Origin: Cloacibacillus sp.
GTDB lineage: Bacteria; Synergistota; Synergistia; Synergistales; Synergistaceae
Assembly: GCA_036655895.1 (NCBI GenBank)
Contig: JAVVPF010000008.1
Coordinates: 1 to 64,000 of the forward strand
Direction of reading: 5' to 3'
DNA: 64,000 bases
Part shown: piece by piece, positions 1 to 64,000 of the stretch
Numbering within the stretch: position 1 is the first letter of the stretch
Layout of the letters: each line of letters starts with the position of its first letter
Program-made: the position numbers and the translations under genes
The notes under the pieces: model-generated
What the model saw: only the letters and a program-made list of their open reading frames with translations
What the model was told of the DNA's origin: nothing
The model's database searches: none

Positions 1-320
1 CAACCTCTCAGTCCGGCTACTGATCGTCGCCTTGGTGGGCCATTACCTCACCAACTAGCTAATCAGACGCGAGGCCATCTTTCAGCGATAAATCTTTGGT
101 ATGTCTGGGATGTCCCAATCATACTTCATGCGGTATTAGCAGTCGTTTCCAACTGTTGTCCCCCTCTGAAAGGCAGGTTCCTCACGCGTTACTCACCAGT
201 CCGCCACTAAACATTCCCATCAATTGACCGAAGTCTCTTTCAAGGGTGTTCCGTTCGACTTGCATGTGTTAAGCACGCCGCCAGCGTTCGTCCTGAGCCA
301 GGATCAAACTCTCCGTTTGA
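1..320 (-). rRNA. 16S ribosomal RNA, 5' end (partial)
   Basis: The reverse complement reads as the 5' domain of bacterial 16S rRNA. The universal start (GAGAGTTTGATCCTGGCTCA) lies near 297-316, followed by the AACGCTGGCGGCGTGC segment and, near the window edge, the conserved stretch around E. coli position 300 (GGCGACGATC...CTGAGAGG). The gene runs off the left edge, so only about the first 320 nt are present. The mature 5' end is placed by analogy with E. coli and may be off by several bases. Confidence 0.97.
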
Positions 321-527
321 TTTCTGGCGTGTTGCTCTCAAATTCGCTGACGATTTCGTCTTGCCGCTTGCGCGGCTTGACTAGTTTCTTTAGGACCCTT
401 CACTTTTTACTCTTCTAAAAGAAAAGTAATGATGAAGTTTCTTTTGCTTTCTCTTTATTCTTTTTGTCATGGTGCCGCTTGCTTTGGTTTTTTCGGCGAT
501 GTGCCGTCCCGCGGCGAAGCAAGGAGT
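321..527 (-). other. rrn transcribed leader
   Basis: This A/T-rich stretch lies between the rrn promoter and the mature 16S 5' end. No convincing ORF is seen on either strand. It should be the pre-rRNA leader, processed away with the 16S precursor. I could not identify a clear boxA element or a second promoter. Confidence 0.6.
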
Positions 528-556
528 AGTATATAACGCTTTGGACTCCGCGTCAA
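528..556 (-). promoter_or_regulatory. rRNA operon promoter (sigma-70 type)
   Basis: On the minus strand a -35 TTGACG (551-556) is followed after 17 bp by a -10 TATACT (528-533), facing the 16S gene. A short A-rich run just upstream of the -35 is compatible with an UP element. Confidence 0.8.
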
Positions 557-756
557 CCCTTTTTTAAGGCTTTTGGATAAGGACACCCGGCTTAGTGCAA
601 GGCTTTTTTGCCGCTTTCTTTGCTAATATAGCGTATATCTTTGCTTACAAATTTGCTGATTTACAGGCACGGAAACTTTACCATTTTGCCGCAGGGAGGC
701 CGTGATGATTTTCAACGCTGTATAATATGCCTATCAAAAAGATCGGAGGCGCTTGC

Positions 757-1212
757 ATGAAATGGCAGATCAAGGTTTTTGACGAACTTACGGCATCTGA
801 GGTTTATGATATTTTAAAGCTTCGCTGTGAAATTTTTATTGTCGAGCAGCAGTGCCATTATCCTGACGTGGACGGAGCGGACCGCGGCGCGTGGCAGCTC
901 TTTTCTTATGCCGACGACGGAGGCCTTGCCGCCTCTATGCGCATCCTCCGGCCGGGGGTCACTTACGACGCTCTTGCGATGGGCCGCGTCGCCGTCGCGC
1001 CTCAGTTCAGAGGACGCGGGCTTGCGCGGGCGATGATGGAGCACGCGATAGATTTCGCGGCAAACAGGCTCGGGGAGAGAATAATAAAGATCGGCGCACA
1101 GGTTTATCTGATGGATTTTTACACCTCTCTCGGCTTTCGTCCGATCTCCGAAGAATATCCCGAAGACGGCATCCCGCACATTGATATGGCCTATGAGGCC
1201 GATGAGATTTAA
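757..1212 (+). CDS. ElaA-like GNAT N-acetyltransferase
   Basis: This 151-residue protein matches the ElaA branch of the GNAT superfamily: an opening KWQIKVFDELTASEVYDIL, then LRCEIFIVEQQCHYPDVDG, and a central acetyl-CoA loop VAVAPQFRGRGLARAMM (R/Q-x-x-G-x-G/A). The natural substrate of ElaA proteins is poorly defined, so only a small-molecule or peptide N-acetyltransferase role can be stated. The ATG at 757 is preferred over an in-frame ATG at 727 because GGAGG at 745-749 sits 7 nt before it; the upstream ATG overlaps a TATAAT (721-726) that is a plausible -10 box. It is transcribed divergently from the rRNA operon and appears monocistronic. Confidence 0.85.
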   Translation: MKWQIKVFDELTASEVYDILKLRCEIFIVEQQCHYPDVDGADRGAWQLFSYADDGGLAASMRILRPGVTYDALAMGRVAVAPQFRGRGLARAMMEHAIDFAANRLGERIIKIGAQVYLMDFYTSLGFRPISEEYPEDGIPHIDMAYEADEI

Positions 1213-1317
1213 GGAATCTTTTATTTGAACCTATTTATAGATGCAGCATAGCTTTTTGCCGCGCGTGGCTCTATTATATTGGGCGTGTTTATTCAATCGT
1301 TATAAGGGGAGCTTTGC

Positions 1318-2247
1318 GTGGCTAAAAAAGGAATGCTGCATATTTATTTTATGGTGGTGCTTGCTATACTCTTCTGGGGAGCGAGCTTCGCCGGAGCTAA
1401 GATGGCGCTGGAACAGGCCTCTCCGCTTCTTGTTATGACGCTGCGTTTTGTGCTCTCTCTTCCGGTGCTGGGAGCCGCCGCGCTTTTTATGGGCGAGATG
1501 AAGCTGCCTTCGGCAAAACAGGCGGCGATACTCGCTTCGCTTGGTTTTTTCGGCTTTTTCTTTCATCTCGGCATCCAGACTGTGGCGATGCAGACGTCGG
1601 GAACAGCGAACGCGAACTGGCAGATGACGGCCTCGCCGGCCCTTACGGCTCTGCTTGCCGCGCTCTTTCTTAAAGAAAAGATAAACGCGCGGGGCATTTG
1701 CGGTATAATCACGGCCTTTCTTGGCGTGGCGCTCGTTCTGAGCCTGGGCACGCGCGGCGCAGCCGGACTTTCCGCCTATAATTTTGGAGACTTCCTCATT
1801 ACAGTTTCGATGCTGAACTGGGCCTCGTTCATGGTGATAACGCGCTGGCTTTTCAGCAAAGAACAATACCCTCCGGTCTTCACTCTCTTTTGGGAGATGA
1901 TATTTGCGACGCTTATGTGCCTGCCGCTGCTTGCCGCGACTCACACGGGCATTTCCGTCGTCACGGGCTTTCGCTGGCAGACGTGGGGCGCGCTTGCGCT
2001 GCTTGGCTTTCTATGCTCGGGGCTTGCCTATCTCTTTTGGTACATCGCCGCCGCGCGCATACCCGTGGCGAAGCTGATGGTCTTTCAGTTTTTACAACCG
2101 CTGGTCGGCGTGCTCGTTGGATATTTCGTCATCGGCGAACGTTTTACCTTCTGGCTGTTTATAAGCGGCGCTATGATAATTTTGGGGGTATGGCTCGTCA
2201 ATACTCAGCCGCACGCGCAGGATGCTCTCAATTCCCACGAAAAATAA
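1318..2247 (+). CDS. EamA (DMT superfamily) transporter
   Basis: A 309-residue integral membrane protein with about ten predicted hydrophobic helices in two repeated halves, as expected for EamA/RhaT drug-metabolite transporters. Family features include FWGASFAGAKMAL near the N-terminus and a C-terminal QFLQPLVGVLVGYFVIGE segment typical of the second EamA repeat. Members export amino acids, nucleosides or other metabolites across the inner membrane; the substrate cannot be read from sequence. The GTG start at 1318 is supported by an upstream GGGGAG. The 3' end overlaps the convergent gene by 20 bp, so the two mRNAs would be antisense there. Confidence 0.85.
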   Translation: MAKKGMLHIYFMVVLAILFWGASFAGAKMALEQASPLLVMTLRFVLSLPVLGAAALFMGEMKLPSAKQAAILASLGFFGFFFHLGIQTVAMQTSGTANANWQMTASPALTALLAALFLKEKINARGICGIITAFLGVALVLSLGTRGAAGLSAYNFGDFLITVSMLNWASFMVITRWLFSKEQYPPVFTLFWEMIFATLMCLPLLAATHTGISVVTGFRWQTWGALALLGFLCSGLAYLFWYIAAARIPVAKLMVFQFLQPLVGVLVGYFVIGERFTFWLFISGAMIILGVWLVNTQPHAQDALNSHEK

Positions 2248-2572
2248 AAAATACCGCGCCGAACATGCAGAGTGACGCCCATAGATAGTTGAGAGTCAGT
2301 TTTTCTTTCATCACGAAGACGGTGAAGCCGGCAAAAACGGCCATCGTTATTATCTCCTGCATTATTTTGAGCTGCGGCAGAGAATAGAGCGTGTGCCCCA
2401 TCCGGTTTGCCGGCACCTGAAAGCAGTATTCAAAAAAAGCGATGCCCCAGCTGATGACGATGGCGGCGATGAGAGGCTTCATCCCAAGATATTTTAAGTG
2501 CCCGTACCAGGCGTATGTCATGAAAATATTTGAGACAAAAAGCATAATGATCGGAGCGGCGTATCTTATCAT
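2228..2572 (-). CDS. DUF486 small membrane protein
   Basis: A 114-residue protein with four hydrophobic segments, matching the DUF486 (DMT-like, half-size) family: the opening is a membrane helix followed by YAWYGHLKYL, then FFEYCFQVPANRMG, KIMQEIITMAVFAGF and a final helix ending in FFIFRGN. These proteins resemble half of an EamA exporter and may act as dimers, but no substrate is established. The start is supported by AAGGAAG 7 nt upstream. It converges on the EamA gene and overlaps its last 20 bp. Confidence 0.8.
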   Translation of the reverse strand: MIRYAAPIIMLFVSNIFMTYAWYGHLKYLGMKPLIAAIVISWGIAFFEYCFQVPANRMGHTLYSLPQLKIMQEIITMAVFAGFTVFVMKEKLTLNYLWASLCMFGAVFFIFRGN

Positions 2573-2663
2573 AAATTATCTTCCTTTTACAGACGCAGAT
2601 TAAGCAATTTTACTCAGCATTGGTAATTATAGACTATATCCTTTTATATGTGACTGAGATATA

Positions 2664-2688
2664 ATATGTACTATTAAATATTACATAT
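2664..2688. promoter_or_regulatory. inverted repeat at likely transcription start of the RclA-like gene
   Basis: ATATGTA (2664-2670) and TACATAT (2682-2688) form a 7-bp dyad with an 11-nt AT-rich spacer. It begins inside a TATAAT (2660-2665) that could be the -10 box of the downstream reductase gene. No good -35 is seen. The position suits an operator, but no regulator is identified. Confidence 0.4.
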
Positions 2689-2718
2689 AAACAACTAACT
2701 CAAAGGGGTGCTCTGTAC

Positions 2719-4086
2719 ATGGAAAAGTTTGACGCGATAATCATCGGATCAGGCAAAGGCGGAAAGGTGCTGGCGGGTCAGCTGGCGGGGCGAAGCGAGA
2801 AGGTCGCGCTCATAGAAAAATCAGATACGATGTACGGCGGAACGTGCCCGAGCGTCGGCTGCGTACCGACGAAATTCCTTGTAAACCGCGCGGATGAGGC
2901 GCGTCTTTTCGCATTCCCTACCTTTGAGGAAAAGGCGGCCTTTTACGCCAAGGCAATAGAGGCGAAAAAGGCGCTGCGCGCAAAGCTCAACGCCAAGATG
3001 TTCGCGGCCTTCAGCTCAAACCCAAACATCGACCTCATTACGGGGACGGCGGAGTTTACCGGGCCGCACAGCGTCATTGTAAGGGGCGGAGATTTCACGC
3101 GCGAGCTTTCTTCTGACAAAATAATTATTGACACCGGCTCAAAGCCGTTCATTCCTGACATAGAAGGGCTCGCCGCGGCGAAAAAGGTCTACACGAGCAC
3201 TGAGATGCTTGAGCTTGACAAGCTGCCGCGCGACCTCGTCATTATAGGCGGCGGCAACATCGGGCTTGAGTTCGCCTCTATCTACAGCCGTTTTGGCGCA
3301 AACGTGACGGTGCTGCAGGACCTGGCGGAGTTCATGCCAAACGAGGACGCGGAGATAGCCTCCTGCGTCAAGGAGGCGCTTCTTGCCCAGGGAATAAAAT
3401 TCCATTTTGGCGTGAAGGTGCTGTCGCTGCGCACAACTGGAGAAAAAACAACGGTAGCCTATCTTGCGGACGGCAGAGAATACAGCGCGGCGGCGGACGC
3501 GGTGCTGATATCAACGGGGCGCGTCCCAAACACCGACGGGCTTGGGCTTGACGCGGCGGGCGTTGCGCAGACTCCGCGCGGCGCGGTGGCCGTGGACGAA
3601 AGGATGCGGACAAACGTCACAGGCGTCTGGGCCATCGGCGACGTCACAGGCGGCGCGCAGTTCACCTATATATCACAGGACGACGCGCGGATAGTATTGT
3701 CCGACATGACGGACGGCGTGAGAACCAACGTCGGGCGCAACATCCCTTACAGCGTATTTCTTTCGCCTACTCTGTCGCGCGTAGGCCTCACCGAAAAGGC
3801 GGCGCGTGCAAAAAATATAGAGGTCAAAACTGCGACGCTGCTGCCGACGTCGCTTCCGCGCGCGCATGCGATGGAGCGCTACACAGGGATGCTCAAAGCC
3901 GTGGTCGATGCAAACAGCGGACTTATTCTCGGCGTTTCGCTCTTCTGCGACGAATCTCACGAAATGATAAACATCGTGACGCTCGCGATGAACGAAAATA
4001 TCAAATACACCGCTCTGCGTGACATGATATTTACGCACCCTGTAATGAGCGAGGCGATGAACGACCTTTTCGGCGGCGTAAAATAG
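2719..4086 (+). CDS. RclA/dihydrolipoyl dehydrogenase-family flavoprotein disulfide reductase
   Basis: A 455-residue class I pyridine nucleotide-disulfide oxidoreductase. It has an N-terminal FAD-binding Rossmann motif (IIIGSGKGGKVLAG, about residues 7-20), the redox-active cysteine pair in GGTCPSVGCVPTK (C43 and C48), an NAD(P)H motif VIIGGGNIGLEFASIYSRFG, the second FAD motif VWAIGDVTG, and the C-terminal HPVMSE catalytic His/Glu. The lack of nearby lipoamide complex genes favours an RclA- or mercuric reductase-like role in reactive-species or metal stress over dihydrolipoamide oxidation. AAGGGG lies ahead of the ATG. A dyad near the -10 suggests repressor control. The next gene is a metal-efflux-type ATPase. 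Confidence 0.8.
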   Translation: MEKFDAIIIGSGKGGKVLAGQLAGRSEKVALIEKSDTMYGGTCPSVGCVPTKFLVNRADEARLFAFPTFEEKAAFYAKAIEAKKALRAKLNAKMFAAFSSNPNIDLITGTAEFTGPHSVIVRGGDFTRELSSDKIIIDTGSKPFIPDIEGLAAAKKVYTSTEMLELDKLPRDLVIIGGGNIGLEFASIYSRFGANVTVLQDLAEFMPNEDAEIASCVKEALLAQGIKFHFGVKVLSLRTTGEKTTVAYLADGREYSAAADAVLISTGRVPNTDGLGLDAAGVAQTPRGAVAVDERMRTNVTGVWAIGDVTGGAQFTYISQDDARIVLSDMTDGVRTNVGRNIPYSVFLSPTLSRVGLTEKAARAKNIEVKTATLLPTSLPRAHAMERYTGMLKAVVDANSGLILGVSLFCDESHEMINIVTLAMNENIKYTALRDMIFTHPVMSEAMNDLFGGVK

Positions 4087-4112
4087 CACGGCGCAAAACG
4101 GGTTGGAGGCTC

Positions 4113-4141
4113 TTGACAAGCTCTGCTGATTCTTTTAAAAT
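4113..4141 (+). promoter_or_regulatory. promoter of riboswitch / P-type ATPase unit
   Basis: TTGACA (4113-4118), 17-bp spacer, TAAAAT (4136-4141). The predicted start near 4148 lies just upstream of the candidate riboswitch aptamer. Confidence 0.8.
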
Positions 4142-4154
4142 TCCTCTCAATTAA

Positions 4155-4248
4155 ACATGGAGCAGGCGATGTCGGTTTGACCGACGTGGGGCTGGGCTGG
4201 GACAACAACCCGGCAGCGTGACTGAAATTCAGGGCCGCGGGACCGTTA
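4155..4248 (+). promoter_or_regulatory. candidate NiCo (czcD-type) riboswitch aptamer
   Basis: The conserved AGCAGGC (4161-4167) is followed by a GC hairpin (ATGTCGG...CCGACGT), a GGGCTGGGCTG/CCGGCAGC helix, another arm, and a closing GGGAC (4239-4243). This order resembles what I recall of the NiCo riboswitch, a cobalt- and nickel-sensing RNA with a four-way junction. A short P1 (ATGG/CCGT) flanks the two conserved blocks. The 3' block is also the 5' half of a terminator, giving an ON-switch layout: metal binding would block the terminator. The downstream cation ATPase fits. The assignment is from memory of the consensus, not a covariance-model search. Confidence 0.65.
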
Positions 4249-4272
4249 TTAGACGATCCTGCGGCTCTTTTT
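4232..4272 (+). terminator. riboswitch expression-platform terminator
   Basis: GGGCCGCGGGACCG (4232-4245) pairs with CGATCCTGCGGCTC (4254-4267) across an 8-nt loop and is followed by TTTTT. It overlaps the aptamer's closing GGGAC, so aptamer and terminator are mutually exclusive. Confidence 0.8.
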
Positions 4273-4317
4273 ATATATTCGGCGGCAGAGACATAGAAAT
4301 TTAAAGGAGAGTTTTTT

Positions 4318-6795
4318 ATGGAGACCACGGAAAAATATTGCGGACTGACAAATGAAGAGGCGGCGGCTGCGCGCGCGAAATTCGGCGCAAACAGCCTTAC
4401 GGAGGAAAGGAAAAATTCCCCGCTTATCAAAGTGTTGAAGTTCTTCACGGAGCCGGTCTTCCTGCTGCTCATCGGTGCCGCCTGCATATATTTCTTCCTT
4501 GGGGAGCCTCGGGACGGCATACTCATGCTCGTCTTCGTCATCTTCATGGGCGGCATAAACATCTATCAGGAGTGGAAAACGGACAAGACGCTTTCCGCGC
4601 TCAAATCGCTCTCTTCGCCCAAAGTGAAACTCATAAGAAACGGCGCCATCATCTCCGTACCGTCGGAGGAGGTCGTACCGGGCGACGTGATGCTGCTTTC
4701 GGAGGGAGAGCGCATCTCGGCCGACGCGCGCGTGCTTGAAGCGGACGGCTTTGGCGTGGACGAATCTACGCTTACAGGAGAGGCCGATATAGTATGGAAG
4801 GCGCGGCAGGAGACTGGGGCCGACTCTCGCCACTGGCGGACGGACCACTGCTACGCCGGGACAAGCGTAGTAGCTGGGCGCGCCGTAGCCTGCGTGACGG
4901 CTACCGGACTTGCAACGGAATACGGAAAAATCGGAAAAGACGTAGCTGACGCTCCCGACCGCCCGACGCCGCTTGAAAGGCAGACGCGAAAGCTTGTCCG
5001 CGACTGTTCGATATTCAGCTTCGTCATGCTGCTTTTTGTCATCGCGGCCACATGGCGCACAGGCGCGTCGCTTGTAGAATCGGCGCTTGCCGGCATCACC
5101 ATAGCGATGGCGACCATACCGGAGGAATTCCCGGTAGTTTTGACGGTCTTTCTTGCGCTCGGCGCGTGGAGGCTTGCGAAACGCAACGCGCTCATTCGGC
5201 GCATCCCGTCGGTTGAGACGCTGGGCGCGGTAACGGTGCTATGCGTGGACAAGACAGGCACCCTTACGGAAAACCGCATGACATTAAAAGAACTGACGCC
5301 GCTTTTGGGCAACGCGGAAAAACTGCTTGCTGAGACCGCGGCGCTCGCCTCGGAGACAGACCCGTACGATCCGATGGAGCGCGCGATTTTAAAGAAAGCC
5401 GCAGAAAGCGGCATCGACGTAAAAAAATTGCAGTCGCACAGGCTCGTGCATGAATACCCCTTCTCGTCGGAGTCGCGCATGATGGCCCATATCTGGGAGA
5501 TAGACGGCAAAAAATACGCCGCGGCAAAGGGCTCGCCGGAGAATATTTTCAAACTCTGCTCGCTTAGCAAAACGCAGCTTGCGGAGGCGGAGCTTGCACA
5601 GCAAAGGCTGGCGGACGCCGGCTGCCGTGTGCTCGCCGTGGCGCGCGCGGAGATGAAAGAGATACCGGACAAGATGACTGACTGCACCCTGTCACTTGTC
5701 GGCCTCGCCGCCTTCATAGACCCTCCGCGCGAGAACGTGCCAGCCTCGATAAAGGCCTGCGCCGACGCTGGAGTACGCGTCGTCATGATAACCGGAGACA
5801 ACAGCTCCACCGCGCACAGGATAGCCCACGAGGTGGGGCTTGGCGAAAGCGAAGAGGAACATGTGATGATAACGGGAGAAGAGCTAGACGCGCTTGACGA
5901 AAGTTCTGAAAAATTCAAAGACGTCACTATTTTTTCAAGGATACTTCCTCGCGAGAAGATGCAGATAGTAAAGGCGCTGCGCGCGCGAGGCGAGATAGTC
6001 GCCATGACCGGCGACGGTGTGAACGACGCGCCAGCGCTGAAATACGCGGACATAGGCATCGCGATGGGCGGACGCGGCACGGAGGTGGCGCGCGAGGCGG
6101 CGGACATGGTGCTGCTTGACGACAACTTCTCCACCATTGTAAGCACCATACGCGACGGCCGGAAAATATACGATAACATCCGCAAGGCTATGGAATATGT
6201 GATGGTCATACACTTCCCCATCGCGCTCTCCGCGCTTGCTGCGCCGCTTTTGGGGCTGCCGGTGCTGCTGTCGCCGATACACGTCGTGCTGCTTGAACTG
6301 ATAATCGACCCCACCTGCTCGATAATATTTGAGGGACAGCCGGCGGAGAAGGACATAATGAAGAGGCCGCCGCGCCCCGTCTCGTCGCCCATCGTAACTC
6401 GCGCCATCTTCTGCAAGGCGCTGCTGCAGGGGCTTGCCATATTCGCCGCGGCATTCGGCTCCTACTATCTGCTCCTCGGCCGCGGCGAGGACCACGCGCG
6501 TACCTTCTTCCTCTCGGTGCTGGTGCTTTCTAATCTATTCCTCGTCTACGTCAACCGTTCGGAGAAAGATTTCGCCTTTTCAAAGAGTGCCGCCACGGAT
6601 AAAGTCGCGTGGTTCGTAAACATCGGGATACTTGCGGCACTCATCCTCATGTCCTCGGTAAAACCTATCGCCGCGGCGACAAAGCTGAGCGCGCTTACGT
6701 TCTCTGAATTTATCCTCTGCATCGCGGCGGCGGCCGCCGCCACATTATGGTGGGAGGGCGTGAAGTGGATGCGCCGGATCTCGGAGCGGGCATAA
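4318..6795 (+). CDS. P-type cation-transporting ATPase (P2-like, probable Ni/Co or other divalent metal)
   Basis: An 825-residue P-type ATPase with N-terminal cation-ATPase domain, actuator TGE (STLTGEADIVW, about 150-160), phosphorylation motif DKTGTLT (D311) and hinge TGDGVNDAPALK. Membrane helix 4 carries PEEFP (268-272) where Ca2+ pumps have PEGLP-like motifs, and there is no CPx motif or N-terminal Cys-rich metal domain, so this is not a classical P1B heavy-metal pump. It should export a divalent cation from the cytoplasm using ATP. Cargo is inferred from the upstream candidate NiCo riboswitch rather than from residues. AGGAG precedes the ATG. Confidence 0.85.
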   Translation: METTEKYCGLTNEEAAAARAKFGANSLTEERKNSPLIKVLKFFTEPVFLLLIGAACIYFFLGEPRDGILMLVFVIFMGGINIYQEWKTDKTLSALKSLSSPKVKLIRNGAIISVPSEEVVPGDVMLLSEGERISADARVLEADGFGVDESTLTGEADIVWKARQETGADSRHWRTDHCYAGTSVVAGRAVACVTATGLATEYGKIGKDVADAPDRPTPLERQTRKLVRDCSIFSFVMLLFVIAATWRTGASLVESALAGITIAMATIPEEFPVVLTVFLALGAWRLAKRNALIRRIPSVETLGAVTVLCVDKTGTLTENRMTLKELTPLLGNAEKLLAETAALASETDPYDPMERAILKKAAESGIDVKKLQSHRLVHEYPFSSESRMMAHIWEIDGKKYAAAKGSPENIFKLCSLSKTQLAEAELAQQRLADAGCRVLAVARAEMKEIPDKMTDCTLSLVGLAAFIDPPRENVPASIKACADAGVRVVMITGDNSSTAHRIAHEVGLGESEEEHVMITGEELDALDESSEKFKDVTIFSRILPREKMQIVKALRARGEIVAMTGDGVNDAPALKYADIGIAMGGRGTEVAREAADMVLLDDNFSTIVSTIRDGRKIYDNIRKAMEYVMVIHFPIALSALAAPLLGLPVLLSPIHVVLLELIIDPTCSIIFEGQPAEKDIMKRPPRPVSSPIVTRAIFCKALLQGLAIFAAAFGSYYLLLGRGEDHARTFFLSVLVLSNLFLVYVNRSEKDFAFSKSAATDKVAWFVNIGILAALILMSSVKPIAAATKLSALTFSEFILCIAAAAAATLWWEGVKWMRRISERA

Positions 6796-6864
6796 ATAAA
6801 TTATCAGAATTATCAGATGAAAAACTATATAATTTTTCTTTTTTAAAAAAATAATAATATAAAG

Positions 6865-6893
6865 TTGCTAACACGACCCCGTAATGCTATCAT
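6865..6893 (+). promoter_or_regulatory. candidate promoter of racemase-family gene
   Basis: TTGCTA (6865-6870), 17 bp, TATCAT (6888-6893), placed 39 bp before the start codon at 6932 in an AT-rich gap. Confidence 0.5.
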
Positions 6894-6931
6894 TAAACAA
6901 CTGTATGGAGCAATAGTTGGGAGATGATAAA

Positions 6932-7936
6932 ATGAAAATAGGCAAAATGGTTGCCGTTGTGGATTCGCATACATGCGGAGAGCCTACGAGAATCGTCATC
7001 GGAGGCGCTCCGCTCTTTCACGGCGCGACGATGGCGGAGCGCTGGGAGGATTTTAGAAACAATCACAACGATTTCAGGCGTTTCATAATGACGGAGCCAA
7101 GGGGACATTCCGATATGTTCGGCGCTATCATGACGCCGCCGGTGAGCGCAGACGCGGATACCGGCGTCATATTCTGCGACTCCGGCGGGAGCGTCTCGAT
7201 GTGCGGGCACGGCTCCATCGGCCTTGCCTCCGCGATGGTGAATTTGAAGATGGTTCCAGTCTTTGAACCATTTACCAATATCAAGCTCGATACTCCGGCG
7301 GGGCCAGTCTCACTTAAGGTCGAAGTGGAAAACGGCGAGGCCGTAAGCGTCACTTTGCAAAATGTTCCAGCCTTTGTCTATGCCTCTGACCTTGAGCTTC
7401 ATCTTCCGTCTCTCGGCCATTCAATAAAATTCGACATCTGCTTCGGCGGCAGCTTCTTCGCCATCCTGAACGCGGACGACTTCGGCCTGGAGCTGGCCCC
7501 CCATGAATGCTCAAAGCTGCTGACGCTAGGCGTTGAGGCGATAGAAGAAGCCAACCGTCAATATTCAGTGCAGCATCCGCTTATCCCTGAGAATAATAAA
7601 ATACTGCTCGCGGAGTTCGGCCTGCATCGGGAGGGACATGCGGCGCGCAACTGCGTCGTCTTCGGCACCTGCAACCTAGACCGCTCCCCATGCGGCACAG
7701 GGACATGCGCGAAGATGGCGCTGCTCGCATCAAGGGGAGAGCTTGCGCCCGGCGAGCGCTTTATTCACGACAGCATCCTTGGAACGACCTTTGAAGGCCA
7801 TTACGAAAATGGCCCGATGATAGGGACATTCAGTTCTATAATCCCGTTTATAAAGGGCAGCGCGAACATCATCGGCTTCAACTGGCTCATAAGTCATGAG
7901 AGCGATCCGCTGCTTCCGGGCTTTCTTCTTCATTGA
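6932..7936 (+). CDS. proline racemase / 4-hydroxyproline epimerase-family protein
   Basis: A 334-residue member of the proline racemase family (ProR, 4HypE, trans-3-hydroxyproline dehydratase). Both catalytic cysteines of the cofactor-independent two-base mechanism are present: C91 in MCGHGSIG and C254 in DRSPCGTGTC. A dehydratase would normally have Ser or Thr at the first site, so racemase or epimerase activity is favoured. Length matches clostridial proline racemase. Substrate (proline, 4-hydroxyproline or another imino acid) is not decidable here. The ATG at 6932 is chosen over a TTG at 6917 because GGGAG lies 8 nt before it. It is transcribed alone, facing the end of the eut operon. Confidence 0.85.
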   Translation: MKIGKMVAVVDSHTCGEPTRIVIGGAPLFHGATMAERWEDFRNNHNDFRRFIMTEPRGHSDMFGAIMTPPVSADADTGVIFCDSGGSVSMCGHGSIGLASAMVNLKMVPVFEPFTNIKLDTPAGPVSLKVEVENGEAVSVTLQNVPAFVYASDLELHLPSLGHSIKFDICFGGSFFAILNADDFGLELAPHECSKLLTLGVEAIEEANRQYSVQHPLIPENNKILLAEFGLHREGHAARNCVVFGTCNLDRSPCGTGTCAKMALLASRGELAPGERFIHDSILGTTFEGHYENGPMIGTFSSIIPFIKGSANIIGFNWLISHESDPLLPGFLLH

Positions 7937-7972
7937 CGAACGTTTTTATTTCGTTTCTATTATTGCCTAACA

Positions 7973-8009
7973 GCAAAATCCCGGAGCGTCTTGCACTCCG
8001 GGATTTTGC
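7973..8009. terminator. bidirectional terminator between racemase gene and eutQ
   Basis: GCAAAATCCCGGAG (7973-7986) and CTCCGGGATTTTGC (7996-8009) form a perfect 14-bp stem with a 9-nt loop and A/T flanks, serving both convergent units. Confidence 0.85.
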
Positions 8010-8011
8010 CG

Positions 8012-8464
8012 TTATATCTCCTGCCAGTTCGCCGGGTAGACGAAATAGGCGTATCTTGCGGTGTTTGGCGTCTGGAAGTGTATTTTGCTCCCCTTGGGGA
8101 TGTAGATTATATCTCCAGGTTTACCCGATATGACGTTTCCGTTTATCTCGATCTCAAGAACGCCGTCAAATACGACGTCGTACTCGTCATAGGTGAGCGT
8201 CCACTCAAAGCTTGTATGATCGAGCTCCATGATGCCGCAGCCCATTCGCGGAGCCTCCTTCAGCGTCACCACGTCGCGCAGTTTAACGCCCTGCTCTCCC
8301 TGGAAGGGCTCGCATTTTACGGTGTCGCTCTTTATCAGTATGACGCCGCTTGCGTCCACCGTCTTTGAAAATTCGGGAAGCGCTGGCGCGGCCTTCGCGG
8401 CCATTCCCTGCACAACCTCGGTCACTATTTGGCGCAGCAGCTCTTCGCTTACGTTGATGCCCAT
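8012..8464 (-). CDS. eutQ: EutQ-like ethanolamine utilisation cupin protein
   Basis: A 150-residue protein with a C-terminal cupin beta-barrel (ELDHTSFEWTLTYDEYDVVF, then GDIIYIPKGSKIHF) typical of EutQ. In Salmonella EutQ has been linked to acetate kinase activity and to compartment assembly; the sequence alone cannot decide between these. The N-terminal helix (INVSEELLRQIVTEVVQG) followed by an Ala/Pro linker resembles a microcompartment encapsulation peptide. The ATG at 8464 is chosen because GGAGG sits 7 nt upstream; the longer frame is non-homologous sequence overlapping eutH. It is the last gene of the operon. Confidence 0.88.
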   Translation of the reverse strand: MGINVSEELLRQIVTEVVQGMAAKAAPALPEFSKTVDASGVILIKSDTVKCEPFQGEQGVKLRDVVTLKEAPRMGCGIMELDHTSFEWTLTYDEYDVVFDGVLEIEINGNVISGKPGDIIYIPKGSKIHFQTPNTARYAYFVYPANWQEI

Positions 8465-8480
8465 AGCCTTAGCCTCCGTG

Positions 8481-9704
8481 CTACGCCTTGGCGTCCTGTA
8501 TCTTGGAGAGCAGCATCGGGGCGAGGAAATTTGCCAGGATGACCGCCGTGACGCCGGCCACCAGTTTTCCAACGACTACAGGGAAGATCATGTCGGGATT
8601 TGCGCCGGCTGTGAATCCAAGGTGGTCGCCGAAGACGAACGCCGCCGATACGGTGAAGGCCACGTTGAGCAGCTTGCCCTTCGGGTTCATCTTGTCAAAG
8701 AGGTTGAACATCGCAATGTTGTTCGCAAGGTTGGCGACCATGCCCGCCGCGGCGTCCTCGTTCATTCCGAGGTGTTCGCCGACCTTTTCAAGCGCCTTGC
8801 CGAAGGTGCGCGTTATCCATTTCACCATCGGAAAGGCTCCGATGAGCACCGTCGCTATCTGTCCGCAGACAAGAAGCCCGGATTCAAGCGGAACGAGGCC
8901 GCCCTTTTCCTCCGGCTCCACCATCAGGTCAAAGAGCGGGAATTTTATGCCGGTCTGATACTCAAAGACAGCGATCGCCGTAACGACGGTGATGATTATC
9001 GTCACCGCGGTGCCGAAGATGTTGAATCCGTTTATCATCTTCTGCGGGATGAACCACAGCCCGATGCAGATAAGCCCCGCTATGATGATGACCGGTATCA
9101 GGTTGACCAGTATCGTGGCGAGGCTGATCTTGTAGGGCGTCATGTTCATGAGCAGGCCGCCCACGATGCAGCCTATCGGGATAGTAACGAGGCCGGCCAG
9201 CACGCCCGCGCCGAGGTATGGGCGGTCTTTGACGCTGATGATGGAAAGCGCTACGGGGATGGTGAAGACGACCGTCGGCCCCATCATCGTGCCGAGGATA
9301 AGCCCCGCGAAGTTGCCTATCGACGGATCGGCCGCCATCTTCATGGCAAGCGGATAACCGCCCATGTCACAGGCAAGCAGCGTCGTCGCAAACATCGAGG
9401 CGTCGGCGCCGACAAGCCCGTATACAGGCACTATGAAGGGCTTGAGTATTATGGCAAGCACGGGGGCGGCGGCTACTACGCCCGCCATCGCTATGGCGAG
9501 CGGCCCCATTGCGTTGAAGCCGTTGTCAAACTCTTCACCGTAGCCGAGCTTGTTGCCGCGTATTTTGTCGATTGCGCCTACCAGCATGAATATCATCATT
9601 ATGAATAGTATGACGGAGTTGATGGAGACGCCCGTCATCCATTCATGGAAGCTCGTCGTAAACACCTGTGTGTTTGCGAGGTTTTTTAACAGTTCGTCAA
9701 ACAT
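8481..9704 (-). CDS. eutH: EutH ethanolamine permease-like membrane protein
   Basis: A 407-residue polytopic membrane protein matching EutH throughout: an opening VSINSVILFIMMIFMLVGAI, then DKIRGNKLGYGEEFDNGFNA, the TLLACDMGGYPLAMKMA segment and FGDHLGFTAGANPDMI near the C-terminus. EutH facilitates uptake of ethanolamine across the cytoplasmic membrane, mainly when protonated ethanolamine predominates. AGAGGG precedes the ATG. It lies between the PduT-like shell gene and eutQ at the distal end of the operon. Confidence 0.93.
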   Translation of the reverse strand: MFDELLKNLANTQVFTTSFHEWMTGVSINSVILFIMMIFMLVGAIDKIRGNKLGYGEEFDNGFNAMGPLAIAMAGVVAAAPVLAIILKPFIVPVYGLVGADASMFATTLLACDMGGYPLAMKMAADPSIGNFAGLILGTMMGPTVVFTIPVALSIISVKDRPYLGAGVLAGLVTIPIGCIVGGLLMNMTPYKISLATILVNLIPVIIIAGLICIGLWFIPQKMINGFNIFGTAVTIIITVVTAIAVFEYQTGIKFPLFDLMVEPEEKGGLVPLESGLLVCGQIATVLIGAFPMVKWITRTFGKALEKVGEHLGMNEDAAAGMVANLANNIAMFNLFDKMNPKGKLLNVAFTVSAAFVFGDHLGFTAGANPDMIFPVVVGKLVAGVTAVILANFLAPMLLSKIQDAKA

Positions 9705-9736
9705 TTATATACCCTCTTTCTTTTTATATTTCTCTT

Positions 9737-10276
9737 TTAGATGAGCTTCTCAAAAAGCTGCGGCGACGGTTTTGGGATGACCGCAACGTTTACCAAAAGC
9801 TGCTGTTCTTTTTCGGCGGCCTCTACCGCGGCGCGAACGGAGCCTACGTCGCCCGTGAGCGTCACAAAGCCTTTGCCGCCTATTGCGTATCCGGTGCGTA
9901 TCTCAATGAGCGTTACGTTTGCCGCCTTCACCGCCACATCGGCCGCCATTATCGCCGCCGCTACGGAGAAGTATTCAAGCACTCCGAGCGCGCCTGTGAG
10001 CGCCGGCTTCGTCGTCATCATGATGGCCGGACATATCTGAGGGTCGATGTTTGGTATAAAAAGGCTGTCTACAAGATACTGTCCGGCGCACTGGACGCCG
10101 CTGTTCAAAGAGGCGCGCACCGCGCCGACCGAGCCGTGGACTATCGCTATATATTTGCCCGGGCAGATTGTCGCCGCGTGGATCAGCTCTACGTTCGCCG
10201 CCTTGACCATAGCGTCCGCCGTCTCTATGCCGGCGGCTATGCTCGAAAGCTCCGTCATTGCTATCGCGTTTCCCAT
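9737..10276 (-). CDS. pduT: PduT-like tandem BMC-domain shell protein with Fe-S site
   Basis: A 179-residue protein made of two BMC domains (about 1-90 and 95-179), forming a pseudohexameric trimer in this family. ICPGK in the first domain carries the cysteine (C38) that in Salmonella PduT ligates a [4Fe-4S] cluster at the trimer's central pore, for electron transfer through the shell. The next upstream gene encodes the PduS-like Fe-S flavoprotein that is PduT's known partner, so the pair probably moves electrons across the compartment wall. Both are propanediol-type parts within an ethanolamine operon. Confidence 0.88.
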   Translation of the reverse strand: MGNAIAMTELSSIAAGIETADAMVKAANVELIHAATICPGKYIAIVHGSVGAVRASLNSGVQCAGQYLVDSLFIPNIDPQICPAIMMTTKPALTGALGVLEYFSVAAAIMAADVAVKAANVTLIEIRTGYAIGGKGFVTLTGDVGSVRAAVEAAEKEQQLLVNVAVIPKPSPQLFEKLI

Positions 10277-10277
10277 T

Positions 10278-11627
10278 TCACTTCACCCCGCCTCTTATGC
10301 GCGCGCCCTGCGCGTCTACCTCAGTCACGATGCCTGCTATGCTTGCCGCCACGTTCGACGAAAGCCCCTCCGCCGCGCGCGCTATCAGCTCGCCGCATTC
10401 CACGCGCTGCCCCGCTTTGACGACCGGTTCCGCCGGACGGCCAATACCCTGTTTGAACGGGATATAGACCGCAGATGGCGTATATTCCACACAGTTTCGC
10501 GCGTGCCGGAAATAATATTTCAAAAGGTCAAGCCTTGCTGCGAGCCTGTCGGTAGGAACGAGCCTCTGATTGAACGAGGCGCGCGCCTCTGGATGCGGGT
10601 CTGGCCTCTGGTCGAGCCCGCGCGCCCGCAGCACGCCTTTGAAATATTCGTTGACGCGGCGAGGCGAAAGGTTCATCGGGCAGGAGAAGAGTTCGCAGAG
10701 GCCGCAGCCGCAGCAGTTCAGCGCGTCTCCGAAGGCTCTTACAAATTCTTCGTCCGTCTTTATCTGCCCTTCGCACCACAGGCCGCGCATCACCTTATGA
10801 GGCTCCATCTCGTGCCCGATAAGCCAGCGGGGACAGAGGTCTGTGCAATAGCGGCACTGGATGCAGGCGCTGCGCGACTGGAGGCGTATGCGCGCGAATG
10901 GAACGCGCGAACGTTTTATAAGATAGTGGTCCTCCGGCAGCACCAAAATATTGCCGGTGGTCTTCGTAACGACGGCGTCGTCTAGCTCCTGTTGTCCGCT
11001 TATCGTAAGGCCCATCATCGGGCCGCCGTTTATCACCGCGTAGTTCGTGATTTGAGGCGCGGCCTGAGCAACGCATTCCCGAAATGAGGCGCCTATCGGG
11101 ACGTTGAGCATTATCGGCTCCTTCACCTCTCCCGTGACGGAAAGAAACTTCCGCGTCACGGCGTCGCCGTTTATCGCGCAAAAGAGGCTGCGCAGCGTGC
11201 CTACGTTATCAACCACGCAGCCTACGTCAAGCGGCAGGCCGCGCGCGGGAACAGAGCGGCCGGTGGCGCAATAGACGAGCACCTGTTCGTCGCCCGCCGG
11301 GTAAAAAGAGGGCAGGAGGAGAAACTCCACCTCCGCCGCAAGTTCGTCAAAGGCGCGGCGCATGGAGGCGATCTCCTCCGTATATTTTTTCTTTGTGGCA
11401 AAGACGACGCGCTTTGCGCCCACCTGAGCTGCGGCGGCGAGAGTTCCCGCCGCTATCTCGTTTGGGAAGGCGCGCATCAGAAATTTATCCGTCTCTATGA
11501 GCGGTTCGCATTCGGCGGCGTTCACAATGAAACACTCGGCCTTTGCTTTCAGCTTCGCCCATGTCGGAAAACCCGCGCCGCCTTCGCCGACCACGCCGGC
11601 CTTAAAGAGCGCCTCTATGATGTCCAT
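10278..11627 (-). CDS. pduS: PduS-like RnfC-related Fe-S flavoprotein (cobalamin reductase)
   Basis: A 449-residue protein with the RnfC/NuoF-like N-terminus (GVVGEGGAGFPTWAKL, then VNAAECEPLIETD), a SLBB-like middle and two [4Fe-4S] motifs, CIQCRYCTDLCP and CCGCGLCELFSCP. PduS reduces cob(III)alamin or cob(II)alamin so that an adenosyltransferase can make coenzyme B12; here EutT and EutBC are the obvious clients. The ATG at 11627 follows GAGG and lies 7 nt after the eutN stop; an upstream in-frame start would overlap eutN. It is coupled to pduT, with 1 nt between the genes. Confidence 0.87.
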   Translation of the reverse strand: MDIIEALFKAGVVGEGGAGFPTWAKLKAKAECFIVNAAECEPLIETDKFLMRAFPNEIAAGTLAAAAQVGAKRVVFATKKKYTEEIASMRRAFDELAAEVEFLLLPSFYPAGDEQVLVYCATGRSVPARGLPLDVGCVVDNVGTLRSLFCAINGDAVTRKFLSVTGEVKEPIMLNVPIGASFRECVAQAAPQITNYAVINGGPMMGLTISGQQELDDAVVTKTTGNILVLPEDHYLIKRSRVPFARIRLQSRSACIQCRYCTDLCPRWLIGHEMEPHKVMRGLWCEGQIKTDEEFVRAFGDALNCCGCGLCELFSCPMNLSPRRVNEYFKGVLRARGLDQRPDPHPEARASFNQRLVPTDRLAARLDLLKYYFRHARNCVEYTPSAVYIPFKQGIGRPAEPVVKAGQRVECGELIARAAEGLSSNVAASIAGIVTEVDAQGARIRGGVK

Positions 11628-11634
11628 CTGAGCC

Positions 11635-11913
11635 TCAGGCCTTTTTCTGCAAATCGTAGCTGTCAACGATAGCGGTCACTGTCGCGTCCACAGGCACGGC
11701 GTTGTTTTCCACCGCGGTGCGCGCGGAGCTGCCGCTAACGACCAGGACCGTTTCGCCAAAGCCCGCGCCTATCATGTCGGCCGCGACTATTGGCGCGCCG
11801 TCGTCTTCGCCGGTGCTTACATCTATACACTGCACGATGAGAAGCGTGAGCGCGTTGAGTTTTGCGTCCTTGCGCGTAGCCCATATATTGCCGATGACTC
11901 TCGCCACTTTCAT
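11635..11913 (-). CDS. eutN: EutN/CcmL-type pentameric vertex protein
   Basis: A 92-residue protein of the EutN/CcmL (BMC-P) family: KVARVIGNIWATRKDAKLN, then LLIVQCIDV, IVAADMIGAGFGETVLVV and a C-terminal VDATVTAIVDSYDL. Family members form pentamers that cap the vertices of bacterial microcompartments. A strong GGGAGG precedes the ATG. It sits between the TIGR02536-like gene and pduS, all in one transcription direction. Confidence 0.93.
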   Translation of the reverse strand: MKVARVIGNIWATRKDAKLNALTLLIVQCIDVSTGEDDGAPIVAADMIGAGFGETVLVVSGSSARTAVENNAVPVDATVTAIVDSYDLQKKA

Positions 11914-11926
11914 GCGCGCACCTCCC

Positions 11927-12670
11927 TTACACGCGCACGAAAACTATGCCCTGCGACTGGGCGTATTCTTTTGCTAGGTCGGTTACAATGGCGCGAAGCG
12001 GTATCAGCAGGCGCGACGCGCCCGCGGCTCTCGCTCCCGCTGCGTCTTTTTCCGTTATGACGCGCTTGTCGAGCGTTAGCTCTTTTTCAGCTTTTCGTAT
12101 TTTTTCCGCGGGCGCCGCCTCAGCGGCTGACGTCTGGCATGTGGGGCAGCTCTGCCATTTTGGGAAGCCCTCCTCGCCAAGCAGAGCGGGAAGCATCTGC
12201 GCGTAGGGAAGAACGGCTGCGCCGGCCCTTTGGAGAAGTTCAAGCTTGCCCAGCAGCATCTCGTAGTAGGCGCGCGGCGCGGTCGAAAGGTAATCGAAAA
12301 GTTCTACCGTCTCCTTGACGATGAAGACCTTTTTTCCGAGCAAGATGGCGCGCACCGCGGTATCTGTATAGGCGTCGTCCCAGCAGGCATCAGCTATTTT
12401 CGCAAGGTCGCTTACACCCATTGAAAAAAGGACGACGGTGGAACAGCTTTCGATATCGTCCACGTAATGCTTCGACAACGAGCTCTCGACCTCAAAACGC
12501 TCCAAGAGGGCTGGCGCGCTTCTAAGCTCCTGACAGAGCGCGCAGTCTTCCTGAGCCGCGACAAGAAGCCGCGGCTTTTTTGAGGCGGCCGCGGCGCTTG
12601 CGGCTTCGCCTTTGTTCACTTTATCGTTGACGCGATTTATTATTTCAAGCACGAGGTCGTCATAGTTCAT
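11927..12670 (-). CDS. ethanolamine-operon protein of unknown function (TIGR02536-like)
   Basis: A 247-residue protein resembling a family found only in microcompartment ethanolamine operons of Firmicutes-like type. It begins with an amphipathic helix (NYDDLVLEIINRVNDKV) and an Ala-rich linker, consistent with an encapsulation peptide. A flavoprotein-like Rossmann half follows (LLVAAQEDCALC ... VVLFSMGVSDLAKIADAC), then a CPTC pair near residue 185 and a helical tail. No catalytic role is known. The ATG at 12670 is 9 nt after GGAGG; a GTG six bases upstream is too close to that site. Confidence 0.65.
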   Translation of the reverse strand: MNYDDLVLEIINRVNDKVNKGEAASAAAASKKPRLLVAAQEDCALCQELRSAPALLERFEVESSLSKHYVDDIESCSTVVLFSMGVSDLAKIADACWDDAYTDTAVRAILLGKKVFIVKETVELFDYLSTAPRAYYEMLLGKLELLQRAGAAVLPYAQMLPALLGEEGFPKWQSCPTCQTSAAEAAPAEKIRKAEKELTLDKRVITEKDAAGARAAGASRLLIPLRAIVTDLAKEYAQSQGIVFVRV

Positions 12671-12688
12671 GCACACTTACCTCCTTCT

Positions 12689-13501
12689 TTAGCAGTTCAT
12701 TGCAATGCCGGCGGGCGTTACCAAAAGCGGATCCTCCGGCTTTACCGTCTCTATGCCGGTCACCTTTTTAAAGATCTCTTCGATGCCGGAGAGGCAGCTT
12801 GTGCCGCCGCACAGGTAGATGGTATCCGCCTCGCTTTTGTCTATATTGCGGTCTACGATGGTCGCCATTTTTTCTATTACCGGACGCACTATCGGAAGTA
12901 TCTCCGCGTGGCGCGCGTAGTCCTGCTTTATGGCCTCCGCCTCCGGGAACTTTATGTGATAGTTGCCTGCGATGACCAGCGAAAGGTGCGTCCCCCCGGT
13001 GGGCTCGTCGTAGATGCGCGTGACGGCGCCGTCCTTAAAGAGCGCAAGCCCCGTAGTCCCGCCGCCTATGTCCACTACGACGCCGTTTTCTATTTGATAG
13101 ACGGAGTTAGCCGCCGTCGGTTCGTCAAGTATCCGCGTCACCTCGAAGCCCGCGCCCTCCGCGATGTACTGGTGCGTGCGCGCGCTGCTTTCAGTGCCGG
13201 CCGGCATCGCTATCGCGCAGTTGGCTAGCTCTTTTCCAAGGCGCGCTTCAAGCTTCGCCTTAAGGCGGCGCACTATCTCAAGAGCGCCGTGGTAATCGAC
13301 GACGACTCCGTCCTTTAGCACATCCGCCGCCTCTTTTTCACAGGCGACTGGATTGTTCTCCGCGTCAAGCACGACGAGGACGATATAGGCGGTGCCCAAG
13401 TCTAATCCGACCTTAAGTTTTTCCCCTACTGGGGAGAAGGTCTCTCGTTCCGAAGCGGCGACACGCGCCATATAGCCGTTTACGCGCGAAAGATCCATCA
13501 T
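12689..13501 (-). CDS. eutJ: EutJ Hsp70-like chaperone
   Basis: A 270-residue actin/Hsp70-fold protein: phosphate-1 loop VGLDLGTAYIVLVVLD, connect-1 and phosphate-2 VVDIGGGTTGLALF, and an adenosine motif YLCGGTSCLSGIEE. EutJ is presumed to assist folding or reactivation of compartment proteins; direct evidence is limited. It lacks the Hsp70 substrate-binding domain, as is normal for EutJ. The start overlaps the pduL stop as ATGA, indicating translational coupling. Confidence 0.9.
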   Translation of the reverse strand: MMDLSRVNGYMARVAASERETFSPVGEKLKVGLDLGTAYIVLVVLDAENNPVACEKEAADVLKDGVVVDYHGALEIVRRLKAKLEARLGKELANCAIAMPAGTESSARTHQYIAEGAGFEVTRILDEPTAANSVYQIENGVVVDIGGGTTGLALFKDGAVTRIYDEPTGGTHLSLVIAGNYHIKFPEAEAIKQDYARHAEILPIVRPVIEKMATIVDRNIDKSEADTIYLCGGTSCLSGIEEIFKKVTGIETVKPEDPLLVTPAGIAMNC

Positions 13502-14151
13502 AGGATAGGCTCCTGCCTGACGATGCGGCCCAGCGTGAAGCCCTGGACGTCCGCCGCGTTTGCCTCATCGAAGTCGATGTGCATCCGGTAGCTGAATTTA
13601 TCGCTGACACGCAGCACTACATCCTGGAGCATTATCGGCCTGTCGGTGAAGAGCTGGACGCTTACCTTCTCTCCGTTTTTGAAGCCGAGGCTTTCTGCCG
13701 TGCCAAGCGGCACGTGTATGTGGCGTTTTGCTATTATTACGCCCTGCGGTATAGTTACAGCTCCGCACGGGCCTTCGATTGTGATTCGCCCGGTGCCGTC
13801 AAGATGGCCCGATTCTCTTATGGGGGCCGCGACGCCCAGCGCTATCGCGTCGCTCTTTGAAAGCTCCACCTGCGTCTGCGTGCGAAACGGCCCAAGCACC
13901 GCTATCTTTTCCATGCGGCCCTTTGGCGAGATGAGCGTCACCCGCTCTTCGGAAAGATATTGCCCCGGCTGAGAGAGCGGCCTTTTCGGCGACAGATCTC
14001 CCTCTTTTTTGCCAAAGAGCATCTCCCAGTCGGCGCGCGAAAGATGAACGTGCCTCGCGGAGACCTCCACCTCGACGATGCCGGCAAGCTGCAAAGCCTC
14101 TATGACGCGTTCCGTGACGCGCGCCGTCATTTCGTTTACAGGGCCGCTCAT
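13498..14151 (-). CDS. pduL: PduL-type phosphotransacylase
   Basis: A 217-residue PduL (EutD-II) protein, evolutionarily distinct from Pta. It has two tandem beta-barrel domains with the zinc-binding signatures VSARHVHLS and AKRHIHVPL. It converts acetyl-CoA and phosphate to acetyl phosphate and CoA inside the compartment, recycling CoA for EutE and providing acetyl phosphate for ATP synthesis. The start overlaps the eutT stop (ATGA) and the stop overlaps the eutJ start. The N-terminal stretch before the first domain is short, with weak encapsulation-peptide character. Confidence 0.92.
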   Translation of the reverse strand: MSGPVNEMTARVTERVIEALQLAGIVEVEVSARHVHLSRADWEMLFGKKEGDLSPKRPLSQPGQYLSEERVTLISPKGRMEKIAVLGPFRTQTQVELSKSDAIALGVAAPIRESGHLDGTGRITIEGPCGAVTIPQGVIIAKRHIHVPLGTAESLGFKNGEKVSVQLFTDRPIMLQDVVLRVSDKFSYRMHIDFDEANAADVQGFTLGRIVRQEPIL

Positions 14152-14924
14152 AGTTTATGCTCCTCGATATAGAGGCACATCATTATATGGAGCGCGCTTG
14201 AAAGACGGTTGAAGACCTCAAGTATGTCCTGGCGTTCGTAACGTCCGCCGTCCTTAAACGCGGAGACCGCGGCTACCTCGGCCTCGCGCGCCGCCGCGCG
14301 CAGCCTGTTGATGAGGGCGTAGGCAAGCCCCATCTTGTAGTCCGGCAGACGCATGTACTTCACATGGTAAAACTTCATCGGGTCGTGCGAACGTTCGCGC
14401 AGCTCTTCCGGCGTCAGTCCCAGTATCGTTGTTACACGCAGCGTATCGGCCATCGCGTCGCTTCGCATTACTTCGCGCAGCACGGAGAGCAGCTCTTCCA
14501 TCTGAGCTATGACGGCGTCGTTTCCGGGGCGTTCGGAAAGCAGCGCCTGATATTCGACTATCATCGCCTGCAACGTGTCGAGCTTTCCGCGAAAGGCTAT
14601 GCGCGGATGGTTTTTCACCACCAGCATGTCGCCTTCAAGCTGCGTCATGTACTCCGGCTTTTGCATGTAGAGCGCCCCCGTTTCAAAATCTCTGTATTTG
14701 GCGCGCGCCTGAGGAACGCCGCCGCCGTCTTCGCCATGCCCGCAGCAGCACGCCTCCGTCTTGGAGACGGCCGCAGGCGCCGCGCCCTTCATTATTTTTA
14801 TCTTTCTTTGCTGAAGATATTCGCGCCCCGCCGGAGAGAGGATATTTCCCTCAGGGATATAATAGGCTTCCGGTTCGCTGCGGCGAAGTTCATCCCTCAG
14901 CATTGTTTCGGTTATGACTCTCAA
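14148..14924 (-). CDS. eutT: EutT cob(I)alamin adenosyltransferase
   Basis: A 258-residue EutT-like protein: RVITETMLRDELRRSEPEA, then YIPEGNILSPAGREYLQQRKI, a Cys-rich insert (ACCCGHGED) in the metal-binding region of EutT, and a C-terminal four-helix adenosyltransferase fold (LRAAAREAEVAAVSAF, then QDILEVFNRLSSALHIMMCL). It transfers the 5'-deoxyadenosyl group of ATP to cob(I)alamin, making the cofactor of EutBC. The start is a TTG with AGGAG about 10 nt upstream; the nearby ATG is out of frame. The window also has a CobA-type enzyme at 42091. Confidence 0.85.
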   Translation of the reverse strand: MRVITETMLRDELRRSEPEAYYIPEGNILSPAGREYLQQRKIKIMKGAAPAAVSKTEACCCGHGEDGGGVPQARAKYRDFETGALYMQKPEYMTQLEGDMLVVKNHPRIAFRGKLDTLQAMIVEYQALLSERPGNDAVIAQMEELLSVLREVMRSDAMADTLRVTTILGLTPEELRERSHDPMKFYHVKYMRLPDYKMGLAYALINRLRAAAREAEVAAVSAFKDGGRYERQDILEVFNRLSSALHIMMCLYIEEHKL

Positions 14925-15014
14925 AAGGGATCATCTCCTCTTGCGCCTCGTCCGGCGTTATCCGAATGAGGCGCGGTGTTGGTCACTCGCTGCGGCAAAT
15001 GGTGCTGCGCCGCG

Positions 15015-15299
15015 CTACTTTTTCAGCGTCGGCAGTATGTAGTCGACCTCCGCCGCCGGACGCGGTATGACATGGACGGAAAGAAGTTCTCCGACGCGCT
15101 CGGCCGCGGCCGCTCCAGCGTCCGTCGCAGCCTTCACCGCTCCCACGTCGCCGCGCACCATTACCGTCACAAGGCCTCCGCCTACAAAGACATCTCCTAT
15201 AAGATTTACGTTAGCCGCCTTTACCATCGCGTCCGCCGCCTCTATAGCCGAGACAAGTCCGCGTGTTTCAATCATTCCAAGCGCCTGCTGGTCTGCCAT
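15015..15299 (-). CDS. eutM: EutM hexameric shell protein, copy 1
   Basis: A 94-residue single BMC-domain protein: [40 protein letters not shown] and [15 protein letters not shown], all hallmark EutM/PduA sequence. It forms flat hexameric tiles of the shell facet with a central pore for small metabolites. The ATG at 15299 is preferred over an in-frame GTG at 15308, which abuts AGGAG. It is nearly identical to the copy at 15446-15745, even at silent sites in the central region. A stem-loop lies just upstream. Confidence 0.95.
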
Positions 15300-15322
15300 T
15301 TTAGCCACTCCTTTGATCCGCG

Positions 15323-15343
15323 CCCCGGGACTTCCTCCCGGGG
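15323..15343 (-). other. intercistronic stem-loop between the two eutM copies
   Basis: CCCCGGGA (15323-15330) and TCCCGGGG (15336-15343) form a perfect 8-bp GC stem with a 5-nt loop. No T-run follows on the minus strand, so it is more likely an mRNA processing or stability element than a terminator. It lies about 20 nt before the eutM copy 1 start. Confidence 0.6.
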
Positions 15344-15445
15344 CCGGTGATATATTTCAGTCTGTGTGAAACCGTCCTCTGTAACGCGGGCTGCCGCTGT
15401 GACGCGCAAAGCTCGCGGCAAGCGGCACCGCTTCCGCTCGTAAGT

Positions 15446-15745
15446 TTATTCCTGTACGGATTTGGGAAGGTTCAGCGAAGGAAGCAGATAGTCCACTTCG
15501 TCCGCCGGGCGCGGTATGACGTGCACGGAAAGAAGTTCCCCGACGCGCTCCGCCGCGGCCGCTCCCGCGTCCGTCGCAGCCTTCACCGCTCCCACGTCGC
15601 CGCGCACCATTACCGTCACAAGGCCTCCGCCTACCTGCACTTTACCGATGAGGTTGACGTTAGCCGCCTTTACCATCGCGTCCGCCGCCTCTATAGCGGG
15701 AACGAGTCCCTTTGTCTCTATCATTCCAAGCGCCTGCTGATTCAT
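15446..15745 (-). CDS. eutM: EutM hexameric shell protein, copy 2
   Basis: A 99-residue single BMC-domain protein almost identical to copy 1 through the core ([49 protein letters not shown]), differing mainly at the first residues, the pore-proximal loop (KVQVG versus DVFVG) and the C-terminal tail ([10 protein letters not shown]). It should co-assemble with copy 1 in the facets. It is the first of the two copies transcribed after eutE. Confidence 0.95.
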
Positions 15746-15784
15746 CTTTTTTTCCTCCTGTATGCTGTCGTTTTAGATTTTTTG

Positions 15785-17272
15785 CTATACGTTTTGAAGC
15801 CTTTTTAATATCTCCGCCACCACCGCGTTCACATCCACATCGGAGATAGCCTGCGAGTCGAGGCCCGTCTCGCAGATGCCGTCCGGGCACTGCGGCATCG
15901 AGGCCTTTATCTCCGCGAGTGTCTTTAGCGGATATGCTACGAAGCGTTTGTTGATAAGGTTGAGCGGCCCGACGTTGTCCGACGTGGAGCTGCCGCCCTC
16001 GGCTCCGCAGCCAAGAGTGAGCGCCGGCACAAGGCCCGTCGTAGCGCCTATGCCGCCGAGCGAGCTTCCGGTGTTGACGATGATGCGCGTCGCCGGGATG
16101 CGCTTTGAGAAGTAATTTATTATCTCCTCGTCCTGCGTGTGGATGGAGAAGGTGTGCCCCGCTCCCTCGTAGTGCAGGATCTCCTGGCTTTTTTCACAGA
16201 CCTGTTTGTAATCGGGCGCGGTGAAGAAGGCCAGTATCGGCGCGAGCTTTTCGTTCGAGTACGGATGTCCGTAGCCTATGCCGTCCTCGGCGGCTACTAT
16301 TATCTTCGCCGTGTCCGGTATTTGGATGTCGGCCAGCCCCGCTATGACCTGCGCGTTTTTGCCTACGATCGCCGGGTTCATCGTGCCGTTTGCGCGCAGG
16401 ATGAATTTTCCCAGCTTTTCGCGCTCGGCGTCGTCTAAGAAGTAGCAGCCCTGCCGCTGCATCTCCGCTTTCACTTCCGCGGCGTAGTCGTCGCAGCAGA
16501 TAACGGACTGCTCCGAAGCGCAAATCGTGCCGTTGTCAAAGGTCTTGGAGATGACTATCTGCGCCACGGCCTCTTTTAAATCGGCGGAACGCTCGATGAA
16601 CGCGGGGCCGTTGCCGGGGCCTACGCCTATCGCGGGCGTTCCCGACGAGTAGGCGGCGCGTACCATGGCAGAGCCTCCGGTGGCCAGTATCAGAGCTACG
16701 TCGGTGTGGCGCATAAGCGAGTCGGTAGCCTGCATCGTCGGTATCGAGATGCAGCCGACGAGATTTTCGTTGCCGCCCGCTTCTAATATCGCCTGACGAA
16801 TGACCTTCACAGATTCCAAAATACATCTCTTCGCCTGCGGGTGCGGCGAAAAAACTATCGCGTTGCCCGCCTTGATCGCGATGAGCGATTTATAGAAGGT
16901 GGTCGACGTCGGGTTCGTCGAAGGGATGATGCCAGCTATGACTCCAAGCGGCACCGCTATTGTGCGCACTCTCTTCTCTGGGTCCCAGTCTATTACGCCC
17001 ACGGTCTTTAAATTTCTTATATATTCATAGACCGCGCGGCTGCCGAATACGTTCTTTATCTTTTTGTCCGCGGGATTGCCGAAGCCCGTCTCCTCCCACG
17101 CCATGATGCCAAGACGCTCCGCGTTGCGGACGCCGGCGTTCGCTATGGATTTCGTCAGTCTGTCGACAAATTCCTGACTTTTGCCGGCGAGCTCCACCTG
17201 CGCCGCGTTCGCTTCGGCGACAAGCTGCCGCACCTCCTGGACGGACAGAAGATCTTTATCAAAGAGCTGCAT
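15785..17272 (-). CDS. eutE: EutE acetaldehyde dehydrogenase (CoA-acylating)
   Basis: A 495-residue aldehyde dehydrogenase-superfamily protein that oxidises acetaldehyde with NAD+ and CoA to acetyl-CoA inside the compartment. Visible features are FYKSLIAIKAGNAIVFSPHP, the cofactor-binding ATGGSAMVRAAYSSG, and the catalytic cysteine in FDNGTICASEQSV. The C-terminus ends in DVDVNAVVAEILKRLQNV, an amphipathic helix after a flexible stretch that resembles an encapsulation peptide. The start codon follows the previous gene's stop by one base, and its AGGAG lies inside that gene's last codons, implying coupling. Confidence 0.93.
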   Translation of the reverse strand: MQLFDKDLLSVQEVRQLVAEANAAQVELAGKSQEFVDRLTKSIANAGVRNAERLGIMAWEETGFGNPADKKIKNVFGSRAVYEYIRNLKTVGVIDWDPEKRVRTIAVPLGVIAGIIPSTNPTSTTFYKSLIAIKAGNAIVFSPHPQAKRCILESVKVIRQAILEAGGNENLVGCISIPTMQATDSLMRHTDVALILATGGSAMVRAAYSSGTPAIGVGPGNGPAFIERSADLKEAVAQIVISKTFDNGTICASEQSVICCDDYAAEVKAEMQRQGCYFLDDAEREKLGKFILRANGTMNPAIVGKNAQVIAGLADIQIPDTAKIIVAAEDGIGYGHPYSNEKLAPILAFFTAPDYKQVCEKSQEILHYEGAGHTFSIHTQDEEIINYFSKRIPATRIIVNTGSSLGGIGATTGLVPALTLGCGAEGGSSTSDNVGPLNLINKRFVAYPLKTLAEIKASMPQCPDGICETGLDSQAISDVDVNAVVAEILKRLQNV

Positions 17273-17273
17273 G

Positions 17274-17975
17274 TTATCTCTCCTGTTCTCTCATAATCGC
17301 CGCTATGAGCCTCTGTTTTCCGGCCTTTCTTATTTTTTCCGCGCTAAAACCTTCAATGCGGGAGGATAACGCAAGCGTCCGCAGCTCTTTCAGCGTCATC
17401 GACGAAAGTTTCTGCTCCATCTCCGCCTCTTCGCGCCGAAGTTCTTTTTCTAGCTCGGCCATCGGCTCCGTTTCCGCGCTGTACGCGCGAGGCTCTTCTT
17501 TTGCCGCATTTTGCGGGACATTTTCTTCGGCCTTCACTTCGGCCTTCATAGGAAGCGACGAATTATCGGCGCTTCCGGGCGAAAGCACCGCCGGCTTTTT
17601 TTCTTCCGCGCGCTGCTTTTGAGTTTCTGATATTTTTTCCGGCGCGGGAACTTCCGGCGCGGCCTTCGTATCGCGCGCTTTCCACACCGGCGCTTCGCCA
17701 AGAGGAGAACGGGGCATAGCGGAGAGCAAAAACGCCGTCTGCTGCGCTGGACGCGGAATGACAGATGAAGAAAGCAGCTTGTCACCAAGCGCCGCCGATA
17801 CCGCGGAAAGTGCGGCGCTCACCGCGCCCACTCCGCCCGTAATGAATACGGAACAGAGGCCGCCGCCGTCTTTTGACGCGCAGAGCAGAGAGACTTCCGC
17901 CGCCTTCAGCGCCGTATCAAGCCCGCAGACGGCAGGAACGTATCCGCGAAACTCCATCATGCCGAGCGCCTTCAT
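17274..17975 (-). CDS. EutK-like BMC shell protein with C-terminal SAP/Rho_N-like helical domain
   Basis: A 233-residue protein with three parts. Residues 1-85 are a BMC domain (KALGMMEFRGYVPAVCGLDTA ... GGVGAVSAA). Residues about 90-185 are a low-complexity Pro/Glu/Lys/Ala linker. Residues 191-233 form a compact basic helical motif (TLKELRTLALSSRIEGF ... IRKAGKQRLIAAI) that matches the pattern of SAP or Rho_N helix-extended-helix domains. Salmonella EutK also joins a BMC domain to a nucleic-acid-binding-like C-terminal domain, but of winged-helix type. The function is unknown. It lies between eutL and eutE. Confidence 0.8.
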   Translation of the reverse strand: MKALGMMEFRGYVPAVCGLDTALKAAEVSLLCASKDGGGLCSVFITGGVGAVSAALSAVSAALGDKLLSSSVIPRPAQQTAFLLSAMPRSPLGEAPVWKARDTKAAPEVPAPEKISETQKQRAEEKKPAVLSPGSADNSSLPMKAEVKAEENVPQNAAKEEPRAYSAETEPMAELEKELRREEAEMEQKLSSMTLKELRTLALSSRIEGFSAEKIRKAGKQRLIAAIMREQER

Positions 17976-17978
17976 CTA

Positions 17979-18629
17979 TCAGACCTTCGGGTTTTCCGCC
18001 ACGTATTCGACCGCCGCGGCAAAGGCTTCACAGGCCGCCTTACAGGCCGACTGGCTTCCGGTGAGCAGTCCTCCGCCGTAGTTCGTTTCGCTGGGCGGCG
18101 CGTAGAAGACGCATATTTTAACGTCCGCCGCTTTGATGGCGGCGTCAAGTCCGTAGACCGCTTCAAGCGGCGGCGCTATGAGGTAGGCCAGCGGCTCTCC
18201 CTCGGCGATGCCGGCCGCCTTTGAAAGGTACGATCCGGTGCGCGAGATGCAGAAGGCGTAATAGGGCACCGAGTCGTCGTCGTTTGCGGAGACGAAATGA
18301 GCCACGTTTTCCACCATGTTGACGGCGGCGGCAAGTCCGCTTTTTACTTCGGCGGGGTTTGGCCCGGCCAGTATTCCGATTATCTCTCCCGCGTACTTAG
18401 TCGTCGCGTTGCCCGCGCCGCCGTAGAAGCTCTTCGCGTAGACCACCTCTACTTCAGCGGCCTTCGTCGCTTCGTCCAGCGCCGTGTAGGTGACGTCGTC
18501 TGAGTCCGCCGTGATGAGCGCGAGCGACCGCATCCCGGGCGAGAGTCCCAGGTCTTTAGCCAGGGAGGGGTCGACGTTGGGGATTATCTTTGTTGCAAGT
18601 ACGTTAGCTTTTAAGGGATCTCTTTTCAT
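17979..18629 (-). CDS. eutL: EutL trimeric shell protein
   Basis: A 216-residue tandem circularly permuted BMC protein: DPLKANVLATKIIPNVDPSL, LITADSDDVTYTALDEATKA, and AAIKAADVKICVFYAPPSET followed by NYGGGLLTGSQSACKAACEAF. EutL trimers form facet tiles whose central pore can open or close and bind ethanolamine, possibly gating large cofactors. AGGAGG precedes the ATG. It directly follows eutC. Confidence 0.95.
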   Translation of the reverse strand: MKRDPLKANVLATKIIPNVDPSLAKDLGLSPGMRSLALITADSDDVTYTALDEATKAAEVEVVYAKSFYGGAGNATTKYAGEIIGILAGPNPAEVKSGLAAAVNMVENVAHFVSANDDDSVPYYAFCISRTGSYLSKAAGIAEGEPLAYLIAPPLEAVYGLDAAIKAADVKICVFYAPPSETNYGGGLLTGSQSACKAACEAFAAAVEYVAENPKV

Positions 18630-18644
18630 GAGCCGTGCCTCCTG

Positions 18645-19565
18645 TTATAGTTTTAAATCTGTGCCGCTGGCTTTTTTCTCCAGCATTATCTTTATCACTT
18701 CGGCGATGTGCGCTCCCGCCTCCACAGGCGGCGTTCCGTCTTTGTGGATGTTGGATATGACCGTGCGCCGCGCCTCCGGCATCCCCACCGTTCCTTTGTA
18801 GGTGATGTAGGCCGACATCGAGCCCGCCGTTATGAGGCCTGGCCGTTCGCCGATGAGGTCGCAGGTGACTGTGGCGCCAGTAAGTTCCGTCACTTCGTCT
18901 TCGAGCGCGACGCGCCCGTATTCAACGAAGAACGGAGTGCCTACATCGATGCCGTAGCTTTGCAGTCCCTGTAAAAGCGCGGGAAGCAGGTCTGCGATGT
19001 TTTCCGTGACGGCGGCGGAGCTTAATCCGTCAGATACAAAAACTTCGACGGTGGGGTTCTTTTTACATTTTTCCTTCACCATCTGCGCGCCCTCCGGGCT
19101 GAGCTGGCGGCCCAGGTCAGGGCGCGTCAGGTATTCATCCTTTGAATTGCACTTTGAGCGCACGACGAAGAGCTTCATTTTTTCCACAAACTCAAGGTCG
19201 ACCGCGGAAAATACGGCGTCCTGAGCGGCGGAATGAGCTGCGCGAAATTCTAGCATCGGCAGCGTCTTGTAGCGCGCGCCAGCCCGTCCTATGCCAAGGC
19301 GCGCCGGGGCAAACTGCTTTAATTCGTAAAATTCCTCTTTATGCTTCGGGTTCTCCACAAGGTACTGTTTTTTTATGTCAAATGTCGTCACGTCCGGCAC
19401 GAATCCGTCGTCCACCTTTGTGATCGTTTCGGTGGTCATGCCGTCGGAATTTTTCGTGATCTCCTTAAGCACCGCTTCGCCTGGCGCGCCGGAGGCGGCC
19501 TGCCCAAGGTTCATCTCCTGTAGCACCTGTTCGATTATCGTTTTGAGCTGATTTTGATCCATCAT
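18645..19565 (-). CDS. eutC: EutC ethanolamine ammonia-lyase small subunit
   Basis: A 306-residue EutC: GIGRAGARYKTLPMLEFRAA, EFVEKMKLFVVRSKCNSKDE, YLTRPDLGRQLSPEGAQMV, FVSDGLSSAAV and LIGERPGLITAGSMSAYITY, the adenosylcobalamin-contacting core of the small subunit. With EutB it converts ethanolamine to acetaldehyde and ammonia. Its N-terminal helix (DQNQLKTIIEQVLQEMNLG) followed by a Gly/Ala linker corresponds to the region that targets EutC into the compartment. The first of two adjacent ATGs is chosen from its 8-nt spacing to AGGAGG. Confidence 0.95.
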   Translation of the reverse strand: MMDQNQLKTIIEQVLQEMNLGQAASGAPGEAVLKEITKNSDGMTTETITKVDDGFVPDVTTFDIKKQYLVENPKHKEEFYELKQFAPARLGIGRAGARYKTLPMLEFRAAHSAAQDAVFSAVDLEFVEKMKLFVVRSKCNSKDEYLTRPDLGRQLSPEGAQMVKEKCKKNPTVEVFVSDGLSSAAVTENIADLLPALLQGLQSYGIDVGTPFFVEYGRVALEDEVTELTGATVTCDLIGERPGLITAGSMSAYITYKGTVGMPEARRTVISNIHKDGTPPVEAGAHIAEVIKIMLEKKASGTDLKL

Positions 19566-19577
19566 TTCAGAAGCCTC

Positions 19578-20951
19578 CTACTTATCCAGGAATACCGACG
19601 CGTCGCCGGCAAGCGGGGTGAGGAATCCCTTATCGTTAAGGAAGCCCATCTTCTGCATCCATTCCTCGAAGGGCTTTATGGGGCGGAGGCCGAAGATCTC
19701 GCGCAGCGTCTGCGCTTCGTGATAGCCGGTGCACTGGTACATGAGCATACAGTCGTCGCCCTGCGGCACGCCCATGATGTAATTGCATCCCGCGGCGACA
19801 AGCAGCGTGGCCAGGTTTTCAATGTCGTTCTGGTCCGCCTTCATGTGGTTCGTGTAGCAGGCGTCGCAGCCCATCGGTATTCCGGTGAGCTTGCCCATGA
19901 AGTGGTCTTCGAGTCCCGCGCGCGTCACCTGCTTTGAGTCGTAAAGATACTCGGGGCCGATGAAGCCGACGACGGTGTTCACGAGGAACGGATGATACCT
20001 CTTGGCAAAGCCGTAGCAGCGGGCCTCCATCGTGAGCTGGTCCCAGCCGTTGTGCGCGTTTGAGGAAAGAGCAGAGCCCTGTCCCGTCTCGAAGTACATG
20101 ACGTTCGGGCCGGTCGAGGTGCCGTGATGCAGCATCATTTCGTATCCCTCGTCGAGCATCGCGGCTGTCAGTCCGAAGGCCTCGTTGCCTTTCTGGGAGC
20201 CGGCCACAGATTGGAACATGAGGTCGATGGGCGCGTTGAATTTGCGCACGGCCTCCGTCTGCGTCGTAACGTGCGCGAGGACGCATATCTGCGTCGGCAC
20301 CTGCCACTTGTTTTTAAATTCGTCGAACATCTTGAGGATGCGCGCCACTGATTCAACGCTGTCGTCGACGGGGTTCAGTCCGAGCACCGCGTCTCCGCAG
20401 CCGAGGCTGAATCCCTCCATCAGGGAGGCCGCTATGCCCTTCGGGTCGTCGACCGTGTTGTTGGGCTGCAAGCGCGACGAGAATGTGCCGGGAAGCCCTA
20501 TCGTCGTGTTGCAGTGCGCCGTAACAGGTATCTTCTTCGCGCAGTAGATGAGGTCCAGATTGCTCATCAGCTTGCAGACCGCGGCTATCATCTCCGCCGT
20601 CAGCCCGCGCGACGCGCGGCGGATCATCTCCGTCGTCGTCTCCTCTTCAAGCAGCCATTCGCGGAACTCGCCCACAGTCTGGTTCTTGTGTTCGTTGTAG
20701 ATCTGCTCGTTAACGTCGTCCTGAATGATGCGCGTCACTTCGTCCTGTTCGTAGGGGACGGCGGGGCTGTTGCGCAGCTCCGCAAGCGTCACTTGAGCAA
20801 GCACCGCTTTTGCGGCGACGCGTTCCTCCGCGCTCTCAGCCGCGACGCCCGCAAGTTTGTCGCCCGATTTTTCTTCGTTCGCCTTGGCCATCAGTTCCCT
20901 TACAGACTTAAATTCGTAAGTGTGGCCGAAAAGTTGTGTCTTGAGCTTCAT
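19578..20951 (-). CDS. eutB: EutB ethanolamine ammonia-lyase large subunit
   Basis: A 457-residue EutB of normal length. Recognisable segments include LMSNLDLIYCAKKIPVTAHC, GLPGTFSSRLQPNNTVDDPK, GDAVLGLNPVDDSVESVARI, LAHVTTQTEAV, GTSTGPNVMYFETGQGSALS and CDACYTNHMKADQNDIENL. EutB forms the TIM-barrel active site where adenosylcobalamin homolysis starts the radical deamination of ethanolamine. A GAGAGG lies ahead of the ATG. It follows eutA, as in most eut operons. Confidence 0.97.
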   Translation of the reverse strand: MKLKTQLFGHTYEFKSVRELMAKANEEKSGDKLAGVAAESAEERVAAKAVLAQVTLAELRNSPAVPYEQDEVTRIIQDDVNEQIYNEHKNQTVGEFREWLLEEETTTEMIRRASRGLTAEMIAAVCKLMSNLDLIYCAKKIPVTAHCNTTIGLPGTFSSRLQPNNTVDDPKGIAASLMEGFSLGCGDAVLGLNPVDDSVESVARILKMFDEFKNKWQVPTQICVLAHVTTQTEAVRKFNAPIDLMFQSVAGSQKGNEAFGLTAAMLDEGYEMMLHHGTSTGPNVMYFETGQGSALSSNAHNGWDQLTMEARCYGFAKRYHPFLVNTVVGFIGPEYLYDSKQVTRAGLEDHFMGKLTGIPMGCDACYTNHMKADQNDIENLATLLVAAGCNYIMGVPQGDDCMLMYQCTGYHEAQTLREIFGLRPIKPFEEWMQKMGFLNDKGFLTPLAGDASVFLDK

Positions 20952-21002
20952 GCAGTTATCACCTCTCCATATTTTGATTGCCGTAAATATTCCAAGCTCG
21001 CT

Positions 21003-22439
21003 TTACGAGTTGAAAATGAGCGTCTTGATGACTACCGGCAGCACATGGCCGCCATATACCGGTTCTCCTATGTCGATGTAGTCTCCGTTTCCCGCGTGTA
21101 TCCCGTCTATGCAAATGACGGGCTTTTTATGCTCGAGCTTTACGTTGAGCGAATGGCCCAGCGCTTTGCCTACGTCGCACTCGACGACCACTATTAGCGG
21201 ATAGGGCCCTTCGATGATCGGGGCGGCGCCGCTTATGAGAGCGTCGGCCAGCTGCTGTATCGAATCGAAGGAGCGAAATTTTTCACCGGTGAGCGAGATT
21301 GCTATGCGCTCCTGATGGCCGTTCGGCGCGTATATGGGCATCTGAAAGGCAAGAGATTTTTCGACGCCCGCCGCCGTCGCCTCGTCCGGCTCCGCCACGC
21401 GCAGCACCGGTATGTTTTTTATCGGGAGCTGCCCCGCGGCGTAAGAGATGGTGCTGCCGCTTATCTCCGTAGTACAGGTGCCCGCTCCCACCACCGTCGC
21501 GCGAATAGTCTCATAGGGGGTGTAAAAATTGATCCCAGCAAAGGCTGGATGATTTTTTATCTGATAGCCCAGAATGACGCCGATGTCGCCGTATCTGAAC
21601 GGATCGGCCTGCGATACGTTGTAGATGAAGTCCGCAACGCCTCCGGAGAAGGTGAGGCCCGATAGCTTCGGCAGCCCTGCGGGAAGTCCGCGCCCCGCGT
21701 TCGTATAGAGCGCTTTGCAGGCGTCGGAGGCGGGAAGAAGCCCCACGCCTTCGGCAAGCAGCCCAGCCATTATTTTGCAGAGCTTCGTAAGCGTCGCAAC
21801 GTCGGCGCTCGCTCCGGCGCTCACCTCAAGGCCGAAATCGTGCGCCAGCTTTTCTATTTTTGGATAGACGTAGCTTATGCGGCCGTTGTCCACCTTTACG
21901 AGCCTGCCCCCGATGTCGAGGCAGGTGACGCCGCGCAGGTTTCCCTTTTCATAGACCGCTATGTTGCTCGTGCCGCCGCCCACGTCGATGTTTGCCACTA
22001 CGGCGCGCCGCTCTTCCGATATTTTGTCCGTTCCCGCGCCGCGCGCCGAAAGCACCGATTCAAGGTCGGGGCCGGCAGTCGCCACGACAAACTCTCCGCA
22101 CATATCCGAGAGCGCCGAGAGCAGTTGATTTGCGTTCTTTTTGCGCGCCGTTTCTCCCGTGATTATTATTGCGCCCGTGTTTACCAGCGCTGGCGCCATG
22201 TTCGCGCTGCGGTATTCGTCGGTCACTATCTTTTTTACGCCCTCCGCGTCTATCTCGGTCGGAGAAAGAAGCGGCGTGAAGTAAATGGGGCTTCTGTAGA
22301 AGACCTCTTTGCCGACGATGGCGATACGCGGCGCAGTGTAGCTGCTGGCGCGGTTTTCTATTATTATTTTGCTGAAGATGAGCTGCGTAGTGGATGTGCC
22401 GACGTCGATGCCGACGCTTGTTATGATCTCTCCTCCCAT
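21003..22439 (-). CDS. eutA: EutA ethanolamine ammonia-lyase reactivase
   Basis: A 478-residue actin-fold ATPase: phosphate-1 SVGIDVGTSTTQLIFSKI, phosphate-2 NIDVGGGTSNIAVYEKG, then VTCLDIGGRLVKVD and a C-terminal VVVECDVGKALGHSL. EutA ejects damaged or inactive cobalamin from EutBC in an ATP-dependent way so a fresh cofactor can bind. The start lies one base after the eutP stop, with AAAGGTGAG overlapping the end of eutP. Confidence 0.95.
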   Translation of the reverse strand: MGGEIITSVGIDVGTSTTQLIFSKIIIENRASSYTAPRIAIVGKEVFYRSPIYFTPLLSPTEIDAEGVKKIVTDEYRSANMAPALVNTGAIIITGETARKKNANQLLSALSDMCGEFVVATAGPDLESVLSARGAGTDKISEERRAVVANIDVGGGTSNIAVYEKGNLRGVTCLDIGGRLVKVDNGRISYVYPKIEKLAHDFGLEVSAGASADVATLTKLCKIMAGLLAEGVGLLPASDACKALYTNAGRGLPAGLPKLSGLTFSGGVADFIYNVSQADPFRYGDIGVILGYQIKNHPAFAGINFYTPYETIRATVVGAGTCTTEISGSTISYAAGQLPIKNIPVLRVAEPDEATAAGVEKSLAFQMPIYAPNGHQERIAISLTGEKFRSFDSIQQLADALISGAAPIIEGPYPLIVVVECDVGKALGHSLNVKLEHKKPVICIDGIHAGNGDYIDIGEPVYGGHVLPVVIKTLIFNS

Positions 22440-22440
22440 T

Positions 22441-22917
22441 TCAGCTCACCTTTCTTTCGGAAAACGTATCTATGTAATCGACAAATTCCTGAACGCCAGT
22501 CCCTTTGTAAGCGCTGGTGACAAATATCTTTGTAACTCCGGCGCGTTCGAGGCGCCTTTTCGCCTCTTCTATCTGCTCCGGCGCGGCCGCGTCCGCCTTT
22601 GTCACGACACCTATGACTGGCTTTGCGAACATCGAGGCGAACGACGGAGGAAAGTAGCTGACTTGAGCCGTCGCGCTTTGCAGCAGGACGATGACGTTCG
22701 CCTCAGAGGCGGCGACCGCGAGGCTGCCGCGCAGACGCCCGCGTTCAAGATATTCGCCCGGCGTATCTATGACCATGCCGCCCGCCACCTCTATGGTCTG
22801 CGTCTTGCGGTAGCGCAGCTCGTCGCGAAGGATGGCCTGCGTAAGCGTCGTCTTGCCCGCGGCGGAGGCTCCTATGAAGATGAGGCGCGGCGCACGTTTT
22901 GATCTTGCTTCGATCAT
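22441..22917 (-). CDS. eutP: EutP/PduV-like small GTPase
   Basis: A 158-residue P-loop protein with Walker A FIGASAAGKTTLTQAI, switch-like VIDTPGEYLE and NKxD-equivalent VVTKADAAAPEQIEEA. EutP/PduV proteins are associated with microcompartments; PduV has been proposed to affect their movement, and EutP of Salmonella has been reported as an acetate kinase. The ATG at 22917 is chosen because it lies two bases after the eutS stop with GAGGA upstream; the longer frame would overlap eutS. Confidence 0.87.
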   Translation of the reverse strand: MIEARSKRAPRLIFIGASAAGKTTLTQAILRDELRYRKTQTIEVAGGMVIDTPGEYLERGRLRGSLAVAASEANVIVLLQSATAQVSYFPPSFASMFAKPVIGVVTKADAAAPEQIEEAKRRLERAGVTKIFVTSAYKGTGVQEFVDYIDTFSERKVS

Positions 22918-22919
22918 TG

Positions 22920-23270
22920 TTATGTCCTCGTCATCTGGGCCGGCGTAAAACCCATGACGTCGCACAGCACCGACATGACGTCGCGCATCGCGGCCTCTAC
23001 CGCCGCCACCTCGCCTGTTATCAGCAGCGAGCCGTTGAAGCGGTCGACGTATCCTATCTGGACGTTTGCCGCCTTTGAGGCTATGTCCGCCGCTATCATC
23101 GCGCCCTCGCTCGGCGTTATCGTGAATATGCCGATGGAGCCTCCGTTGTCAAAGAGGCCGAGCTTGCCGTAGAGCTCGGGCACTGGGCGCGCGATGACAT
23201 GCGCAAGCGTGACCTGTTTCCCAGGTACGAACTCCTGTATTATTCGCTCTTTGCCGTCAAGTTCTCTCAT
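22920..23270 (-). CDS. eutS: EutS shell protein (circularly permuted BMC)
   Basis: A 116-residue protein of the EutS/PduU type: KERIIQEFVPGKQVTLAHVI at the N-terminus (forms the beta-barrel cap), followed by GSIGIFTITPSEGAMIAADI and VDRFNGSLLITGEVAAVEAA. It forms hexamers that in EutS are bent and may sit at shell edges. No strong Shine-Dalgarno sequence is visible, so translation may depend on coupling to eutG 11 nt upstream. Confidence 0.93.
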   Translation of the reverse strand: MRELDGKERIIQEFVPGKQVTLAHVIARPVPELYGKLGLFDNGGSIGIFTITPSEGAMIAADIASKAANVQIGYVDRFNGSLLITGEVAAVEAAMRDVMSVLCDVMGFTPAQMTRT

Positions 23271-23281
23271 TTTTATTGCGG

Positions 23282-24418
23282 CTACGGCAGCTTGCCGTTG
23301 TAGGCGTTCTCAAAGACGCGCTCGACGTCCTCTTTGGTGCAGGGCTGCGGCGTCGTCGCAAGGCAGCCGTCGGCCATAGCGTCGCGCACCATCTCCGGCA
23401 GCAGCTTATAAAAGGCGCTTTCCGTGACGCCGGCCGCGCGTATCGTTTGCGGTATGTCCATCTTTTTTTCCCACGAGCGTATCGTTCGGATGACGTTGAG
23501 CGCGCTCTGGCGCACGCTTGAGGTCGATATGTCGCAGAGATAGGCTATCTTCGCGTAGCGTTTGGCCGTCGCCGTAAGCGACGTCGAGCAGCCGGCGTTG
23601 AAGCTCATCACGTACGGCAGCAGGATGGCGTTAGCGCGTCCGTGAGCTATGTGGAACTTTGCCCCAAGCGTATGAGCCATCGCGTGATTGAGGCCCAGCC
23701 CCGCGTTTGAGAAGGCTATGCCCGCCATGCAGGAGGCGTTGTGCACGCGCTGGCGCGCCGCGTAATCGTCTGGATGCTGGTAGACGGTCAGCAGATGATG
23801 ATAGATGAGCTTGATGGCCTTCTCCGCCATCGCGTCCGTGAAGTCGGTGCGTTCTGTGGAGACGAAGGCCTCTATCGCATGAGTCAGCACGTCGAGGCCG
23901 GCGTCGGCGGTCACCTTCGGCGGCACGCTCATGACCAGCTCCGCGTTGAGTACGGCGGAGGTGGGCAGAAGGCTCTCCTCCACCATCGGGTATTTCACAT
24001 TTTTTTTGTGGTCCGTTATTACGGCAAAACGGCTCACCTCAGAGCCCGTGCCGCTCGTAGTCGGTATGGCGGTAAAGGGAGACGGCGGTATTTTTCCCTG
24101 CCTGTGCGCGAAATAGACTATCGCCTTCGCCGCGTCTATCGGAGAGCCGCCGCCAAGCACCACTACGTGGTCGGGCTGGAACTCTATGATGCGCGCCATG
24201 CCCGCCGCCACCGTCTCTATATCAGGGTCGCTCTGAACGTCGGAGAATACGGTGTACTGTATATTTTCATCGTCCAGAAAATTAGTCACATAGCCTATTT
24301 TTCCGCTTGATACCATGAACGGGTCTGTCACGACAAAAACTTTCTGCGCGCCGCAGAGCGCGGAGGCGAGCGCGTCTTTGCCCATATATATAGTTGTGAT
24401 CGAAGAAAATTTTTCCAT
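23282..24418 (-). CDS. eutG: EutG iron-containing alcohol dehydrogenase
   Basis: A 378-residue group III alcohol dehydrogenase: GGGSPIDAAKA nucleotide-binding turn, TTSGTGSEVSRFAVI, GLDVLTHAIEAFVS and NHAMAHTLGAKFHIAHGRAN, which carry the metal-binding Asp and His residues. It reduces acetaldehyde to ethanol with NADH, regenerating NAD+ for EutE inside the compartment. It is the first gene of the operon, with a strong GAGGAGG before the ATG and a structured leader upstream. Confidence 0.93.
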   Translation of the reverse strand: MEKFSSITTIYMGKDALASALCGAQKVFVVTDPFMVSSGKIGYVTNFLDDENIQYTVFSDVQSDPDIETVAAGMARIIEFQPDHVVVLGGGSPIDAAKAIVYFAHRQGKIPPSPFTAIPTTSGTGSEVSRFAVITDHKKNVKYPMVEESLLPTSAVLNAELVMSVPPKVTADAGLDVLTHAIEAFVSTERTDFTDAMAEKAIKLIYHHLLTVYQHPDDYAARQRVHNASCMAGIAFSNAGLGLNHAMAHTLGAKFHIAHGRANAILLPYVMSFNAGCSTSLTATAKRYAKIAYLCDISTSSVRQSALNVIRTIRSWEKKMDIPQTIRAAGVTESAFYKLLPEMVRDAMADGCLATTPQPCTKEDVERVFENAYNGKLP

Positions 24419-24489
24419 AACCGCCCTCCTCAGAGACTTCGTTTATTTCTTTTTGTCCGTGGTTTATGCTTTATCCATGCAATTAAAAG

Positions 24490-24589
24490 TATAAAAACTG
24501 CGCGAAAGCGCGCCACAGCCTATCTACACAGCGGAAGCTCGGCAAAACTTACGCGCTATGCTAGGTATTTTCCGCGCGGCGCGCTTTCG
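24490..24589 (-). promoter_or_regulatory. structured leader of the eut operon (attenuator-like)
   Basis: On the minus strand a local hairpin GCGCG-CTTT-CGCGC (24500-24513) is followed by AGTTTTTAT, an intrinsic-terminator layout. Its 5' half also lies within a perfect 12-bp inverted repeat: CGAAAGCGCGCC (rc of 24578-24589) pairs with GGCGCGCTTTCG (rc of 24503-24514), 63 nt apart. The two pairings are mutually exclusive, as in an attenuator. No B12-box was recognised and no EutVW or EutR gene is in the window. The promoter itself was not identified. Confidence 0.5.
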
Positions 24590-24605
24590 TTATAAATTTT
24601 TTCAG

Positions 24606-24634
24606 TTGAATTTTTGGCGGCTGGTGGGTACAAT
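24606..24634 (+). promoter_or_regulatory. promoter of the VirD4-like/AAA+ cassette
   Basis: TTGAAT (24606-24611), 17-bp spacer, TACAAT (24629-24634), about 65 bp ahead of the first gene of the trio and divergent from the eut operon. Confidence 0.65.
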
Positions 24635-24699
24635 CCATTATTGAACGGGCTTCATTGCACAATTTGACGCGGGGCGCGCCCCGTCTGCGGGGAATTATT

Positions 24700-26154
24700 A
24701 TGATAGAGATAAAAAATTTTGGGCCGGAGCTTTTATACGGCAGCGACACGCTGATGCTTGGCGGAAGCGAAAGAAAGACGGCGAGCTTCCGCAGGACTAT
24801 TGAGATGTGGCCTGACGCCTATCCCGATACGGCGCTTGTCGTCTTCGACTATTCCGGCAAGCTCTATGAAAGCTGCGCGGCAAACGCGGTGCTCGCGGAC
24901 CTTTCAAGCGAAAACTCCGTAATGCCGGATATAATAGAGCCGTTCGTCACAAGCGAACGCTTCGGCGCGACCAGCGCGGGCATCGCGCGCGTAATACGCC
25001 ACTCCGTCTATGAAGAGATACGCTCGCGCGACGCTAACGACAAATTTTTCGACGACTTGGGCAAACTTTCTACGGAAAGAATGTTCACCTACATGCTGGA
25101 GACGGAAAAAAACGTTCTGAAAAACATGGCGGCAGCAAGGACAGACGAAGGCGGCGCGCTGCTTTCCACGATAGCCTCGCACAACCTGTGGCCTATCTTC
25201 TGCCGTCAGCACCAGTATATAGAAACTCTGATGACGAAGACGATAGGCGGCGAGACGGACGCTCTGCCTGTAAAGTACAGGCTGCGTGAGATGGAGGCGG
25301 CTCACGGCGCTTTGACGCGGGAGTTCGCGCTCTCAAAATACATCATGGAGCGAGAGCTGCGCTTTCAGAAGAGGGGCGACCGTGAGGAGCTTGTCCCCTT
25401 TGCCGACCTGCTTTTGACAAACGGAGACAACACGAACACGCAGCGCTGCATCAAGATGCAGGCAGACGCGAATACATCGAACTTCCGCGCGCTGATGGAG
25501 ACTGTGACGGAAAACACCGCGCTCTTTGCGGCTCTGCCCGCCTTCAAGCTCGGAGATTATATAAACGCGCCGGCGGGACGCGTGCTCTTTGTCTGTTCAA
25601 GCGGCAACGCGGCGGCGGACCGCGGCTTTGCGCCGATGCTGACGGCGGCGCTCGGCGCAGCCGCGCAGAACGCGGGGCGGGGCGCGGCAGTACTGATACC
25701 GGAGCTTGACAGATGGGGAATGCTGAACTTCCTTGATAAATTCCGCCAAAGCTGGGAGGAGCTGAGCTTTGTCTTCGGCTACGACAATTTCTCGCGCCTC
25801 TCGCTTGAAAGCAGATGCGAAGAAAGCCAGCTGATAGAGACGCTATACTCGGCGAGCGCCCAGCGCATGTGGCACGCGGCGGAAGAGGAGCGCCTAACGC
25901 GCGCCTTCGACTCCTACGTCTCCGCAGCCGACGTAATCTACAGGCCGGAGGACTTGAACGACGAGATACGCGCGATAGAACGCGACGGCAGCATAAGCTA
26001 CGTTTCGTTTGCGGAAGGCCCCTTGCGCACACTAAGAAGCCGCGCGAAGCTGCGCAGGAGCCGCAAAAGCTCGCCGCTTTGGATAACTCAGGGCGCGGAA
26101 CATTTTGAAAAATTGACGCTAGAATCGCTTTTGGAAGAGGGGGAGACTCTGTGA
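24700..26154 (+). CDS. degenerate VirD4/TraG-like protein
   Basis: A 484-residue protein I cannot assign with certainty. Its landmarks parallel the cytoplasmic part of VirD4/TraG coupling ATPases. A glycine-rich loop keeps Lys-Thr but is shortened (LMLGGSERKTASF, 18-30). VVFDYSGKLYE (47-57) lies where those proteins have DPKGELY. A late LIPELDRWGMLNFLDKFRQS (332-351) corresponds to the DEF-type Walker B region and its following helix. The N-terminal membrane segment is missing and the Walker A is atypical, so ATPase activity is doubtful. The ATG at 24700 has GGGGAA upstream. The stop overlaps the start of the AAA+ gene. Confidence 0.5.
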   Translation: MIEIKNFGPELLYGSDTLMLGGSERKTASFRRTIEMWPDAYPDTALVVFDYSGKLYESCAANAVLADLSSENSVMPDIIEPFVTSERFGATSAGIARVIRHSVYEEIRSRDANDKFFDDLGKLSTERMFTYMLETEKNVLKNMAAARTDEGGALLSTIASHNLWPIFCRQHQYIETLMTKTIGGETDALPVKYRLREMEAAHGALTREFALSKYIMERELRFQKRGDREELVPFADLLLTNGDNTNTQRCIKMQADANTSNFRALMETVTENTALFAALPAFKLGDYINAPAGRVLFVCSSGNAAADRGFAPMLTAALGAAAQNAGRGAAVLIPELDRWGMLNFLDKFRQSWEELSFVFGYDNFSRLSLESRCEESQLIETLYSASAQRMWHAAEEERLTRAFDSYVSAADVIYRPEDLNDEIRAIERDGSISYVSFAEGPLRTLRSRAKLRRSRKSSPLWITQGAEHFEKLTLESLLEEGETL

Positions 26155-26969
26155 TGGCCGCGCATCAAAAACTGCCTCCGCTTTGCGCAAAATTCGGGCG
26201 GGCGCTGAACGGAGAGACGAAGGGGCTCGAACAGATCCTACAGGACGACGCGGCGCTTGACCGCATCGCAGTGGCGCTTGCATCGGAGGAACAGAACAAC
26301 GTAGCGCTCACCGGCCCGGCCGGCTGCGGAAAGACGACGACGGTACGGATGCTCGCTTCGCTCATCGAAGAGGGACGCTACGCGAGGCTTGCTGGCCGCC
26401 GCGTCTGCGAACTGAACATAGACCTCATCAATCAGGAGCGCGACAAGCGCGACCTGCGCTTCAAACACATTCTCGACGAGGCCGAATATTACGGAATAAT
26501 AATCTATGTGGACGAGGCGCACCGGCTCAGTGAAAATTCCGGCCCGACCAACCTGCTCAATACCTTAAAGCCGTACATCACAAGCGGTGGAATAAGTATG
26601 CTAATCTCCACCACGTCAGAAGAATTTCAGCGCTACATCGCCTGCGACCGCGCCATTGAGCGCCGCTTTCAGGCAATAGAGCTCAAAGAGCCGAACCGCG
26701 AGCGGCTGCTTGGAATAATCGAGCGCGTGGCGCGCGTGCGCTATCCGCGCACAGTGGTGACGCGCGGCGCCGTTGAAGAGACGGCGCGGCTTGCCGCGCT
26801 CTGCGCGCCGGAAAGATCGGAGCCGGCGCGGTCGCTGGAGCTGCTGCACTACGAAATATCGGCGGCGCAGATAGACCTGCCGCCGGGAGAACACGCCGCG
26901 CGCATAGAGGCGGAGGACGCAAAGGCGGCCGCGGCGCTCAAAACGGACGGCGCGGCGGGAGGCGAATAA
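26154..26969 (+). CDS. stand-alone AAA+ ATPase resembling the ClpB/ClpA D1 module
   Basis: A 271-residue single AAA+ module. Walker A is LTGPAGCGKTTTV, Walker B IIIYVDEAHRL, sensor 1 MLISTTSEEFQRYI, and the arginine-finger segment CDRAIERRFQAIELKEPN closely parallels ClpB D1 (DAALERRFQ...EP). There is no N-terminal Clp domain, middle coiled coil or D2, so it is not a complete disaggregase. It probably forms a hexameric motor or a regulatory ATPase acting with its neighbours. The ATG overlaps the upstream stop (TGATG), with GGGGAG before it, implying tight co-translation. Confidence 0.75.
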   Translation: MAAHQKLPPLCAKFGRALNGETKGLEQILQDDAALDRIAVALASEEQNNVALTGPAGCGKTTTVRMLASLIEEGRYARLAGRRVCELNIDLINQERDKRDLRFKHILDEAEYYGIIIYVDEAHRLSENSGPTNLLNTLKPYITSGGISMLISTTSEEFQRYIACDRAIERRFQAIELKEPNRERLLGIIERVARVRYPRTVVTRGAVEETARLAALCAPERSEPARSLELLHYEISAAQIDLPPGEHAARIEAEDAKAAAALKTDGAAGGE

Positions 26970-26994
26970 TAGATGCTGAAAGCTACAATGGAAA

Positions 26995-27489
26995 TTGCCA
27001 AAGAATACGGCGCCGCAGAAAAAAGAGGCTGCGGAGCTTGCCAAAAAAACGCTGGAACAGATACACCGCGAATATCTGGAGGCGGTATTTACCGCGGCGT
27101 GCAGGCGGCGCCTCGACCTCTGGGACTTCGCTCAGAAGTTCATGGAATCGCGCTTTTCACTTGCGCTCGACCGCCCGAAAGAGCTGATGCAGCTCGACAA
27201 AGATGAAATATTTCGGGATTTTATGATAAGCTGCGCGAAAAAAGGTGTAAGCGTCGAATATGTCATAAAGGAAAAGGCGGGCATGGAGGCCTTCCGCACT
27301 CTGCCGCCCGCGGGCCGCTGGCTTGCCGAGCTTTACTCAAAATGGCACGCCAAGACCGGCGAGGCCTCCTGCGAGATAGCAGAACGCGCTCCCGCCGCAA
27401 TGCTGAAAAAAATAAGCAAAAAGGCGATGCTGCACCAAACGGACCAGATAATAGCGCTGCTTTTGGAACGTTCGGCGGAAAAAGAATAG
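26995..27489 (+). CDS. helical protein of unknown function, third member of the AAA+ cassette
   Basis: A 164-residue, charged, mainly helical protein with no recognised domain. The opening KKEAAELAKKTLEQIHREYL looks like coiled coil. No ATG exists near the start of this frame; the TTG at 26995 has little ribosome-binding signal. A well-placed ATG with GGGAGG upstream lies at 26973 in another frame. Loss of one A from the A6 run at about 27018-27023 would join that start to this frame. So this is a TTG-initiated gene, a slippage or frameshift gene, or a recently broken one. It ends shortly before a strong terminator. Confidence 0.6.
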   Translation: MPKNTAPQKKEAAELAKKTLEQIHREYLEAVFTAACRRRLDLWDFAQKFMESRFSLALDRPKELMQLDKDEIFRDFMISCAKKGVSVEYVIKEKAGMEAFRTLPPAGRWLAELYSKWHAKTGEASCEIAERAPAAMLKKISKKAMLHQTDQIIALLLERSAEKE

Positions 27490-27584
27490 CCGCGCCGACT
27501 GCGGCGGCAAAAGTTCGCGTCTATGTATAGCGGCGGAGGCGGATATAAATGACGCCTTTTTGCGCCGCCGAAATAGCATAAAAA

Positions 27585-27614
27585 AGAAAGGAGGGGATTT
27601 CCCCCTCCTTTTTA
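27585..27614. terminator. bidirectional terminator
   Basis: AAAGGAGGGG (27587-27596) and CCCCTCCTTT (27602-27611) form a perfect 10-bp stem, with A-run upstream and T-rich tail. It ends the AAA+ cassette and probably the convergent diguanylate cyclase gene. Confidence 0.85.
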
Positions 27615-27639
27615 TTTCCATTTTTATTTCCATTAGCCT

Positions 27640-29223
27640 CTATTCTTTTTGCTTTGCGTCATTTTTTAAATTTTTGATTTTTCTTTTAAGCTCGCGCTTT
27701 TCCTCGTACATTCTGAGGTCTGCCAAGTGCATCGCCGCCTCTATTTCTTCGCCCGGCGAAATCTCTGCGATGCCGTGGCTTGCGCTCAGAGAATACCCCA
27801 GCTCTTTGCCGGCGTTTAATCTGTCGAGTTCCCACGCGACGCGGCCCCAGGCCTTTTCCGCCGCGGCGGCGTCCGCTCCGTCAAGCACTATAAGAAATTC
27901 GTCGCCCCCGAGCCGCACGAGAAAATCGTTTTTACGCACGACGGAACCTATCGCCTTCACGACCGAAAGTATCAGAACGTCCCCCGCCTCATGTCCGAAG
28001 GTGTCGTTGACCTCCTTCAGTCCGTTGACGTCTATGAAGCATATCGTAACGGTGCGCCCAAGTTCGGCGCTCTTTTGGCAAAGCGCCGAGAGCCGCTCGA
28101 GCCCCGCCCTGCGGTTCAGCATCCCCGTCATTTCGTCGTATTCCGAATAGCGTTTGACAAGTTCACTTTTGGTGCGTTCGTTTGAGATGAGGATGGCTAG
28201 CACAAAAGCCAGCGCAAGAATTATGAAGAAGACGGGGATATTCTGTTTTATGAGCCACAGCACGACCTTGCCGTCGCTCCATGAAAAAGGCTCCGAACGC
28301 TGGCCGCTTGACGGGAGATACGAGACTACGGTCCATGCCCCGTCGCGCGCGGCCGCCACCTTTTTATAGGTGAAGATGCCCTCCGGTGCAATGATGTTCC
28401 CCTCTCGGCCGCGTACTATCTGGCTCCATACTGCGGGAAAGAGCGCCGCAAAAGAGACCGCCGCCCGCTCTGGGTACATGAAGGCCCATTCGGTGCTGCG
28501 GTCTGATTCGTTGTAGAGCCAGTAGCCCTCAGCGTTCAGCAGAAATATATTTCCGTGCCCCGCAGCTCCTACGCCGCGCACCCTTTTCAGCATGTCTTCG
28601 GCAAGATAATTAAGACAGACTATGCCGCGCAGTTTCCCGTTTTTCTCAAAATACGGACAGGCAAGCCGTATCATCGGCTTGATTGGAGATTCGATGTATT
28701 TGTGTTCGATGTTCAGGTCAAGCTTTGAAAGATATATCTGGCCCTCGGCAAGGCCTATGGAATCTTTAAAATAATAGCGGTCAGCTTTGTTTTGAAGCTT
28801 AGGGGCCTTTATCTGCCGCGCCCCGTTCGGATGGTCGTTTACTCGTATCACTTCGTTTCCGGCGGCGTCTATGAAACGTATCTGATCGTAGATCTCCTCT
28901 CTGTCGATGAAGGCCTTCCACTGGCGCGCTATCCTGTCATACTTTTCGGGCGCAAGCCCTTCAAGCGCCACCGTGTCGTGGATGTAGGCAAGGTCGGCGG
29001 CGAGACGCCCTATCCTTGTGTCGATGATAAAGCGTTCCGCCTCCGTCATCAGCTCCTCGGCCTTCATCACCTCGCCGCGCTGCGTGCGCAGCTCGCTGAA
29101 GCCGCTCCAGAGCATAACGGCCAGATACATGAGAGAAAAAATGGCAAAGAGTACGGCGGTACAGACGGCGACATATTTAGTATCGGCCTTTGACAGTCGT
29201 TTTTCTATAATCATCTGCGTCAT
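27640..29223 (-). CDS. membrane-anchored diguanylate cyclase with extracellular sensor
   Basis: A 527-residue protein with an N-terminal membrane helix (about 18-40), a long extracytoplasmic Cache-like region (about 45-330, including YDQIRFIDAAGNEVIRVN and YYFKDSIGLAEGQIYLSKLD), a second membrane helix (ILALAFVLAILIS), and a C-terminal GGDEF domain with intact active site (RLGGDEF). An inhibitory-site RxxD (RKND) lies exactly five residues before GGDEF, so c-di-GMP feedback is expected. It makes c-di-GMP from two GTP in response to an unknown external ligand. The start could be the first or fourth residue. It is monocistronic. Confidence 0.88.
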   Translation of the reverse strand: MTQMIIEKRLSKADTKYVAVCTAVLFAIFSLMYLAVMLWSGFSELRTQRGEVMKAEELMTEAERFIIDTRIGRLAADLAYIHDTVALEGLAPEKYDRIARQWKAFIDREEIYDQIRFIDAAGNEVIRVNDHPNGARQIKAPKLQNKADRYYFKDSIGLAEGQIYLSKLDLNIEHKYIESPIKPMIRLACPYFEKNGKLRGIVCLNYLAEDMLKRVRGVGAAGHGNIFLLNAEGYWLYNESDRSTEWAFMYPERAAVSFAALFPAVWSQIVRGREGNIIAPEGIFTYKKVAAARDGAWTVVSYLPSSGQRSEPFSWSDGKVVLWLIKQNIPVFFIILALAFVLAILISNERTKSELVKRYSEYDEMTGMLNRRAGLERLSALCQKSAELGRTVTICFIDVNGLKEVNDTFGHEAGDVLILSVVKAIGSVVRKNDFLVRLGGDEFLIVLDGADAAAAEKAWGRVAWELDRLNAGKELGYSLSASHGIAEISPGEEIEAAMHLADLRMYEEKRELKRKIKNLKNDAKQKE

Positions 29224-29493
29224 TCCCAGTCAAATATTTTTGGTCTGATAATACTACGCACTGATGTAATTTATATAGTAGCAGTTTATATAATAGGCGA
29301 TGTCGTAAAAAAAGCAACTCCAACGCAGCGTAAACGAAGGATTTTTTTACCTAAGATGTCAGCAGGCATAAAACGGCGGCGGCACGCTTCCGCGCACAAA
29401 GCTGTTCAAAGAGTTAAAACTGCCGGCTTTCATCACCTGCCGACGGGACGCTGAAGTAAAAGGCCGCCATGTTTTTGCGCGCGCCAGTTAAAG
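29224..29493. other. intergenic region with no recognised gene
   Basis: This stretch lies between the diguanylate cyclase gene and the grdD terminator. It is AT-rich near 29260-29310, with two TATATAA-like runs that may include the promoter of the cyclase gene. No ORF of convincing composition and no clear structured RNA was seen. Confidence 0.5.
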
Positions 29494-29523
29494 GCATAGC
29501 CGGCCCCTGCGGACCGGCTATGC
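29494..29523 (-). terminator. grdCD terminator-like hairpin
   Basis: GCATAGCCGG (29494-29503) and CCGGCTATGC (29514-29523) form a perfect 10-bp stem. Only a short T stretch follows on the minus strand, so it may be a weak terminator or an mRNA end-stabilising hairpin after grdD. Confidence 0.6.
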
Positions 29524-29558
29524 GCATTTTATTTGAAATTCGTCGTCTTCGGCGGGCC

Positions 29559-30719
29559 TTACAGGTAGTTTTCCTTCTGGAGGACTTCCTTGACCTTTTC
29601 TTCGTTGTGCTTTGCGAACTTGATGACGGGGCCGGTGCAGCCCATTGAGGACTCGGCGTAGATGCCGTTCTTCCAGAGAGCTTTGACCGCGTTTTCTATC
29701 TCAAGCACGTCGACGCCGTGGATCTCTTCGTCGGTCGGCTCGGTGGCGGGCGCTTTGACCTCTTCCTCGGCTGCGGCCTGTTTTGGCAGCATCGCTTCGA
29801 TCAGTTCGTCAAGGCCTGCCGCCTTCGCCGCCGCAAGTTCCTTCGCTACTAAGCCGGGAAGGTGGTTCTTCGCGGCGTGTGCGTTGAGGGAGAGCGCGTT
29901 TGCGATGACCGGCGCGCCGGAGGCGCGTGAGATGATGGAGATGACCTTTTTCCAGCCTTCGCCGGCGGAGGGGCCGTAGCCCCAGCCCATCGCCTCGTAG
30001 TTGCCGCCGGTGGTCCAGGCTCCGAAGAGCTTCATTAGGACGTTTCCGGTGAGCGTGTCGGTGACGCAGACGTCGCCCGCGCCCGCGAGGATGTCGTTGC
30101 CGCGGAAGATGGCGCCGCCGTCTTTTCTGATGCTGTCGGCGAAGTTGATCTCATATCCGTTGTCTTTGAGCTTCTGAAGCGCGCGGAGAACGGTCTGGGC
30201 TCCGTCAAGGTTCAGCACGCCGACCGTTGGGTTCGGCACGCCGTCGGCCTTCGCCACCGCTATGCCGTAGAGCGCGTTGCGGAGCATGGCCTCTGTCCTC
30301 ACGGAGGAGGATGTGCCCGTAGAGGAGGCTACGAAGCACGGTTTCCCCTTGCCCGGAGTGAAGACTTTTCCTATAGTGGTTACACCGACGGGGAAGGGGT
30401 AGTGGAGGGCTACCGCGCCTTCTATCGTTCCGTCGTTTAAGGCTTTTTCCATTGCCGCCGAGATCTCGTGCTCGTCGGCTGCCGTTTCGATCCAGCTCAG
30501 GTCTTCGTAGCCTTCAAGCTTGGGACCGATGCAGAAGACCTTTATCGCCGGGTCGTTCTGCATTGCGAGGCGCGCGCCGCGGCAAAGTTCCGCCTGGCCG
30601 AGCTCGCTGCCGTAGGCCATGAGGCCGACTTTGGTTTTTTTGCCGCCGCCCTCTTTGGCCTCTTCTATTATTTCGCCAAGTATCTGCCCGATAAGGGCCT
30701 TAACGTCGTTGTCTGCCAT
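29559..30719 (-). CDS. grdD: glycine reductase complex component C, GrdD subunit
   Basis: A 386-residue GrdD. Diagnostic regions are KKTKVGLMAYGSELGQAELC, VALHYPFPVGVTTIGKVFTP, CFVASSTGTSSSVRTEAMLR and NYEAMGWGYGPSAGEGWKKV. With GrdC it releases the acetyl group from carboxymethylselenocysteine on selenoprotein A as acetyl phosphate, giving one ATP per glycine through acetate kinase. It resembles the phosphotransacylase PlsX fold. The gene starts 3 nt after the grdC stop, so the two are one unit. Confidence 0.94.
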   Translation of the reverse strand: MADNDVKALIGQILGEIIEEAKEGGGKKTKVGLMAYGSELGQAELCRGARLAMQNDPAIKVFCIGPKLEGYEDLSWIETAADEHEISAAMEKALNDGTIEGAVALHYPFPVGVTTIGKVFTPGKGKPCFVASSTGTSSSVRTEAMLRNALYGIAVAKADGVPNPTVGVLNLDGAQTVLRALQKLKDNGYEINFADSIRKDGGAIFRGNDILAGAGDVCVTDTLTGNVLMKLFGAWTTGGNYEAMGWGYGPSAGEGWKKVISIISRASGAPVIANALSLNAHAAKNHLPGLVAKELAAAKAAGLDELIEAMLPKQAAAEEEVKAPATEPTDEEIHGVDVLEIENAVKALWKNGIYAESSMGCTGPVIKFAKHNEEKVKEVLQKENYL

Positions 30720-30722
30720 AAT

Positions 30723-32261
30723 TTAGTCCTTCTTTGAAAGGTTCGCCGCAAGTTCTCCGAGGCTCTCGAGGATCATTGCGCGGATCTCGTCCTTGCTCAC
30801 TGAGGTCTCTTCCTTCTTGGGCTGCGGCTTCTCTATGAGGAACGAAGCGCCGTCGGCCAGGTTCGTGAGGCGGCCGAGGAAGAGGCTTCCCTTGCCTATG
30901 ATCATCGCGCGGTTCATCTTGCCGGCGTTGATGGCGTCTACGGCATGTCCTACGAAGGGAACGCCTGAGGGGATATGGCCCTGCGTGTGGACGAAGCCGG
31001 GCATTCCGTGATCTTTGATGAAGCTGGCCATGTCGGCCTTCTCAATGGCTTTCTTCATTACGCCGAGCGCCGCTATCATCTTGAAGTTCGCCGTGGGCAC
31101 GTCGCCCGCGCCGGCGGGAAGGGTTATCTCCGCGTTGTGGAGCTCGGGGGCGTATTTGTCTACGTCGGCGAGCGTCAGTCCGACCTTCTGGAGCGGCTCG
31201 TAGGTGAGGACGGAGGTGACGGTCTGCGGCGACGCGCCTGCGCCTACCGTATGCTTTCCGATGGCGTCGAGGCGAAGCACTGGGTTCTTGCCGTCGTCGG
31301 GAACGAGGAGCACCGCAAATGAGCCGATGCAGTTTTCAAGAGCGGGAAGTTCTTTCTTTACGTGGTCGCGCGCATTCATGTAGAGCTTCGGGATGGCGCC
31401 GCCCGCAACTACCGCGACGTTCTTGCGCGTGCCGGCCGCCACCATTGAAGCGCCTGCAAGCAGAGCGTTTACGGGGCCTGCGCAGAAGCCGCGCACGTCG
31501 CAGCCGGAGGCGTTGACGCAGCCGGCCACTTCGGCTATAGCCTTCGCGAAGTTGCCGCCGCCGCGCTGGTTCATGTCGCCGGCCGCCTCTTCGGAGCATT
31601 CGACTACGAAGTCGATGTCTTCGGGCTTCATGCCGCTGTTCTTTATGAGGTAAAGCAGTGAGAGCACCGCAGAGGCTTTGCAGGTGAGGTTTACAAGAAG
31701 TTCGTATGCTGTGAGGTTCGGGTCCACTTCATGGCCGCGTCTTGCGCAGCCGATGACCTTGCCGCCGACGTAGAGCGGAAGAGCGCCGCCGCTTGCTATC
31801 TCTTTTTCGATCTCTTCCATCGGGTGTCCCTTTTCAACGGCGTCGATCATTTTGGGGGTGATGATGGGGTCTTTTGCGAGCTTTTCCTTTGCGGTAGCCG
31901 CGAAATCCTCTGAAAGCCAGATGAGGTCGAATACGTCGCAGAGGTCGATCAGCGCTATCGTCTCGTCTTCGGGCATGATCTCCCCGTACTTGCCAAAACG
32001 CACGGGGGCGCTTTCAAGGTTGATGTGCCAGGGCTGGGGCTTTTTGTCAAGCTCCTCTATCTCCATGGCTCCGATGTAGGTGAGGTTCGGCGCGTAGCTT
32101 GCCGCCTTTTCGTAGTCCTGCTGAAAAGAGGGAAGATTCTTGAGAAACTCTGAATCGGGATGGGCGGCTCTTTCCTCGTAAGGGGTGTTGCCGTACCAGA
32201 GGCCGAGTTCCGGTGTGTGGTTCAAAGAATAGGCGCTTGATTTTATTGCTGCATTGGGCAT
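30723..32261 (-). CDS. grdC: glycine reductase complex component C, GrdC subunit
   Basis: A 512-residue GrdC of usual length, a thiolase/KAS III-like subunit of protein C. Typical sequence includes LNHTPELGLWYGNTPYEERA, FVVECSEEAAGDMNQRGGGN, FAKAIAEVAGCVNASGCDVR and GFCAGPVNALLAGASMVAAG. It accepts the carboxymethyl group from selenoprotein A and forms the acetyl thioester. The ATG at 32261 is chosen because AGGAGG lies 9 nt upstream; the longer frame has no homology. It is separated from grdB by 212 bp and a terminator. Confidence 0.94.
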   Translation of the reverse strand: MPNAAIKSSAYSLNHTPELGLWYGNTPYEERAAHPDSEFLKNLPSFQQDYEKAASYAPNLTYIGAMEIEELDKKPQPWHINLESAPVRFGKYGEIMPEDETIALIDLCDVFDLIWLSEDFAATAKEKLAKDPIITPKMIDAVEKGHPMEEIEKEIASGGALPLYVGGKVIGCARRGHEVDPNLTAYELLVNLTCKASAVLSLLYLIKNSGMKPEDIDFVVECSEEAAGDMNQRGGGNFAKAIAEVAGCVNASGCDVRGFCAGPVNALLAGASMVAAGTRKNVAVVAGGAIPKLYMNARDHVKKELPALENCIGSFAVLLVPDDGKNPVLRLDAIGKHTVGAGASPQTVTSVLTYEPLQKVGLTLADVDKYAPELHNAEITLPAGAGDVPTANFKMIAALGVMKKAIEKADMASFIKDHGMPGFVHTQGHIPSGVPFVGHAVDAINAGKMNRAMIIGKGSLFLGRLTNLADGASFLIEKPQPKKEETSVSKDEIRAMILESLGELAANLSKKD

Positions 32262-32428
32262 GTTGCTATTCCTCCTGTGTTTAGTCTTATTATATGAAGA
32301 TAGCCGCAACGGCTTTGTATTCTATGTAATTATAGTTTTCACAATGGTTTGGGTCATTGTTCAAGGGAATAAGAGTAACGTGGATTTTATATTTTTATAT
32401 GTGAATACATACAACTCCTGTAAAACCC

Positions 32429-32461
32429 AAAAAAGGGGGAGCGGGAAGGTCCCGTTCCCCC
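32429..32461 (-). terminator. terminator after grdB
   Basis: On the minus strand GGGGGAACGGG (rc of 32451-32461) pairs with CCCGCTCCCCC (rc of 32435-32445), one mismatch, then TTTTTT. It separates grdXEB from grdCD. Confidence 0.85.
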
Positions 32462-32473
32462 ATCTGTTAGAGT

Positions 32474-33775
32474 TTAAAATACTGTCTGTTCTGAAATGGG
32501 CGTCTCGAGGGCCTTTATGGCTTTGTCGAGAAGCGCGCGGCGGATATGCTTTTCCTCTTCCGGCGTCTTGCTGATGTCGCCGAGGGGGTAAGGGATGGCT
32601 ACCGCGGGGACGATGCGGTTTGCGCCGACCGTCTTTGAGATAGGTACGATCGTGCAGATGTGGACCACGGGAATGCCGTATGATTCGATTGCTTTTACTA
32701 TCGTTGCACCGCAACGAGTACAGGTTCCTCAGGTGGAGGTGAGGATCACGGCGTCAACTCCGTCGTCTTTCAGCTGCTTGCCGATGGCCAGTCCGTATTT
32801 CTTTGAGTTGGCTATTGACGTTCCGTTGCCGACTGTGGTGAAGAAGTAGTCATAGAGCTTCTTGAAGACGCCTTCTTTTACCATTTCGCGGAGTTCGTCT
32901 ACGGGAAGAACACGGTTCGGGTCTTCGTTGGCATAGGTGGGGTCGTATCCGCCGTGGGCCGTCGCGTAATGCTCGGCGTCAGCCGTTTGCACGCCCGCTA
33001 TGTCGTATGCGCCGTATTTGCTTGCGCTTGAGGACTCAATGTGGTCGGGGTTGCCCTTCGGTACGATGCCGCCTGATGTAACAAGGGCGATCGTCGCGTT
33101 TTTCATATCCGTTATTGCTGCGCCGGGCTCTACACGGTCAAAGCTGGGCATCGGATATTCTGTTGTGAAGGCTTCGCCTTTGAGCTTCTTGACGAGCATG
33201 TCGACTGCGCGGTCTGCGCCGGGCTTCTCCTGGAAGAAGTTCACGCGGACGCCGCGGGGCATGTAGCCGCTCTGCTCAGGTGAGCTGACCGTTCCGTCGA
33301 GCACTTCCTTGACGAGCTTCGCCATCGCGGGGACGGCCGTCTTGATGCCGCGCGCGTTGTCGTCCGTCGGGACCATGTAGACGAATTTCTTGTACATGTC
33401 AGCGCCGGGGTTTTCAACGTACATTCCGGAGATGGCAGGGATGCCAAGCTCTTTCTGTACCGCGTCAGCCACCGCGCCCGCCGCTGTGCCGTAACGTCCG
33501 GCGTTGAATGCGGGGCCTGTGATTACTGCGTCAGGCTCGAAGGCTGCGATGAGCTTTACGATCTCAGCCGCAGCAGCGTCCATGTTCTCCGCGAAGTAGC
33601 CGTCGCCGCAGATGACCGTTCCTACGATCTCCGCGTCGTCGCCAAGGGCCGCCTTCAGCGCAAGGCCGGGACCTACTACGCCGGGGCGTGACTCAGGCTG
33701 ATAGTCAGCCTTCTCTTCTCCGCCGATGCCGGCGAAGAACTGGTTTATGTAATGTACGATCTTTTTCTTAGCCAT
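32474..33775 (-). CDS. grdB: glycine reductase component B selenoprotein subunit (GrdB), UGA = selenocysteine
   Basis: A 433-residue GrdB if the in-frame TGA at 32729-32731 is read as selenocysteine (residue 349). The downstream frame continues as U-GTCTRCGATIVKAIESYG and then VVHICTIVPISKTVGANRIV, the known GrdB active-site context (UxxCxxC). The upstream part (KIVHYINQFFAGIGGEEKAD, PAFNAGRYGTAAGAV) is standard GrdB. Protein B binds glycine as a Schiff base through GrdE; the selenolate of GrdB is thought to take the carboxymethyl group and pass it to selenoprotein A. A SECIS-like hairpin follows the codon. Conventional gene calling would truncate it at 348 residues. Confidence 0.95.
32696..32731 (-). 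promoter_or_regulatory. UGA codon and SECIS-like hairpin in grdB
   Basis: Eighteen bases after the UGA, the mRNA forms TACT-CGTTGC-GGT-GCAACG-(AT)-AGTA: a 6-bp GC-rich upper stem with a 3-nt loop and a 4-bp lower stem across a 2-nt bulge. Position and shape suit a bacterial SECIS recruiting SelB. Confidence 0.75.
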
Positions 33776-33787
33776 TGTATTTTCCTC

Positions 33788-35083
33788 CTACCAGGTCTGG
33801 GCTCCGAGCGGGCTGAAGCCGAGCTCGTTTGTTGCGCCGGTGATTGCCTGGAGCTCAACCTCTATTGAACCGTCGGGACGAAGCGATCCGTCAAATCCGC
33901 CGGCGATGACGTCGGTGTAGTCGGTGAATCCGATGATTGTGTCAAGAGGCGGCAGCACTACGATCATGTTTGCGTTGCCCGCCGTTACGACCGCGTCGGC
34001 CTCTTTCGTGGCGTCGGCAAGCGACTGGCTTCCGCCGTCGCGGCCCGCGTACTCGTCGGTGATGAGCGCGGTTCTGATGCCAGCCTGCTCCGCCTTGCGG
34101 CAGTTCATGATGAGGTCGGCGTCGGGGTTGCCGAAGCCTTCTTCGCTGATTACGACGCCGTCGACGCCGAGCATTGAAGCGAGCTTCACAGCGTAGTTTG
34201 AGCTTCTTTCTTTGTCCATGAGCGTTACGTTTTCATTGGTGATGATGACTCCGATGAAGTTGATGTCTTTGCCGTGACGCGCATAGAGGTTTTTGATGAC
34301 GGGGTTGTTCTGATGAACGTAGGTGGGGTTCTTGTCGCAGGCTGATACGCAGTTGCCTGAAACGATGGCGCCGTCCATTGTCTCGTTCGGGTGGATGATC
34401 GTGGGAAGGATGCGTTTTGCGTCCACGCCGTAGACGTATGTGTCATGGAGAAGACCCTGTGTCTGCAGCATGTAGATGTAGGCGACCTTCGGGAGTTCGG
34501 GATAGAGCTTCATGCTTTCGTCGAACGGAAGCAGCTCGTATATCTCTGTTGAGTCTACCGCGGCTCCGGCCTTCCATGCGGCCTCGGCGAGGTAGAGCGC
34601 GGCGCGGAAGCCGGCCAGACGGCAGGCTTTCTCATATTCGTGCTTCTCAAGTCCTTCGATGGGCTCGAATACGAGGACTGCGTTCATCAGTGATGAGAAC
34701 GGGGTGTACTTCGCGCCCTCGCCCGTCATGTCGATGATGCCTTCCTGGAAGTTTACGATGCGTCCTGTTGTGACGACGGCCGCACCGTCAAGCACGAATG
34801 TTTTGCCTGAGCCTACTGTTTCGACTCCGCTCAGCATTCCGGGGAACTCCTGTCCGGGGCCCTCCGTCTTATAGCGGGGCTGTATTACGTCCTTAACGGG
34901 GCAGATGCGGACAGATTCTCCGGGACGGGCAAGTTCAGCCGTCATGGAGATGAAATGCTCGGCATCGGCGGCAGCCGCCAGGAACTCTTCTTTGTTGATC
35001 TGAAGCGTGCCGCAGGCGAGGAATGCTGTCTTGTCTCCCCACGCGATGTTCTTTACCTTTGACCTCTGCAGTTCAAGTTTCAT
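33788..35083 (-). CDS. grdE: glycine reductase component B precursor (GrdE), pyruvoyl protein
   Basis: A 431-residue proprotein cleaved in known GrdE proteins between Asn and Cys to give two subunits, with the Cys becoming a pyruvoyl group that forms a Schiff base with glycine. The site is AIVSGNCVSACDKNPTYVHQ, placing the scissile bond at N244-C245. Other hallmarks are EGIIDMTGEGAKYTPFSSLM and DGVVISEEGFGNPDADLIMN. Together with GrdB it forms substrate-specific protein B for glycine. GGAGG precedes the ATG. The gene lies between grdX and grdB. Confidence 0.95.
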   Translation of the reverse strand: MKLELQRSKVKNIAWGDKTAFLACGTLQINKEEFLAAAADAEHFISMTAELARPGESVRICPVKDVIQPRYKTEGPGQEFPGMLSGVETVGSGKTFVLDGAAVVTTGRIVNFQEGIIDMTGEGAKYTPFSSLMNAVLVFEPIEGLEKHEYEKACRLAGFRAALYLAEAAWKAGAAVDSTEIYELLPFDESMKLYPELPKVAYIYMLQTQGLLHDTYVYGVDAKRILPTIIHPNETMDGAIVSGNCVSACDKNPTYVHQNNPVIKNLYARHGKDINFIGVIITNENVTLMDKERSSNYAVKLASMLGVDGVVISEEGFGNPDADLIMNCRKAEQAGIRTALITDEYAGRDGGSQSLADATKEADAVVTAGNANMIVVLPPLDTIIGFTDYTDVIAGGFDGSLRPDGSIEVELQAITGATNELGFSPLGAQTW

Positions 35084-35135
35084 GGTGATCCTCCTTGATC
35101 TTTGTGTGATGGATAGAGCGCGCAGTTGATGTCTA

Positions 35136-35570
35136 TCAGATTATCGCCGCCGCGGTTTCCACCGCGGGAGGCGTTAATACCGAATATTGATGGAACGTCT
35201 CCTCCAGAAGGACGAAATCCAGATATCTGAAGTCGTCGTCGGTCTTCTCAGGGAGGTCGCCGGGCATAGTGAGCCTGGAGGCGCCTTTGTATATCTCTAT
35301 CGCATTTTCGATAAGATTCAAAGACTCCATATTGAGCGGCATAGTTACAATATTATCTTTTTTCAAAATTAAGGAACGGTAGGGTTGCTGATTCGGCTTA
35401 AAATTCCCGTAAAGAGGGTCGGCCAGCAGCTCCCAGCCCAAATGGATAAGGTCGCGGCCCGCCTTTAAAACGTCGAGCGCGCCTCCGTCAAGATAGTCAA
35501 GCGACTTGACATGGCCTTTTAAGTTGGGATTGTTTGAGATACATACATAAGAAAACGAGGGCATTCCCAT
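35136..35570 (-). CDS. grdX: GrdX family protein
   Basis: A 144-residue GrdX, a small protein of unknown biochemical role found as the first gene of many glycine reductase operons. Recognisable sequence includes VCISNNPNLKG and DVLKAGRDLIHLGWELLADP followed by LYGNFKPNQQPYRSLIL. It lies immediately downstream of a glycine riboswitch whose 3' end could pair with the bases just before the start codon. The first ATG (35570) has AAAGG at suitable spacing; a second in-frame ATG follows two codons later. Confidence 0.9.
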   Translation of the reverse strand: MGMPSFSYVCISNNPNLKGHVKSLDYLDGGALDVLKAGRDLIHLGWELLADPLYGNFKPNQQPYRSLILKKDNIVTMPLNMESLNLIENAIEIYKGASRLTMPGDLPEKTDDDFRYLDFVLLEETFHQYSVLTPPAVETAAAII

Positions 35571-35735
35571 AGGACACCGCCTTTCCGGCTAATATCCTCT
35601 GCTTTCGTCCTCGCCATGATTTGACGTGTCCAGAGTGCTGTCCGGCGACAATCCTTATGCCTGAGAGTTTCGATCCGTGATCTTGCCCCTTCGGCGCCCA
35701 TAGTTGGACGGGTCTCTCTTGCCGCTTTCATTCAG
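35571..35735 (-). promoter_or_regulatory. glycine riboswitch (single aptamer) with expression platform
   Basis: The minus strand carries the glycine-aptamer core: AAGAGAGACCC, GCGCCGAAGGGGCAAGATC, ACTCTCAGGCATAAGGATTG and CACTCTGGACACG. Only one full aptamer is present. Downstream, GGACAC (rc of 35625-35630) can pair with GTGTCC (rc of 35571-35576), directly before the grdX start, enclosing its AAAGG. That suggests a platform acting on translation start, though an effect on transcription is possible. Glycine would be expected to turn on this catabolic operon, as glycine riboswitches do for gcv genes. Confidence 0.88.
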
Positions 35736-35744
35736 CTTGGCATA

Positions 35745-35772
35745 AGTATAACAATCAAAAATTAATTGTCAA
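35745..35772 (-). promoter_or_regulatory. promoter of the grdXEB operon
   Basis: TTGACA (rc of 35767-35772), 16-bp spacer, TATACT (rc of 35745-35750). The predicted start lies near 35738, right at the 5' edge of the glycine aptamer. Confidence 0.85.
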
Positions 35773-35838
35773 TGTGGATTTGTGAAGTTAGTTAATGTAA
35801 TTACTATCATTTCCTAAAGCAATTTATTCTTTACAACA

Positions 35839-35878
35839 AAAAGCGGAGGCCCCTTTCTGAAAAAGAGCCTCCGCTTTT
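35839..35878. terminator. bidirectional-type terminator after the NSS transporter
   Basis: AAAAGCGGAGGC (35839-35850) and GCCTCCGCTTTT (35867-35878) form a perfect 12-bp stem with A/T flanks. Confidence 0.85.
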
Positions 35879-35902
35879 ATTCTTTGATACAAGTTTTTTA
35901 GA

Positions 35903-37246
35903 CTACCATTTGAGCCCGTTGATGAAGATAAATCCGATGCAGACGGGGGCCACTATGCGGCATATCCACAGCCACACCGAATACTGCGGGAACGGATGCG
36001 TGCCGTTGTTGGTGACCTCTTCCTTGGCTCCCTTTGTCCAGACCCAGCCGACGAAGAGCGCTATCAAAAGTCCGCCTATCGGCATTATGACGTTGTTGGT
36101 GACGAAGTCAGCTGCGTCGAGGAAGTCCTTGCCAGCTATCTGCGGGATATGTCCGCCTACGGAGAGCGCGGAGGGGATGCCAAGAAGCATTATCGCGCCG
36201 CCCATGAGGAGGGCGGACTTTGTGCGCGACCAGTGCAGCTCGTCGATAGAGTAGGTGACGACCACTTCAAGCAGCGAGATGGCCGAGGTGAGCGCGGCGA
36301 TGAAGAGCAGCGCGAAGAAGGCGAATGAGAAGACGCTGCCAAGCGGCATTTTCGCAAAGACGCTGGGAAGCGTTACGAAGGTGAGGCCGGGGCCCGCGCC
36401 CGCGTCCACTCCGAACGCGAATACCGCCGGGAAGATGACAAGCCCCGCCATGATGGCGACGGCGGTGTCAAGGAATACGATGGTGGCCGTCATGTGCGGC
36501 ATGTATTCTTTATTGTTCAGGTAGCTTCCGTAGGTGATCATGACGCCCATGCCGAGCGAAAGCGAGAAGAAGCCCTGGCCGACCGCGGCAAGTATCGCCT
36601 CGCCGGTAAGCTTTGAGAAGTCGGGCAGCAGGTAGAATTCAAGCCCCGCCATAGCGCCGGGCAGCGTCACCGAGCGGCCAATGAGCAGCACGAGTATACC
36701 AAAGAGCGCCGGCATGAGCACCTTGCAGCTCTTTTCTATCCCGCCGCTGATGCCTCTGTAAACGATGCCTATGACTACTATCATGACGATGATGTGGTAC
36801 ATTATCGCCTGCACGGGGTCGGAGACGAAAGCTCCAAAGACGTCTCCTGCCTTGCCAGCCGCAGCCGCCTCCATAAGGCCGCCGAAGGATTTGAACATGT
36901 AGGCCAAAGTCCAGCCGGCGATGACAGCATAGTATGAAAGAATGACGAAGGCGCAGAAGAAGCCCATCCAGCCGACGATCGGCCACCAGCCGCCGCCAAG
37001 TTTCTTAAGCGAGCCCACCGCGTCGAGCTTCGCCTTGCGGCCTATCGCAAATTCCGCGAGCATGACGGACATGCCGAGCACGATTACCACCGCAAGGTAG
37101 ACGAGGACGAAGGCCGCCCCGCCGTATTTTCCCGTTATATACGGGAATCTCCAGATATTCCCAAGTCCGACGGCAGAGCCGGCCGCGGCCATGATGAAGC
37201 CAAATTTACTGCCCCACTGGTCTCTGTTTTCCGTATTTCCAGCCAT
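35903..37246 (-). CDS. sodium:neurotransmitter symporter (NSS/LeuT) family transporter, probable glycine or amino acid uptake
   Basis: A 447-residue NSS-family membrane protein with about 11-12 helices. The first helix contains the family signature FIMAAAGSAVGLGNIWRFPY, with the unwound region that binds Na+ and substrate, followed by TGKYGGAAFVLVYL. Members couple Na+ to uptake of amino acids such as glycine, leucine or tryptophan. Position just upstream of the glycine reductase operon makes glycine (or sarcosine/betaine) an attractive substrate, but this is inferred from context. It has its own promoter and terminator and is not behind the glycine riboswitch. Confidence 0.88.
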   Translation of the reverse strand: MAGNTENRDQWGSKFGFIMAAAGSAVGLGNIWRFPYITGKYGGAAFVLVYLAVVIVLGMSVMLAEFAIGRKAKLDAVGSLKKLGGGWWPIVGWMGFFCAFVILSYYAVIAGWTLAYMFKSFGGLMEAAAAGKAGDVFGAFVSDPVQAIMYHIIVMIVVIGIVYRGISGGIEKSCKVLMPALFGILVLLIGRSVTLPGAMAGLEFYLLPDFSKLTGEAILAAVGQGFFSLSLGMGVMITYGSYLNNKEYMPHMTATIVFLDTAVAIMAGLVIFPAVFAFGVDAGAGPGLTFVTLPSVFAKMPLGSVFSFAFFALLFIAALTSAISLLEVVVTYSIDELHWSRTKSALLMGGAIMLLGIPSALSVGGHIPQIAGKDFLDAADFVTNNVIMPIGGLLIALFVGWVWTKGAKEEVTNNGTHPFPQYSVWLWICRIVAPVCIGFIFINGLKW

Positions 37247-37318
37247 TGATTACCACTCCCTCTAAAATATGCCGCGGAATAAATGTCATAAAAACACGAT
37301 TCAATATGCGGCTCTCCT

Positions 37319-37347
37319 TATATATCACAAAAGAGTTTACAAAACAA
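37319..37347 (-). promoter_or_regulatory. promoter of the NSS transporter gene
   Basis: TTGTTT (rc of 37342-37347), 17 bp, TATATA (rc of 37319-37324), giving a leader of about 65 nt in an AT-rich gap. Confidence 0.55.
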
Positions 37348-37465
37348 ATGTCTGATAAATTAATTATATGTATTACTATTATTTGTTTGCCTATTTTTAG
37401 ATTAGCCTTTACATTTTATTGCCTTGCTATTAACAGCGTATCTTATGATAGCCTTGCGAATAAAC

Positions 37466-37503
37466 AAAAAACCGCGCATACCTTACGATATGCGCGGTTT
37501 TTT
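37466..37503. terminator. bidirectional terminator after ymdB
   Basis: AAAAAACCGCGCATA (37466-37480) and TATGCGCGGTTTTTT (37489-37503) form a perfect 15-bp stem with an 8-nt loop. Confidence 0.9.
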
Positions 37504-37508
37504 AATTT

Positions 37509-38288
37509 TTAGCGTTCGACCGCCGTGTTTATTCTTCTGATGTCAAGCGCGCGTCCAGTTTCGCTGTCTATGTCGACGACGACTCCCTGGAACTTCACGC
37601 CCTCTTCGGATATTTCAAACTTACACGGCGTACCAGTAAGGAACTTCGGAAGCACGGACTGCGCCGTCATGCCGATTATCCCTGCGTGCCCCCCGGTCAT
37701 TCCGGCGTCCGTCAAGAACGCGGTGCCGCCCGGGAGTATCTCTTCGTCAGCCGTCTGGACGTGCGTGTGCGTGCCCACTACGGCTGAAACTTTGCCGTCA
37801 AGGTAGACTGCGAGCGCGCGTTTTTCGGAGGTAGCCTCGGCGTGTATGTCTACAAATATCGAAGGTACGCGACATTCGCGCGCAAGTCTCTCCGCGGTCT
37901 GGAACGGGCAGTCAAGCGGAGGCATGAAGGTGCGCCCCTGAAGGCACATGACGCCCAGCTTTTCGCCGTTTTTTTCGTAGACGGCAAAGCCGCGTCCGCG
38001 CGTGCCGTCAGGATGGTTGGCGGGGCGCAGCACGGCGGTCTCGCTGTCCAAGAGCGGGATGAAATCCTTTTTATCCCAGACATGGTTGCCGTTTGTCAGT
38101 ATGTCTATCCCGGAGGAGAAGAGCTCGTTCATCACTTTTTCAGTGAGGCCGAAGCCCCCCGCGCTGTTTTCGCCGTTTGCTATGACGAAGTCAAAGCCGC
38201 CAAATTCTTCGCGCAGCTTTGGAATGGCGCGCGCCGCGGCCTCACGGCCGGGACGTCCCATGATGTCGCCGATAAAAAGTATGCGCAT
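37509..38288 (-). CDS. ymdB: YmdB-family metallophosphoesterase
   Basis: A 259-residue protein of the YmdB/TIGR00282 family. The metal-ligand motifs are all present: FIGDIMGRPGR, ANGENSAGGFG, TNGNHVWDKKD, VDIHAEATSEKRAL and GTHTHVQTADE. YmdB is a di-iron phosphodiesterase with 2',3'-cyclic AMP activity in vitro, and in Bacillus affects motility and biofilm state. It sits 9 nt downstream of rny, as in Bacillus, so the two are probably one operon and functionally linked in RNA metabolism. Confidence 0.93.
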   Translation of the reverse strand: MRILFIGDIMGRPGREAAARAIPKLREEFGGFDFVIANGENSAGGFGLTEKVMNELFSSGIDILTNGNHVWDKKDFIPLLDSETAVLRPANHPDGTRGRGFAVYEKNGEKLGVMCLQGRTFMPPLDCPFQTAERLARECRVPSIFVDIHAEATSEKRALAVYLDGKVSAVVGTHTHVQTADEEILPGGTAFLTDAGMTGGHAGIIGMTAQSVLPKFLTGTPCKFEISEEGVKFQGVVVDIDSETGRALDIRRINTAVER

Positions 38289-38297
38289 CTATACCGC

Positions 38298-39839
38298 CTA
38301 CTTCGCGTAGTCTACTGCGCGGGTCTCCCTGATGAGGGTCACCTTTATCTGCCCGGGGTATCTAAGTTCTTCTTCTATTTTTCTCGCTATGTCATACGCC
38401 AGCTTCTGCATCTCGCCGTCGTCAGTCACCGTTGGAGCTACCGCGACGCGCACTTCACGGCCCGCCTGGATGGCGAAGGCTTTGCTTACGCCGGAGAAGG
38501 TACGCGCCACCTCTTCAAGCTTTTCGAGGCGCTTGACGTAGGCGTCGAGGCTCTCTCTGCGCGCGCCGGGGCGCGAGGCGCTTACGGCGTCAGCCGCGGC
38601 TACAAGCACCGCGTAGATGGTGAGAGGCTCTTCGTCCTCATGGTGCGAGGCGATGGCGTTTACGATGTCGGGCGTTTCGCCGTAACGCTTGGCGAGGTCC
38701 GCGCCTATTTTCGCGTGCGATCCTTCGACCTGGTGGTCTACAGCCTTGCCTATATCATGCAAAAGGCCGGCTCTTCTGGCCTTTATTTCATCAAGTCCTA
38801 GTTCCGCCGCCATGACTCCCGCGAGGTGCGCCACTTCAAGGCTGTGGCTCAGAGCGTTCTGTCCGTAGCTGGTGCGGTAGCGCAGCTGGCCTATGATCTT
38901 CGCAAGCTCGCCGTTCATGTTTTTGATGCCGGTCTCAAGCAGTGCCTCTTCGGCCGTCTCCAGGATCTGTATCTGTACATCCTTCTCAGCGCGTTCTATG
39001 ATTTCTTCTATGCGTGCGGGATGGATGCGGCCGTCAACGACGAGCCTCTCCAGCGAAAGGCGGGCCACTTCGCGGCGCACAGGGTCAAAGCTTGAAAGCG
39101 TCACCGCTTCCGGCGTATCGTCAACAATAAGGTCCACTCCGGTGAGAGTTTCAAATGTTCTGATGTTGCGTCCTTCGCGGCCGATTATGCGCCCCTTCAT
39201 CTCGTCAGAGGGAAGGTTGACGACGCTCACGACCACGTCGGAGGTGAAATCTACGCTGCAGCGCTGTATCGCCGTAGCTACGACTTCCTGAGCTTTGCGG
39301 TCAGCTTCGCGCTTAGCGCGCTCCTCGAGCTCCTTCAGACGAAGGCCTATCAGATGGTTCGCGTCGCTTTCGACCTCGGCCAAAAGCTGATCGCGGGCCT
39401 CTTCCCGGGTAAGCTGAGCTATCTGCTCCAGTTTTTCGATAAGTTCCTGTTCCTGCGCGGAGAGCCTGTTTAACTTCTCCTGCACCTGATCGTTGCGGTT
39501 CTTCAGCTCATCTTCCTTGCGGCCGATGTTCTCGATTTTTTTGTCGAGGTTTTCTTCTTTTTGTTCAAGCCTGCGCTCGGAACGCTGGAGCTCGCTTCTG
39601 CGGTCTTTTGTATCGCGGTCCAATTCCTGCCGCAGCCTGTGTATCTCTTCTTTGCCCTCCGCCAGAATGTCGCGCTTCGCAGCTTCAGCCTTTTTCACGG
39701 CCTCCTGCATGATGCGCTCTGATTCTGACAAGGCTCCTCTGAACTTCTTTTCTTCACTTTTTTTGTGATATGTAAAACCGGCAAGGGCGCCGACTGCGAG
39801 CCCTGTGATTATACACAGCACGGTTGTTAAAAAATCCAT
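38298..39839 (-). CDS. rny: ribonuclease Y
   Basis: A 513-residue RNase Y of normal length. It has an N-terminal membrane helix ([20 protein letters not shown]), a long charged coiled coil (about 25-200), a KH domain ([20 protein letters not shown]) and an HD domain with [20 protein letters not shown]. It is the membrane-bound endoribonuclease that starts mRNA decay in many bacteria lacking RNase E. GAGGTG lies ahead of the ATG. It is transcribed with ymdB. Confidence 0.96.
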
Positions 39840-40142
39840 ATTCTTTCACCTCATTATCGATTGTCATGGTTCGTACAGTTAAAAATTTTGTAGACGTAAA
39901 ATAATATTAAAATGAAATTAATGATGCATTTTATGTCAACAACAGGTATTGTACCTAAAAGAAGCGGCTTTCACAAGAGGCTTTGAAGTCATTATTTATT
40001 TTTGTTTAAGGAAATGGTCTGGACCATCCAAAGCAGGCGGCGCCTTTTCATATTTACGCAGGATATCCTTGATGTTCGACATGAAAATACCATATAATTG
40101 TCCTATGATAGTCCTGAAAAAGACAAAAGGGGGCGCTCCTTT
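39840..40142. other. intergenic region between divergent rny and M48 protease genes
   Basis: No ORF is supported. A TTGACA on the minus strand near 39935 could be a -35 for rny, although no well-spaced -10 is visible. On the plus strand TTGATG (40069-40074) and TATAAT (40093-40098), 18 bp apart, form a probable promoter for the protease gene. Confidence 0.55.
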
Positions 40143-40781
40143 ATGGATGTTTTAAAAAAATTCGCCGCGGCACTGCTTCTTTTCCTCTTATTTGCGCCCG
40201 TCGGGGCGCACGCCGCCATTGGACGCGCCGACGCAAAGAGGATATGGGAAAAAGTGGCGGCGCCTACGGAGCTTACAGAGCTTCCCTTCATTATAAAAGA
40301 AGAAAATACGCCAAACGCGTGGGTGACGAACGGAGAATCAGTCACGGTGACTACGGGGCTGCTTGCCCTGCTTGAAACGGAGGCCGAACTCTACGCCGTC
40401 TTCGGCCATGAGGCCGGCCACGTAAAGCTCAACCATCTGCAAAAAAGCGCGTCAAAGAGCGCGGGGCTGTCGGTAGCCGCGGGGCTGCTCAGCCAGATTT
40501 TCGGAAACGGCATCGGAAACGTCGCGGTCAACGTCGGCGCAAACCTTATAAACTCAGGCTGGAGCCGCGAGCAGGAGATAGAGGCCGACGATTATTCTGT
40601 GGCGCTCGCCGCTGCGAACAAAGAAGACCCTGTCGGGATGTACAGCGCGATAAGCCGGCTCGCGCAGGTGAACAACACTCAGCCAAGCGGCTTTAATTCG
40701 CACCCACCGGACGACCGCAGGCTAGAACATATAAAAAAGACCATTTTAAAAATAAAGCCAGATGCAGAATTTCCCAACTAA
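40143..40781 (+). CDS. M48-family periplasmic metalloprotease
   Basis: A 212-residue protein with a signal peptide (DVLKKFAAALLLFLLFAPVG then AHA, cleavage near residue 24) and a zinc protease motif HEAGH followed by a downstream Glu-rich EQEIEADDYSVALAA, the third-ligand region of M48/BepA-like proteases. A C-terminal SHPPDDRRLEHIKK is typical of LoiP/YcaL/BepA relatives, which act in envelope quality control. The ATG at 40143 follows an AGGGGG; the upstream extension is not signal-like. It is monocistronic, with a terminator directly after. Confidence 0.88.
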   Translation: MDVLKKFAAALLLFLLFAPVGAHAAIGRADAKRIWEKVAAPTELTELPFIIKEENTPNAWVTNGESVTVTTGLLALLETEAELYAVFGHEAGHVKLNHLQKSASKSAGLSVAAGLLSQIFGNGIGNVAVNVGANLINSGWSREQEIEADDYSVALAAANKEDPVGMYSAISRLAQVNNTQPSGFNSHPPDDRRLEHIKKTILKIKPDAEFPN

Positions 40782-40784
40782 ACG

Positions 40785-40819
40785 ACGGGGCGCCCCTTTT
40801 TTCTTAGAGGGCGCCCCGT
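40785..40819. terminator. bidirectional terminator between M48 and ppnP
   Basis: ACGGGGCGCCC (40785-40795) and GGGCGCCCCGT (40809-40819) form a perfect 11-bp stem. A T-run within the loop and T-rich flanks serve both strands. Confidence 0.75.
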
Positions 40820-40841
40820 TTATATCTTTTCTTAAGTTTAG

Positions 40842-41162
40842 TTACGCCTTGATGTACGAGCAGAGATACTGCACCGGCACGTAGCAGCGGAAGCCGTATT
40901 TTGAATCGGCGGGAAGAGTGAAGCTTTCTCCGGCCTTTACGTCCATCCAGCCGTCGGCGCCCGGCATCTTCACCTGGCATACACCGTCTGTGATGTCCAT
41001 GATCTCAGAGTCGCCCACGCCGAACTCATACTCGCCCGGAAGGAAAAGGCCCAGCGTCTTACGGTCTCCGTTTGGCATAAACACAGTGTGGCTCACCACT
41101 TTACCGTCAAAATAGACATTAGCCTTTGCCACAGCGGTTACATTTTCGAGCTTTTCTATCAT
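40842..41162 (-). CDS. ppnP: pyrimidine/purine nucleoside phosphorylase (PpnP, DUF1255)
   Basis: A 106-residue single-domain cupin matching PpnP (formerly YaiE): ANVYFDGKVVSHTVFM, LGLFLPGEYEFGVGDSEIMD, and GESFTLPADSKYGFRC ending in a YLC motif. It phosphorolyses several nucleosides to free base and ribose 1-phosphate, a salvage role. The length is a little more than the E. coli enzyme because of a short N-terminal extension. It is transcribed alone, divergent from nudC. Confidence 0.88.
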   Translation of the reverse strand: MIEKLENVTAVAKANVYFDGKVVSHTVFMPNGDRKTLGLFLPGEYEFGVGDSEIMDITDGVCQVKMPGADGWMDVKAGESFTLPADSKYGFRCYVPVQYLCSYIKA

Positions 41163-41274
41163 AAAAACGCCTCCCAGAAAATATTATATGATAAATAATA
41201 GTGTCCAATTAGCCAGAAGTCCAGTAGAATAATCAATAATGAAAAACCAATCATTACGAGAGAAGGATTTTTGA

Positions 41275-42045
41275 ATGTCTCTTTGCTACATATTTCAAAA
41301 CGGAAAAATAATCCTCACCGCCGACGGCCGCGTGCCGGAGAGGGGCGAGTGCGCGGAGCTTCGCCGCGGCGTCATAAACCGAGGGCTGTTGGACAAAGAA
41401 GAGCCAGACGGAGACCTCTGGGCGGAGCTTTCGCCGGAGACCGAACTTTGCGCCGGAATGGACGCCTGCGAACGGCGCGTCAGTTGGACGTCGGTCGGAG
41501 AGGAACAGTTCTTTCGCATAGGAAAAGCCTTCCACTACATGGACTGGCAGCGGACGCACAGATTCTGCGGCAAATGCGGGGCGCCCGCGCGCTTTGACGC
41601 CTCCGAACTTGCGATGCGCTGCGAACGGTGCGGAGAATTATACTATCCCGTCATCTGCCCCGCCGTCATCGTCTGCGTTGAAAAAGAGGGACGCATACTG
41701 CTCGGACATGGCGTCAACTTCCCAAAAGGCCGCTACAGCGTCCTCGCCGGCTTCGTCGAACCGGGCGAAAGCCTTGAAGAATGTGTGGCGCGCGAAGTCT
41801 ACGAAGAATCAAACATCCGCGTCAAAAACATAAAATATTTCATGAGCCAGCCGTGGGCCTTCCCGCGCTCGCTGATGCTCGGCTTCACCGCCGAATGGGC
41901 GGAAGGCGAGATCAAGCCGCAGCTTTCCGAACTGACCGACGTCCGCTGGTTCGCGCCAGACGAGATACCGGACTACTACCGCGGCGTAAGCATCTCCGCC
42001 AAACTTATAGAACATTTCATAAATAAACAGACAAACTACCGATGA
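41275..42045 (+). CDS. nudC: NADH pyrophosphatase / NAD-cap hydrolase NudC
   Basis: A 256-residue Nudix protein with the NudC architecture. An N-terminal domain is followed by a zinc ribbon (FCGKCGAP ... CERCGELYYP), then the Nudix box in GFVEPGESLEECVAREVYEE and the diagnostic SQPWAFPRSLMLGF (SQPWPFPxS in NADH pyrophosphatases). It cleaves NAD(H) to NMN(H) and AMP and can remove NAD caps from RNA. The start codon has AAGGA nearby. It precedes the cobalamin adenosyltransferase gene by 45 bp. Confidence 0.93.
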   Translation: MSLCYIFQNGKIILTADGRVPERGECAELRRGVINRGLLDKEEPDGDLWAELSPETELCAGMDACERRVSWTSVGEEQFFRIGKAFHYMDWQRTHRFCGKCGAPARFDASELAMRCERCGELYYPVICPAVIVCVEKEGRILLGHGVNFPKGRYSVLAGFVEPGESLEECVAREVYEESNIRVKNIKYFMSQPWAFPRSLMLGFTAEWAEGEIKPQLSELTDVRWFAPDEIPDYYRGVSISAKLIEHFINKQTNYR

Positions 42046-42090
42046 TGCAGACAGTCGCTTTCGCGATAATAAAAAGAAGGGGGTACCGCC

Positions 42091-42618
42091 ATGTTTGACG
42101 AAAAAGGGCTGATACAGATCTACACAGGAAACGGCAAAGGCAAAACCACAGCCGCGCTGGGACTTGTCCTGCGCGCCTCGGGGCACGGCGCGAAAATCGC
42201 GGTCGTGCAGTTCATGAAAGGCTGGGACGGATACGGCGAGCTTGTCTCTCTGCCGCGCGTGCCAAACGTCACGCACGTTCACACCGGGCGCACAAAATGT
42301 ATATTCCGCGGCGACGAGATACAGGAAGACTTCGACGAAGCGGCGCGCGGCTTTGCGCTCGCGGCGGAGTTTTTAGCCTCCGGCCAGTACGACCTGGTAG
42401 TTCTCGACGAAATAAACGTAGCCGTAGACTTTGGACTTATAAAGGCGGGCGACGTCATAAAGGCGCTTGCAGAAAAAGCCCCGCGCACAGAGGCGGTGCT
42501 CACCGGCAGAAACGCGCCCGATGAATTTATAAAGGCCGCCGACTTCGTCACAGAGATGAAAGAGATCAAGCACCCGTATCAAAATGGCGTCGCCGCAAGA
42601 AAAGGCGTTGAATTTTAA
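42091..42618 (+). CDS. cobO: corrinoid adenosyltransferase (CobA/CobO/BtuR type)
   Basis: A 175-residue P-loop enzyme: IQIYTGNGKGKTTAALGLVL, then AVVQFMKGWDGYGEL, LVVLDEINVAVDFGL and a C-terminal DFVTEMKEIKHPYQNG. It adenosylates cob(I)alamin or cobyrinic acid a,c-diamide using ATP and is unrelated in fold to EutT. It gives the cell a second route to coenzyme B12, relevant to EutBC and to corrinoid salvage. GGGGG precedes the ATG. Confidence 0.93.
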   Translation: MFDEKGLIQIYTGNGKGKTTAALGLVLRASGHGAKIAVVQFMKGWDGYGELVSLPRVPNVTHVHTGRTKCIFRGDEIQEDFDEAARGFALAAEFLASGQYDLVVLDEINVAVDFGLIKAGDVIKALAEKAPRTEAVLTGRNAPDEFIKAADFVTEMKEIKHPYQNGVAARKGVEF

Positions 42619-42629
42619 AACCCTTTCAA

Positions 42630-42675
42630 ATTATCTAAAATGATTCTTGACAAAATTAGATAATGGCGATAAACT
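42630..42675 (+). promoter_or_regulatory. rubrerythrin promoter with overlapping dyad operator
   Basis: TTGACA (42647-42652), 17 bp, TAAACT (42670-42675). A perfect 9-bp inverted repeat, ATTATCTAA (42630-42638) and TTAGATAAT (42656-42664), flanks the -35 box, a position suited to a repressor. Confidence 0.7.
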
Positions 42676-42755
42676 AAAACTGTTCTGAATAAAAGACGGC
42701 AATTAGCGTTAAAGCACTGACAATAAAGAATAACACTCAAGGAGGAAATTTAATT

Positions 42756-43241
42756 ATGGCAACTCAGGAAAATTTCGCAACAGCATTCGCAGGAGAATCA
42801 CAGGCAAATCGTAAATATCTTCTTTACGCCGACCAGGCGGAGAAAGACGGCTTTCCCGGCATCGCGAAGCTCTTCCGCGCGACAGCGGCGGCCGAGACCA
42901 TCCACGCGTTCGCAGAATTCCGCGCAATGGGCGGAGTAGGCACCACAGCCTCCAACCTTCAGGCGGCCATCAACGGCGAGACCTACGAATTCACAGAGAT
43001 GTATCCTCCTATGATCACAGAAGCCGAGTCACAGGGCAACAAAGAGGCCGTCCGCATCTTCACCTACGCAGACAAGGCCGAAAAAATACACGCGGCTCTC
43101 TACACCGACGCGCTGAACGACATGAACAACACAGAAGCCGACTACTACCTCTGCCCCATCTGCGGCTTCATCCACAAAGGCGCCACCACAGATTCATGCC
43201 CCATCTGCGGAGCGAAAGCCTCAATATTCCAGAAATTCTAA
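42756..43241 (+). CDS. rbr: rubrerythrin
   Basis: A 161-residue rubrerythrin: a ferritin-like diiron four-helix bundle (FAGESQANRKYLLYADQAEK, AAAETIHAFAEFRAMG, ANNGET-like Glu ligands, KAEKIHAALYTDAL) followed by a rubredoxin-like [Fe(SCys)4] domain with CPICGFIH and CPICGAKAS. It reduces hydrogen peroxide in the cytoplasm of anaerobes using electrons from rubredoxin or NADH-dependent reductases. AAGGAGG precedes the ATG. The dyad at its promoter suggests PerR-like or other redox control. Confidence 0.96.
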   Translation: MATQENFATAFAGESQANRKYLLYADQAEKDGFPGIAKLFRATAAAETIHAFAEFRAMGGVGTTASNLQAAINGETYEFTEMYPPMITEAESQGNKEAVRIFTYADKAEKIHAALYTDALNDMNNTEADYYLCPICGFIHKGATTDSCPICGAKASIFQKF

Positions 43242-43262
43242 GTCACGACCTCCTCTCAACAA

Positions 43263-43300
43263 CCAACGGCCGCCCTTACCGGGGCGGCCGTTGGTGTTTT
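43263..43300 (+). terminator. rubrerythrin terminator
   Basis: CCAACGGCCGCCC (43263-43275) pairs with GGGCGGCCGTTGG (43282-43294), followed by TGTTTT. Confidence 0.88.
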
Positions 43301-43322
43301 CTTAACATATCGTTCCACTTTC

Positions 43323-43392
43323 GCCTTTGGCCCTTGCCAAAGGCAAAATTTTAGAATAGTATATATACATTTCCACTATTCACAGTTGGAAA
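43323..43392. promoter_or_regulatory. hairpin and inverted repeat upstream of the nitronate monooxygenase-like gene
   Basis: GCCTTTGGC (43323-43331) and GCCAAAGGC (43336-43344) form a perfect 9-bp stem. Further on, TTTCCA (43370-43375) and TGGAAA (43387-43392) form a 6-bp dyad with an AT-rich setting. The first may be a second terminator and the second an operator; neither role is proven. Confidence 0.4.
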
Positions 43393-43429
43393 TTAATAAT
43401 TTTAGGACAATAGCTGAAAGGAATTAAAT

Positions 43430-44551
43430 ATGGAAAACGAATATACAAATCTTCCGAAATTAACTATAGGCGCACATACGCCTAGATACCCCATCATACA
43501 GGGCGGCATGGGCATCATGGTCTCTGGCCCAAAACTTGCCGGCGCGGTGGCGGCGGCGGGCGGCATAGGTACTATAGCCTCCGTCGGTATGGCCGCATCA
43601 TGCAGCGATTTTGACATGAACTCCGGCGCTAAAAACATCGAAACGCAGAACAACAAAATACTCGCGCAATACATAACAGAGGCCAAGGCCGCGTCAAACG
43701 GCGGCGTCATTGCCGTCAACTGCATGTGCGCCTTAAGCGACTACGAAGAGCTGGTTCGCACCTCATGCGAAGCGGGCGCCGACATCATCATCTCAGGCGC
43801 AGGCCTTCCGCTCAAACTGCCGCAGATAACGGCCGACTTTCCAAACACGGCGCTCGTCCCCATTGTCAGCAGCGTCAAGGCGGCCGGGCTTATCCTCTCC
43901 CGCTGGGTCAAACACTACAACAGACTTCCCGACGCCTTCGTAGTCGAGACGCCGAACACCGCGGGCGGTCACCTCGGCGCGCGCGACGCGGAGCAGGCGA
44001 TGGAAGAAAACCTCTCGCTTAAAGAGGTCGTCCCCGCGCTTGTTGCATATCTGAAAGAGCAGGGGTACAACATCCCAGTCATCTCCGCCGGAGGCATCTG
44101 GGACGGACGCGACATGAAAGAGGCCTTTGCGATGGGCGCAGTAGGCGTGCAGATGGGAACACGCTTTGCCGCAACGGAAGAGGGAGACGCCTCCGACCGT
44201 TTCAAGCAGGCCTACATCGACGCGGAGGACAAAGACGTCGTGCTGCTGAAAAGCCCATGCGGGCTGCCGGGACGCGCGATAATGAGCCCGCTGCTAGAAC
44301 GCTATTTTTCCGACACGCTCGATATGGCGAAATGCCGCGCCGCCTGTCTTTCGCACTGCCTCTGCCGCGTGAAGCACGAGACCTTCTGCATAGCGGACGC
44401 GCTCGTCAGCGCCTACAAGGGAGACTGGGAAAACGGCCTCTTTTTCTGCGGCAGCAACGTCGGCCACGTAAAGTCTATTCTGAAGGTGAAAGACCTCATG
44501 ACGGAGCTGCTTTCGGAATTCAGCACGCCGGAGCCCGCTCCTTTGCGCTAA
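43430..44551 (+). CDS. nitronate monooxygenase / FabK-like FMN flavoprotein
   Basis: A 373-residue TIM-barrel flavoprotein of the 2-nitropropane dioxygenase/FabK family: RYPIIQGGMGIMVSGPKLAG, VNCMCALSDYEELVR, ADIIISGAGLPLKLP, FVVETPNTAGGHLGARDAEQ (containing the AGGH catalytic-type His), ISAGGIWDGRDMKEAFAMGA and VQMGTRFAATEEGDASDRFK. A Cys-rich tail (MAKCRAACLSHCLCRVKHE) is unusual versus short NMOs and might bind a metal or Fe-S cluster. Activity could be nitronate oxidation or, by analogy to FabK, enoyl reduction. No fatty-acid genes are adjacent. Confidence 0.82.
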   Translation: MENEYTNLPKLTIGAHTPRYPIIQGGMGIMVSGPKLAGAVAAAGGIGTIASVGMAASCSDFDMNSGAKNIETQNNKILAQYITEAKAASNGGVIAVNCMCALSDYEELVRTSCEAGADIIISGAGLPLKLPQITADFPNTALVPIVSSVKAAGLILSRWVKHYNRLPDAFVVETPNTAGGHLGARDAEQAMEENLSLKEVVPALVAYLKEQGYNIPVISAGGIWDGRDMKEAFAMGAVGVQMGTRFAATEEGDASDRFKQAYIDAEDKDVVLLKSPCGLPGRAIMSPLLERYFSDTLDMAKCRAACLSHCLCRVKHETFCIADALVSAYKGDWENGLFFCGSNVGHVKSILKVKDLMTELLSEFSTPEPAPLR

Positions 44552-44591
44552 CAACACGCGCTCTGGTTTTGCAAAAGATAAAAGTTCGCAT

Positions 44592-44622
44592 GATGGCCCC
44601 CGTCGACAAGACGAGGGCCATC
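44592..44622 (+). terminator. terminator-like hairpin after the flavoprotein gene
   Basis: GATGGCCC-CCGTC (44592-44604) and GACG-AGGGCCATC (44610-44622) form a long stem with a GACAA-type loop; the following T-run is poor (GTTATATTT). Confidence 0.65.
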
Positions 44623-44723
44623 GTTATATTTCGGCGGCGCTGCTGCGCCCCCCGCCGTAAGTAAAATAACAAGCATCGCAGAGCGCAAAAATGGCAAAAC
44701 GTTCACTTTTGCGCGCCGACGTA

Positions 44724-44753
44724 TTGAAAATTGCGACGCAGACGAGGTATAAT
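44724..44753 (+). promoter_or_regulatory. promoter of the pseudopilin gene
   Basis: TTGAAA (44724-44729), 18 bp, TATAAT (44748-44753), about 60 bp ahead of the start codon. Confidence 0.7.
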
Positions 44754-44814
44754 AAGACGAAGAAAAATAGCGCTGATTGATAGATCTTAAATAAAAAACA
44801 GGAGAACCATCAAG

Positions 44815-45555
44815 ATGGATAAAGGACATGGATTTACGCTGGTAGAGGTGCTGATAACGCTTGCGATAATAGGGATACTTGCGTCGCTTGGCTTTGTCAG
44901 CTTTGGAAAGGCGACGGACCGCGCGGGCGACACCGTCTGCCTCGCAAACAGAAAAACTATCATGCGGGCCTACGAGATAGACAAAAATTCAAAGAGGCCG
45001 GCGCCGGACCTTAAGGCGTTCGTAGCGGCCAGCTACGACAACATGATAGACAACGAAAAAGCGCGCTGCCCCGCGGGCGGCGTATACTCCGCCTCAAGGG
45101 ACGCCGTGACGAGCAGGGAGATAGTGGTCTGCTCTCTGCCGCGCCATAACGACGGCGTGGCGCCGGACGGTGGGTTATCCGCAAATAGCAAATGGGAGGA
45201 CGCCGTAAAGGACGGGCTAAAGCCCGGAGATATATTTGAGAAGGACGGCGTATATTACGTAGCTACTACCGATTTTAATGGTAACTTCGATAAAAATATA
45301 CCTTCCGGCAAAACACCTGAGGAAATCGCGCGCGCCCAGCAAAATGCCGACGGCGGCCTTGTAAAATTAACTGGTAATAAATTTGATTGGCAAACTACTC
45401 CACTTCCGTTTTCCATTTCCAGAGGAGATGTCATTATATTTAATGGAACCACCTATGTTTGTCGACTGTCGGTCAGTACATCTTTTAATGTGGATGCAAA
45501 CAATTACAACAGAGTTGTTCTAGACACCCTACCAGATTTGTTTAAGCTGCCATAG
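44815..45555 (+). CDS. type IV pilin-like (pseudopilin) secreted protein
   Basis: A 246-residue protein with a type III prepilin leader: short leader MDKGHG, then FTLVEVLITLAIIGILASLG with Glu at +5, expected to be cut by prepilin peptidase after Gly6. The hydrophobic helix (7-28) is followed by a globular domain with two Cys (CLANRK and ARCPAGG) and others. The 3' third (from about 45250) is markedly more AT-rich and Asn/Thr-rich than the first part. No pilus assembly genes lie nearby, so it is an orphan pilin or substrate-like pseudopilin. AGGAG precedes the ATG. Confidence 0.85.
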   Translation: MDKGHGFTLVEVLITLAIIGILASLGFVSFGKATDRAGDTVCLANRKTIMRAYEIDKNSKRPAPDLKAFVAASYDNMIDNEKARCPAGGVYSASRDAVTSREIVVCSLPRHNDGVAPDGGLSANSKWEDAVKDGLKPGDIFEKDGVYYVATTDFNGNFDKNIPSGKTPEEIARAQQNADGGLVKLTGNKFDWQTTPLPFSISRGDVIIFNGTTYVCRLSVSTSFNVDANNYNRVVLDTLPDLFKLP

Positions 45556-45621
45556 CACAAACCAATATGAGTCACAAGAATAAGGCATATTTCCATGCGA
45601 TGAAATTTAACCTACATTCCC

Positions 45622-46695
45622 CTATATCTTAGAATAGACCGTTTTCGCGCTCACTCCGGGGCACATGCCCAGCTTTCCGGAGAGGGCGCTTATCGTTTCG
45701 TTCGGCGCGTCCATTATGATGCTTATTATGGAGATGCCGCGCTCTCTGTACGGCATGCCCATGCGCCCTATGATGTAGTCGCTGTAGTTGTGAAGAAGCT
45801 GGTTTATCTTCTCCGCGGCCTCCGGGTCTTCCACTATTATCCCTATCTGCGCTATCCTTGTTTCCATTTTTATCAGCCTTTCCGTACGCGCCGCGCCCTC
45901 ACTGGGGGCGGGCACTATGCTCGTATATTCGCCTCTGCCTACGCGGTATCTGTGTATGTGGACGGGGACGTCGAAGGCTTTTTGCAGGTTCTCCTCCGTA
46001 AGGACCATCTCCGTAGCTCCGAACATCGCGCTTTTATCTGGCAGCAGAAGAAGCGCCTTCTGCGAAATGTCCATCGCGTGCTCCGGGTAGTGCGTGTTTA
46101 TGACGGCGCTTATGTTTCGCTCCTTGCAGAGCGTCGAGATGGTGCGCAGCACCGCCGACTGGTTTTTAAAGTCCAGGTTCGACTCCGGCTCGTCCAGCAC
46201 GAGAAGCCTGGGGCGCGCGGCGAGCGCTCGCGCTATCATGACAAGCTGGTATTCCCCGCCGCTTATTTTACTGCAAAGTTTGCCGGCAAGATGTTCCACG
46301 CCGGCAAGCGCCATCGCTTCGCGCGCCGCCTCTTCGTCTTTTTTTCCCGGCATCGCAAGTTCGTTCATGTGCGCGCTGCGGCCCATCAGCACCATTTCGC
46401 GCACGGTGTAGACGAACGACGAAATTTTCGCCTGAGGCACGTAGCCTACGCGGCTCCAAAATTCCCGCTGGCGCAATTTTTTTATATCCTCACCGTCGAG
46501 GTAGGAGGCGCCGCGCCGCCATTTGCGCAGGCCGAGCATACATTTCATGAGCGTCGTCTTTCCCGCGCCGTTTGCGCCAAGCACCGCGAGTATCTCCGGC
46601 TCGCTTACGCTGAAATTTATGTCGCAGAGGCAGTCGGCGCCGCCGTCGTAGCAGAAGCTGCCGCCGCGCACCTCAAAGGAGCCGTTCGTCTTCAT
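45622..46695 (-). CDS. FepC-type ABC ATPase fused to a C-terminal TM1266-like domain
   Basis: A 357-residue fusion. Residues 1-260 are an iron-chelate/B12-type ABC ATPase: Walker A VLGANGAGKTTLMKC, Q-loop YVPQAKIS, signature ISGGEYQLVMIARALA, Walker B LLVLDEPESNLD and H-loop INTHYPEH. After a short linker, residues 277-357 match the TM1266 family: ETRIAQIGIIVEDPEAAEKI, DYIIGRMGMPYRERGISIIS, then APNETISALSGKLGMCPGVS. That small ferredoxin-like domain is usually a stand-alone protein near [FeFe]-hydrogenase maturation genes. The ATG at 46695 overlaps the permease stop (ATGA). It energises import by the FecCD permease; the extra domain may sense a metal or cofactor. Confidence 0.88.
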   Translation of the reverse strand: MKTNGSFEVRGGSFCYDGGADCLCDINFSVSEPEILAVLGANGAGKTTLMKCMLGLRKWRRGASYLDGEDIKKLRQREFWSRVGYVPQAKISSFVYTVREMVLMGRSAHMNELAMPGKKDEEAAREAMALAGVEHLAGKLCSKISGGEYQLVMIARALAARPRLLVLDEPESNLDFKNQSAVLRTISTLCKERNISAVINTHYPEHAMDISQKALLLLPDKSAMFGATEMVLTEENLQKAFDVPVHIHRYRVGRGEYTSIVPAPSEGAARTERLIKMETRIAQIGIIVEDPEAAEKINQLLHNYSDYIIGRMGMPYRERGISIISIIMDAPNETISALSGKLGMCPGVSAKTVYSKI

Positions 46696-47690
46696 GCGCG
46701 TATGCCTCCCGTCTTTCGCAGCAGGATTATGAAAAAGGGCGCGCCTATTACCGCAGTCAGAATAGAGGCCGGTATCTCCGAGGCCGCCGCGCTGCGCGCC
46801 GCCGTGTCTATGACAAGCATGAAGAGCGCGCCAAGCGCCATGCTGGCGGGCACTACGGCACGGTTGTCGTTGCCAAAGAGCATACGTGAGGCGTGAGGGA
46901 TGAGCAGACCGACCCAGCCGATTAAGCCGCACATTGAGACGACTGAGGCCGTTATCATGGCGGCTCCCGTTATGACGAGCAGCCGGACGCGCCGGACGTT
47001 TATGCCAAGCGATGCCGCCTCGTCTTCGCTTAAGGTCATGGCGTTGAGCTTCCACCTGTAGAGCCATATAACGAGCATTCCGGCGCAGATGAGAGGAGAT
47101 CCCATCGCAAGGCTTGCGCGCGTCGCGGCGGACAAGCTGCCCATGAGCCAGAAGGTGATGGCGGGCAGCACGTCCTGAGGGTCTGCCGCGTATTTGACGA
47201 GTGAGACGAGCGCGGCAAAGAGCGCGCTTACGACCATGCCGGCCAGTATCATCATGATGACTGACGACGCGCCGCGCACGCGGCTGACGAACATAACGAG
47301 CGCCACGGCGGCAAGGCCCGCGGCAAGCGCCGAAAGCTGCACGAGATGCGACGGCAGCCCGACAAGTATGCCAAGCACCGCGCCAAACGACGCGCCAGTG
47401 GCCACGCCCAGCGTGTCGGGCGTGGCGAGCGGGTTTGAAAAAAGCGCCTGAAAGGCGGCGCCCGCGACGCCTAGCCCTGCGCCCGCAAGCAGAGCGAGTG
47501 CGATGCGCGGCAGCCGGATGTTGAGCACGACGCTGCGGGCCATCTCCGAGACCTCGACGCCCGCAAGCCCCGGCAGCAGCGCGCCCGCTATTTCCGCAAG
47601 CGTGACGTGAAAACGTCCCGCCGTCATCGCGGCAAGCGAAGAGAAAACGAGCAGCGCGGCTATCGAAAAAATCAGCGCGCCCTTTCTCAT
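46692..47690 (-). CDS. FecCD/BtuC-family ABC permease
   Basis: A 332-residue permease with about ten helices of the BtuC/FecCD type. Family signatures are NIRLPRIALALLAGAGLGVA, GAAFQALFSNPLATPDTLGV, TGASFGAVLGIL and the late LIGWVGLLIPHASRMLFGND. Such permeases import iron-siderophore, heme, cobalamin or other metal chelates as dimers with a FepC-type ATPase and a class III binding protein. Start and stop overlap its neighbours by 4 bp, so it is co-translated with the binding protein and the ATPase fusion. Confidence 0.92.
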   Translation of the reverse strand: MRKGALIFSIAALLVFSSLAAMTAGRFHVTLAEIAGALLPGLAGVEVSEMARSVVLNIRLPRIALALLAGAGLGVAGAAFQALFSNPLATPDTLGVATGASFGAVLGILVGLPSHLVQLSALAAGLAAVALVMFVSRVRGASSVIMMILAGMVVSALFAALVSLVKYAADPQDVLPAITFWLMGSLSAATRASLAMGSPLICAGMLVIWLYRWKLNAMTLSEDEAASLGINVRRVRLLVITGAAMITASVVSMCGLIGWVGLLIPHASRMLFGNDNRAVVPASMALGALFMLVIDTAARSAAASEIPASILTAVIGAPFFIILLRKTGGIRA

Positions 47691-48787
47691 TTAGTCTGGT
47701 TCACGTAGCCGGAGGCCGAGGCGCGCCCCTGATTGAAGACCTGTTTCACCTGCTTGTCCGTCAGAGTGACGCCGTATATTTTTTTGTAGTAGCCGCGCGT
47801 CTCTTTTTCTATGTCTACGTTTTTAAAAAGCTGCGGGTAGACCTTCTGCGCCGTCCACAAAAGCGTGACGGGCGTGTCTATGCCCGGCGTGTAGCTGCGG
47901 TAGGTGCCAAGCGGCATTTTGTAGACCGCCTTGTTCTTGACGGCGCGCACGCCGCTCCAGTCGCGCCCCGGCGTTTTGTTCGAGTAGAGGTCCTCCGGCA
48001 GCGCCGGCGTGAAGTTTGTTATGAAGATGACGTCCGGGTTCCATTTATAGACCTGCTCCATCGTTATGACGGCGTTCATGTTCTCCGCCGGAACCTCTTC
48101 CGCCGCGTTCTTCGCACCTACTGCGTCGCACCAGTACTGGCCGAAGAAGCTCTTGCCGGAGGTCACTATTTTTTTATCGTCGTACTGGAAGAGGTAGAGC
48201 ACCTTTTTGCGCGCTTCCGGCTTTATGTTCTTCACCTTTTTTTGAACGTCGGCGTAGACGCTTTTGCTGTAGGCGGAGGCTTCGCGGCTCTTCGCGCTCT
48301 CTGGGAATATCTGGCTCAGCGTCTTTATCCATTCGTCGTAGGTGCGCAGCACGTCGTAGTTCCACTTTGTAGGCGAGATGGCGACCGCCGTGAGGCCCGC
48401 CGCGCGGATCTTTTTGCCCATCTCCTTGTCGCCCGCAAGATAAAAGACAATATCGGGACGCAGCGTCATAAGCTCTTCGATGTTTATGTCAGAGCCGCTT
48501 GTGAAACCAGTCTGCGCCTTCAGTATATCGGGGAAAAGCTCGCCCAGCAGCCCCGCCTTCGCAGCGCCCATAGAGGCTGGGGGGATGCCCACTATTTTTT
48601 TGGCCGAGTTCAGAAATACCGTCACGACCGACGCAAAGGGAAGGATGCCGGCAATGGCTACCCTTTCTATTTTGTCTGGAAGAGTTACTTTAAAGCCGTC
48701 CTCGTCCGTTACGACGCGCGCGGCAAACGATGGGGCGGCAAACGACATAACCATCGCCGCCATTAAAAGCACAGCCAGTTTTTTCAT
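47687..48787 (-). CDS. periplasmic metal-chelate binding protein (class III SBP)
   Basis: A 366-residue FepB/BtuF-like substrate-binding protein. It has a signal peptide (KKLAVLLMAAMVMSFAAPSF then AA), no lipobox cysteine, and the class III body: VAIAGILPFASVVTVFL, IEELMTLRPDIVFYLAG, MEQVYKWNPDVIFITNF, and a closing helix region. It captures an extracytoplasmic ligand such as an iron chelate, corrinoid or other metal complex for the FecCD permease; the ligand is unknown. The ATG overlaps the stop of the nitrogenase-like gene (ATGA), tying import to the reductase genes. Confidence 0.88.
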   Translation of the reverse strand: MKKLAVLLMAAMVMSFAAPSFAARVVTDEDGFKVTLPDKIERVAIAGILPFASVVTVFLNSAKKIVGIPPASMGAAKAGLLGELFPDILKAQTGFTSGSDINIEELMTLRPDIVFYLAGDKEMGKKIRAAGLTAVAISPTKWNYDVLRTYDEWIKTLSQIFPESAKSREASAYSKSVYADVQKKVKNIKPEARKKVLYLFQYDDKKIVTSGKSFFGQYWCDAVGAKNAAEEVPAENMNAVITMEQVYKWNPDVIFITNFTPALPEDLYSNKTPGRDWSGVRAVKNKAVYKMPLGTYRSYTPGIDTPVTLLWTAQKVYPQLFKNVDIEKETRGYYKKIYGVTLTDKQVKQVFNQGRASASGYVNQTK

Positions 48788-49926
48788 AACGAAAGCTCCC
48801 TTTCTATCCATTCATTAAAAGCTCCGCCGATAAATATCGGGATGTCGCTTCGGTAGATGCGCCCGGAAAAACCCTCGTGCGGCAGGCTGACAAAGCGGCA
48901 GTCCGCCGGGGCCGCCGCGCGAAAAAGCGGGTCGGCTATCACTATATCCGCTTTTTTCAGCGTAGAAAATATCGCGTCTTCGTCGGGAAAGCCAAGCGGC
49001 GATATGGCGCGCACCCCGCGCAGGCGATAGTCCTCACGCAGCGCGCGCGCTATCGAGGCGCACTGCACCGGCTCGCCTATGACGAATATCTTGTCGTCTT
49101 CCGCAGCGCGCGGCGCGTTCAGCAAGCTTTGGTCCTCTCCACAAGCCGCCGCCTTTTCTATGAGCGCGAGCATTTCAAGCGTCACGCTTTCGCCGACCGG
49201 AAGGCCGGTGACGCACGGCGTGCCGTATATCTCGCGCAGCGCAGCAGCCGGCCCCTCTCCGCAGGATGAAACGACTACGTTCACGCAGGCCTCTCCCGCG
49301 TGCATCAGCTCATCCCACGAAGAGCCCATCGCCCAGCAGCCGACGACGGAACAGCCGTTTTCCTCAAAGAGCGCCCGCAGCGCGGGGACGTTGCCCGTCA
49401 CCGAAAAATCAAGCGGCGTGACGCCAAGCAGATTGACGGATGGGCGCGCACCGGACGCGCGAGGCACGCGCGTTACATCCTTGCCGCAGAAGCGGCGCGC
49501 TATCGCCTCAAGCGCCATCGAAGCGCCGCTGTTGTAGGAGTGCATGCTGTTCGTCGCAAGCCCCAGCGTCGGCATCCCGCACCGCGCCTCTATAAGCCGC
49601 GCTATCGCCGGCAGGTCCGTCCCCATCATCATCGGGATAGGCGTCCCGGCAACGGCGACAAACCGCGGCTTCAGCTCCAGCGCTGCACGGCATACGTCGC
49701 AGATGAGCTTCTCGTCGTCGCCCATAAGCGCGTCCACCTCAGCGAGGGCGGAGACGTAGACCATAGAGGGCATATCGTACCAGCGCGGCTCGTCGTGCGT
49801 ATTGTAGGTGGAGTTGCAGCCCGAGGCGTCGTGCATTATCGTCATGCCGCCCATCTCATAGAGCGCGGAGGCGACGCCCGAGACGTCCGCCGTATATGTC
49901 GAAAGTATCGAACTTGTCTGTTTCAA
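48784..49926 (-). CDS. nitrogenase component 1-like subunit (NifK/NifD fold), gene 2
   Basis: A 380-residue member of the nitrogenase component 1 superfamily. Recognisable parts are SSILSTYTADVSGVASALYE, IMHDASGCNSTYNTHDEPRW (the N-terminal cluster-region cysteine), FVAVAGTPIPMMMGTDLPAI, and a third Rossmann-like domain (IFVIGEPVQCASIARALRED). It is shorter than NifD or NifK and lacks most P-cluster and FeMo-cofactor ligands, so it is not a dinitrogen-fixing subunit. It should pair with the 442-residue subunit. The TTG start at 49926 overlaps the upstream stop (TTGA) after GGGGGTG. Confidence 0.82.
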   Translation of the reverse strand: MKQTSSILSTYTADVSGVASALYEMGGMTIMHDASGCNSTYNTHDEPRWYDMPSMVYVSALAEVDALMGDDEKLICDVCRAALELKPRFVAVAGTPIPMMMGTDLPAIARLIEARCGMPTLGLATNSMHSYNSGASMALEAIARRFCGKDVTRVPRASGARPSVNLLGVTPLDFSVTGNVPALRALFEENGCSVVGCWAMGSSWDELMHAGEACVNVVVSSCGEGPAAALREIYGTPCVTGLPVGESVTLEMLALIEKAAACGEDQSLLNAPRAAEDDKIFVIGEPVQCASIARALREDYRLRGVRAISPLGFPDEDAIFSTLKKADIVIADPLFRAAAPADCRFVSLPHEGFSGRIYRSDIPIFIGGAFNEWIERELSL

Positions 49927-51251
49927 CAGCAGCACCCCCAGCCCTTCACCTGAATGATTTTCTTGGTATCTTTTTCGTTTATCACAGCCTCGCATATCTC
50001 CTCCGCCATGCGCGCTATGCCGTCGTAGCCCCAAAAACCGCCGCCTTCCAGCACATTGACGAAGTGGGGCGTATCCGTGAAGTAGGCCGCCTTTTGACCG
50101 ATGGCTATAGTCTCGTCCAAAGAAGAGGCGTTTGCGCGCGGCAGAAGGCCCATCTTCGGATGCACCGTAGCCGCAAGCTCAAGCTCCGGGTATTTTTCGC
50201 GCAGCCTGTCAAAAGCGGGACGCTCCTCCGGTATGAACTGATCCGCGTAGACGCACGTCACGTGTATGCCGTGGTCGAGCAGCAGCTCCGCAAGCCCAAG
50301 CGGACGCGGCGTAGCCGTGTAGTCTATGACAACGGGCCTCTCTCCAACAAGACGCGCGGCATACGAAAGCGCGCGCTCCGCCTCCGCGCGAAGCAGCGCC
50401 GTATCTATCTTTGGGATCTTCAGGCGCGCCGCGAGCTTGTCAAGGTTTTCCTCAATCTCGCGCGCCTCGTAGCTGAGCGGCAGATAAATATAATCCTGCC
50501 CGATGCGCTCCTTCAGATCCTTCACAGCCGTAAGCGCCGCCGGCATATAGGCGATGTTCAGCGAGCTTTCGGCCATCTTCCGGTATTCGTCGAAGCTCTT
50601 GCAGGCCGTTATCTCACGCACCGTAAAACCGGCGCTTTTTAGCATCCGCACAAAGTCCGAAGAGGCCTCCGTAGGATAATTGTTGCCGATTATGTTGACC
50701 GCCTTTGCGTCAAGCGCTGGACGCCGTTCAAGAAAACTGTACAGCCGCGAGCGCGTCATTGGGTCTGGCGGCGTCTTCGTCTTTCGCATTATCGGGTTCA
50801 TGTAGCAGTCGGTGAAATATATATCGGGAAAACGCGCGAGGAGCTTTTCGTAAACGTAGTTCAGGTCGCAGCCCATGAAATGGTGGATGCAGCTCGTAAA
50901 AATAAGGACGGCGGCGGGCTGCTTTGGGAGCTTATTGAGAATGTCGGTCACGCCCTCTATTATCAGCGCCTCCATGTCGCCGTCAAGCACGTTGTTCTCG
51001 CAGACGGCGATCGTTGAAAAGCGGCTCGACGCGCCCATCTCCGCCGCCGTGAGCACGACGCCGCGAAGACAGCCCTGCGCGCAGACATATATCTGATGGC
51101 TCTCCGGCAGCAGCATCGCCGTATGGACGATGTTCCAGAGGCCGCGCGCGGGCGAGCCGTACTCCACGCCGTATTCATAAGGCGCAAGCGACGCGGCCTC
51201 CTTTATTTTAACCGTAGCCCCGCTGTAATCCGGCTTGTGGAGGTCTATCAT
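49923..51251 (-). CDS. nitrogenase component 1-like subunit (NifD fold), gene 1
   Basis: A 442-residue nitrogenase component 1 homologue. It has an N-terminal cysteine motif ([20 protein letters not shown]), an acidic docking-type segment ([20 protein letters not shown]), [20 protein letters not shown], a middle domain with [20 protein letters not shown], and a C-terminal tail GWGCCC. Cysteines C58 and C62 and those in [11 protein letters not shown] are candidate cluster ligands at the subunit interface. Such proteins carry out multi-electron reductions fed by a NifH-like partner, as in chlorophyll, F430 and methylthio-alkane systems. The substrate here is unknown. It starts within 4 bp of the NifH-like stop. 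Confidence 0.85.
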
Positions 51252-52009
51252 TTCACGCCTCCACAGGCGTCAAGCACATTTTTTGCAAGCGCGCGGTATT
51301 CGTCCGCCATTTCGCTCTCCGGGAAGGCTTCAAGCACAGTCTTCTGCAGCTCCTCCGCCTGCTGCACGACGGAGCTGAAAGGCAGAGCGCCAACAATGCG
51401 CGACTCGATATCCGCCGCCAGCTCCTCCACTTTTTCCTCTTCGCGCGGCACGTTCCTGCGGTTCAAAATTATTCCGCCAAGCGACGCGTATCCGCGCTCG
51501 CGGAAATTCGCCACAGCCTGCGCGATATTGGCCGCGGCGTGAAGCGCCATATTCTCGCCGCTCGTGACGACGAAAACCTTCTTTGCGTAGCCCTCGCGTA
51601 TCGGCATAGCGAAGCCGCCGCAGACGACGTCGCCAAGCACGTCATAAATCACGGCGTCCGGCCTGTATATCTCAAAAGCGCCCTTTTCCGAGAGCTTCTC
51701 CATCGCCGCTATGATGCCGCGCCCAGCGCAGCCAAGCCCCGGCGCGGGGCCGCCCGCCTCGACGCAGAGGACGCCCGCAAAGCCCTCCGTCACCATCTCT
51801 TCAAGCGAAAGCTCGGCGCCCCGTTTTTTTATCAGCTCCAGCACCGAAGGCGTCCGCCCGCCTCCGCGAAGATTCACCGTAGAGTCGGCTTTCGGGTCGC
51901 AGCCGATCTGCATTACGCGCATCCCCGACTGCGCAAAAGCAGCCGCAAGATTTGACGCCGTCGTAGATTTTCCAATGCCGCCCTTGCCGTAAATCGCGAT
52001 CTTTATCAT
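51248..52009 (-). CDS. NifH-like ATP-dependent reductase
   Basis: A 253-residue NifH/BchL/CfbC-type dimeric Fe-S ATPase. It has P-loop [31 protein letters not shown], and both cluster cysteines: [13 protein letters not shown] and [15 protein letters not shown], which ligate the intersubunit [4Fe-4S] cluster. It would donate electrons one at a time, with ATP hydrolysis, to the two component 1-like subunits encoded next. The ATG at 52009 is chosen from GGAGG 7 nt upstream and the fold's usual start; the longer frame adds non-homologous residues. It is the first gene of the six-gene operon. Confidence 0.92.
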
Positions 52010-52269
52010 CCAAACGCCTCCAAATATAAAAATCCCTCTGCCGTACAAAGACAGAAGGATTTGGCATTGTTGAAAGACCAATCTTTTATATCACGCCTTC
52101 TGACTCCGAACATATCATCGTCAATTCAGAACGATTTCTATTTATTTTTACATCTGAATCATACCACCAGAGACGCAATAATTGCAAGTGGGAACGGCTA
52201 TGGACTTTAGCTTTTTTACCGCCAAACTCGCAAGGCGCGCCTATTTACATTTTGATCCTAATAATTATG
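52010..52269. other. leader of the nitrogenase-like operon and 3' flank of the hypothetical gene
   Basis: On the minus strand a hairpin-forming stretch (AGAAGG ... CCTTCT outside, GATTGG ... CCAAATC inside, near 52040-52092) precedes the NifH-like gene. A clear promoter with standard spacing was not found. No ORF is supported. Confidence 0.4.
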
Positions 52270-52851
52270 CTAACAATGCTGATAATCATGATTATTAGAG
52301 TTGTCAGCATTGCTGACGCCGTTTGGCCGCGCCGCGGCGTCAGCGTATTGACGGGCTTTGGGAGCCTCGCCTGTGGCCGCCGTGATATAGGGAAGACGCG
52401 GCGCGTCGAATAGCTCTCCGTCGTAAAAATATCTCTTTGCCTCATCCATGTCATTCAGCACAGCCCAGACCTCTTTTTTGCGGGCGCCAGAATCGTCCCA
52501 GATTTTATGAACGGAATACAACACCGGCCTCCCGTAAATATCTTTGTATAAAATATGTTCCTCATGGATGCTTTCGTAGCATTTTTTTACAAAAGCTGCG
52601 CTGAGCGCCGCCTTTGTATAGTCGTCTCCGAGAAACTCAAAATGTTCATTTATAATTGCGGTCGTCCTCGTCACACGTCCGCAGCTGGAATCGCTTTCAT
52701 CGTAGGGATTGCCGAACCTGTCCGTCGCCTGCTTTGGCGTGCGGGCGTCCGCCTCGTCTATATCACGGCGGCGGAAACGGCGCCCGGCACGGATAAAAAC
52801 GGCAATCGCAGCTGCAAGCGCCGCACCAATCAACGCAAAAGTTTCGAGCAT
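52270..52851 (-). CDS. hypothetical membrane-anchored protein
   Basis: A 193-residue protein with one N-terminal membrane helix (LETFALIGAALAAAIAVFIR), a basic stretch (RRFRRRD), and a cytoplasmic or extracytoplasmic soluble domain containing YDESDSSCGRVTRTTAIINE and EEHILYKDIYGRPVLYSVHK. I recognise no family. The Asn/Asp-rich tail (NADNSNNHDYQHC) is encoded by an AT-rich palindromic segment at 52274-52312. The ATG at 52851 is chosen from upstream GGAGAGG. It is divergent from the XRE regulator gene, which may control it. Confidence 0.65.
   Translation of the reverse strand: MLETFALIGAALAAAIAVFIRAGRRFRRRDIDEADARTPKQATDRFGNPYDESDSSCGRVTRTTAIINEHFEFLGDDYTKAALSAAFVKKCYESIHEEHILYKDIYGRPVLYSVHKIWDDSGARKKEVWAVLNDMDEAKRYFYDGELFDAPRLPYITAATGEAPKARQYADAAARPNGVSNADNSNNHDYQHC
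52274..52312. repeat. nested inverted repeats at the 3' end of the hypothetical gene
   Basis: CAATGCTGA (52274-52282) and TCAGCATTG (52304-52312) form a 9-bp dyad enclosing a perfect 14-bp palindrome ATAATCATGATTAT (52282-52295). It encodes the last residues of the hypothetical protein and could act as a terminator or protein-binding site. Confidence 0.6.
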
Positions 52852-53079
52852 ACGACCCCACCTCTCCTTCTGTTCTGCAAATTTTTCCCCGCAAGCTATG
52901 AAGCAAAGACGACCGGCAACGCTTAACCATTTCTGGCGCACAGATGTAAGAATGTTCCAGCATTATTATATAAATTTTTCAAATAGTCAACACTATATTA
53001 CACGATTTTGTAAGCGTTATCTTATAGACAGTACTCTTTTGCCTTTGTAAGCTCTTTCTTGCATGGGAGTGAGAAACTT

Positions 53080-53430
53080 TTGACAATCGGCGGCAGGATA
53101 AGGGAAGTTCGTAAACTTAACAGGATAACTCAGGAAAAACTTGCGGAACTGCTCAACGTTTCGCGGGTCACAATTTCCTCATGGGAAAATAATGAAAACG
53201 CTCCCACAGTGGACAACATCGTCTCGCTTGCTGAAACCTTTCGCGTCTCCATCGACTATCTGCTGCGCGGCGCTGAACCTGAAACCGACTGTGAAATGCC
53301 CGGCAGACTTTCATCTCCGAAGCAGGAGGATATTTTCCTCGACCTCTTCAAAAGCCTCGGCCCAGTCGAACGCGACGAAGTGATAAAATTCATGCGCTAT
53401 CAAAAAGCGCTCTCCGAGGGGAAAATGTAG
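53080..53430 (+). CDS. XRE-family HTH transcriptional regulator
   Basis: A 116-residue Cro/CI-type regulator: an N-terminal helix-turn-helix (IGGRIREVRKLNRITQEKLA, then LLNVSRVTISSWENNENAPT, VDNIVSLAETFRVSIDYLLR) and a C-terminal helical stretch (EDIFLDLFKSLGPVERDEVI). It probably acts as a dimeric repressor, perhaps of itself and of the divergent hypothetical gene. The start is a TTG at 53080 with GGGAG about 10 nt upstream; another TTG at 53059 lacks a binding site. A terminator follows. Confidence 0.85.
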   Translation: MTIGGRIREVRKLNRITQEKLAELLNVSRVTISSWENNENAPTVDNIVSLAETFRVSIDYLLRGAEPETDCEMPGRLSSPKQEDIFLDLFKSLGPVERDEVIKFMRYQKALSEGKM

Positions 53431-53510
53431 CCTCTTATTTTTCTCGGCACCCGGATATGAGAGGCTGCGCCTTCATTTTGCCGCACCTCTGTCTAAAAAC
53501 GGTAAAAAGT

Positions 53511-53547
53511 TTCGTCCTCCGACGTTATGCGGAGGACGAATTTTTTT
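53511..53547 (+). terminator. terminator after the XRE gene
   Basis: TTCGTCCTCCG (53511-53521) and CGGAGGACGAA (53530-53540) form a perfect 11-bp stem followed by seven T. Confidence 0.92.
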
Positions 53548-53620
53548 ACTTCACTATGGCTGTGAGCATAAGCTTTTTTAAAGCCTCACGCAGTACCGTT
53601 CTTGCCTCTATTTACAGGCT

Positions 53621-54724
53621 CTATTTCACGTATTTTTTCAGCTCGCCGTATCCTTGTTTGTCCATTTCTTCGTAGGGGACGAATCTCAGCGCCGCGCTGT
53701 TGATGCAGTAACGCGCGCCGTTTGGAGATTCCGGGTCGTTTGTGAAGAGGTGGCCCAGATGAGAGTCTCCGGCGCGGCTGCGAACTTCGGTGCGGCGCAT
53801 GCCGTAGGAATCGTCTTCTTTATATACGATGGCGTTGTCGTCTATGCCTTTGGTGAACGCGGGCCAGCCGCAGGAGCTTTGATATTTGTCGGACGACGAA
53901 AAGAGCGGTTCGCCTGTGGCGGCGTCTACGTAGATGCCGCGCCGCTCTTCTTTGTAAAATTCGTTGTCAAAGGCCGGCTCCGTCGCGTTTTGCTGCGTCA
54001 CCGCGTACTGCCGCGGCGTCAGTTTCTCTTTCAGCACAGCGTCGGAGGGCTTTTCATATTTTTTCGCGTCTACTTTTATTTCGCGCGCCTCCTTCATCTC
54101 CTGCGGTGAGATATGACAGTAGCCGCCGGGGTGTTTCGTCAGGTAATCCTGATGGTATTCTTCGGCCTTGTGGAAATTTTTAAGCGGCTCTATTAGCACA
54201 TAAAAGCCGTTTTCGGCGCGGCGTTTTTCAACCGCGGCAACCTTTTCAACTATTTTTTTCGCAGCTTCGTCGGTGTAGAATATCCCCGTCTGGTACTGCG
54301 TGCCGACGTCGTTGCCCTGCCTGTTTTCAACGCTTGGGTCTATTACTTTGAAAAAGGCAAAGAGCAGCGTTTCAAGCGAGACCTTCGTTTTGTCGTATTC
54401 CACGCGAACGGTCTCGCGGTAGCCCGTGCCTCCGGCGCAAACCTGCTCGTAGGAGACCTCGTCCATCGGTTTTCCGTTTGCGTAGCCGGAGACGGCGTCT
54501 ATTACGCCGGGGATGCCTTCCATATATTTTTCAAGCCCCCAGAAGCAGCCGCCTGCGAGATATATTACGTTTTTTTCTGCATTTGCATTTTTTTCCATAC
54601 TTGCACCGCCTTTCTTTAAAGCCGCATTATCCCCCGCCGAGGCGCTTTCGCGCAATGTGAGAAATGCTGTGCCAACCACAGCCGCCATTATCAATATTAC
54701 GCACGCTAATTTTTTGAGTTTCAT
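53621..54724 (-). CDS. msrAB: membrane-anchored MsrA-MsrB methionine sulfoxide reductase fusion
   Basis: A 367-residue protein with an N-terminal membrane helix or uncleaved signal (KKLACVILIMAAVVGTAFL), an MsrA domain (YLAGGCFWGLEKYMEGIPGV, catalytic C60, then GNDVGTQYQTGIFY and FHKAEEYHQDYL) and an MsrB domain (LTPRQYAVTQQNATEPAFDN, YQSSCGWPAFTKGI, RSRAGDSHLGHLF, RYCINSAALRF with the catalytic Cys). It repairs S- and R-methionine sulfoxide in envelope proteins. AGGAGG precedes the ATG. The gene stands alone and fits with rubrerythrin as oxygen-stress defence. Confidence 0.95.
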   Translation of the reverse strand: MKLKKLACVILIMAAVVGTAFLTLRESASAGDNAALKKGGASMEKNANAEKNVIYLAGGCFWGLEKYMEGIPGVIDAVSGYANGKPMDEVSYEQVCAGGTGYRETVRVEYDKTKVSLETLLFAFFKVIDPSVENRQGNDVGTQYQTGIFYTDEAAKKIVEKVAAVEKRRAENGFYVLIEPLKNFHKAEEYHQDYLTKHPGGYCHISPQEMKEAREIKVDAKKYEKPSDAVLKEKLTPRQYAVTQQNATEPAFDNEFYKEERRGIYVDAATGEPLFSSSDKYQSSCGWPAFTKGIDDNAIVYKEDDSYGMRRTEVRSRAGDSHLGHLFTNDPESPNGARYCINSAALRFVPYEEMDKQGYGELKKYVK

Positions 54725-54848
54725 GCGGACCTCCTGTTGATAATTATTTTAAATTAACTAGATGATAGCACTTTCTCTGGCAATAAAAAAGAGGGGATCT
54801 CTCCCCTCCCGCATTTTGCCTCATTTAAATTTTTTTGCTGCACGTCCG

Positions 54849-55388
54849 CTAGATTATCATTTTCGTGATTTCGCTTACGTCCTTGCGGTTTTTCTGGCGG
54901 CGCGTGTCGTCGCCGGGGTAGCCTATCGCAACTATGGCGCGCACGGTGTCGCCTTCTGGCATTCCGAGCAGTTTTTTTACCTCCGCGTCGTCGAAGGTGC
55001 CGATGACGCAGGTGCCGAGGCCCTGTTCCTCCGCCTCAAGCAGCAGGTAGGCGGTGGCTATGCCCACGTCGCCCGCCGCGAAGTGTTTGCTGCCGTAGGT
55101 CTCCGTCACTTTCGGCATGAGGATGACCTCCGCGTCTTCCGCGACGACGATGAAGGCTGGGACGTATTCGGTCCATCTGTTGAGCCCTATCTGCTGGCAG
55201 AGCTTAGAGAGCGCCTCTTTTGTCTCTTTTTCCGTCACTATGACGAAGTTCCACGGCTGGCTGTTGCAGGCGGACGGCGCAAGCGACGCGGCGTTGACGC
55301 AGCGCACGAGCAGTTCGTCGTCCACCCCGGTCTCACGGAAGCTGCGGCAGCTCTGTCTTTTTGTAGCGAGTTCATAAAAATCTTTCAC
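54849..55388 (-). CDS. nitroreductase-family FMN protein
   Basis: A 179-residue nitroreductase-fold protein: YELATKRQSCRSFRETGVDD (FMN phosphate Arg/Ser), AASLAPSACNSQPWNFVIVT, and AGDVGIATAYLLLEAEEQGL then GTCVIGTFDD. It forms FMN-binding homodimers that reduce nitro compounds, quinones or other electrophiles with NAD(P)H. No specific substrate is evident. It lies between the UPF0173 hydrolase and msrAB, in the same orientation as both. Confidence 0.88.
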   Translation of the reverse strand: MKDFYELATKRQSCRSFRETGVDDELLVRCVNAASLAPSACNSQPWNFVIVTEKETKEALSKLCQQIGLNRWTEYVPAFIVVAEDAEVILMPKVTETYGSKHFAAGDVGIATAYLLLEAEEQGLGTCVIGTFDDAEVKKLLGMPEGDTVRAIVAIGYPGDDTRRQKNRKDVSEITKMII

Positions 55389-55419
55389 AAAATTTCCCCC
55401 TGTCGGTTGTCTAAACGGG

Positions 55420-56115
55420 TTAGTATTCCAGTGTTTCGCCGGGCTGCAGCACTATTATCTCCGTGCTGAGGAGGCTTGCGTTGCTCACTGCGGTCACGAA
55501 GTCTTCCGGGTCGGCCTTTATTTTGGGGAAGGTGTTGTAGTGCATCGGGATCGCCTTGACTGGGTTGATGAAGCCTACGGCGCGCGCCGCGTCTTCTATG
55601 TCCATCGTGAAGCATCCGCCTATCGGCAGGCAGGCTACGTCGATGTGTTCGGCGGCAAGAAGCTGCATGTCCATAGTGAGCGCCGTGTCTCCCGCGTGAT
55701 AGAGCCTTTTGCCCGCAAGTTCGATGACGTATCCGCAGGCAAGGCCGCCGTAGCGGACCTCTCCGTTTTCAATGATCGGGTCGCCGTGGATGGCGGGCGT
55801 CATTTTGACGCGGCCAAACGGGTAGGTCACGCGTCCGCCTACGTGCATACTTTCCGTGCGCACGCCCTGCGCCGCAAGCCAGGTGGCCGTTTCGCTGCAG
55901 GTGAAGACTGTGGCGCCGGTGCGCAGAGCAATTTCTATCGTGTCTCCGAGATGGTCTCCGTGCGTATGGGTGAGAAATATGACGTCTACTTCGGTGAAGT
56001 CAGAGGCCTGTTCCACGGCCTGCGTGTTGTTTGTCAAAAACGGGTCTATGAGCGCCTTAAAGCCGTCGCTCTCAATGTAAAACGCGCTGTGTCCAAGGAA
56101 ACGAAGTTTCGGCAA
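55420..56115 (-). CDS. UPF0173 metallo-beta-lactamase-fold hydrolase
   Basis: A 231-residue metallo-beta-lactamase-fold protein of the UPF0173/YtkL type: KLRFLGHSAFYIESDG, VIFLTHTHGDHLGDTIEI (HxHxDH), IHGDPIIENGEVRYGG, LYHAGDTALTMDMQLL and PMHYNTFPKIKADPEDF. All dinuclear metal ligands appear intact. The physiological substrate of the family is not firmly known. The TTG at 56115 is chosen because GGAGG lies exactly 8 nt upstream; the longer reading would start inside that GGAGG. Confidence 0.88.
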   Translation of the reverse strand: MPKLRFLGHSAFYIESDGFKALIDPFLTNNTQAVEQASDFTEVDVIFLTHTHGDHLGDTIEIALRTGATVFTCSETATWLAAQGVRTESMHVGGRVTYPFGRVKMTPAIHGDPIIENGEVRYGGLACGYVIELAGKRLYHAGDTALTMDMQLLAAEHIDVACLPIGGCFTMDIEDAARAVGFINPVKAIPMHYNTFPKIKADPEDFVTAVSNASLLSTEIIVLQPGETLEY

Positions 56116-56234
56116 AATATATACCTCCAATAGTTAATAATTATTTTAATCTTTATTTCCTGCACCTATTATACCCGATATATTTCAATTATAAGCAGGG
56201 CGGATTACTTACGCAAACGATGGGATTATGTACA

Positions 56235-56270
56235 AAAACGGCCCTCGCGTTACGCAGCGAAGGCCGTTTT
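56235..56270. terminator. aspS terminator
   Basis: AAAACGGCC (56235-56243) and GGCCGTTTT (56262-56270) form a stem with an inner TCGC/GCGA pairing and A/T flanks. Confidence 0.85.
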
Positions 56271-56283
56271 ATGATTATAAAGG

Positions 56284-58071
56284 TTATACGAGCGGCTTTA
56301 CCGTCTTTATCGAAAGTTCTTCCAGCTGTTTGGCTTCAACTTCTGTTGGAGCGGCGGTCATCGGGCACTGCGCCTTCTGGTTTTTCGGGAAGGCCATGAC
56401 GTCGCGGATGGACTTGCTGCCGGTCATCAGCATGACTAAGCGGTCTAGGCCGATGGCGAGGCCGCCGTGCGGGGGCGTGCCGAAGCTGAGTCCGTCGAGC
56501 AGGAAGCCAAAACGGTCGCGCGCCTGTTCCGGCGTGAAGTTGAGCGCCTGGAAGGCCTTTCCCTGCATCTCGGGGTCGTGTATCCTTATGGAGCCGCCGC
56601 CCAGCTCCGTGCCGTTGAGCACGACGTCGTAGGCGCGTGAACGCACCTTGCCCGGCTCCGTCAGCAGATGTTCCATGTCTTCGTCCATCGGCGCCGTGAA
56701 CGGATGATGCACCGCCGTGTAGCGGCCGGTCTCCTCGTCCCATTCAAAGAGCGGGAACTCAGTCACCCAGAGGAAGCGGAAACCTTCCTGCACCATGCCG
56801 CGCTCGCGGCCCAGCTCAAGGCGTATCTGCCCCAGTATTTCGCAGGCTTTGCGCCAGCTTTCGTCGGCCATGATGAAGAGCGCGTCGCCGTCCTCTATCT
56901 GCGAAAGCTCTTTGAGCTTCGCAAGCTGGTCGTCGCTCAGGAATTTCACAAGCGGGCCTTTGAGTTCTCCGGCCTTCACCTGGAAGTTCGCCATGCCCTT
57001 CGCGCCTAGCGCCTTCGCGCGGTTTTCAAGGTCCGTCATCTCTTTGCGTGAAAGAGACGCGCCGCCTGCAAGACGGAGCCCCTTTATCGTGCCGCCGTTT
57101 GCGACGAGCGCAGCAAACGGATTTTCGCCGCCTGCAAAGACCTCTTCAAGGCTGACCATCTCCATGGGGATGCGGAGGTCGGGCTTGTCTGCGCCGTATT
57201 TGTTCATCGCCTCGTCCCACGTCATGCGCTGAAACGGTGTGGCCACCTCAACGCCCTTTAGTGTGGTGAAAAGCCCAGCCAGATAGTTCTCGACGAGCCT
57301 CATTATGTCCTCTTCGGTGATGAAGCTCATTTCAAGGTCTATCTGCGTAAATTCCGGCTGTCTGTCTGCACGCAGATCTTCGTCGCGGAAGCATTTGACT
57401 ATCTGCATGTACCGGTCAAGGCCGCTCACCATCAGAAGCTGCTTGAAGAGCTGCGGCGACTGCGGCAGAGCGTAGAAGGCGCCGGCGTTGACGCGGCTCG
57501 GCACAAGGTAGTCGCGCGCGCCCTCCGGCGTTGATTTCGTAAGCATCGGCGTCTCAACTTCGATGAAGCCTTCGTCGCCGAAATAGTTGCGCGTGTAGCG
57601 CGTCACGTCGTTGCGCATTTTGAGGTTGTTCTGCATCGTCTCGCGGCGCAGGTCGAGATAGCGGTATTTCATGCGCAGGTCTTCGTTTACAGAGTCTGCG
57701 TTGTCTATCTCAAACGGTATCAGCTTCGACGGAGAAAGCAGGATGAAGTCGTCCGCAAGCAGTTCCACCTGTCCTGTGGGCAGTTCGGGGTTTTCTGTGC
57801 CTTCGGGGCGCTTGCGCAGACGTCCCTTTACCGCGAGCACATACTCGCTGCGGAGGGCGCCGGCGCGCTCGTGAGCTTCCGCGTTGTGCTCCGGGTTGAA
57901 GACGACCTGAGTGACGCCCGTCTTGTCCCAAAGCTCAATGAAGATTATCCCGCCAAGGTCGCGGCGGCATCTGAGCCAGCCGTTCAGTATAGTTTCTTTT
58001 CCCGCGTCTTCAAGCCGCGGCGCGCCGCAGAAGATATTTCTCTGCCATGATGCGTCGTAATGTCGGTCCAT
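56284..58071 (-). CDS. aspS: aspartyl-tRNA synthetase
   Basis: A 595-residue class IIb synthetase of bacterial type. It has an N-terminal OB fold ([20 protein letters not shown]), motif 2 ([20 protein letters not shown]), the bacterial GAD insertion (about 280-415), and motif 3 ([20 protein letters not shown]). It charges tRNA-Asp; whether it also mischarges tRNA-Asn cannot be decided here. The ATG at 58071 has GAGG upstream; the preceding TTG codon is an alternative by one residue. It follows hisS and is probably co-transcribed. Confidence 0.97.
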
Positions 58072-58101
58072 CAAGTATTCCCTCTTCTTTATATAAAAAA
58101 T

Positions 58102-59352
58102 TTATTTCAGCTTGTTGATGAGCTGTTCGGCGGTCATCTCTTGCTGCTCGCTCGTGCCCAGGTTTTTCACAGTGACGACGCCCTTTTCCATCTCCGTGGC
58201 GCCTATGATGCAGGCAAACTCCGCGGAGGCGCCGGCGGACTTCATCTGGCCCTTCATTGCGCGGCCCATGTAGTCCATGTCGGCGGAGATGCAGTTCATG
58301 CGCAGCGTACGCATGAGCGCCATCGCGTCAAGACGCGCGTCCGGCTCCGCCGCTACGACGTAGGCCTTGTTTGCCGGCTTTCTGCCGAAGCTGCAGCCCT
58401 GAGCCTCCATCGTGAGGATGACGCGCTCAATGCCGGAGGCAAATCCTACTCCGGGAAGGTGCGGGCCGCCGATGGCCTCAGAAAGATTGTCGTAGCGCCC
58501 GCCGCCGCAGACTGCGTTCTGTGAGCCGAGGTCGCCGGAAAGTATCTCGTAGGCCGTCTTTGTATAATAGTCGAGCCCGCGCACAAGGCGTTTGTCGTGG
58601 ACTACGGCCGCGCCTATTTTGTCCAGCCCGCGCTGGAGCTGCGCGAAGTGATCCTTGCATTCGTCGCAGAGGTGGTCCATGACGGAGGGAGCGCCTTCCG
58701 TTATCTCCTTGCATATCGGGCTTTTGCAGTCCAGAATGCGCAGCGGGTTTCTGTCGTAGCGGCTCTTGCATGAGTCGCAGAGCTCGTCAAAGCGCGGCCT
58801 CAGATAGTCCTGAAGCGCCTTGCGGTAGACGGGGCGGCAGTTCGGACATCCGACGGAGTTCAGCACCACCTGAAGGTTTGAGAGGCCGAGCCTGCGGTAA
58901 AGCTCCATTGAAAAATCTATAACCTCTAGGTCGACAAAGGCGTCCTGCGCGCCGAGCGCCTCTATGTCAAGCTGCACGAACTGGCGGTAGCGCCCCTTCT
59001 GCGGGCGCTCGTAGCGGAACATCGGGCCTATGCTCCACAGCTTTGCGGGCTGCGTGCCCTTCGTCATTTCATTTTCCACATACGAACGGACCATCGACGC
59101 GGTAAGCTCAGGACGTAGCGTGATGCTGCGGCCGCCCTTGTCGATAAAGGTATACATCTCCTTCTCAACGACGTCCGTCGTCTCGCCCACGCCGCGGCAG
59201 AAAAGCTCCGTATGCTCGAAAATGGGGAGATGCACCTCTTTATATCCATAGTCGTCCGCAACATTGCGGCACATATTAGTCACATAAGCCCACTTCCAAG
59301 ATTCATCGCCAAGTATATCTCTTGTTCCACGCGGCGCCTTGACAGCTTCCAT
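58102..59352 (-). CDS. hisS: histidyl-tRNA synthetase
   Basis: A 416-residue HisRS: KAPRGTRDILGDESWKWAYV (motif 1 region), TLRPELTASMVRSYVENEMT, motif 2 GPMFRYERPQKGRYRQFVQL, the HisA signature GLDYYTKTAYEILSGDLGSQ, motif 3 GVGFASGIERVILTM, and a C-terminal anticodon-binding domain. An internal Cys-rich segment (CPNCRP, CDSCKS, CDECKDHF) may bind zinc, a feature of some bacterial HisRS. AGGAGG precedes the ATG. It is the first gene of the hisS-aspS pair. Confidence 0.97.
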   Translation of the reverse strand: MEAVKAPRGTRDILGDESWKWAYVTNMCRNVADDYGYKEVHLPIFEHTELFCRGVGETTDVVEKEMYTFIDKGGRSITLRPELTASMVRSYVENEMTKGTQPAKLWSIGPMFRYERPQKGRYRQFVQLDIEALGAQDAFVDLEVIDFSMELYRRLGLSNLQVVLNSVGCPNCRPVYRKALQDYLRPRFDELCDSCKSRYDRNPLRILDCKSPICKEITEGAPSVMDHLCDECKDHFAQLQRGLDKIGAAVVHDKRLVRGLDYYTKTAYEILSGDLGSQNAVCGGGRYDNLSEAIGGPHLPGVGFASGIERVILTMEAQGCSFGRKPANKAYVVAAEPDARLDAMALMRTLRMNCISADMDYMGRAMKGQMKSAGASAEFACIIGATEMEKGVVTVKNLGTSEQQEMTAEQLINKLK

Positions 59353-59407
59353 CCTAACCGCCTCCTGATAAGTATGTAGGAAAATATTGATTCCATATTA
59401 AAAGGAT

Positions 59408-59437
59408 ATAATACTTCATATATGGCGTGAAATTCAA
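59408..59437 (-). promoter_or_regulatory. hisS-aspS promoter
   Basis: TTGAAT (rc of 59432-59437), 18 bp, TATTAT (rc of 59408-59413), giving a leader of roughly 50 nt. No T-box-like leader fits in that space. Confidence 0.7.
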
Positions 59438-59484
59438 GGCTTAGTTGCTATTTTTACAAATTTTCGCTCATATTTCAGGGGCTT

Positions 59485-59513
59485 TTGACAAAGGCGCGGC
59501 TATCACGTATAAA
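59485..59513 (+). promoter_or_regulatory. promoter of the racemase-IlvD-like pair
   Basis: TTGACA (59485-59490), 17 bp, TATAAA (59508-59513), close to consensus, with a leader of about 20 nt. Confidence 0.85.
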
Positions 59514-59538
59514 ATAAAAGACGGAGAGTGATGTCATC

Positions 59539-60552
59539 ATGATGGAATTTGTAAGAACAATAGAAGCAATAGACGCGCACACGGCGGGCGAGCCGATACG
59601 CGTCGTCACGTCGGGCATCCCTAAGATCCCAGGCGGCACGATGCTTGAAAAAATGGATTATTTTGCGCGTCACTACGACGGCATACGCCAGATGATTTTA
59701 AAGGAGCCGCGCGGCCACAAGGACATGTTCGGCGCGGTGCTTGTGCCGCCTGTTACGGACGACGCAGACCTCGGCATACTTTTCATGCACAACGAGGGCA
59801 TGAGCACCATGTGCGGGCACGGCACGATAGGCACTGTGAAGGCGGCCGCGGAAACCGGCCTGCTCACGCTCGCGGAGGGCGAAAACATAATAAAAATAGA
59901 CGCACCTGCCGGACGCATCACAGCGGAGGCGGTCGTTGCAGGAGGACGCGTGCGCAGCGTCGCCTTTACGAACGTTCCGGCCTTCGTTTATAAAAAAGAG
60001 ATAGTCATTCCGGTGGACGGCGTCGGAGATGTCACAGCGGCCGTCGTATACGGCGGCGCCTTTTATATCTTCATCGAGGAAGAAAAGCTGGGCCTTAAGG
60101 TGCTGCCCGAAAACACAGCGGCTCTTACGGCGCGCGCGATGGAAATGAAGCGCTGGGTCAACGCGAACATGGACGTCCATCATCCCGAAAAGCCGGACAT
60201 CCGCGACATCTACGGCGTCATAATAATGTCGCCCGACACACGCACCGAAGGCGGCTGCGCGGGGCGCCACATCTGCGTATTCGCGGAGGGCGCGGTGGAC
60301 CGCTCGCCCTGCGGCACAGGGACGTCGGCGCGCATGGCGTTGCTTGTTGCACGAGGCAGGCTCGCGATAGGCGAAAAATTTAACGCGGCAAGCATCATTG
60401 ATACGAAATTCGAGGGCACGCCGCTTGCTTCAGTCAAGGAATGCGGATACGACGCGATAATCCCAAAAGTCGCAGGCGGCGCGTGGATAACGGGCTTCAA
60501 CCGCTTCGTGCTCGACCCGTCGGACCCTCTGCCCGAAGGCTTTTTAATATAA
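59539..60552 (+). CDS. proline racemase-family protein, paralogue 2
   Basis: A 337-residue proline racemase-family protein with both catalytic cysteines, C92 (MCGHGTIG) and C258 (DRSPCGTGTS). It resembles clostridial proline racemase more at the N-terminus (RTIEAIDAHTAGEPIRVV) than the paralogue at 6932, but has VVYGGAFYIFIEEE where racemases usually have a DxxFGGxFxAI-type segment, so substrate specificity may differ. It is followed after 27 bp by an IlvD/EDD-like gene, suggesting a shared pathway for an imino or hydroxy acid. A near-consensus promoter drives the pair. Confidence 0.83.
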   Translation: MMEFVRTIEAIDAHTAGEPIRVVTSGIPKIPGGTMLEKMDYFARHYDGIRQMILKEPRGHKDMFGAVLVPPVTDDADLGILFMHNEGMSTMCGHGTIGTVKAAAETGLLTLAEGENIIKIDAPAGRITAEAVVAGGRVRSVAFTNVPAFVYKKEIVIPVDGVGDVTAAVVYGGAFYIFIEEEKLGLKVLPENTAALTARAMEMKRWVNANMDVHHPEKPDIRDIYGVIIMSPDTRTEGGCAGRHICVFAEGAVDRSPCGTGTSARMALLVARGRLAIGEKFNAASIIDTKFEGTPLASVKECGYDAIIPKVAGGAWITGFNRFVLDPSDPLPEGFLI

Positions 60553-60579
60553 AATTTCATCATAAGGGAGAAAATAAAA

Positions 60580-62280
60580 ATGACCTACCGTTCTAAGGAA
60601 CATGGACTTTTTTCCGGCAAAGGCTCGTCCTCGCGCCGCGCCATCTACAAGGGCTGCGGCTATGACGACGGCGACCTTTCAAAGCCTCTCATAGGCATAG
60701 TAAACACGGCAAACGACGCGGGGCTGGGCCACGTGCATCTAGACAGGCTCGCGGCGCGCGTCCGCGCCGGCATCCTACAGGCGGGCGGCACGCCGTTTGA
60801 ATTTGGCACGATAGCCACCTGCGGCGCCGTGCCCATCGGGATGCCTCACTTTCGCTACGAGCTGGTCATCCGCGACGTCATAGCCTCCTCCGTTGAGATA
60901 ATGACAGGCGTGCAGCTGCTGGACGGCCTAGTGCTGCTTGCCTCCTGCGACAGCATCATCCCCGGCGTCCTCATGGGCGGCATCCGCGCCGACGTGCCCT
61001 GCATCGTTCTGACGGGCGGGCCGCAGGAGGTCTGCAAAAGCGAAGGGCGAAGCGTCGTCATGAGCGAGCTAGACCAGCTCGTCTTCGGCGCGGACTACGC
61101 AAACGACGAGGCGCGCGAAAAGATACGCTGGCTCGAGGACCACGTCTGCCCCGGAGCGGGCGCCTGTTCGCTGATGGGAACGGCAAACACCATGCAGATA
61201 CTGGCGGAGGCGCTTGGCATGGCGCTGCCGGGCTCCTCCTGCGTGCCCGCCGTATATGCCGAAAAAGAACGCTACGCAACGCAGACGGGACGGCGCATCG
61301 TAGACCTCGTAAAAGAGGGCGTGAAGCCAAAGGACATATTGACGCGCGAGGCTTTGTTAAACGGCGTCATAGTGACAATGGCGCTCGCAGGCTCCACCAA
61401 CGCCGTGCTGCATCTGCTCAGCTTCGCGCGCGAAGTGGGCGTCGAACTCACACTTGACGACTTCGACCGCCTCTCGGAGAGCGTGCCGGTAATTAGCCGC
61501 GTCATACCCACCGGACGTGCCACAATAATAGACCTCTACAACGCGGGCGGCGTGCCCGCGGTGCTTGGAGAGATGAAGGACTATCTGCACAAGGAGTGCC
61601 TCACCGTATCTGGACACACCATAGGCGAGATAGCCGAACTGCGCGTCTCGTGCGACCACGAGACGCTGACGACGGCGGCCGATCCCGTCTTTAAAAACGG
61701 CGGCATCGCCGTGATGCGAGGCAACATCACGCCAAACGGCGCGATATGCCGCACGACGACCATCTCGGAGAAGATACGCAAATTTGAAGGCCCTGCGCGC
61801 GTATTCAATTCCGACGAAGAGGCGCACCACGCCGTCGTAAGCGGCGGCATAAATAAGGGCGACGTCATAGTCATTCGCTACGAGGGCCCGCGCGGCGCGC
61901 CCGGAATGCGCGAAATGATGATGACCACCGACGCTTTAGTCGGCATCGGCATGGGACAAGAGGTCTTTGTGCTGACCGACGGACGCTTCTCCGGCTTCAC
62001 GGAGGGCGCAGCCATTGGACACATCTCCCCGGAGGCCGCCGTAGGCGGAGTTATCGCCATCGTTCAAGACGGAGACAGGATAAAAATAGACATCCCGGCG
62101 CGAAAGGTAGACCTTCTGCTTTCAGAGGAGGAGATCAACAGGCGCCTCACGCAATGGAAGCTGCCGCTCAAACGCGAGCGCGGCATCCTTGGCATCTACG
62201 CCAAAACCGCGCTTCAGGCGCACGAAGGCGCCATGATAGACGACAGAGTGACCGACGAAAGCCAAGTACACGGAAGGTAG
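60580..62280 (+). CDS. IlvD/EDD-family dehydratase homologue with altered active site
   Basis: A 566-residue protein aligning along its length with dihydroxy-acid and sugar-acid dehydratases ([55 protein letters not shown]). Key cofactor residues differ from the family. The first Fe-S cysteine (TPCN context) is replaced in [11 protein letters not shown] (residues 44-54), the Mg-ligand Asp of the usual DG motif appears as C81, and the CDK motif reads C123-D124-S125, losing the modified Lys. C196 ([12 protein letters not shown]) is retained. It may bind a different cluster or catalyse a different reaction. It forms an operon with the racemase-family gene. Confidence 0.8.
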
Positions 62281-62301
62281 CGCGCAGCCTATAAATCACA
62301 A

Positions 62302-62345
62302 AAATAGCCGCGTCGGTTTGCTACCCCGATGCGGCTTTGATTTTA
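62302..62345. terminator. terminator between the IlvD-like and antitoxin-like genes
   Basis: AGCCGCGTCGG (62306-62316) and CCGATGCGGCT (62326-62336) pair with one G-T, with A-run before and T-rich sequence after. It serves convergent transcripts. Confidence 0.8.
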
Positions 62346-62627
62346 AAGGATATTCTGTTCATCGGCCATGGACTCCAGCTCTTCCATCGTTTTCATTACG
62401 ATGTTTCCTTTTTTTACCTGCGTCTCCGACAGGTGAATGGCGCGGAGATTAGCGGGGCTGTAAAACGGGTCCATTGAGACCTCAAAGGGAATACGCCCCT
62501 CACGGCTCATTTTTTTTGCAAAAATCGTAAAGGCGGTGGTCATATTCAGGCCCAACTCCCTGCACGTCGCCTCCATATCTTTTTTCAGCTCTTCATCCAT
62601 ACGGATATTAACAAGTGTCTGCGGCAT
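62343..62627 (-). CDS. RelB/DinJ-family antitoxin-like protein (no adjacent toxin)
   Basis: A 94-residue protein of the RelB/DinJ type: PQTLVNIRMDEELKKDMEAT, then CRELGLNMTTAFTIFAKKMS, an N-terminal ribbon-helix-helix DNA-binding domain. A C-terminal tail follows (LRAIHLSETQVKKGNIVMKT, MEELE) that would bind a toxin. No RelE/YafQ-like gene lies downstream; a terminator follows at once. It may act as a stand-alone repressor or pair with a distant toxin. The ATG at 62627 has AAGGAGG 8 nt upstream. A perfect 10-bp dyad just upstream is a likely operator. Confidence 0.85.
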   Translation of the reverse strand: MPQTLVNIRMDEELKKDMEATCRELGLNMTTAFTIFAKKMSREGRIPFEVSMDPFYSPANLRAIHLSETQVKKGNIVMKTMEELESMADEQNIL

Positions 62628-62640
62628 GGCAAGCACCTCC

Positions 62641-62676
62641 TTTGTAAAGACAATTTTACCACAATATCTTTACAAA
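62641..62676. promoter_or_regulatory. 10-bp dyad operator upstream of the antitoxin-like gene
   Basis: TTTGTAAAGA (62641-62650) and TCTTTACAAA (62667-62676) are perfect inverted repeats with a 16-nt spacer, 14 bp before the antitoxin start. RelB-type proteins bind such repeats to repress their own operon. The dyad also lies close to the divergent TPP-riboswitch promoter. Confidence 0.75.
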
Positions 62677-62687
62677 AGTCTTCAGCA

Positions 62688-62715
62688 TTTACAAATCGCC
62701 TTAAGCTGTTACAAT
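62688..62715 (+). promoter_or_regulatory. promoter of TPP riboswitch-cytX
   Basis: TTTACA (62688-62693), 16 bp, TACAAT (62710-62715); the start near 62722 coincides with the aptamer's 5' edge. Confidence 0.7.
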
Positions 62716-62719
62716 AACT

Positions 62720-62812
62720 TCATGGGGAGCTTGCTTGCGCAGGCTGAGAGGAGGCGTCGCCTCGACCCGGTGAACCTGATGCGGATAATGCCGCCGTAGG
62801 GAGAATAGCTTG
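62720..62812 (+). promoter_or_regulatory. TPP (thi-box) riboswitch
   Basis: The conserved thi-box elements are present in order: GGGGAGC (P1 side), GGCTGAGAGGAGG, GACCCGGTGAACCTGATGC, GGATAATGCCGCCGTAGGGA. It binds thiamine pyrophosphate and should repress the downstream transporter gene when TPP is plentiful. Confidence 0.95.
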
Positions 62813-62819
62813 TTTATTT

Positions 62820-62857
62820 GTGGCTGTCTCATGCGGGGCGGCCACTTTCTATTTTAA
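62820..62857 (+). terminator. TPP riboswitch expression-platform terminator
   Basis: GTGGCTG (from 62820) pairs with CGGCCAC (to 62846) across a 13-nt loop, followed by TTTCTATTTT. It fits termination when TPP is bound. Confidence 0.7.
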
Positions 62858-62870
62858 GGAGTGTTTCAAC

Positions 62871-64000
62871 ATGGAAGATACAAAAAGGAGCACGAGACAG
62901 AACGCGCTCATTTGGTTTGGAGCCGCGGTATCCATCGCGGAAATCTACACGGGCACGCTCTTTGCGCCGCTTGGCATGGCGCGCGGCATGACGGCGGTCA
63001 TCGCCGGACACATTGTAGGCGGGGCGCTGATGTACATGGCGGCGCTCATCGGCGGGCTCTCCGGGCGCGGCGCTATGGAGAGCGTGAAACTGTCGTTCGG
63101 CGAGCAGGGCGCAAAGTTCTTTGCCGCGCTCAACGTGCTTCAGCTGGTCGGCTGGACGGCGGTCATGATAATCGGAGGCTCCATCTCGCTCGGGCTGATA
63201 CTAAACCCCATCTTCGGCACGCAGAACAGGCTTTGGTGCGCGCTCATCGGCCTCCTCATCGCCTTCTGGATAATGCTTGACATGAAAAATTTCGAGCGCG
63301 TCAATAAATTCTCCATGGCGCTGCTCTTCGTCCTCTCGCTTGTGCTGACGGCACTCGTCTTTACGGAAAACAGCGCGCCGGCGGCGGGCGGCAGCCTCTC
63401 CTTCGCCTCCGCTATGGAGCTTTCGTCTGCAATGCCGCTTTCGTGGCTTCCCCTCATCGCCGACTACATGCGCGACGCGAAAGAGCCGCGCAGGAGCGCG
63501 GCCGTAAGCACCGGCGTCTACTGCACCGTCAGCTGCTGGATGTACTTCATAGGCTTGGGCATCGCGCTCCACACGGGCGGCGCGGACGTGGCGCAGATAA
63601 TGGCGGGCGCGGGGCTTGGCGTGGCAGGCGTTCTTATAGTGCTTTTCTCAACTGTGACCACCACCTTTCTTGACGCCTTTTCCGGCGGCATAAGCTTCCA
63701 CGTCATCTGCTCCGGCGTAAAAGAAAAAGCGGCTGCCATCGCCGTCTGCGGAGCTGGCACAATGGCCGCTGTCGTCGGAGGCTCCGAAAGCTACGAGGGG
63801 CTGCTCTACCTCATATCCTCGGTATTTGCGCCGATGGCCGCCGTCATGATAGCGGACTTTTTTATATTAAAGAAAAATTACGCCGCCTCCTGCGTCTCAG
63901 TAAAAAATATGTGCGTCTGGTGCGCTGGCTTTGCGCTCTACAGGTATCTCATCAGCATTGATTTCAGTTGGGGCGTGACGCTTCCGGTAATTGCCGCCAC
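62871..64000 (+). CDS. cytX: CytX-like NCS1 transporter, probable hydroxymethylpyrimidine uptake (partial)
   Basis: An open frame from ATG 62871 (AAGGAG upstream) runs off the window, giving at least 376 residues. It encodes a multi-helix NCS1-family permease: NALIWFGAAVSIAEIYTGTL, FAPLGMARGMTAVIAGHIVG, FGEQGAKFFAALNVLQLVGW, then AMPLSWLPLIADYMRDAKEP and STVTTTFLDAFSGGISF. CytX proteins are cytosine permease relatives found behind TPP riboswitches and predicted to import the thiamine precursor hydroxymethylpyrimidine. The riboswitch here supports that role over cytosine uptake. The C-terminus lies beyond the window. Confidence 0.9.
   Translation, partial: MEDTKRSTRQNALIWFGAAVSIAEIYTGTLFAPLGMARGMTAVIAGHIVGGALMYMAALIGGLSGRGAMESVKLSFGEQGAKFFAALNVLQLVGWTAVMIIGGSISLGLILNPIFGTQNRLWCALIGLLIAFWIMLDMKNFERVNKFSMALLFVLSLVLTALVFTENSAPAAGGSLSFASAMELSSAMPLSWLPLIADYMRDAKEPRRSAAVSTGVYCTVSCWMYFIGLGIALHTGGADVAQIMAGAGLGVAGVLIVLFSTVTTTFLDAFSGGISFHVICSGVKEKAAAIAVCGAGTMAAVVGGSESYEGLLYLISSVFAPMAAVMIADFFILKKNYAASCVSVKNMCVWCAGFALYRYLISIDFSWGVTLPVIAA

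Follow-up and report, generated by a model that had tools for sequence, protein, structure and literature searches.

A conserved three-gene operon in Synergistota that places a lone Clp D1-type AAA+ ATPase beside a predicted VirD4/HerA-fold pseudo-ATPase

Layout and distribution of the operon

The window analysed here is a 64,000-nucleotide stretch of a Cloacibacillus sp. genome (GenBank assembly GCA_036655895.1, contig JAVVPF010000008.1). It carries three consecutive open reading frames, all on the + strand, whose location was confirmed as originally predicted. Gene 1 (24700..26154) has an ATG start and encodes a protein of 484 aa, a soluble pseudo-ATPase with a predicted VirD4/HerA fold. Gene 2 (26151..26969) encodes a lone Clp D1-type AAA+ ATPase of 272 aa and overlaps gene 1 by four bases. 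Gene 3 (26995..27489) encodes a predicted helical protein without a known family, 164 aa long when counted from a TTG codon. The overlap between genes 1 and 2 (ATGA) is identical in 10 of 10 loci that carry the trio, and the spacing between genes 2 and 3 ranges from -7 to +6 bases in nine homologues. Genes 1, 2 and 3 form one operon.

Behind the operon lies an intrinsic-terminator-like hairpin of 12 pairs with a T run (27585..27613, + strand), which can also be read on the other strand, towards a converging GGDEF gene. Upstream of gene 1, a weak sigma-70-like match (24606..24634, + strand) agrees with the consensus at 9 of 12 positions; sites of this 9/12 type occur five times in the region, against 1.4 expected by shuffling. 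No Rfam families are present in the region. The original prediction had described the genes as co-translated, with a promoter and a terminator of their own. The overlap of genes 1 and 2 and the strong terminator-like hairpin uphold the first and last parts of this description; for the promoter there is a weak consensus match only.

The trio, carried by Synergistota of gut type, was found in 10 of 188 genomes of this phylum, distributed over six genera of one family; in all ten, its genes adjoin one another in an unchanged order. Gene 1 homologues in the nine other trio loci are 57-67% identical to the window copy, and gene 2 identity across the trio loci is 73-82%. Gene 3, searched on its own, turned up in the ten of the 188 genomes that have a trio-type gene 1 and in no others. 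Purifying selection acts on genes 1, 2 and 3 alike, with dN/dS values of 0.06-0.21 (five pairs). Since the flanking genes vary from genus to genus, the conservation concerns the trio itself and does not extend to a longer syntenic block. A peptide-pattern scan of a bacterial genome collection returned matches in Synergistota only. On a RecA tree, trio presence requires four label changes and is clustered by genus, in a poorly resolved topology. A separate observation concerns RecA itself: the match in G029 (contig C1, about 1009380; L131) covers model positions 2-205 only and lies inside a 1093-aa open frame, and the genus mate G015 has no RecA match, possibly owing to an intein or another insertion.

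The association of genes 1 and 2 extends beyond the trio. The two are adjacent in 13 of 13 loci (12 genomes), including three divergent loci, L027, L033 and L226, in which the gene 1 relatives are 20-25% identical. A profile search with gene 2 returned the same genomes as gene 1 minus G075, whose longer AAA+ protein fell below the cut-off of that search. The last profile search with gene 1 returned no further locus. Genes 1 and 2 were never seen apart among the loci found. The linkage on which the original prediction depended is thus conserved, with the trio in every genome that has a trio-type gene 1 and the linkage of genes 1 and 2 reaching into distant relatives. No description of a gene 1-type protein paired with a Clp-type gene 2 was found in the literature searched.

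Predicted fold and Walker motifs of gene 1

Gene 1 matched no family in Pfam (including PF02534), NCBIfam, PHROGs or PADLOC and had no match among PDB sequences; it represents a family without any current annotation. An AlphaFold2 model from six sequences was poor (mean pLDDT 48, pTM 0.46), and its predicted order of strands and helices is that of VirD4/TraG/TrwB proteins. With this model of mean pLDDT 48 as the query, the best Foldseek match was TrwB at full length (E 6.5e-5), and the 28 PDB matches at E <= 0.001 were all TrwB, Cag-beta or SIR2-associated HerA. In a viral structure library, FtsK-HerA type proteins were prominent, including packaging-type ATPases. Only two viral matches reached E <= 0.001, one named as a conjugal transfer protein (E 4e-4) and a phage protein with the uninformative database name Msb; the third was a putative viral ATPase. 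Albeit on a model of pLDDT 48, structure prediction with its 28 PDB matches thus points to the VirD4/TrwB fold that the original prediction had read from sequence landmarks.

Profile comparison of gene 1 with conjugative VirD4 proteins found nothing. Against the soluble VirD4-like proteins of two other loci (L075 and L076), the N and C halves of gene 1 each aligned in register and colinearly at P about 0.02, and this alignment covers the Walker A and B positions. However, when 70 proteins were compared as a control, the soluble VirD4-like ones were outscored by an unrelated protein, so a P of about 0.02 is not significant alone. Profile-profile comparison was therefore set aside as proof of VirD4 homology and is taken as suggestive only. 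From the low-confidence model together with the motif remnants, gene 1 very probably adopts a VirD4/TrwB/HerA fold.

The Walker A remnant of gene 1, LGGSERKT, lies at 24757..24780 (+ strand, residues 20-27). Among the ten trio proteins, its S/T position holds T, N, M, E, K, R or A; GK[ST] is absent from the three divergent relatives. The Walker B remnant, AAVLIPELDRWG, lies at 25684..25719 (+ strand, residues 329-340) and has Pro in place of Asp; this position is P or S in 13 of 13 family members. Both Walker motifs are lost in gene 1 of all 13 members, which represent four lineages. Judged from these residues, the Walker A of gene 1 is a remnant and not a working P-loop. The 'shortened Walker A' (GGSERKT) first reported is indeed degenerate, and more so than its letters suggest, given the variable T position of the homologues and the P or S at the Walker B Asp. 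An active coupling ATPase was rejected because of the lost catalytic residues, and the loss of both motifs across four lineages supports the inactive VirD4-like scaffold first suggested for this protein.

Gene 1 also lacks the membrane anchor of its presumed relatives, as had been supposed. It has no membrane segment, and its hydropathy over 19 residues peaks at 0.94, whereas 9 of 10 genuine VirD4 proteins from the phylum reach 2.3-2.8 (the remaining one is a fragment). Gene 1 resembles VirD4/TraG/TrwB (PF02534) and FtsK-HerA proteins in its predicted fold order, its full-length Foldseek matches and the Walker A and B remnants in their expected places, but differs from VirD4/TraG/TrwB proteins in having no transmembrane anchor, no catalytic Walker residues and no accompanying conjugation genes.

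One origin for such a protein would be a domesticated conjugative element, of which gene 1 would be the decayed coupling protein, kept for a host function together with neighbours that came along. This would fit the predicted VirD4/TrwB fold, the integrase-like gene near L027 and the active soluble VirD4-like protein that adjoins a ClpP-like gene in G115 (L074). However, the operon contains no other conjugation gene. No PF02534 coupling protein was found in the window's genome, which therefore offers no conjugation machinery for gene 1 to serve, and no relaxase or T4SS genes were seen among the ORFs read by eye around the ten trio loci; these results agree with the earlier remark that no conjugation or secretion genes lie nearby. 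The purifying selection on genes 1, 2 and 3 likewise speaks against a remnant, and the same catalytic losses in four divergent lineages indicate an old pseudo-ATPase family, not recent decay. We consider a conjugative remnant very unlikely.

The AAA+ module of gene 2 and the helical protein of gene 3

Gene 2 matches the D1 ring of Hsp104, ClpC, ClpA, ClpB and ClpV end to end and has no N domain, M domain or D2. The single AAA+ module likened to ClpB D1 in the original prediction is hence confirmed as Clp D1-like and standing alone. The possibility that it is a broken ClpB or ClpC was rejected, as full-length genes for both lie elsewhere in the genome and ten genomes conserve gene 2 as a separate gene. 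The Walker A motif GPAGCGKT (26313..26336, + strand) is intact, with invariant columns G55, G58, G60, K61 and T62, as are the Walker B motif IIYVDEAH (26499..26522, + strand) and the arginine pair R171-R172 of the ERRF motif (26661..26666, + strand). Walker A, Walker B, the TT sensor (sensor 1) and the RRF arginines are invariant in the gene 2 alignment.

The pore-loop-1 region (26421..26459, + strand) is altered. Three residues are deleted, including the gripping aromatic of ClpB/ClpC (KYRG/KFRG), as judged against the ClpC (AGTKYRGEF) and ClpB (AGAKFRGEF) of the same genome. The divergent gene 2 relatives of L027 and L033 keep a tyrosine near the position of this aromatic. Gene 2 thus shares with Class I Clp/Hsp100 proteins (ClpA, ClpB, ClpC, ClpV) a D1 domain with Walker A, Walker B, TT sensor and RRF arginines. 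It differs from them in the missing N and M domains and in its obligate gene 1 neighbour, and two of their features, the pore-loop-1 aromatic and a second AAA+ ring (D2), are both absent from it. From its residues, gene 2 is probably ATPase-competent and, in the trio, probably not a standard polypeptide threader. Its proposed role as a motor is plausible in view of the retained Walker A, Walker B, sensor 1 and arginine pair; the complex that it would drive is one that we infer.

Gene 2 might instead belong to the dedicated front end of a Clp protease, with the housekeeping ClpP as the proteolytic part. Such a ClpP is encoded in the window's genome, and a ClpP gene follows the gene 1-2 pair in L033. 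However, gene 2 consists of D1 only, and the ClpP-docking loop of ClpA and ClpC sits in D2. The pore-loop aromatic is deleted in the trio, and no ClpP was noticed beside any trio locus. A protease front end is highly improbable on this evidence.

Gene 3 is predicted to be helical (structure model with mean pLDDT 66). A fold search gave no match (best E 0.38), and comparison with Pfam, PADLOC, NCBIfam and PHROGs gave no family. PDC-M42B, a PADLOC match at E 0.022 for one of ten members, was taken as chance. The third protein was originally said to have no recognised domain, and these family and fold searches bear this out: gene 3 is a family without any current annotation. Its homologues are 185-193 aa long, and the window copy, with 164 aa from TTG 26995, is shorter at both ends. 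The start of the homologues (MLKAT...) corresponds to an upstream ATG at 26973, in another frame. Within 26973-27030 of the window, the ATG frame and the main gene 3 frame disagree beside a run of six A. Because the 5' end and the homologues' start disagree in frame, the 5' end of the window copy likely carries a frameshift, either real or an assembly error; a start at TTG 26995 is the alternative.

Divergent loci and a possible remodelling machine

The three divergent loci show the gene 1-2 pair in other company, and none of them shows a gene 3. In L027 (G020), a gene 1 relative of 468 aa (22% identical) lies beside a 571-aa AAA+ protein with D1 and an apparently degenerate D2, followed by XRE and ImmA genes, with an integrase-like gene nearby. 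In L033 (G087, from another family), two frameshifts interrupt the gene 1 relative; after it come, in this order, a lone D1 protein of 276 aa, a ClpP and an 894-aa protein. This ClpP is additional to the main housekeeping ClpP of G087; the association was seen once, in a genome with sequencing frameshifts. L226 (G075) comprises, in this order, an HTH protein (249 aa), a frameshifted gene 1 relative that aligns with the family at P 3e-8, and an AAA+ protein with D1 and a degenerate D2. The HTH proteins of L033 and L226 are weakly alike (P 1e-4). Gene 3 was compared with them as a possible counterpart, and the comparison gave no support. In the 894-aa protein behind the L033 ClpP (5059-7743), the N-terminal part is HTH-like and is the part that resembles the 249-aa protein of L226; hydrophobic segments and a C-terminal part reminiscent of helical repeats complete it.

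The HTH proteins of L033 and L226 allow another reading, in which the products form a nucleic-acid handling complex. A dead HerA/FtsK-like ring would be loaded or opened by gene 2, with a basic pore loop (RDKRD) contacting DNA or RNA. FtsK-HerA proteins are DNA pumps, and the pore loop of gene 2 is charged where Clp proteins have the aromatic, both of which would suit such a role. However, gene 2 is closer to the Clp D1 rings that remodel proteins than to helicases or clamp loaders. The trio has no HTH partner, and the ClpP of one relative points to proteins. We regard a nucleic-acid complex as quite unlikely.

The reading that we prefer, with a confidence somewhat short of an even chance, is a remodelling machine of the Clp/Hsp100 type, located in the cytoplasm and specific to one group of Synergistota. 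Gene 2 would form the ATPase ring and be the only motor, with one D1-type AAA+ domain and intact catalytic residues. Gene 1 would be its catalytically silent, obligate partner, a ring or ring-like platform set against gene 2 at the place taken by the second ring in ClpA, ClpB and ClpC. Because VirD4 and HerA are hexameric, gene 1 is probably ring-like as well. Gene 3 would act as a lineage-specific helical adaptor or substrate-binding subunit. More generally, the third component would bring the substrate or the outcome, in the form of the helical adaptor in the trio and of ClpP in L033, whose gene 1-2 pair could plausibly feed proteolysis through its own ClpP. A physical complex of the trio proteins is fairly probable. 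That the trio remodels a dedicated target instead of threading it comes close to an even chance; a change in the shape or assembly of the target appears likelier than threading and degradation because the pore-loop aromatic of the trio is deleted.

If genes 1 and 2 do make up one machine, the VirD4/HerA fold, known as an ATP-driven pump, would serve as the dead partner ring of a Clp motor, and a Clp D1 ring would work without D2 and, in the trio, also without the gripping aromatic. A hybrid ring machine, with the Clp D1 motor stacked on a dead VirD4/HerA-type ring and with exchangeable third modules (helical adaptor, ClpP or HTH protein), is rather unlikely. If true, a fold known from DNA pumps would have been put to new use as the passive second ring of an engine that remodels proteins. 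The occurrence of gene 1 with D1 plus a degenerate D2 in two loci weakens the notion that gene 1 replaces the second ring. The trio proteins are all soluble and of ordinary size, which makes the machine idea testable.

Inactive enzymes beside AAA+ chaperones are a documented theme of biological-conflict systems (PMC7159879), and AAA+ chaperones with inactive NTPase partners in such systems are the nearest published theme to the trio (PMC7159879). The MoxR AAA+/inactive-NTPase ternary systems (PMC7159879) likewise combine an active AAA+ protein, an inactive NTPase and a variable third protein in an operon. In contrast to these, the trio has an AAA+ protein of the Clp clade, another inactive partner, no vWA protein and no known effector. 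As a conflict module of the phage-defence type, the trio would use its AAA+ chaperone to hold or release an effector; gene 1 would be the inactive decoy or scaffold, and gene 3, or the ClpP or HTH protein, the variable part. The variable partners around a constant gene 1-2 pair would be expected of such a module, and the adjoining XRE and ImmA genes of L027, with their integrase-like neighbour, point in the same direction. However, the trio is present in single copy in all sampled members of its genera, and no phage, transposase or other defence genes were noticed around it in the loci read. PADLOC has no family for genes 1 and 3 (gene 1 returned nothing, and gene 3 a best E of 0.022) and gave generic AAA+ matches only for gene 2. 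Gene 1 homologues were found neither in phage or plasmid records nor in viral contigs, and gene 3 homologues were likewise absent from viral contigs; in viruses, the relatives of gene 2 are Clp proteins of full length (about 780 aa) without an adjoining gene 1. A conflict module is therefore unlikely.

Apart from the 13 gene 1 loci, anchor-free VirD4-like proteins lie beside protein-handling machinery in three further loci, L074, L075 and L076. These resemble the trio in that association but differ in their active P-loops and in having no gene 2 or 3, and their homology to gene 1 is tentative. In L074 (G115:C79, 7449-9345), a soluble VirD4-like ATPase (430 aa) with an intact P-loop is preceded, at a distance of 4 bases, by a ClpP-like gene (199 aa); here ClpP accompanies an anchor-free VirD4-like protein for a second time. 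In L075 (G115:C6, 720-9461), apparent E2-like, ubiquitin-like, JAB and E1-like proteins share an operon with an active soluble VirD4-like protein (446 aa) and an apparently degenerate VirD4-like protein (588 aa). L076 (G112:C40, 1829-9019) encodes an active soluble VirD4-like protein (434 aa) that is 35% identical to the one in L075. The same gene run encodes another VirD4-like protein (465 aa), probably degenerate, as well as one GrpE-like and two DnaK-like proteins.
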